From the IMG/VR virus record IMGVR_UViG_3300026097_000123, positions 1 to 21,504 of that record: 21,504 bases of DNA; one strand, written 5' to 3'. The translations under genes and the position numbers were made by a program. Under the pieces are notes generated by a model. The model did not search any database. It had not been told where the DNA came from and saw only the letters and a list, made by a program, of their open reading frames with translations. The DNA is from a virus. How positions within the stretch are numbered: position 1 is the stretch's first letter; each line of letters starts with the position of its first letter. Positions 1-21,504 of the stretch are shown here, piece by piece.

Positions 1-214
1 TAGAAGAATTGCACGAACCGTCGTCGTTCATAGGACTAGGCACACAGACAAACACAGCCTCGCATGACATTAAATCATTATAGGAATGTCTGGTATTTTT
101 ACTAGAATCTGTATCTAAAGTTTTAATATTGAATGCTGAAAAATTGTACGACTCAAGCACAGCATTTCCTACATATCCTAGACCTACAATTCCTATAGAT
201 GATTTAAATTTCAT
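1..214 (-). CDS. UDP-glucose/GDP-mannose dehydrogenase-like protein, N-terminal fragment
   Basis: Partial gene that starts at ATG 214 and runs off the left edge; 71 codons are visible and open to the edge. The N-terminus is a Rossmann NAD-binding fold with the glycine-rich motif GIVGLGYVG at residues 8-16. A second hallmark, VFVCVPSP followed by MNDDG, lies near residue 55-65. This pair is typical of the UDP-glucose/GDP-mannose dehydrogenase family, which oxidises the C6 hydroxyl of a nucleotide sugar to a uronic acid using two NAD. The start overlaps the stop of the glycosyltransferase-like gene as ATGA, so the two are probably translationally coupled and may act on the same sugar pathway. 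The catalytic cysteine and the sugar-binding domain lie outside the window, so the substrate and completeness are unknown. Confidence 0.8.
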   Translation of the reverse strand, partial: MKFKSSIGIVGLGYVGNAVLESYNFSAFNIKTLDTDSSKNTRHSYNDLMSCEAVFVCVPSPMNDDGSCNSS

Positions 215-1278
215 TTAATATTTTCCAATAAATGTTTGCAAGTAAAATAATTTTCTTTTAGATATGTTACCTGTTTGTTAAGGCAAGGAAGAAATTTCTC
301 ATAGTTTGACATCAATTCCATTATTTTTTTAATAAGATACGGACGATATCTTTCGTACATACTGAAGTTTTCAGTCCATTCACTGGGATACTTAAACTTA
401 TCAAATGCCATCTCTATATAACTTAGTCTATCAGGAACCAAAGGTAGTGCGTCAACAAGAGCACCTTCATACCAACTGATACCTAAGGTCTCTTGTAGAT
501 TGGCACTGAATACCATTTTTGCTTCACCCAGTAAATTATGATACTCGTTCTTTGTGAGATTATGTTCTTGACATATGACAAATTCATATTGTGGCAAATG
601 TTCTTTGAGATCCCTAAAAATTTCAACCTGCTTTTCTGTAGCAATGCGGTGAGGAAAAAGAATTAAATCACGCTTGGTCATATTTCGATACATGCTAAAC
701 GTATCTTCCATGTAATCCATAGGCCATCCTGTACGAATTATTTTATCAGAACCGACACAGGATTCTCGTGCCCACGGATCCATAAACACATCGGCAAACA
801 TGTCGATGTGAAAATCACTAGCAAAATAGTTATGATCCACGGCACCAAAGAAACTGCGTTCAGCATCTCGAACCCACGGAGTATTACCTATCAGCCTTCC
901 TAAAAAGTCAGCAGGATCATAACTACCTGCATGCCAAAGAGCATGTATTACTACTTTGATACCTAGCAGTTCACTCATGTACTTGAGGTTAATAATACCA
1001 GGATGCCAAGCATCAGCAAATAAAAAGTGATCACCCGGTTTTACTCGACCTGCACAAAACAATCGACTCATTTGTTCGATTTGTCCTGCTTTGTAGATAT
1101 TAGTCCCTCCAAAGTTTAAGAAGGCCCCGGGTGTAGTAGCACTGGGAATATCTGTCGGACCCTCAATTACCTGAACATCAAGTCCTGTCTTATTGAGAAT
1201 TTTAGGAAAGTGTTCCTTCCACTCGCAGGTATAGCGTGTAGGAACACTTTCTAAATCAACGAGAAACAGATTGGTCAT
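211..1278 (-). CDS. Glycosyltransferase-like protein (GT-B type)
   Basis: A 355-residue protein from ATG 1278; the open frame extends to 1401, but that would overlap the upstream gene much more deeply. A GGAA stretch lies a few bases before the chosen ATG. The C-terminal third (about residues 263-290) has ETLGISWYEGAL followed by LPLVPDRLSY. This resembles the nucleotide-sugar-binding E...G...EG...P.V region of GT-B glycosyltransferases (group 1 style). FPHRIATEKQ before it is compatible with the start of the second Rossmann domain. The acceptor (DNA base, virion protein or cell-surface glycan) cannot be told from sequence. It overlaps the dehydrogenase-like gene by ATGA, which suggests a shared nucleotide-sugar role. 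The family fold is fairly well supported; the activity is inferred. Confidence 0.6.
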   Translation of the reverse strand: MTNLFLVDLESVPTRYTCEWKEHFPKILNKTGLDVQVIEGPTDIPSATTPGAFLNFGGTNIYKAGQIEQMSRLFCAGRVKPGDHFLFADAWHPGIINLKYMSELLGIKVVIHALWHAGSYDPADFLGRLIGNTPWVRDAERSFFGAVDHNYFASDFHIDMFADVFMDPWARESCVGSDKIIRTGWPMDYMEDTFSMYRNMTKRDLILFPHRIATEKQVEIFRDLKEHLPQYEFVICQEHNLTKNEYHNLLGEAKMVFSANLQETLGISWYEGALVDALPLVPDRLSYIEMAFDKFKYPSEWTENFSMYERYRPYLIKKIMELMSNYEKFLPCLNKQVTYLKENYFTCKHLLENIK

Positions 1279-1498
1279 TGCGTTTCCGATTGTTGCGCGG
1301 CTTGTTATTATACCTTGCTCGACGCTTACTAGACAAGTATGTCTTCCAGTTAACACTGTCTCGATTGTATAAATCAGCAGGATTGAATTCGCACAATTCA
1401 AATCGACAAAAATCTAAGTACTCTTCGAGGTCTTGAAAGATTTTAACAATGCTGGGATTGTTTTCGAAGTATGCGTAACCTTTGTAATTTTTAGCCAT
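1256..1498 (-). CDS. Small basic-tailed conserved hypothetical protein
   Basis: An 80-residue protein with no function I recognise. The first ~55 residues are acidic and aromatic (for example KIFQDLEEYLDFCRF and FNPADLYN). The last ~25 residues are very rich in Arg, Asn and Lys, which suggests binding to nucleic acid or to another acidic partner. It has an AAGGA ribosome-binding site about 12 nt upstream of ATG. It overlaps the downstream glycosyltransferase-like gene by 23 nt. The style resembles small conserved genes of marine T4-like phages, but that is an impression, not a search result. Confidence 0.65.
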   Translation of the reverse strand: MAKNYKGYAYFENNPSIVKIFQDLEEYLDFCRFELCEFNPADLYNRDSVNWKTYLSSKRRARYNNKPRNNRKRNDQSVSR

Positions 1499-1530
1499 TT
1501 CTGGTTAATTCCTTTATTGATATTTTTAAA

Positions 1531-1911
1531 TTAAGGTTTATATTCAATGATACCGTCAGACTCTCCGTCTTCTGATACTACTATCTCATAATACCTGTCA
1601 CTTCCGTAATTGGGTATTAAGTGATTCTCTAATATATCAGTTGCAATCATTTCACAACTCATATGATTCATTTTACTATCTTTGATATGTGATTGTAAAG
1701 CCCATTTAACAAGAAAGAACTCCAATTCACGATCAAGATGTGTTACTGAAATTTTAACTTCTACTTTGAACATGTGTCGATGTTCATTTTCTAAAAATTT
1801 GATGCGTGGATCGATAGTTCCAGCATTTGGATAATAATGGTATCCTTCAAACTCTGTTCGTACTTTGATATAGGTATTTGTAGCGGGCCTAACGTCTTGT
1901 TTAATATTCAT
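1531..1911 (-). CDS. QueD-like (6-pyruvoyl-tetrahydropterin synthase superfamily) T-fold protein
   Basis: A 126-residue protein. The order of motifs matches the QueD/PTPS family: an N-terminal strand ending in a His (EFEGYHYYP), then HRHMFKVEV in the place of the zinc-binding HGH motif, then RELEFFLVKWAL in the place of the DF..LK helix. SCEMIATDIL stands in the place of PTxExLA, and a C-terminal EIVVSEDG strand follows. QueD makes 6-carboxy-tetrahydropterin on the way to preQ0 and other 7-deazaguanines. Here the usual catalytic Cys before the HxH motif seems to be replaced, and the LDH motif is not evident. It may therefore be a diverged paralogue with a different reaction. Its start overlaps the upstream stop (ATGA). 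A DpdA-like gene about 1.3 kb upstream makes a deazaguanine link plausible. Confidence 0.6.
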   Translation of the reverse strand: MNIKQDVRPATNTYIKVRTEFEGYHYYPNAGTIDPRIKFLENEHRHMFKVEVKISVTHLDRELEFFLVKWALQSHIKDSKMNHMSCEMIATDILENHLIPNYGSDRYYEIVVSEDGESDGIIEYKP

Positions 1912-2288
1912 CGCATTAATTCCATTGTAAGTAATTTACCTAGTCGTTCATTAAAGTCATCATCTTCTTGAATTATGTAACTGTTTCGCTTGTCTTCGCC
2001 GTAGGGTGATTTCGGGTCAAGGGGATGTCTGAACGTAACAATGAATCCGCCATTTAGTTTTTTAACGTCAATCCTTAATCCGTCGTTAAGTCCGTGAGGA
2101 TCACCGCCAATGACTTCAGATGATTCTAACTTTTCATGTCCAGGAGATAACCCATTCTGCTGAAATTCTTGTTCTTCAGCAACTTGATCCAGAAGATCTT
2201 CATGATATTTCCAATCGGGATTTTCATATCCACCACGTGCCCATGCCCATCGTGCCTTTCTATAAAACCATTTATCAAACCACTTCAT
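1908..2288 (-). CDS. Conserved hypothetical protein, function unknown
   Basis: A 126-residue protein with no recognised domain. The N-terminus is rich in Trp, Lys and Arg (MKWFDKWFYRKARWAWARGG), followed by an acidic stretch. The C-terminal half is predicted to be strand-rich (IDVKKLNGGFIVTFRHP) and ends in a helix with EDDDFNERLGKLL. It overlaps both neighbours as ATGA, so it sits in a tightly coupled set with the 180-residue gene upstream and the QueD-like gene downstream. That arrangement suggests a common pathway or simultaneous early expression. Confidence 0.65.
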   Translation of the reverse strand: MKWFDKWFYRKARWAWARGGYENPDWKYHEDLLDQVAEEQEFQQNGLSPGHEKLESSEVIGGDPHGLNDGLRIDVKKLNGGFIVTFRHPLDPKSPYGEDKRNSYIIQEDDDFNERLGKLLTMELMR

Positions 2289-2827
2289 TTAATTACCTCA
2301 TCATTGCCATATTGATCCCAACTGGTAAATGTGTCTCTAGACATCAAGTCATGAAGACTATGTGTCCAAATACCAGGATTAGTAGCGTCAAAGTCTTTAT
2401 CGTCAATCTTGACCATAGTGTTGTAATTCCAAAGGCGAATAAATGGAATTGGCACACGAATCTGCGGAATAAAATTATTCCATTCGCATAGTCCTCCGTC
2501 GTTAAATTCTTCGACTTGATTTAAGGGAATATCTAAACTGCAAAGATGACCTTTGTTAAGAAAGTATATGATCATCTCTTCCCATAATCGATGTTCGTCG
2601 TTGTTCGCAGGATTATAACTGTGATTAGCACCAAAGAAAATATGACGAATATTATTTTTTTTATCTAATAGACTATCTCGTTGCGTTAACATATATTCGA
2701 TTGTATTAACGTTATGGATACCTACAACAAATAATGTTTTCATTCCGTATGCAGGGGTACGTTCTATCTCTTTACCGACAAAGAAAGTAACGGTGTCTTG
2801 TGTGCCTGATGTGTAATCTCTTTTCAT
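2285..2827 (-). CDS. Conserved hypothetical protein in the deazaguanine-associated cluster
   Basis: A 180-residue protein from ATG 2827. A GTG nine bases further upstream is also open, but the AAAGGTGG ribosome-binding site at 2833-2840 would overlap it and sits correctly, 5 nt before ATG 2827. The start overlaps the stop of the small Cys-rich gene (ATGA). I do not recognise the family. It shows alternating hydrophobic strands (TLFVVGIH, HIFFGANHSY, FIPQIRVPIP, NTMVKIDDKDF) and a conserved-looking TNPGIW segment, compatible with an alpha/beta fold. There is no radical-SAM CxxxCxxC motif, so it is not an ordinary QueE. It is the first gene after the promoter at 2857-2885. Confidence 0.65.
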   Translation of the reverse strand: MKRDYTSGTQDTVTFFVGKEIERTPAYGMKTLFVVGIHNVNTIEYMLTQRDSLLDKKNNIRHIFFGANHSYNPANNDEHRLWEEMIIYFLNKGHLCSLDIPLNQVEEFNDGGLCEWNNFIPQIRVPIPFIRLWNYNTMVKIDDKDFDATNPGIWTHSLHDLMSRDTFTSWDQYGNDEVIK

Positions 2828-2982
2828 CTCAACCACCTTTTTGCTCTAATAAACAAATTATAGATTCTTACCTTAACCTTGTCAAGTGTAATTTCATCTA
2901 ATGTAGGCATACGATGCGGACAACGACCTTGTTGCCAATCGCAGTCACTTTTTATAGGTTGACAACATGTTTTACATTTCAT
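2824..2982 (-). CDS. Small Cys-rich (possible zinc-knuckle) protein, 52 aa
   Basis: A short gene of 52 residues. Its ATG at 2982 overlaps the upstream stop as TAATG and its own TGA overlaps the next ATG as ATGA, which supports it as a real translated gene. The N-terminal half carries CKTCC at residues 3-7, C14 in SDCDW and C21 in GRCPHR, giving five Cys plus a His. This could form one small zinc site. The C-terminal half is a basic helix (KVKVRIYNLFIRAKRW). A consensus promoter for the next gene lies inside its 3' half. Function unknown. Confidence 0.65.
   Translation of the reverse strand: MKCKTCCQPIKSDCDWQQGRCPHRMPTLDEITLDKVKVRIYNLFIRAKRWLR
2857..2885 (-). promoter_or_regulatory. Consensus sigma-70 promoter (TTGACA, 17-nt spacer, TATAAT)
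   Basis: On the minus strand, TTGACA (2885-2880) is followed by a 17-nt spacer (2879-2863) and TATAAT (2862-2857), a full match to the bacterial sigma-70 consensus. The start of transcription would fall near 2850, giving a leader of about 23 nt before ATG 2827 that contains the AAAGGTGG ribosome-binding site. It lies inside the coding region of the 52-residue gene. It would serve the 180-residue gene and the genes beyond it. It is called from sequence match only. Confidence 0.65.
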
Positions 2983-3170
2983 TACCAATTACTCACATCA
3001 GTTATATCATATTCGTGATTGCTAATTTTAAAATCAAACTTGATTATAGTGCTAGGGCCGACACCATTGGTTGATTCTTGCACAATTTCAAATTGATCAA
3101 TATTATCAAAGTTTTTAAATATTTTTTGAATACTTTCGTATTGAATTCTAGTTAAAGTAACACTACTCAT
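2982..3170 (-). CDS. Small hypothetical protein, 62 aa
   Basis: A 62-residue protein that overlaps the end of the DpdA-like gene by 8 nt and the next small gene by one base (TAATG). The composition is that of a soluble alpha/beta mini-domain: an N-terminal helix (TRIQYESIQKIFKNF) followed by beta strands (STIIKFDFKI, HEYDITDV). It ends in a Trp. No family recognised. Position between dpdA-like and the Cys-rich gene suggests coexpression from the clamp promoter. Confidence 0.6.
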   Translation of the reverse strand: MSSVTLTRIQYESIQKIFKNFDNIDQFEIVQESTNGVGPSTIIKFDFKISNHEYDITDVSNW

Positions 3171-4713
3171 CTTTAATACTCGCTTCTAGTTTGTCAAGTT
3201 CTGCGTCTTCTCTAACATCAGTCCATGGAGTTATAACATTTCCATCTTCGTCCACTTCATCGAAGTGACTATTAAATGTGTTTGTAACACCACCTCGAAG
3301 TCTAGACCCTTCTAGATTCTGTAAGAAACCTAATCTTTCTGCTTCTTTAATCATTTCAAATGCAGATTCCTTTGTTTCACAGTTAAACAATTCTTCTGCA
3401 AATCGATCAAAGTATAGAATGTTGCGCGGTACCCAAACACTTTTCTCGTCACTTTTATCTGCTTCTTTAACTTTTCTCCACTCTCTCCAGTCTGGACGAC
3501 CCTTAGCACATTCAATATCCATTAGGTTGTTAGCACGTTGAACAGCAACAATATGACAGTAGACGTTATGCGCCATCATAAGAGCATATGAAAAACTGTC
3601 CCATGATGTGCGACCTTCTTTACCAATCTTGTTTAACATGCCCGGCTTGTACCAACAAATATCACCAATGTCTAATCTACGACCAATTTCTGATTCAAAT
3701 GGAAATGGAACTTCGTGTCGTTGGCTAAGTTCTTTTGTGTCTGGGGCTTTGTCCATAATAACACTCCAACGTTTTGCATTGTGTTGTGCGTTGGTGTAGA
3801 CAAGTCCGTGCGCTGTTGCGATAAATGGCGAGGCACAGTCAAAAGACACCGTGAAGTTTTCATTAATATGTTTCCTTATCTGTCGTTGAATACTTGTGAG
3901 ATAGCATGACCAATCTAATTGTGCAGTGCCAAGAAAGTGCATCCAATCTTTGTTATCTAACATACCATCAAACCGCATGGTAATTAAACGTCGTAGAGTA
4001 ATAGGCATCTTGCACATGTTAGCACCGCCCATTGCCCAACCTTCGCAAGCTTTGTCTCCCCATACAGCAGGATCGCTAAACTCTTTTACACCTTGATACC
4101 ACGTTTCAGCAGTATCCCAGTTACTTCCCTGTAAGACATTTAAAAATTTTGTTTTACCTTGTCTGCGAGTGAGCCAATACTCGTTGTTATATCTTGTCTT
4201 ATCGAGACAGTCACCAAAAGATTTTAATCCAGTCTTAGGACTGTGAATATGATCACATGCCCACGTTGGAACATCTAAAAGCATTGACCAATCTGCTGTA
4301 GCTTCTAACCAATTGAGAATGTTGTCACGCACCTTGTTAGCAGCGGCACCTTCGAAGTTTAACCAATCAAATTTTAGAATACCTTTACCTACCTGATATC
4401 CACCACTGTCACCTAGTATCATAGTATCAGAACGATTTCTTTGTTGCACCATAGCGTCACTGGTAGTCTTACTAAGATCTAATTGTGCGTGTCCTGCTGA
4501 ATACAAGCCATATTTGTAGTAGAAGTACCCATCTTCTGAGTTAAGAAAGTTCATGCCTTCAATATCACGATCAAACTCTTGTGGTATGCGATCTTTAGGT
4601 ATAAACTCACCTTCTCTCTGTTTTCCTATGTATGTGGAATAAAATCCACTTATTGCCGGAAGATATACGGCATAGTCTTTCTGTAATGGTGTTAGATCAA
4701 CTGGTTTTTTCAT
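3163..4713 (-). CDS. dpdA: DpdA/TGT-like deazaguanine transglycosylase
   Basis: A 516-residue protein with the order of tRNA-guanine transglycosylase (TGT) active-site motifs. GDSGGYQ (D102) matches the TGT DSGGFQ motif, and LLDVP (D147) follows. NVLQG (residues 192-196) is in the place of the substrate-binding VQGG, and WAMGGANM (G229-G230) in the place of GGLA. HFLGTAQ is followed by FDCASP (D292) in the place of the FDC nucleophile segment. TGTs swap guanine for a 7-deazaguanine in tRNA; the phage and bacterial DpdA branch does this in DNA. The usual C-terminal TGT zinc cluster (CxCxxC...H) is not seen, which fits DpdA better than a tRNA enzyme. The gene is 3 nt from the sliding clamp gene and in the same unit as a QueD-like gene, so DNA modification during replication is a reasonable inference. 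The exact DpdA subgroup and the base inserted are unknown. Confidence 0.72.
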   Translation of the reverse strand: MKKPVDLTPLQKDYAVYLPAISGFYSTYIGKQREGEFIPKDRIPQEFDRDIEGMNFLNSEDGYFYYKYGLYSAGHAQLDLSKTTSDAMVQQRNRSDTMILGDSGGYQVGKGILKFDWLNFEGAAANKVRDNILNWLEATADWSMLLDVPTWACDHIHSPKTGLKSFGDCLDKTRYNNEYWLTRRQGKTKFLNVLQGSNWDTAETWYQGVKEFSDPAVWGDKACEGWAMGGANMCKMPITLRRLITMRFDGMLDNKDWMHFLGTAQLDWSCYLTSIQRQIRKHINENFTVSFDCASPFIATAHGLVYTNAQHNAKRWSVIMDKAPDTKELSQRHEVPFPFESEIGRRLDIGDICWYKPGMLNKIGKEGRTSWDSFSYALMMAHNVYCHIVAVQRANNLMDIECAKGRPDWREWRKVKEADKSDEKSVWVPRNILYFDRFAEELFNCETKESAFEMIKEAERLGFLQNLEGSRLRGGVTNTFNSHFDEVDEDGNVITPWTDVREDAELDKLEASIKDE

Positions 4714-4716
4714 ATT

Positions 4717-5454
4717 TTAAACAGCCTGTGCAGGAATAATGTATTTGTAAGTAGCCAATCCGCTGTCGAGCGTGATTTGAATTGCACCTTCATTACTTAA
4801 TGACATTTTAGTGTTGTTAACATCGGCAATCTTAAGTATAGCAAGGATAGGAGCAACAGGCCAAGTCCACCCTCGGTCTAGTTTACCACTTACGTCTTGT
4901 GCAAACACAAACTCTCCGCCGTGTGTTGAAGCATCGCCAAAGATAAACTTCAATTGATTGTTGTCTGTCTTGGCAAGAAATGTCGGATGCTCGCTGTTTG
5001 CACCTGCTTGAAAGTTAAATCGCTGTACAGCAGCAACACTAGGTTCAATTTCAACATCCCAGTTAGCGCCACGGAACTTGACTGTTTTCATTTTTTCGTT
5101 AATGATGTCTGAGTTCATAAAACGATAGTCGTTTTTAAAATCACCATCTTTATTTTCAAAATGAATGCCTACAGGAATATCGGCACCATTTCGATCTGCT
5201 GATACAATAGTGATTTTAGCATCTTCTTTGTATTCAGGACCATCTAACAAATACTTGAGTTTTTGTAGTTGCGGCATACCAAATACACCAACCATGTCTG
5301 GATATGGATTTGCTGTCTCGGCAGTCATGATAACACTACGATCATCAGCCATTGAAAACACTTCTGTTTTAGCAGCTTCGCCTGTGATTTTCACCGTAGT
5401 AAGAAACCCTAGATTTTGTGTATGGCTTACGATATCCATTAAAATGTCTTGCAT
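4717..5454 (-). CDS. 45: Sliding clamp, T4 gp45-like DNA polymerase processivity factor
   Basis: A 245-residue protein, close to the length of T4 gp45 (228). The regular alternation of short strands with polar turns fits a clamp fold. Recognisable segments are FGMPQLQKLKYLL followed by PEY (the IYDLNxFL-like element), the GIHFEN/DFKNDYRFM region, and a C-terminal strand pair around AIQITLDSG and ATYKYII. It lies just downstream of the gp43-type polymerase, whose C-terminus carries a clamp-binding-like LFDF peptide. It has its own promoter (5478-5506) and a strong AAGGAG ribosome-binding site 8 nt before ATG, in keeping with high early expression. The call rests on distant similarity plus context. 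Confidence 0.65.
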   Translation of the reverse strand: MQDILMDIVSHTQNLGFLTTVKITGEAAKTEVFSMADDRSVIMTAETANPYPDMVGVFGMPQLQKLKYLLDGPEYKEDAKITIVSADRNGADIPVGIHFENKDGDFKNDYRFMNSDIINEKMKTVKFRGANWDVEIEPSVAAVQRFNFQAGANSEHPTFLAKTDNNQLKFIFGDASTHGGEFVFAQDVSGKLDRGWTWPVAPILAILKIADVNNTKMSLSNEGAIQITLDSGLATYKYIIPAQAV

Positions 5455-5477
5455 TAGAAATTCTCCTTTATAATAAG

Positions 5478-5506
5478 ATTATATTTAGATTGTCAACAGA
5501 AGTCAA
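5478..5506 (-). promoter_or_regulatory. Sigma-70-type promoter for the clamp gene (TTGACT, 17 nt, TATAAT)
   Basis: On the minus strand, TTGACT (5506-5501) is followed by a 17-nt spacer and TATAAT (5483-5478). The expected transcription start is near 5471, just before the AAGGAG ribosome-binding site (5468-5463) of the clamp gene. The boxes, spacing and the AAGGAG placement copy the dsbA promoter at 8837-8865. A second TTGACA lies within the spacer but pairs less well with any -10 that would leave the ribosome-binding site in the transcript. Confidence 0.7.
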
Positions 5507-5513
5507 TGATTTT

Positions 5514-8177
5514 TTATTCAAAGTCAAACAACTTGTTGAAATTGTTGTCGCTTCTTGTACTGTTTAAATCCCAATCCAGTACACCGATTAAGTTGCCAAG
5601 TTTTTCATCAATGACTGCATTTTCCATAGCAGCATCGTCAAAAGGTAAATCTTTGAACCACTGAGGTAACCGAGGTTCGTCGACTGGATAAGCAACACTG
5701 GTATATCCCAGCGGATTGCCTTTTATTTTGCAAACAATGACTTTCATCCCGTCAACAATCTGAATAGAGTATTTGTCATCCATCATTCGTTTAAGCGTAT
5801 TCCAATTGATACTGGCTCGAACATGACCAGGCATATTGGCTTTACCTTGTCGTTTTTCTTTGGCCTGATATTCAGTGATGTTATTAGCTCGTTTAGGTGA
5901 GCCTTTTTCCCATCCAGGTCGTATTTTAAACTCTGTTCGAAAGTCTGTGATATAAGTCAATACTTCTTCCTTTCCAACACCATTAAGAACTCTTGTTAGA
6001 ACCTCTGTGAGAAAATCTTGAATTACAACAGGAGTATCACTACGCTTGAGATCCAGCCCCATAGCCTTGATTTTTCCAGGTTTGCCGTTGACATCTTGCC
6101 GTTTACCTTCTTTATCATACATCAGAACAGCATATCGTTTTTTGGTAATAAACAACCCTTTGACACCTACAATCTCTCGTCCTGCTTTGATAACCTCGCC
6201 TCGTGATTTTGGCACATGAAATGCATCTTGCATGAACTTGACAAATGTGCCATTAACTTCATTGCTAATAGTATCGTAGAGATCAACTACGCTTTCTTTG
6301 CCCCACGGAATAGTTCCTTTGTCAATATCTTTCTTCAGGGTAGTATATGCCGAAAAATAGCATGAATCAGTATCGCCGTATATAATGCTTTTACCGATGT
6401 GATCATATTCGCCTGTAATTATTTCATTGACTTTTGCTGCCATGTGCTTGGCAATAGCACGTCCAGTCAGTGTTGTTGATTGTCCAATGCGATTATCAAA
6501 GAATCTACAACCAGGATTGAGAATAGCACCATATAAACTGTTCAAGTTAATTTTCTTAACTAATTGTCGTTTATCCCAGTATTCTTCTTCTACATCATTG
6601 CCGGCGGCAATACACTCTCTAAGTTTTGCCTGCATCTCTTTTCTTTCAGCATACCAGCGCTTTAATAAACCAGGGATAATTCCTTCTTTTTCATAAGTGA
6701 AAATAGTACCATTGGCACTAAGAATCCAAGGTTGGTTGCTATCAAAAAGTAAGTCATGTGCTTGAGCAGCACTGAGTGTATCACTTCCTCCTTCTTCCCA
6801 GTCAATAGTAAGTTCTCTACCAACTTCTCTGTTCATGACAGCAGTGTATTCTAGAGATCCAAAAATACCTTCCCAGGCAGCAGCAAAACTTTTTCCTTTG
6901 CCCATAATCGATTCGATGTGTGCTTTTGTACCGTCTTGCCGAAGTTGCCCTATGATTGTTTCCGGCCCCATGTTAAGAGCCCGAATCGCACTGGGATATA
7001 GCGAGTTGATATCAAGCGATCCAATCCATTCGTGTATTCCTTTCTTAGGATATGCAACATAAGCACCTGCTGCCGGTTCTGAACCAGGTTCTCTCTTTAT
7101 CCGATTGGGTACAATCATTCCTCGACGATGAGATTCGTTAATAATTGCCTGTTCAGTCACTGCAACAGCGCCCATTGTAGTTTGTAGTAGCACGGTGTTT
7201 TCGTGTGCAATAGTATTAGCAAGATCTAAGAATCTAAGTTTCTTGTCTAGTTTATCAAGCAGTGCAGTGTCTTGTCTGTTATATTCAATAAACTTTCGAA
7301 AATCATTATTGTACAACTGATCTAGTGTGCCTTCGTATATAGTTTTAGTATCGCCTAGTTCGTATTCTGCAATAGCGTCAAGTCGATAACTATGTCGTTC
7401 TTCATATGTATACTTTCGATAAAGTTCAAGGCTGTCAAGGTGAACTCTACCAATTAAGTCGTAGGTAATTGCTTTCTTACCATAGCGTTCATATTCACGT
7501 TTTTTGGGATATTGATTAAACAAACAAAGACGTTTAGTATCCTCTTTGCTTAACACTTTGATAATTCGATTGACCGTGTACGGAATATCAAAACCTTCTG
7601 AGTTCCAGCCACTTAGTACATCAGCATCTTCAACTAAATCTAAAAATGTGTTCAGCATGTCTGCTTCATTGTCGAACAGCATAGTATTAGGAAAATCCGC
7701 CACCTGCTGTTCTGCCTCAGCCATAGAAATAGTTTTCGGAGGAATCGCCAAACAAACCAACGTGTCTAACCACTGTAAATGCACAGCAACCGCAGTGATA
7801 GGCATAAATGCATCTTCTGGACTAGCATAGCCTCTTTCTGGATCAAAATCGACCTCAATATCAAAAAATGCTACGTTAAGTTTGGCTGGCTCTGAATTAA
7901 GATAATTGTCTTCTAAGCATCGATAAATTGGATTAATGTCGCTTTCGTAAAGTTGTTTGTTAGAATGTATTGCTAATTCTTTACGCATCTCTTTAATGTT
8001 TTTACAGGTGACACGAGTCAGCGGTTCACCCTTCATAGACTGATACTTGCCTTTAGGATCCTTGTAATAGAAAAGATGCCTGGCAGCGTAGTCTTTATAT
8101 TGTCTTTTGCCTTTCTCGTTTCTTTCAACGATGAGAATTTTATCCTCATCTCGATTATAAAATGCGTCGACGTACAA
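5514..8177 (-). CDS. 43: DNA polymerase, family B (T4 gp43-like)
   Basis: Replicative polymerase with 3'-5' proofreading exonuclease, 887 residues from a TTG start (T4 gp43: 898). Exonuclease motifs: FFDIEVD (D106, E108), NSEGFDIPY (D197) and YNRQD (D303). Polymerase motifs: motif A DINSLYPS (D389), motif B KKINLNSLYG (about 541-550), motif C YGDTDS (600-605), then KKRYAVLM. All catalytic acids are present. The C-terminus ends NKLFDFE, like the clamp-binding tail of the T4/RB69 enzymes. Start choice: the frame is open to a GTG at 8207, but AAGGAG (8184-8189) lies exactly 6 nt before TTG 8177, and the T4 family N-terminus (MKEFYI...) aligns with LYVDAF. It lies downstream of the membrane-protein gene, and the clamp gene follows. 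Confidence 0.95.
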   Translation of the reverse strand: MYVDAFYNRDEDKILIVERNEKGKRQYKDYAARHLFYYKDPKGKYQSMKGEPLTRVTCKNIKEMRKELAIHSNKQLYESDINPIYRCLEDNYLNSEPAKLNVAFFDIEVDFDPERGYASPEDAFMPITAVAVHLQWLDTLVCLAIPPKTISMAEAEQQVADFPNTMLFDNEADMLNTFLDLVEDADVLSGWNSEGFDIPYTVNRIIKVLSKEDTKRLCLFNQYPKKREYERYGKKAITYDLIGRVHLDSLELYRKYTYEERHSYRLDAIAEYELGDTKTIYEGTLDQLYNNDFRKFIEYNRQDTALLDKLDKKLRFLDLANTIAHENTVLLQTTMGAVAVTEQAIINESHRRGMIVPNRIKREPGSEPAAGAYVAYPKKGIHEWIGSLDINSLYPSAIRALNMGPETIIGQLRQDGTKAHIESIMGKGKSFAAAWEGIFGSLEYTAVMNREVGRELTIDWEEGGSDTLSAAQAHDLLFDSNQPWILSANGTIFTYEKEGIIPGLLKRWYAERKEMQAKLRECIAAGNDVEEEYWDKRQLVKKINLNSLYGAILNPGCRFFDNRIGQSTTLTGRAIAKHMAAKVNEIITGEYDHIGKSIIYGDTDSCYFSAYTTLKKDIDKGTIPWGKESVVDLYDTISNEVNGTFVKFMQDAFHVPKSRGEVIKAGREIVGVKGLFITKKRYAVLMYDKEGKRQDVNGKPGKIKAMGLDLKRSDTPVVIQDFLTEVLTRVLNGVGKEEVLTYITDFRTEFKIRPGWEKGSPKRANNITEYQAKEKRQGKANMPGHVRASINWNTLKRMMDDKYSIQIVDGMKVIVCKIKGNPLGYTSVAYPVDEPRLPQWFKDLPFDDAAMENAVIDEKLGNLIGVLDWDLNSTRSDNNFNKLFDFE

Positions 8178-8183
8178 TTTTTT

Positions 8184-8189
8184 CTCCTT
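8184..8189 (-). promoter_or_regulatory. Ribosome-binding site that supports a TTG start for the polymerase
   Basis: Minus-strand AAGGAG at 8189-8184 is a full Shine-Dalgarno core, six bases before TTG at 8177-8175. The alternative GTG at 8207 has only a weak AGGT upstream. The core would also be buried in codons 7-8 of the longer reading frame. Confidence 0.55.
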
Positions 8190-8246
8190 GTGCAATTTAC
8201 GGCTCACACATACCTATTATGAAGTTTATGGCCCTTCCTGCCTTTC

Positions 8247-8549
8247 TCATTGTATAATTATCAATCTCGCTAAACCCACGGCATCGATACTGACTAACAG
8301 CAAGTAGTTGGCAACTAATCCAGTGCTTTTACGTGTCCAAGCACTCCATGCAAAAATAGCACATTGAGATATAAACAAAGGATATAGAATAAGAAATGGC
8401 GGATGAGGCAGTGTAATGGCCATCGTGACTGAGCAACCGATGCTCAACATCCAAGCTGATATCTCTAATATAAATCTTGTCGGCCAAGAATGAAAATCAC
8501 GTTTAGCCCACAGATACATCATTATCACAGTATTCGTTATTTGATACAC
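8247..8549 (-). CDS. Small multi-spanning membrane protein
   Basis: A 100-residue protein. The frame is open to 8627, but that region overlaps dsbA and is Arg-rich. GTG at 8549 overlaps the dsbA stop as TAGTG, the same kind of junction seen elsewhere in this window. Three hydrophobic segments are visible: ILEISAWMLSIGCSVTMAIT, FLILYPLFISQCAIFAW and LVANYLLLVSIDAVGLARLI. They are joined by short polar loops (KRDFHSWPTRF, WTRKSTG). No lysis or transporter family is recognised. Location between dsbA and the polymerase implies early expression. It could be a host-envelope modifier, but this is a guess. Confidence 0.6.
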   Translation of the reverse strand: MYQITNTVIMMYLWAKRDFHSWPTRFILEISAWMLSIGCSVTMAITLPHPPFLILYPLFISQCAIFAWSAWTRKSTGLVANYLLLVSIDAVGLARLIIIQ

Positions 8550-8815
8550 TAGTCTTTCTCGGGGAGATGTTTGGTAATACCAAGAATACCTTCGATTTCC
8601 TCCCATTCTTCTTCGTGCTTGCTCCAATCATCTTTGTGTGCAATCTTAATTGCTTTATTGATAATAGCAGGTTTAATTTGTAGTTCTTCTGCTACTGCTT
8701 TGACAGTTTCTTTTAATCCTTCTTGTAGGTCCTCGACTTCACGAAGTACATTACTGCCTTCGTTAATCAATCGTTCTAGTTTGGCTTTTTCTTCAGGGCC
8801 GTAAATCTTTGGCAT
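8549..8815 (-). CDS. dsbA: DsbA-like double-stranded DNA-binding protein
   Basis: An 88-residue, mostly helical, charged protein; T4 DsbA has 89 residues. The central part (EELQIKPAIINKAIKIAHKDD) lines up with the T4 DsbA segment around ELGVDGKMFNRLLALYHK. T4 DsbA binds dsDNA near late promoters and helps late transcription. The N-terminal part is a heptad-like helix (KLERLINEGSNVLREVEDLQ), which could mediate dimerisation. It starts at ATG 8815 with AAGGAG 8 nt upstream and has its own near-consensus promoter. The family call is moderate because the similarity is short. Confidence 0.55.
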   Translation of the reverse strand: MPKIYGPEEKAKLERLINEGSNVLREVEDLQEGLKETVKAVAEELQIKPAIINKAIKIAHKDDWSKHEEEWEEIEGILGITKHLPEKD

Positions 8816-8836
8816 AGATATTCTCCTTATAGATAT

Positions 8837-8865
8837 ATTATACAGGGAATAAAAAAGCCAGTCAA
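8837..8865 (-). promoter_or_regulatory. Sigma-70-type promoter for dsbA (TTGACT, 17 nt, TATAAT)
   Basis: On the minus strand, TTGACT (8865-8860) and TATAAT (8842-8837) are separated by 17 nt, with TG immediately before the -10 box. Transcription should start near 8830, ahead of AAGGAG at 8828-8823. The -35 lies in the loop and second arm of the terminator at 8851-8880, so the terminator and the next promoter share bases. Confidence 0.72.
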
Positions 8866-8880
8866 CTAGTGACTGGCTTT
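8851..8880 (-). terminator. Intrinsic terminator after the virion-type gene run
   Basis: Read on the minus strand, a perfect 10-bp stem (AAAGCCAGTC at 8880-8871 paired with 8863-8854) encloses a 7-nt loop. It is followed by a run of six T that begins in the stem base (8856-8851). It lies about 20 nt after the stop of the 350-residue gene and should end transcription of the long right-hand unit. Confidence 0.88.
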
Positions 8881-8897
8881 ATTTAAAAGAAATATGT

Positions 8898-9950
8898 TTA
8901 TTTCTTATTTTCGCTCAATATATCATACATTTCAAAACGACCGCCCATGCGCTCGTAAACCAGTCCAGCATAGACTTCAGCTTTCATTCCTTCGCCTAGT
9001 TTTGATTTGGCAACACGCTGAGCCCATGAAAACAGTTCTTGATCCTTCGCATCAATCTGTTGTTGGCCACCGCTTTCTCGAACCAATTGAACCATTTGTT
9101 TGAAACTCAATTTACGATCTACTGATTCTTTAACTGAACTCTTCTTTCCTTTTGGCATCATCTTGCCTTCGTCTGCCTTTTCATCTTTAGCATCGCCTTT
9201 CTTCTTGCCGACCATTGCTTTGAATTTTTCTTGAGCGGCTTTTTGAGCAGGACTCTTACCTTCTGCCACATCCTCGTCTTTCTTGCCAACTGCACCTTTC
9301 TTTTTGTCGGCAGCAGCTTTCTTCATCGGCTCTTTCTTGTCACCGTCTTTATCGATATCTAAAAAGTCTGGCTTTGATCCTTTCTTGGCAGCCTCGACCA
9401 TTTGACTAAATGTTTCATTAAACTCTTCAACATCTAACTCAATACTTTCTTTAGCAGCCTTGCGACCTTTTTTTGCTGCTGGTTTATCGTCTTCAGCATC
9501 ATCTTTCTGCTTGCTGCCACCATAGCTTGATCCACTATGCTTGCGACGACCTGAATCATCTTTCTTTTCATCTTTTTCTTTCTTGTCTAGATAATCATCA
9601 ATAGCCGCTTCACTAACACTCTCATCTTTCTTTTCAGGAAGACCTTTGTGCTTAGTGCCAGCAATCTTTTCTAACTCTTTAGTACTCATATCCATCATTT
9701 CTTTACTAGCACCAACAGCTTTGCCATCGCCACGTTTGGCAGCAAGTGCAGCACCAGCAGCTTTCTGTTGTGCTTTACTGACAGCTTTTTCCATTAATTC
9801 CGCTTCTGCTAGAACAGAAGTTTGTCCAGCCAATACTCGCAATTGAGCATCTTCGTTTAGCTGTGCGCTTTTTGGCAGAGCAGGAGCAGCAGGTGTAACA
9901 ACACGAGCTTCCATGCTATCCAGAGTACCTAATAATTTTTTGAAATCCAT
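8898..9950 (-). CDS. Lys/Asp/Ala-rich low-complexity virion-type protein
   Basis: A 350-residue protein from ATG 9950, chosen because AAGGA sits 8 nt upstream; the frame runs 33 nt further but into the preceding gene. The N-terminus (MDFKKLLGTLDSMEARVV) and C-terminus (FSWAQRVAKSKLGEGM... YDILSENKK) look folded. The middle (~80-300) is highly charged and repetitive, with KKDD/KKGDAKDE runs. FLDIDKDGDKKEPMKKAAADKK is in the middle; its DIDKDGD part resembles an EF-hand/dockerin calcium loop. Such Lys-rich proteins are common among virion or head-interior proteins of marine T4-like phages. Two internal segments have the form KESxxxxxxxFxxxVxxV/A. The exact role is unknown. It is the last gene before the terminator. 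Confidence 0.65.
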   Translation of the reverse strand: MDFKKLLGTLDSMEARVVTPAAPALPKSAQLNEDAQLRVLAGQTSVLAEAELMEKAVSKAQQKAAGAALAAKRGDGKAVGASKEMMDMSTKELEKIAGTKHKGLPEKKDESVSEAAIDDYLDKKEKDEKKDDSGRRKHSGSSYGGSKQKDDAEDDKPAAKKGRKAAKESIELDVEEFNETFSQMVEAAKKGSKPDFLDIDKDGDKKEPMKKAAADKKKGAVGKKDEDVAEGKSPAQKAAQEKFKAMVGKKKGDAKDEKADEGKMMPKGKKSSVKESVDRKLSFKQMVQLVRESGGQQQIDAKDQELFSWAQRVAKSKLGEGMKAEVYAGLVYERMGGRFEMYDILSENKK

Positions 9951-9961
9951 GTTAGTTATCC

Positions 9962-10264
9962 TTAATTCTTTTTGTTGAGCCACTGTTCTTTGAGGCTGTT
10001 TCTAATTTTTTGTTCTACAGATTCTTCAAAGTCATTAGGACCTTGATCCATAGCATCTTTAGCCATCTTTTCATATTCTACATAGTGATACACACTAGAA
10101 ATATAGTCACTGGCTTTGGTAATTTTTGCTTGCACCCAACCGTCTAGATCTTCGTACTCGTCAATCATTTTAAAAAGTTTGACTGAATATTGTGCTAGCT
10201 TGTACAGATCAGCCCTTGCCATTTTAGCTTCGTGATCGTCTCTGCGAGGTGTTTCGATGTCCAT
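9962..10264 (-). CDS. Conserved helical phage protein, function unknown
   Basis: A 100-residue protein from ATG 10264. A GTG at 10297 in the same frame is possible, but it would overlap the upstream gene and has no better ribosome-binding site. It starts MDIETPRRDDHEAKMARADL and continues as amphipathic helices (YKLAQYSVKLFKMIDEYEDL, TKASDYISSVYHYVEYEKM). This looks like a well-conserved family of marine T4-like phages, but I know no function. No clear Shine-Dalgarno precedes the start; the upstream bases are AT-rich and include the previous gene's stop. It is likely coexpressed with its virion-type neighbours. Confidence 0.65.
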   Translation of the reverse strand: MDIETPRRDDHEAKMARADLYKLAQYSVKLFKMIDEYEDLDGWVQAKITKASDYISSVYHYVEYEKMAKDAMDQGPNDFEESVEQKIRNSLKEQWLNKKN

Positions 10265-10271
10265 AATGTAT

Positions 10272-10514
10272 TTATCTTTTAATTGCGTTACCTTCACCGA
10301 ATAAACTAGTTTTCATATCCAATGCATTTTTACCTGTCATGTTGGCTGGTTTAGGTTGAGGTGGTGACTTAGTACCTGATTTTCCAGGACTGCCTGTATA
10401 GCTTTTTTTGCCACGTGCTTTACCTGGGCTAATATGAGGATTAGCCACTGTTGCTACATTACCAGAGCTGGTTGCACCTGCGGTTGCTGCTTCAAAAATT
10501 TCACTTATCTTCAT
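10272..10514 (-). CDS. Small Gly/Ser/Lys-rich protein with capsid-targeting-like N-terminus
   Basis: An 80-residue, low-complexity, basic protein (many Gly, Ser, Pro, Lys). It begins MKISEIFEAATAG, where IFE|A fits the (I/L)-x-E cleavage rule of the T4 prohead protease gp21 and the whole resembles the T4 internal-protein leader MKTYQEFIAEA. The rest (SPGKARGKKSYTGSPGKSGTK) is probably disordered and DNA-binding. A role as a small packaged head protein is inferred. It lies between the HAD-like gene and the helical 100-residue gene. Confidence 0.6.
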   Translation of the reverse strand: MKISEIFEAATAGATSSGNVATVANPHISPGKARGKKSYTGSPGKSGTKSPPQPKPANMTGKNALDMKTSLFGEGNAIKR

Positions 10515-10520
10515 AATATA

Positions 10521-11291
10521 CTATTTATTCTTTTTTCCTGACTTCATGTTGGCACACCAGTGATACATCTTGGCTTTTTCACCGCTGGCATTCTTAGCAC
10601 GTTTGCGTAGATCTGTTACACTGCCATTACAACTGGCACCTGCACGTTTTACACGCCCTGGTCTGCTTTTACCTTTTACTTTACCATCAGCAAAATTTTC
10701 CCCTACACCTTCTCTCATGTATTCTGTAGCATTTCCATCTAAACTAACATGCCAAGCGTAGAAACGTGTTCTAGGATGGTCCTTTTTAAGTTCTATAAAT
10801 GTATGTAAATTAGGTTTAGCATCATCATACATTATGGCTTTTGAATAATCGTCTTGATCTAACAGGTTTTTAATAATTGCTTTTTTACGCTCTTCTGTAG
10901 TACCTTGCTTGCTATTACCTGCACGATAAACATGCACCTTGTCTATGTCAATGCCAAACTTGCGAAATGTATCTAAAAATAATTCTCTATCGTCAAAATC
11001 AGCTCTTGCCGTAACCATAACAACTTTATTGCCAGTGTTAATATCTCGTTTAAGTTGATTCATCATGGGAATATTTGGACGAGAGTTATCAAAGAAATCT
11101 TCGGCATTTCGAAAATCACCAAAATCGAATTCTTCTCCGGGCTGTAGTTTATAGTGTGTAAAGTCGTGGCTGTTGAGACTATTAATTATCTTTCCGTTCT
11201 TGACAACATGTACTTTGGTTTGTGTATACACAAGAGTATCGTCTATGTCAAAGATTACTAGCTTTCTAGGTTTAATCTCGCCAGCACGCAT
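10521..11291 (-). CDS. HAD-superfamily phosphatase-like protein with Cys/Trp C-terminal tail
   Basis: A 256-residue protein. Residues ~10-190 form a HAD domain: motif I FDIDDTL (D15 and D17 as nucleophile and general acid), motif II VTAR (T94), a Lys-rich region near 136, and motif III/IV YDD (residues 155-157). HAD enzymes of this kind remove phosphate from nucleotides, sugars or nucleic-acid ends. The long insert between motifs I and II (cap region, about 20-88) may set the substrate. The last ~60 residues are a separate basic tail (KSRPGRVKRAG, then SCNGSVTDLRKRAK, then KMYHWCANMKSGKK), similar in layout to the tail of the 202-residue protein at 16551. No substrate can be assigned. Confidence 0.8.
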   Translation of the reverse strand: MRAGEIKPRKLVIFDIDDTLVYTQTKVHVVKNGKIINSLNSHDFTHYKLQPGEEFDFGDFRNAEDFFDNSRPNIPMMNQLKRDINTGNKVVMVTARADFDDRELFLDTFRKFGIDIDKVHVYRAGNSKQGTTEERKKAIIKNLLDQDDYSKAIMYDDAKPNLHTFIELKKDHPRTRFYAWHVSLDGNATEYMREGVGENFADGKVKGKSRPGRVKRAGASCNGSVTDLRKRAKNASGEKAKMYHWCANMKSGKKNK

Positions 11292-11293
11292 TT

Positions 11294-12355
11294 TTAATTA
11301 CTCACCGTTTCTTTTAGAGTAATTACACCGCAGGCTAATCTGTCTCCAGCATTACCAGTTTTGAGACTTTCGTCGTCGCCACCTTTGCCGAGGTCGTCTA
11401 CGTCACTGTGTACAACTATGGCACGACCGACTACACTGCGCTCTCCTGTAAGGTCTACGCGATCGGCAACAATACTAAAACTTGCAACGCCATCTTTATT
11501 GGCAGTGATGTTTCCAAGATCGCCAACGTGGCCCTTTTCTAAATCACCGTGATCTACACCGTCTGGATTATAATGACCGCCTGCACTTTCGCAACCGTTG
11601 CTTAAATCACCAAATTCGTGAATATGAAATCCATGCTTGCCCGGTTCTAGTCCGGTTATCTTACCAACTATCATAGTTGGACCATCTGCTTGTTGTTTGA
11701 GCAGAATAGTTCCTTTGACAGTGTCTGAGTGCTCTAGTACACATACTGCTGTAACTGTTTCTTCTGTTTCTGTAATCTTGTTTACGCTTTCACACTGACA
11801 ATTGCTTGCTTTGGTTCTAGGACAAGCATTGAGATAGTTTTCTTCTATATGATGCTTAATACCTAGAACATCGCCTAGCATGTTAAGGCTTGCTAGGTAT
11901 TTTTTTTGACTGGCATCTGCTTTTTCAGGATCCCATGAGCTTTTGTCTCCAGTAAAGTTCTCGTAGTTGTCAGCATATTTGACCATCATAGCCAAATGGT
12001 TACCACTAGATATAATTTTTTTAATGTTCTGTTCGTAGTTTAGACTCTTATCTTTAGTTAACAATCCCACTGCTTCAATAACTTGATCAGTAAAGTCTAG
12101 TTCTTTTAAATCGTCTAGGCCGGTATTTGTATCTTCCACAACGTCGTGTAAGAATGCAGTCTTTACAGCATCACTATTAAATTTATTTCCGAATATCTTA
12201 CGTCCAGTCAGTGCTACTGCTCTAGGGTGTGTCCAGTAAGGCAGTTTTCCATAAAGTTGATCACCGTGTGCTGATTTGATAAAATCAAGAGTTTTGGCTA
12301 TATTAAGCTCTTTAACAATAACATCGTCGGAAGAAATAAACTCAAAGAGATTCAT
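11294..12355 (-). CDS. Fusion: SpoT/MESH1-type HD hydrolase + Cu/Zn superoxide dismutase
   Basis: One 353-residue open frame with two domains. Residues ~15-170 are an HD domain like the (p)ppGpp hydrolases SpoT/MESH1: AH (H30), YWTHP (H43), FLHDVVEDT (H70, D71, E74, D75) and KYADN (D129) are all present. Residues ~200-350 are a Cu/Zn superoxide dismutase: [10 protein letters not shown] (H244, H246), AGGHYNP (H261), DHGD (H269), GHVGDLGN (H276, D279), [10 protein letters not shown] (H316). The disulphide Cys are C255 and C342. Ligand spacing follows the eukaryotic/bacterial enzyme almost exactly. A Cys-containing linker (C178, C186, C188) joins them. No signal peptide is present although bacterial SodC is normally exported. 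The start at 12355 overlaps the iscA-like stop (ATGA). The HD substrate is inferred; the SOD call is very secure. Confidence 0.88.
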
Positions 12356-12675
12356 ACTGAAAAACTGCTCCCACAACCACAACTGGTTTGAGCATTGGGA
12401 TTGCTGATACTAAAAGAAGACCCTATGATATCTTCTTTATAGTCAATTACTGCACCTGCTAGATACTGCATACTCATTGAATCTACAAGCACTTTGGTAT
12501 CACTTAACGGTATTTCAAAATCATCTTCTGATTGTTCGTCGTCAAATGTAAATCCATATTGAAAACCACTACAGCCACCACCTTGTACAAAGGTACGCAA
12601 TTTTAATTTAGGATTGCCTTCTTCTTGAAATAGTTCTATAATTTTAGATTTAGCAGATTCAGTGATTTCAATCAT
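12352..12675 (-). CDS. iscA: A-type Fe-S cluster carrier (IscA/ErpA/HesB family)
   Basis: A 107-residue protein of the usual family length. The three cluster-binding Cys are in place: C35 in GGGCSGFQY, and C99 and C101 in the C-terminal SCGCGSSF. These proteins hold and pass on [2Fe-2S] or [4Fe-4S] clusters to client enzymes. The N-terminus [12 protein letters not shown] is typical. An AAGGA ribosome-binding site lies 8 nt before ATG, within the end of the upstream gene. Its stop overlaps the start of the HD-SOD fusion, so the two should be made together. It could serve a phage or host Fe-S client under oxidative stress. Confidence 0.93.
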
Positions 12676-12676
12676 A

Positions 12677-14173
12677 TTATTTTCCTTGAGGGTTAACAGG
12701 TACTACTTTGTACTTACCTGTCCTAGGATCATAAACAGTTTTCTTTGGGCCCTGAGCAGATTTTTTCTTGACACTGGCAAGGGCCTGTTGGAACTCCGGC
12801 GAATCCATTTCACTGTTGTCACCCTCTCCTATGCCTTGTTGTCTTTTTCTTAATTGATTAGCAAGATTTTGTACATCAGTTTGAGCATCCGCCGACTTTT
12901 TTGTTTGTGATCGTAACCACTTCTGCCATGCTGCTCGTTTCTTTTCTTCTGACCAATCATCAGGAAACTTGGGAGGATTGACAGCAACACTTTCGTTGGC
13001 GGCTTTCTTGTTGCCTGTTTTAACATCTACTCCTTGTTTCTTGCGGAACTTGGCAACATTACCATTCTTACCATAATTGATGGCGTAGTCATCATCCTCT
13101 GGGTCCATGTTAGTTTCGACACCACTGGGACTAATGTGAGATTTACTTTCTTTAAAATTGCCAGCCCCTGCAATAATTTTGTCTAACTTAGCCTTGTCAG
13201 CAGGATTAATCTTCTTGCTTTGATCAATAACTTGTTTGACATCTTTTTCACCGTCAAGAACATCAATTAATGCTTGAATCATCTTCATAGCATTTTCACC
13301 ACGAGTGTTAGCAATGTCACGAATAGCAGCAGCCTGTTGATCTGTGATGTCTTGTTTGGTTCTGGTAGGCTGACCAATTGCCTTTACACTTCTAACACTG
13401 ACGCTATATTCTGTGGTCGGCTTGTCAGAAAATGCTGCTCGTGTTCTGGTAGAAGGTTCCACAATATAACTGCCAATCTGAATAGCAGTTTTTAAATCAT
13501 TAAAGTTGTTTTTGTAATGAACTTTTTTACCCTTACTTTCAATCCATTGCCAAGCATCGTCATACGATTGTTTGTCTTTGTATGCCACATGATCCTGTGG
13601 ATCTCTGTGGCGTCTTCCTGTTCTACCATCAGTCCAAGTTGTATTGTGACGCCAAATAGCATCACCGTTAGTTTGAAGTGCAATTTGATTTGCCATGTCT
13701 TTAGCGGTAGCAGCACGACCTGTAAATTCAGGCATTTCACCAGAATCTCTTTGTTTCATTCCAACATATTTGCTCATCAGGTCTACGATTCTACCAACTT
13801 TCATTATACTGCCTAATTTTACAGAGCTAGAAACATCAAAAGTACGTCCTGTAATTTTAGCCAATTGCTGTATTTGTTTTAGTTGTTCCGGAGTATAATC
13901 GTCCCACTGTGTTCCTTTAGAACTGTCTAATATTTTAGCAATCTGTTGTGAAGCACGATTCCGCTCTGCAAAATCCTTGCTAACTTCATAAACTTGAGAT
14001 TCACCTATCTGCTTTCCCTTGTGTTTAACTTCGCCACGTTTAGCAGCAGCCTTGCGATCCTTGTGTTGTCCAGCACCACTGGCAGTAACACCTGAATTTT
14101 TAGCCACAGGGTTTCTAGGCTTAGATTTCTGTGCTACTTTGGCTTCTACAATGATAAATTCTTTCGCTTTCAT
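12677..14173 (-). CDS. Large basic virion-type protein with capsid-targeting-like N-terminus
   Basis: A 498-residue protein from ATG 14173, which overlaps the upstream stop as ATGA; the frame is open further but into that gene. It starts [15 protein letters not shown], very close to the T4 internal-protein leader MKTYQEFIAEA, with IVE|A as a gp21-type cleavage site. The next ~50 residues are a basic stretch ([25 protein letters not shown]). The middle holds folded segments (about 75-300) with helices such as [20 protein letters not shown]. The rest is charged and low in complexity, ending in a Pro/Lys-rich tail. No enzyme motif is recognised. It is a candidate packaged internal protein; the evidence is the leader and composition only. 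Confidence 0.65.
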
Positions 14174-14370
14174 GCGGGTTTTTCTCCTGTAAGATATGGT
14201 TTTGAGAACCACAATCTAAACCACTCTTCTGTTCCTGGTTGTATATTTTTCTCTCGCTGTATCTTAGATTTCTCTGTTCCTGTGATACTGATGTTACTAC
14301 CTTCGTACGGACAATAACCTTTGAATTCAGTTAGACCTGCTAACTTTTTGATTTCGTCTAATTCGTTCAT
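14170..14370 (-). CDS. Small conserved hypothetical protein
   Basis: A 66-residue protein that overlaps both neighbours as ATGA. It begins MNELDEIKKLAGLTEFKGY and continues with GSNISITGTEKSKIQREKN, then PGTEEWFRLWFSKPYL. The second half looks strongly conserved (aromatic-rich EEWFRLWFSKPYLTGE). I know no function. The tight packing suggests it is cotranslated with the nucleotidylyltransferase upstream and the 498-residue protein downstream. Confidence 0.65.
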   Translation of the reverse strand: MNELDEIKKLAGLTEFKGYCPYEGSNISITGTEKSKIQREKNIQPGTEEWFRLWFSKPYLTGEKPA

Positions 14371-15062
14371 TTTACCAACCCAAATGCCTTGAGATTTTTA
14401 CGAGGTGTTGATTTATCTACATCTGCTGTTGTGTTCTGTTTTGTTATAATGCCAACACCTGCAGCCTCTTCACTTTTACGATTTTTAGCAGCCTTGGCTT
14501 TTTCTTTTTCTGCGTAAGGCAGTAGATATTCTGCAACCAAATCAAAGAAAGATTCCCCTGCAACTGTAGTATCAGCATCAACTCCAGCAGCTTTGGCAAA
14601 CGCATCTCTGTTACCCGCTTTCACTGCATCTCTTAACTGTGTAGCAGAGCTTAATCTTGGTGTAGGCATCTGTTTGATATCTTGAAAATTGTAGTAGCCG
14701 TGAGCACCTTGTTTATCATTGTATTCTGCTATTTTTTTTGTGACCCAACTTTCATCTGTAAAGCATAACAATACGCTGTCAGGAAACTGTTCATATACTT
14801 TACTGGCCATTGTAAGCCAACTTTGCTCTGACATTAGATGTCCTTTTAGCTCAGGATAGATTGTCATCATAGCTTCGACTTTTACATCATAAGGCAACGG
14901 ATCTTTGGGTCCTTGTGTTGATGCATTAGTGCCAACAAACCAATTACCGTACTTGCTCATCATTTCCCAGGCCGCCCGATGTCCTTTGTGCGGAGGATTA
15001 AATCTGCCAAATATAATAGCAACTTGATTTAAAGGCTGTTCGAATAATTCTAATAGTCTCAT
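14367..15062 (-). CDS. HxGH-motif nucleotidylyltransferase (cytidylyltransferase/NMNAT-like)
   Basis: A 231-residue protein. GRFNPPHKGH at residues 19-28 holds the HxGH motif, and LSSATQLRDAV (about 137-147) is the second SSxxxR-like signature of the nucleotidylyltransferase alpha/beta-phosphodiesterase superfamily. These enzymes join a nucleotide to a phosphate-bearing substrate (choline- or glycerol-phosphate, NMN, pantetheine-phosphate). The substrate cannot be set here. The N-terminus MRLLELFEQPLNQ resembles the leaders of neighbouring proteins and contains LFE. The C-terminal ~50 residues are a Lys/Ala-rich tail outside the catalytic fold. It lies 3 nt after the KxDG protein gene, which may act in the same nucleotide or NAD-related process. 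Confidence 0.8.
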   Translation of the reverse strand: MRLLELFEQPLNQVAIIFGRFNPPHKGHRAAWEMMSKYGNWFVGTNASTQGPKDPLPYDVKVEAMMTIYPELKGHLMSEQSWLTMASKVYEQFPDSVLLCFTDESWVTKKIAEYNDKQGAHGYYNFQDIKQMPTPRLSSATQLRDAVKAGNRDAFAKAAGVDADTTVAGESFFDLVAEYLLPYAEKEKAKAAKNRKSEEAAGVGIITKQNTTADVDKSTPRKNLKAFGLVK

Positions 15063-15065
15063 AAT

Positions 15066-16208
15066 TTAACCAGGTGTCCACCGTTTGCGAGGTACTAATT
15101 TAACGTTTCCAAATTTCTTATTTGTATCGGCGTAGCGCACTCGTCCCTCGCCTTGAGTATCCCAAATGTCTCCCTGCTCGCCTTCTAATTGATCTATAAT
15201 GTTGTCTTTCATGTCCTGTATCATTCGAACTAATTTAAAGATAGCGTCGACTGCTCCGTTATACTGCTTGTTTAACTCAGAAATTTTATTACGTTTGTTA
15301 TCTGATATTCTAGGATCTTTAGACACCCACTCAAAGAAATCGTTGCCACTAACACTATCAAGTCGTTTGGCTTTAGCCTGTTGATTGACATATCTATACA
15401 TGATTTCTTTTAAATCACTTAGCCCAGCCTGCGGTTCAAGGAATCCGTCTATCTTTTTACTATTTTGATTCAGATAACTTTCCACAGCATCGACCGCAGC
15501 AGTATCAATTTCAACTGGTTGCTTATTGTAAATTGGGCCTAGCACAATTAGGTTAGGATTCGAGTTAAATTGACTGAAGTCGCTAATAGGCTTCTGTTCA
15601 CTATCACTCATGCCAAACTCTGGGAAGAAAGCGTGGCCTACTACCATGACTTCAGCATTGCTAATTCTTTGCCCTAAGTCGCTTTCTTTTCTAACATGAT
15701 AACAAGTTTGACTTTTAGGGTTAGGACAAAAGTTATAGACACCTTCAGAATCTAATTCAGGACGATTTAAGAAAAGTCCATCAGCGTAAACAAATCCTTC
15801 AAAGTCTTTAGGCGTAGCACGATCAAACAACGGATATAGATCAGCAAATTCGTTGGCAAACTGCTCTCTTGCAGATTTCTCTTCTGGGGTTTTAGGATTG
15901 CCGCTTTTATTGGCAATAAAGTCTTTGACCTCTTCTGGACTAGTGCTTTTTGCTCCGCGAGCCCATCCATTGTGTCCGGCTAGTATTAAAGGTCCGCCTG
16001 CTTGTTCTCTCCCCCAGTATATTTGAGGATTGCCGTCCCACTTCATTCGAATACTGCCACTTCCTTCTTCGGTTGCAAAGTCCTTGATGTGTTGCAGTGC
16101 TTCTTGTGTTCCTTGAGTGCCGTAGAAAAAAACTAGGTCTTCGAGATGATTAAATGCTCTACCTAGTTTTTTTGGTGCTGCTTCAACGATAAATTCAAAT
16201 GCTCTCAT
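15066..16208 (-). CDS. KxDG-motif nucleotidyltransferase/ligase-like protein (DUF6267-like)
   Basis: A 380-residue protein. SIRMKWDGNPQIYWGRE carries a K56-x-D-G59 motif like the adenylated lysine site of ATP-dependent DNA and RNA ligases and capping enzymes. EGFVYADG (137-144) could be motif III/IV, and GNVKLVPRKRW near the C-terminus (K370) could be motif V. From memory it resembles the marine-phage family annotated DUF6267, where ligase activity is not shown. The N-terminus MRAFEFIVEAAPKK is a close match to the T4 capsid-targeting leader, with IVE|A as cleavage site. If cleaved and packaged, it would be injected with the DNA. The start overlaps the upstream stop as ATGA. Confidence 0.6.
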   Translation of the reverse strand: MRAFEFIVEAAPKKLGRAFNHLEDLVFFYGTQGTQEALQHIKDFATEEGSGSIRMKWDGNPQIYWGREQAGGPLILAGHNGWARGAKSTSPEEVKDFIANKSGNPKTPEEKSAREQFANEFADLYPLFDRATPKDFEGFVYADGLFLNRPELDSEGVYNFCPNPKSQTCYHVRKESDLGQRISNAEVMVVGHAFFPEFGMSDSEQKPISDFSQFNSNPNLIVLGPIYNKQPVEIDTAAVDAVESYLNQNSKKIDGFLEPQAGLSDLKEIMYRYVNQQAKAKRLDSVSGNDFFEWVSKDPRISDNKRNKISELNKQYNGAVDAIFKLVRMIQDMKDNIIDQLEGEQGDIWDTQGEGRVRYADTNKKFGNVKLVPRKRWTPG

Positions 16209-16546
16209 TCTTGATCGTAGTCGCCTTCTTCTATAAACTTTTCTTGCTCTTTACATACTCGTTCTGCCAATTGCTTAATCGATTCTTCTGTAAATTTCTC
16301 TTCTGGAGTTTCAACATCATATTGTTCTAAGTAGCACTTGAGGCATTCTTGAATAGGCCGCATATACAGTTTCCACGCATTGGGATTTCCAACATGATCA
16401 CGATGGCGCTCTACTGCTGGAAAGAAAAAGTTTTCCAACATTCTATCATCGTTATCTATAAAGAATTTCAGATCATCAATCCAGTCAATGTCTTGATCAT
16501 CCTCTTTAGGACTACCTATAGGGCTAAACATTTCTTTTAATAACAT
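16205..16546 (-). CDS. Acidic conserved phage protein, function unknown
   Basis: A 113-residue protein from ATG 16546, preceded by GGTGAT; the frame extends to 16678 but only into the preceding gene. It is mostly helical and acidic. The N-terminus MLLKEMFSPIGSPKEDDQD is followed by IDWIDDLKFFIDNDDRMLENF, then FPAVERHRDHVGNPNAWKLY. It ends in EEGDYDQE. The family looks familiar from marine T4-like phages but has no known role. It ends in ATGA overlap with the KxDG protein. Confidence 0.65.
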   Translation of the reverse strand: MLLKEMFSPIGSPKEDDQDIDWIDDLKFFIDNDDRMLENFFFPAVERHRDHVGNPNAWKLYMRPIQECLKCYLEQYDVETPEEKFTEESIKQLAERVCKEQEKFIEEGDYDQE

Positions 16547-16550
16547 TTTA

Positions 16551-17159
16551 TCACCATGCTTTGCACGACCAATACCGAGCCTTGGTTTTTGGACCAGGAT
16601 TATCGCAATTGTGTCTTGCTCTAAAACTCTTACGTCTTTCAGGGTTAGATTTTTTAATGCGCATGTTAGGATCGCCAAATGTTACTTTTTTAACATTTCC
16701 GGTTTTAGGATCTTTGACATAAACTTTGCTTTTACTTTTACCATCCGTATTTGACGAAGGTTTGTTTAGTGTAACATCACGTCCTTGATACTCTGCTTCA
16801 TCTACCTCTTCAGGGGATTCTCCAACTTTAACGCACTTGTCTTTATAACTACCATCGGCTTTTTTTTCTCTGCCAGCGTAGCGATATCCTTTCCAGCAGG
16901 CTTTTCCGTCTACACCTTTTTTCTTTCCTTCTTCTAAGTAGCCTTCGATAAATTTAGCACCGTTTGATTCCATGATGCCGATTGCTGTGTTGTCAAGTTC
17001 TACTACAATTCCGTCTTCTACGAAGTCTACTATAGTAGTGGCAATTTCTAAATCTTTTGAAAAACTGATGCCAAACTCGTCGCCAAGTTGAAACAATCCT
17101 GTATCTTGTTCAACACTTTCGTTAAGAATATTATCAATTTTTTGGATAAGGTCTCGCAT
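16551..17159 (-). CDS. Conserved protein with Cys-rich basic C-terminal domain
   Basis: A 202-residue protein. The N-terminal ~80 residues are a folded acidic region that starts MRDLIQKIDNILNES. Next comes KKGVDGKACWKGYRYAGREK with a later Cys (DKCVKV), a possible metal-binding or small structural module. The C-terminal ~55 residues contain VYVKDPKTGNVKKVTFGDP and then RKSFRARHNC plus KTKARYWSCKAW, an apparently highly conserved Cys/Trp/Arg tail. The layout is like the C-terminal tail of the HAD-like protein at 10521. A T4-late-type box lies 24 nt upstream, with AGGAT near the start. Role unknown; a virion or DNA-binding role is possible. Confidence 0.68.
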   Translation of the reverse strand: MRDLIQKIDNILNESVEQDTGLFQLGDEFGISFSKDLEIATTIVDFVEDGIVVELDNTAIGIMESNGAKFIEGYLEEGKKKGVDGKACWKGYRYAGREKKADGSYKDKCVKVGESPEEVDEAEYQGRDVTLNKPSSNTDGKSKSKVYVKDPKTGNVKKVTFGDPNMRIKKSNPERRKSFRARHNCDNPGPKTKARYWSCKAW

Positions 17160-17183
17160 AGCATAATCCTAAATGTTATACTA

Positions 17184-17191
17184 TATTTATC
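17184..17191 (-). promoter_or_regulatory. Possible T4-type late promoter box (GATAAATA)
   Basis: Minus-strand GATAAATA at 17191-17184 differs from the T4 late consensus TATAAATA at one base. It leaves 24 nt before ATG 17159, with an AGGAT ribosome-binding site in the leader. A late start here would suit the downstream virion-type genes. In an AT-rich genome an 8-base match is weak evidence on its own. Confidence 0.45.
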
Positions 17192-17194
17192 CGT

Positions 17195-17551
17195 TTAGAC
17201 GCTATAGCGAATTTCTCTAATTGTGCCTTCTTCTATGCGATATGCAGCACGTAACCAAATAAAGTTGCCGGTAAAGTTACGTATTTCTGTAGTTAATAAT
17301 GGAGTACTATCAACAGATTCGAGACTACTGCCTGAATCATATTCAACATCAAACCAGTCACGCTCACTGGGATACAACATTAGAGTGGCTTGTATTTTTA
17401 CGCTGCCTTTAAAATTATCAAACCGGAATACCGCAGTGTGAAGGGCATTTTCAAGCCGATGATAGCCAGCGCCTTTTTGTTTATCAGAATACACAAAGTC
17501 ACTCGACTCTGTTTTCTTCTCAGTTAATAAAATTGTGTTTTCAACAGCCAT
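17195..17551 (-). CDS. Beta-rich virion-type protein, function unknown
   Basis: A 118-residue protein rich in predicted strands. AVFRFDNFKGSVKIQATLML, then SERDWFDVEYDS, then NFTGNFIWLRAAYRI look like a small beta-sandwich of the kind found in phage structural proteins. There is no signal peptide or enzyme motif. No clear Shine-Dalgarno precedes ATG 17551; the upstream bases are the AT-rich end of the previous gene, 3 nt away. It is probably a minor structural or tail-associated protein, from fold impression only. Confidence 0.6.
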   Translation of the reverse strand: MAVENTILLTEKKTESSDFVYSDKQKGAGYHRLENALHTAVFRFDNFKGSVKIQATLMLYPSERDWFDVEYDSGSSLESVDSTPLLTTEIRNFTGNFIWLRAAYRIEEGTIREIRYSV

Positions 17552-17554
17552 ACA

Positions 17555-18235
17555 TTATTTATCTGTTAACACATACTTATAGACACGACCCACAGCATCC
17601 GGTTCTCGCATTTTTAGCATAAGCAAAGTTTTTTCGTCATCTACGTACATGTAACGGCGATCCCAATTATAGTTCCAGGCTGAGAACCAAGTTTTAGTTG
17701 TGTCTGTAATTTTCACTCGTTCGCCCTGACTGTCAACCCAGTTTAAAAACTGGCTTTTTCTTGCTTTGTCTCTGTTGAGTTTGTGTGGCTGCAAAAACAC
17801 TTTGAATCTATATTGATCAAACGGATACTTGTTTACAACATATACACCGGCATCAAGAAGATCAGGATCGCTGTGCGGTTCAAATCGATGAATAGTGACG
17901 TGATAATATGTTTTACTCAGATGGTTAAACAGGTCTGTGTTATTGGTGTAGATATCGACTCTGTCCCCTTCCATACGCATACCCCATTCACTAGCATCGA
18001 ATGACTGTAAGGATTCTGACAAGTTTACAATTAAATCTTGATTTTCGTATAATTTTCTTTTTGTTGAACTGGTAATGTATGGAGCTACCTTTTGAAACAG
18101 CCGAGAATCTGTTTCGTCTTTATCACAACTGGTAATACCTGAGTATCTAAATGCATAGATACCCGGTACATGCAATGTAATTTTATACAGCCATTTGTTG
18201 TAAAATCTACGCTTGGTTGGTTTGCTTTTCAGCAT
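17555..18235 (-). CDS. Conserved hypothetical protein, 226 aa
   Basis: A 226-residue basic, aromatic-rich protein. ATG 18235 is chosen over ATG 18241 because GAGG lies 6 nt before it but directly abuts the earlier ATG. It begins MLKSKPTKRRFYNKWLYK and has several Tyr/Trp-rich stretches (RYMYVDDEKTLLMLKM near the C-terminus). The mix of beta strands (GDRVDIYTNN, HVTIHRFEPH) suggests a soluble mixed alpha/beta protein. No family is recognised. Its start is inside the end of the clpA-like gene (29-nt overlap), so the two are likely cotranslated. Confidence 0.65.
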   Translation of the reverse strand: MLKSKPTKRRFYNKWLYKITLHVPGIYAFRYSGITSCDKDETDSRLFQKVAPYITSSTKRKLYENQDLIVNLSESLQSFDASEWGMRMEGDRVDIYTNNTDLFNHLSKTYYHVTIHRFEPHSDPDLLDAGVYVVNKYPFDQYRFKVFLQPHKLNRDKARKSQFLNWVDSQGERVKITDTTKTWFSAWNYNWDRRYMYVDDEKTLLMLKMREPDAVGRVYKYVLTDK

Positions 18236-20543
18236 TTGCATCCTCTGTGGTAGTTTTTCTCTTAAGAGCTTTGCGTTGTTCTTTAGTTAAAGGTTTAGGT
18301 TTTTCTCTAAAATCAAATTTAAGTTCGTCGTTATCAACCGATACATCAACATATCCGCCGTCAACTAACTTGCCAAACAGTACTTCTCGACTTAGCGGCG
18401 ATTTAATTTTATTGTCAATTAATCTACTTAACGGCCTAGCACCCATCTTACTATCGTAACCATTTTGAGCCAACCATTCTGTTGCTGACTTGTCTAACAA
18501 AATTTCGATATTTTTATCTTTCAACTGATCATTAAGTTCTTTGACAAATTTTCCAACAACTTGATTGACAATTCCTTTACTAAGTTTAGCAAACTTAATA
18601 ACACCATCTAAGCGATTTCGAAATTCTGGCGGAAAGAACTTCTTCAACGCTTTGTCATCTTCTCCGTCTTTCTCTAGTTCACCGAAACCAATAGTATTGT
18701 TTTCATTGTCTCGAGCACCTAGATTAGACGTCATAATAAGAATACAATTGCGCCCGTCGGCTTGCTTCCCGTTTGAACCAGTAACAAACCCGTTGTCCAT
18801 AAACTGCAGAAGAATATTACTAACATCTGAATGGCTTTTTTCTATCTCATCCAGTAGTAGAATACTATTAGGATGTTCTTGTAATTTAGTAATCAATTGT
18901 CCAGCATTATCTTCGTATCCGACATATCCAGGGGGTGCTCCGATTAGCCGTGCAACTGAGTGTTTTTCTTGATATTCACTCATATCAAATCGGATCAATT
19001 CCATGCCCATTTTGTCTGCCAGAGTACGAGCAGTTTCAGTTTTTCCAGTACCGGTTGGTCCTAAAAATAGAAAGCTACCAACCGGTCTATTAGGATGTTT
19101 CATACCTGCTTGTGATACAAAGATTTTATCTAGCAATGTGTCAACAGCAGTATCTTGTCCATATACCGACAACTTCATGCTCTTTTCTAAGCCAGCCAAG
19201 TTTTTACTTTCTTGTTGAGAAACTGTTTCTAACGGCATGTTGAGCATTTTACTAAGTTCATACACAACCTGCTCAACATCAACGATTTGTGTAATGCCTT
19301 CTTCGGCAGGATCGTCTTTGAGTTTATAACGAGCCGCTGCACAATCTAAAATATCAATTGCTTTGTCGGGCAACTTTTTGTCAGCCATGTACTTGACTGA
19401 TAGTTTAACTGCTTGACTGATAGCACCATCTGTTATTTTTACATTGTGATGTTGTTCATAGTAACGCTTGACACCTTTAAGTATCTTGACAGTAATCTCT
19501 GATGTTGGTTCGTCAATGGTCACACGTTGAAATCTACGCATCAGTGCGCGATCCTTTTCAAAGTGTTTACGATATTCTTCCCAGGTTGTTGAAGCAATAA
19601 GTTTAATTGTGCCTTTGGTCAACATAGGCTTGATCATGTTACTCATATCGTTAGAACTTTGATTGGCAGCACCTGCACCCTGCATCATGTGTGCTTCATC
19701 AATAAACAGAATGATCTTGCCTTTCTTTTCTAATGCTGATAATACACCTTTGACTCGTTCTTCGAAGTCACCGCGATACTTGCTACCAGCTAGCATAGCA
19801 CTAATGTCTAATGTGTATACTTCGTGATCTTGAATAAATTTGGGAACTTTCTTTTCGAAAATTTTACGAGCCAACCCTTCGGCAATAGCAGTTTTGCCAA
19901 CGCCAGGATCGCCGACCATTAGCACATTACTTTTACTTCTGCGGGCTAATACCAATTGAATTTTTTCTAATTCATCGTCACGACCAATCACAGGATCAAT
20001 TTTACGTTGTTTTGCCAAAAGCGAAAGATTTTCGCAGTAGGTATTGATAATTTTATCTGTTTGCGAAGGTGCTGTCTCAGCGGTCATTGTTTCTACTTGA
20101 TCCTCTAATTCTATATTTTCTTGATAGTATCTTACAAACTTTTCCTTAGTAACTCCGCCCTTAGTCAAGAAGTAAAAACCAAAACTGTTTTTTTCACTGA
20201 GTACACTGATAACAACATCGGCCACTTCAATCTTTTGTCTTCCGCTGAACAGCACCTGTGTAAAACATCGATTGAGAACTCGCTCTACGCTGTTTGTCTT
20301 TTTTGGTTTAACATCTTCTACACTAGTCTTGATGTCGTCAAGATTAGTCTTTACATAATGATTAATATTTTTTCGAATAAAATCAGTGTCAGCACCGAAA
20401 TTTTTGATAAACTCAAAATCCTCTTTATTGTTCATGATAGAACAGATTAAATGTTCTATAGTTATGTACTCATGTTTGAGTTCTGTTGCTAATGCAACAG
20501 CATCGTTAAAAATTTTTGTTAGTTTATCACTAGGTTCGATCAT
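18207..20543 (-). CDS. clpA: ClpA-like AAA+ protein unfoldase
   Basis: A 778-residue protein, close to E. coli ClpA (758). Residues 1-145 form a Clp_N-type N-domain. First ATPase: Walker A GDPGVGKT (211-218), Walker B LFIDEAH (D282, E283). Second ATPase: GPTGTGKT (495-502), Walker B LLLDEIEKSH (D565, E566). No long ClpB-type middle coiled coil is present. An IGF tripeptide (618-620) sits where ClpA has the IGL ClpP-docking loop, before FFPPEFRNRLD. It could therefore feed proteins to host or phage ClpP; no clpP is in the window. The last ~35 residues are a charged tail. The start overlaps the deformylase stop (ATGA). It may remodel host or virion proteins during infection. Confidence 0.95.
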   Translation of the reverse strand: MIEPSDKLTKIFNDAVALATELKHEYITIEHLICSIMNNKEDFEFIKNFGADTDFIRKNINHYVKTNLDDIKTSVEDVKPKKTNSVERVLNRCFTQVLFSGRQKIEVADVVISVLSEKNSFGFYFLTKGGVTKEKFVRYYQENIELEDQVETMTAETAPSQTDKIINTYCENLSLLAKQRKIDPVIGRDDELEKIQLVLARRSKSNVLMVGDPGVGKTAIAEGLARKIFEKKVPKFIQDHEVYTLDISAMLAGSKYRGDFEERVKGVLSALEKKGKIILFIDEAHMMQGAGAANQSSNDMSNMIKPMLTKGTIKLIASTTWEEYRKHFEKDRALMRRFQRVTIDEPTSEITVKILKGVKRYYEQHHNVKITDGAISQAVKLSVKYMADKKLPDKAIDILDCAAARYKLKDDPAEEGITQIVDVEQVVYELSKMLNMPLETVSQQESKNLAGLEKSMKLSVYGQDTAVDTLLDKIFVSQAGMKHPNRPVGSFLFLGPTGTGKTETARTLADKMGMELIRFDMSEYQEKHSVARLIGAPPGYVGYEDNAGQLITKLQEHPNSILLLDEIEKSHSDVSNILLQFMDNGFVTGSNGKQADGRNCILIMTSNLGARDNENNTIGFGELEKDGEDDKALKKFFPPEFRNRLDGVIKFAKLSKGIVNQVVGKFVKELNDQLKDKNIEILLDKSATEWLAQNGYDSKMGARPLSRLIDNKIKSPLSREVLFGKLVDGGYVDVSVDNDELKFDFREKPKPLTKEQRKALKRKTTTEDANAEKQTNQA

Positions 20544-21037
20544 TTATTTTGTTTCCTTAATTTCTTCATAGCTAATTGTAACTTCAATGGTGATACTATG
20601 TCAACAAAACACACACCGTTAAGATGATCTAACTCGTGTTGAAAACAACGAGCAACGTAACCGTCCATTTCAACTGTATGTATGTTAGCACTGCTGTCTT
20701 GATACTCTGCTGTTATTTTTGCCGGCCGAGTTATACTTAAATACAGTCCGGGATAACTAAGGCATCCTTCCTGAAATACTGTGGTTTCATCACTTGCACT
20801 AAGTATTCGAGGATTGAACACAGCAAACGGTTCAGGAAATCCTGGAATAGAATAACTGCCCATTGCAAATACTCGTTTTGATATTCCGATCTGGTTGGCA
20901 GCTAGACCAATACCATTTTCTGCTAGCATGAACTCTATCATGTCTTTTTCTAAGTTCTTGGCATCCCCGTCTTGACTGAATTGCCATTCTGTACTGATTT
21001 CTGTAAGACTTTGATGAGCTCCTAATTTATACGCCAT
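20540..21037 (-). CDS. def: Peptide deformylase
   Basis: A 165-residue protein from ATG 21037, which has AAGGA 7 nt upstream; an in-frame ATG at 21061 is further into the dnaJ-like gene. All three deformylase motifs are present: GIGLAANQIG (42-51), EGCLSYPG (C92) and QHELDHLNG (H134, E135, H138). The Cys and two His bind the metal, and Glu is the catalytic base. The enzyme removes the formyl group from new N-termini. Marine T4-like phages often carry one. It overlaps the dnaJ-like gene by 11 nt and is followed by clpA, making a protein-maturation and quality-control block. Confidence 0.96.
   Translation of the reverse strand: MAYKLGAHQSLTEISTEWQFSQDGDAKNLEKDMIEFMLAENGIGLAANQIGISKRVFAMGSYSIPGFPEPFAVFNPRILSASDETTVFQEGCLSYPGLYLSITRPAKITAEYQDSSANIHTVEMDGYVARCFQHELDHLNGVCFVDIVSPLKLQLAMKKLRKQNK
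20575..20604 (-). promoter_or_regulatory. Candidate sigma-70 promoter upstream of clpA
   Basis: On the minus strand, TTGACA (20604-20599) and TACAAT (20580-20575) are separated by 18 nt, inside the deformylase coding region. Transcription would start near 20568, giving a short leader with AAGGA before ATG 20543. The -10 is one base off consensus, and the sites are within a gene, so this may be chance. Confidence 0.35.
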
Positions 21038-21504
21038 CTCGCAATCCTTGTATAATTTCAATTTTGTCTTGAGATAGCTTTTTCGGAATTTCTACAATAA
21101 CTTTTATTAACAGATTACCTCTGGTTTTATTTCTCATGTTAGGCAATCCTTCTTCTCTACAACTTAGTACAGTTTCAGATTGTGTTCCAGGAGGAATAGA
21201 TATTTCTAAATTTTTATTGTCGAGAGTAACTATCTGAGATTTGACACCTAGTATAGCATCCCACACACTTATTGTTTTTTCTATAATAAGATTAGTTCCC
21301 TCTCGAACATATCGAGGATGTCGTTTGACGCGAATGTTTACTATCAAATCACCTGGCGGAACTGAAGGGATGCTACTATCACCTAGTCCTTGATACTTTA
21401 TCTGTTGCCCGTTTTCGATTCCAGGCGGAATACCTATATTGATATTTTTTTTAGCACCTCCCGGTACTGCAACTTCTGCATTTATATTTTTACCAGTTAG
21501 CACG
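21027..21504 (-). CDS. dnaJ: DnaJ-like co-chaperone, C-terminal substrate-binding part (truncated by window edge)
   Basis: The frame is open to the right edge, so the gene starts outside the window; the GTG at 21503 is not taken as the start. About 158 residues are visible. They match the DnaJ/CbpA C-terminal domains: first barrel with IGIPPGIENGQQIKYQGLG and GDLIVNIRVKRHPRYVREG, second barrel with SVWDAILGVKSQIV, SIPPGTQ, EEGLPNM and GNLLIKVIVEIPK. A J-domain and the optional zinc finger would lie upstream and cannot be confirmed. DnaJ proteins deliver substrates to DnaK; here the host DnaK is the likely partner. The gene begins the visible chaperone/deformylase/unfoldase block. Confidence 0.85.
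   Translation of the reverse strand, partial: VLTGKNINAEVAVPGGAKKNINIGIPPGIENGQQIKYQGLGDSSIPSVPPGDLIVNIRVKRHPRYVREGTNLIIEKTISVWDAILGVKSQIVTLDNKNLEISIPPGTQSETVLSCREEGLPNMRNKTRGNLLIKVIVEIPKKLSQDKIEIIQGLRDGV

Follow-up and report, generated by a model that had tools for sequence, protein, structure and literature searches.

A phage operon pairing a DpdA-like guanine transglycosylase with a glycosyltransferase suggests a sugar-bearing guanine analogue in DNA

7-Deazaguanines in DNA shield phage genomes from restriction, and to our knowledge all known DNA derivatives of this kind carry small groups at position 7. In phage 9g, the gene for DpdA (DpdA1) lies directly after those for the polymerase and the clamp and is followed by folE, queD, gat-queC and queE; 9g has Gat-QueC and makes dG+, and no glycosyltransferase or QueD-like gene was found in the 50 kb examined. 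DpdA2 of Vibrio phage nt-1 (YP_008125322; phrog_10773) was found in a preQ0 cluster, and nt-1 DNA carries dPreQ0, dADG and dG+ (PMC6884629). The transglycosylase of Vibrio phage 2.275.O has QueC, QueF and YhhQ as neighbours, without a QueD-like gene or a glycosyltransferase. The cluster of Cellulophaga phage phiST encodes FolE, QueD, QueE, a QueD-like protein and a small TGT-fold protein (gp042, 259 aa), with no glycosyltransferase found nearby. Sugars are placed on DNA by the T-even phages, where an altered base, hydroxymethylcytosine, comes first and phage glucosyltransferases then act on it.

We analysed a window of 21,504 nucleotides (positions 1 to 21,504 of IMG/VR virus record IMGVR_UViG_3300026097_000123), which contains a module with the gene order polB-clamp-TGT-P183-QueD-like-P80-GT (Table 1). 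An earlier note had described a DpdA-like transglycosylase and a QueD-like gene here, and it placed the 516-aa frame, the QueD-like frame and the 183-aa and 126-aa frames between them correctly. The 3-nt gap between the transglycosylase gene and its upstream neighbour was also as described, although the name sliding clamp given to that neighbour is presumptive: it follows from position and from the annotated homologue in Phosso, and Pfam and PDB profile searches returned no match backing it. The placement of the transglycosylase gene directly after polymerase and clamp is shared with 9g.

Table 1. Features of the module and the adjoining replication genes in the window
Feature	Coordinates	Strand	Remarks
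GT4-type glycosyltransferase, GT-B fold (assigned indirectly)	211..1278	minus	EX7E motif; ORF listed to 1401, start probably the ATG at 1278
P80, small conserved protein	1256..1498	minus	between QueD-like gene and glycosyltransferase
QueD-like T-fold protein, phrog_17812, 126 aa	1531..1911	minus	histidines H25, H44, H46 invariant; catalytic Cys absent
Small ORF, 126 aa	1908..2288	minus	4-nt overlaps with P183 and with the QueD-like gene; conservation poor
P183, conserved 183-aa protein	2285..2830	minus	
62-aa ORF	2982..3170	minus	8-nt overlap with transglycosylase gene end; conserved in some relatives only
DpdA-like guanine transglycosylase, TGT fold (predicted), 516 aa	3163..4713	minus	D102, D147, Q195, G230, D292 conserved; zinc cluster absent
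Presumed sliding clamp, phrog_12062	4717..5454	minus	Phosso homologue annotated DNA polymerase III sliding clamp beta
Family B DNA polymerase	5514..8207	minus	

An AlphaFold model of the transglycosylase, computed from an alignment of 48 sequences, had a pLDDT of 87. All 50 PDB matches listed for the model were TGTs (best E 1.6e-7), and VIA-align gave a Z score of 19.6 over 302 residues, indicating that the modelled protein has the TGT (beta/alpha) barrel fold. The two catalytic aspartates occur in TGT order, with intervening D, QG and GG sites. As the earlier note had claimed, these are D102 in DSGGYQ and D292 in FDCASP, with GG at 229-230. D102, D147 and D292 were invariant in 48/48 diverse relatives, while Q195 was kept in 45 and G230 in 46 of them. 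The C-terminal zinc cluster of tRNA TGTs (CxCxxC...H) was not found among the conserved Cys and His residues of the protein and its relatives, again in agreement with that note. Sequence and profile searches of the PDB with the transglycosylase alignment gave no convincing match, and no relatives turned up for the enzymes of 2.275.O and PA5oct in single-sequence pattern searches. Hundreds of relatives are present in viral contigs, and purifying selection on the operon genes is strong (TGT pN 0.14 versus pS 0.85), which together place the transglycosylase and its operon far beyond chance.

By sequence, the closest described enzyme is phage DpdA2, yet the window protein forms a subfamily of its own, in a comparison with DpdA1 and DpdA2. 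DpdA2 and the window protein have in common the TGT fold and the order DSGG(Y/L)Q ... QG ... S(F/Y)D; both have 7-deazaguanine synthesis genes nearby, and in ACP17 DpdA2 lies in the same module, with P183, the glycosyltransferase and the QueD-like gene. However, the two do not belong to the same PHROG, and only a core of 190-200 residues aligns (hhalign probability 77-89%). A search with phrog_10773 gave matches at 1e-87 or better in ACP17, X1 and BUCT-ZZ01 and none to the window protein, which, unlike DpdA2, has 516 aa with a C-terminal part of its own. The 2.275.O transglycosylase belongs to the window protein's subfamily (33% identity), phiST gp042 is much smaller, and no profile-level similarity to 9g DpdA was found. 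The enzyme very probably exchanges guanines of phage DNA for a guanine analogue. The DpdA-like reading of the earlier note is upheld by the fold, the motif order, the DpdA2 profile similarity and the presence of FolE and QueE in relatives; what it missed is the glycosyltransferase of the operon, which alters the predicted product.

The QueD-like gene is present as the note had said, but its product is not an ordinary QueD. The three zinc-site histidines, matched to the QueD triad by motif, are present in 98/98 QueD-like sequences, and the catalytic Cys expected shortly before the HxH motif is absent from the alignment. The protein was not matched by PF01242, its profile matched phage QueD weakly (hhalign 68-74%), and a sequence/profile search of the PDB with its alignment returned nothing convincing. 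Five phages (PA5oct, ACP17, BUCT-ZZ01, X1 and Phosso) encode a true QueD in addition to the QueD-like protein. Within the window's clade, PF01242 QueD is absent from 13/14 contigs and FolE is present in 12/14, suggesting that either the host supplies QueD or the incomplete contigs omit it. The QueD-like protein is a candidate decarboxylase of 7-carboxy-7-deazaguanine (CDG), or may modify CDG in another way.

The glycosyltransferase of the window has sub-threshold Pfam matches of its own and no match to PF00534 (Glycos_transf_1). Its homologues in X1 and BUCT-ZZ01 do match this family (8e-12 and 5.5e-6, respectively) and profile E values of 1e-44 or better connect them with the family of the window protein; the GT4-type assignment is thus an indirect one, made through these relatives. 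Residues E304 and E312 of the EX7E motif (396-aa numbering) are kept in 76/79 and 79/79 family members. Among 50,697 phage records, close homologues (at least 35% identity) occur only in carriers of the QueD-like gene (the PA5oct group, Phosso and ACP17), and more distant ones lie within the X1 and BUCT-ZZ01 clusters. One glycosyltransferase, from the Xanthomonas phages PhiXhv, is part of a glucosamine-type cluster; it was judged unrelated to the module. No thymidylate-synthase-type gene (PF00303) was found in the complete BUCT-ZZ01, ACP17 and X1 genomes, so hydroxymethyl-pyrimidines from such an enzyme do not explain the glycosyltransferase there, and we rejected their glycosylation as its general role.

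Of the 13 non-redundant loci whose downstream sequence extends for 6 kb or more, 12 had P183, the QueD-like gene and the glycosyltransferase together. We also gathered 80 loci from the QueD-like gene alone, counting a glycosyltransferase if it lay within 8 kb. Its neighbours were the glycosyltransferase (68 loci), TGT (61), FolE (55) and QueE (21), and QueC was found in 0/80; phiST likewise has no annotated QueC. The glycosyltransferase was on the same strand as the QueD-like gene in 68/68 loci, with a median gap of 414 nt, and non-redundant loci had it in 25/29 cases and FolE in 26/29. The QueD-like gene stands without a nearby glycosyltransferase in 4/29 contigs, and in phiST, RHph_I1_18 and D479, indicating that the glycosyltransferase is not required in every such pathway. 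In relatives the run goes on into folE, a purine phosphoribosyltransferase gene and queE; the window ends before these. The search for folE, queC and queE proposed in the earlier note therefore succeeded for folE and queE, just past the window edge in relatives, but not for queC. That note had also counted two unknown conserved proteins in the run. This is correct for P183, whose homologues in isolated phages are confined to those that carry this module (the PA5oct group and ACP17) and which had no family or fold match in Pfam, PHROG and PDB profile searches, but not for the 126-aa frame downstream of it, found in 15 loci.

The best explanation, to which we give a probability of about one half, is that a tailed phage uses this operon to modify bases of its DNA: DpdA would exchange guanine for a CDG-derived base, and the glycosyltransferase would then add a sugar. 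CDG would be made by phage FolE and QueE together with a phage or host QueD, and with QueC absent the pathway would stop short of preQ0. The QueD-like protein, presumably a T-fold protein with zinc, may then act on CDG, with decarboxylation to 7-deazaguanine as the likeliest reaction. A DNA guanine would be swapped for the resulting base by the DpdA-like enzyme, with D292 as covalent nucleophile and D102 as acid/base, and the released guanine could be salvaged by the purine phosphoribosyltransferase of the cluster. The linkage of the genes suggests that the GT4-type enzyme attaches a sugar to the modified base. More tentatively, and somewhat short of an even chance, the product may be glycosylated 7-deazaguanine, perhaps as a C7 C-glycoside or a glycosyl ester of the 7-carboxylate; against the proposed pathway, 7-deazaguanine offers no obvious oxygen acceptor for a sugar at C7.

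An alternative is that the base inserted, 7-deazaguanine or CDG, stays unglycosylated and that the glycosyltransferase beside it has a different target, be it another DNA modification, a protein or a cell-surface sugar. Cui et al. (2023) reportedly describe both bases in phage DNA, and phiST, RHph_I1_18 and D479 manage without a nearby glycosyltransferase. We regard this as a serious but rather unlikely alternative, given that the glycosyltransferase lies within the cluster in six separate arrangements (the window clade, PA5oct, Phosso, ACP17, X1 and BUCT-ZZ01) and on the same strand in 68/68 loci, and that three complete carriers have no hydroxymethylase of the thymidylate synthase type.

It is improbable that the QueD-like protein is an ordinary QueD and that a host QueC completes preQ0, leaving in the DNA the plain dPreQ0 or dG+ that known DpdA phages carry. 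In favour of this reading, most contigs of the window's clade have FolE and nearly all lack PF01242 QueD, so that a QueD step is formally unaccounted for. Against it stand the missing cysteine, the true QueD that five phages encode in addition to the QueD-like protein, the failure to find QueC near the QueD-like gene in 80 loci, and the lack of that gene in 2.275.O, which has QueC. Very improbable is a tRNA-guanine transglycosylase working on host or phage tRNA. The fold is common to tRNA TGTs, but identity to them is ~14%, the zinc cluster is absent, the position beside polymerase and clamp is constant, DpdA2 of nt-1 is among the enzyme's phage relatives, and no tRNA genes were found in the window. 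Neither the protein nor its relatives matched PF01702; this model also misses 9g DpdA, and we therefore dropped it as a test of TGT membership.

The putative base-modification operon differs from the described DpdA systems in that it nearly always travels with a glycosyltransferase, which suggests a sugar-bearing analogue of guanine so far unreported in DNA. We know of no description of glycosylated 7-deazaguanine as a class of DNA base. The coupling of a DpdA-type enzyme with a glycosyltransferase predicts a bulky analogue, the purine counterpart of the glucosylated hydroxymethylcytosine of T4; the proposed logic is that of the T-even phages, except that a guanine analogue would be introduced by base exchange whereas their pyrimidine is made as a nucleotide. 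Such a base may protect the phage genome from restriction. Among the papers searched, none linked a glycosyltransferase with 7-deazaguanine DNA. The operon is widespread, in hundreds of viral contigs and several isolated phages, and since cultivated carriers exist, in which most module genes are annotated merely as hypothetical proteins, the prediction is testable at once. Such carriers include Sinorhizobium phage Phosso, Synechococcus phage BUCT-ZZ01 and Acidovorax phage ACP17; the laboratory hosts of the first two are S. meliloti and S. elongatus PCC 7942.

The proposal that the genome is modified while being copied had been drawn from gene adjacency alone and was not sustained, since base exchange by a transglycosylase acts on finished DNA. 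A clamp-binding motif was considered at the C terminus of the transglycosylase, but this acidic and leucine-containing tail is conserved only loosely and the case was not made. The order pol-clamp-dpdA does recur in 9g and PA5oct, which makes co-expression of the transglycosylase with replication plausible.

The 516-residue protein gave no matches to Pfam, PHROG or NCBIfam models. A structure model was built from 48 diverse relatives (pLDDT 87, pTM 0.85), and tRNA-guanine transglycosylases (TGTs) made up all 50 of the matches listed by Foldseek against the PDB (best E 1.6e-7); VIA-align superimposed 302 residues on the T. maritima TGT (Z 19.6, rmsd 4.7). Matches in a viral structure library included a 596-aa homologue (E 2e-28) whose length clearly identifies it as the one from Vibrio phage 2.275.O, a TGT of Achromobacter phage Motura, a 259-aa Cellulophaga phage phiST protein of the same length as phiST gp042, and DpdA2 of phage nt-1 (YP_008125322; 3.9e-8). 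The nt-1 enzyme belongs to a preQ0 cluster, and dPreQ0, dADG and dG+ are present in the DNA of this phage (PMC6884629).

D102, D147 and D292 were present in all 48 relatives, and Q195, G225 and G230 were nearly invariant. By motif, we take the aspartates, the glutamine and the glycines to correspond to D102, D156, D280, Q203 and the GLAVG loop of Z. mobilis TGT. The zinc cluster of TGT was not found in the alignment of these relatives. Profile-profile comparison linked the family to the catalytic core of DpdA2 (E 2.3e-6, probability 89%; 77% against four DpdA2 sequences) but showed no connection to 9g DpdA. The fold, the active-site residues and this selective link place the protein among the DpdA-type TGTs, in a subfamily of its own. 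The earlier note had both the identity and the coordinates of the protein right. We estimate the probability that the enzyme modifies DNA at about 0.85.

The window (21,504 bp) is an entire IMG/VR record, a piece of a tailed phage genome with its main genes on the minus strand. Several genes of the run share 4 to 23 nt with a neighbour, a pattern seen in translationally coupled operons.

Genes of the transglycosylase run, in order of transcription
Feature	Position	Strand	Remark
Family B DNA polymerase	8207-5514	-	
Presumed sliding clamp	5454-4717	-	
516-aa TGT-fold protein	4713-3163	-	3-nt gap to clamp gene
62-aa ORF		-	between TGT and P183
P183, 183 aa		-	after 62-aa ORF
126-aa ORF		-	between P183 and QueD-like gene
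QueD-like protein	1911-1531	-	
P80, 80 aa		-	between QueD-like gene and glycosyltransferase
355-aa protein (P396 family, predicted glycosyltransferase)	1278-211	-	last gene before record end

The order polymerase-clamp-TGT-P183-QueD-like-P80-P396 was nearly constant in 80 viral loci found via the transglycosylase, and recurred in a second, more divergent set. Among 13 non-redundant loci that extended 6 kb or more downstream, 12 carried all three of P183, the QueD-like gene and P396. Where contigs ran on, FolE came next (18/20 records); also encoded downstream were a phosphoribosyltransferase most similar to xanthine phosphoribosyltransferase (8.8e-9) and QueE (TIGR04349, 4e-13). The proposed tie to replication holds for the polymerase-clamp-dpdA order, which 9g and PA5oct share; modification during copying is not borne out, because TGTs act on finished nucleic acid.

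Linkage was tested separately by searching with the QueD-like protein alone and scoring 80 loci with profiles. The glycosyltransferase was found in 68, TGT in 61, P183 and FolE in 55 each, QueE in 21 and QueD in 18; folE and queE, which the earlier note had proposed to look for together with queC, occur in relatives, but QueC was found in none of the 80. After removal of QueD-like proteins more than 80% alike, 29 loci had enough downstream sequence, with the glycosyltransferase in 25 and FolE in 26. All 68 glycosyltransferase genes shared the strand of the QueD-like gene, with a median gap of 414 nt between the two. In isolated phages, homologues of the glycosyltransferase with at least 35% identity were confined to ACP17, Phosso and the PA5oct group, which all carry the QueD-like gene; more distant homologues lie within the 7-deazaguanine gene clusters of X1 and BUCT-ZZ01. 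Vibrio phage 2.275.O is a natural contrast to this linked module: it has a transglycosylase of the same subfamily but carries QueC, QueF and YhhQ and lacks both the QueD-like gene and the glycosyltransferase. In ACP17, P183, DpdA2, the glycosyltransferase, the QueD-like gene and QueE are consecutive; the module is the same one, but its DpdA is of another kind. For the ACP17 homologue of P183 (locus L085, 6210-6695), the annotation gives a truncated hypothetical protein of 132 aa, whereas the ORF encodes 161 aa.

The QueD-like protein is a distant homologue of QueD (hhalign 68-74% against phage QueD). H25, H44 and H46 were found in 98/98 sequences; the family lacks the cysteine that QueD has ahead of HGH/HGY. 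Since this cysteine is missing and a real QueD coexists with the QueD-like gene in PA5oct, Phosso, ACP17, X1 and BUCT-ZZ01, the protein is most likely a QueD paralogue with a different job on 7-carboxy-7-deazaguanine (CDG). Cui et al. in 2023 reportedly predicted a CDG decarboxylase, named DpdL, to which this family may correspond. The QueD-like protein of the window shares 63-64% identity with its counterpart in Synechococcus phage BUCT-ZZ01 and only 33-43% with those of most close relatives (the exceptions are loci L037 and L075), a pattern that an exchange of the gene in place would give. In Vibrio phage Bakedbeans (L086, 8245-9396), the QueD-like domain follows an uncharacterised domain of ~265 residues in a single fused protein.

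The most important omission of the earlier note is the glycosyltransferase. The P396 profile matched proteins of Phosso, PA5oct, BUCT-ZZ01, ACP17 and X1 (all E 1e-44 or better). Of these, the proteins of X1 (8e-12) and BUCT-ZZ01 (5.5e-6) are significant hits of Pfam Glycos_transf_1. The EX7E motif is kept, and matches in a PDB profile search, few and weak, were mostly to GT4-type enzymes. On these sequence grounds P396 is a predicted GT-B, GT4-type glycosyltransferase. BUCT-ZZ01 has a probable second GT4-type glycosyltransferase adjoining DpdA2 (L084, 6367-7710), and two sugars may therefore be attached in this phage.

To the fold, residues, gene order and co-occurrence that we observed, we fit a pathway whose substrate, chemistry and step order we infer. 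FolE, QueD and QueE would convert GTP to CDG, the QueD-like protein would convert CDG, and the DpdA-like enzyme would place the converted base in DNA by base exchange. The glycosyltransferase would then add a sugar to the modified base, for which we see an even chance, and the phosphoribosyltransferase could possibly reuse the freed guanine.

Other genes were noted nearby. In relatives, the interval from FolE to QueE holds an HhH-GPD DNA glycosylase (L037, 12153-12566; Pfam 4e-8) and a HIT-domain protein (L037, 13948-14367). Two contigs from relatives of the phage, those of loci L066 (G003, 60-82 kb) and L060 (G014, 1-9 kb), carry clusters of ~12 and ~5 radical SAM proteins, respectively, an unusual feature in tailed phages. 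In the window, a minus-strand ORF (11294-12382) has an HD domain at its N terminus (E 4e-4) and, fused to it, a Cu/Zn superoxide dismutase at its C terminus (E 2e-47); it is adjoined by an Fe-S cluster A-type carrier (12352-12675).
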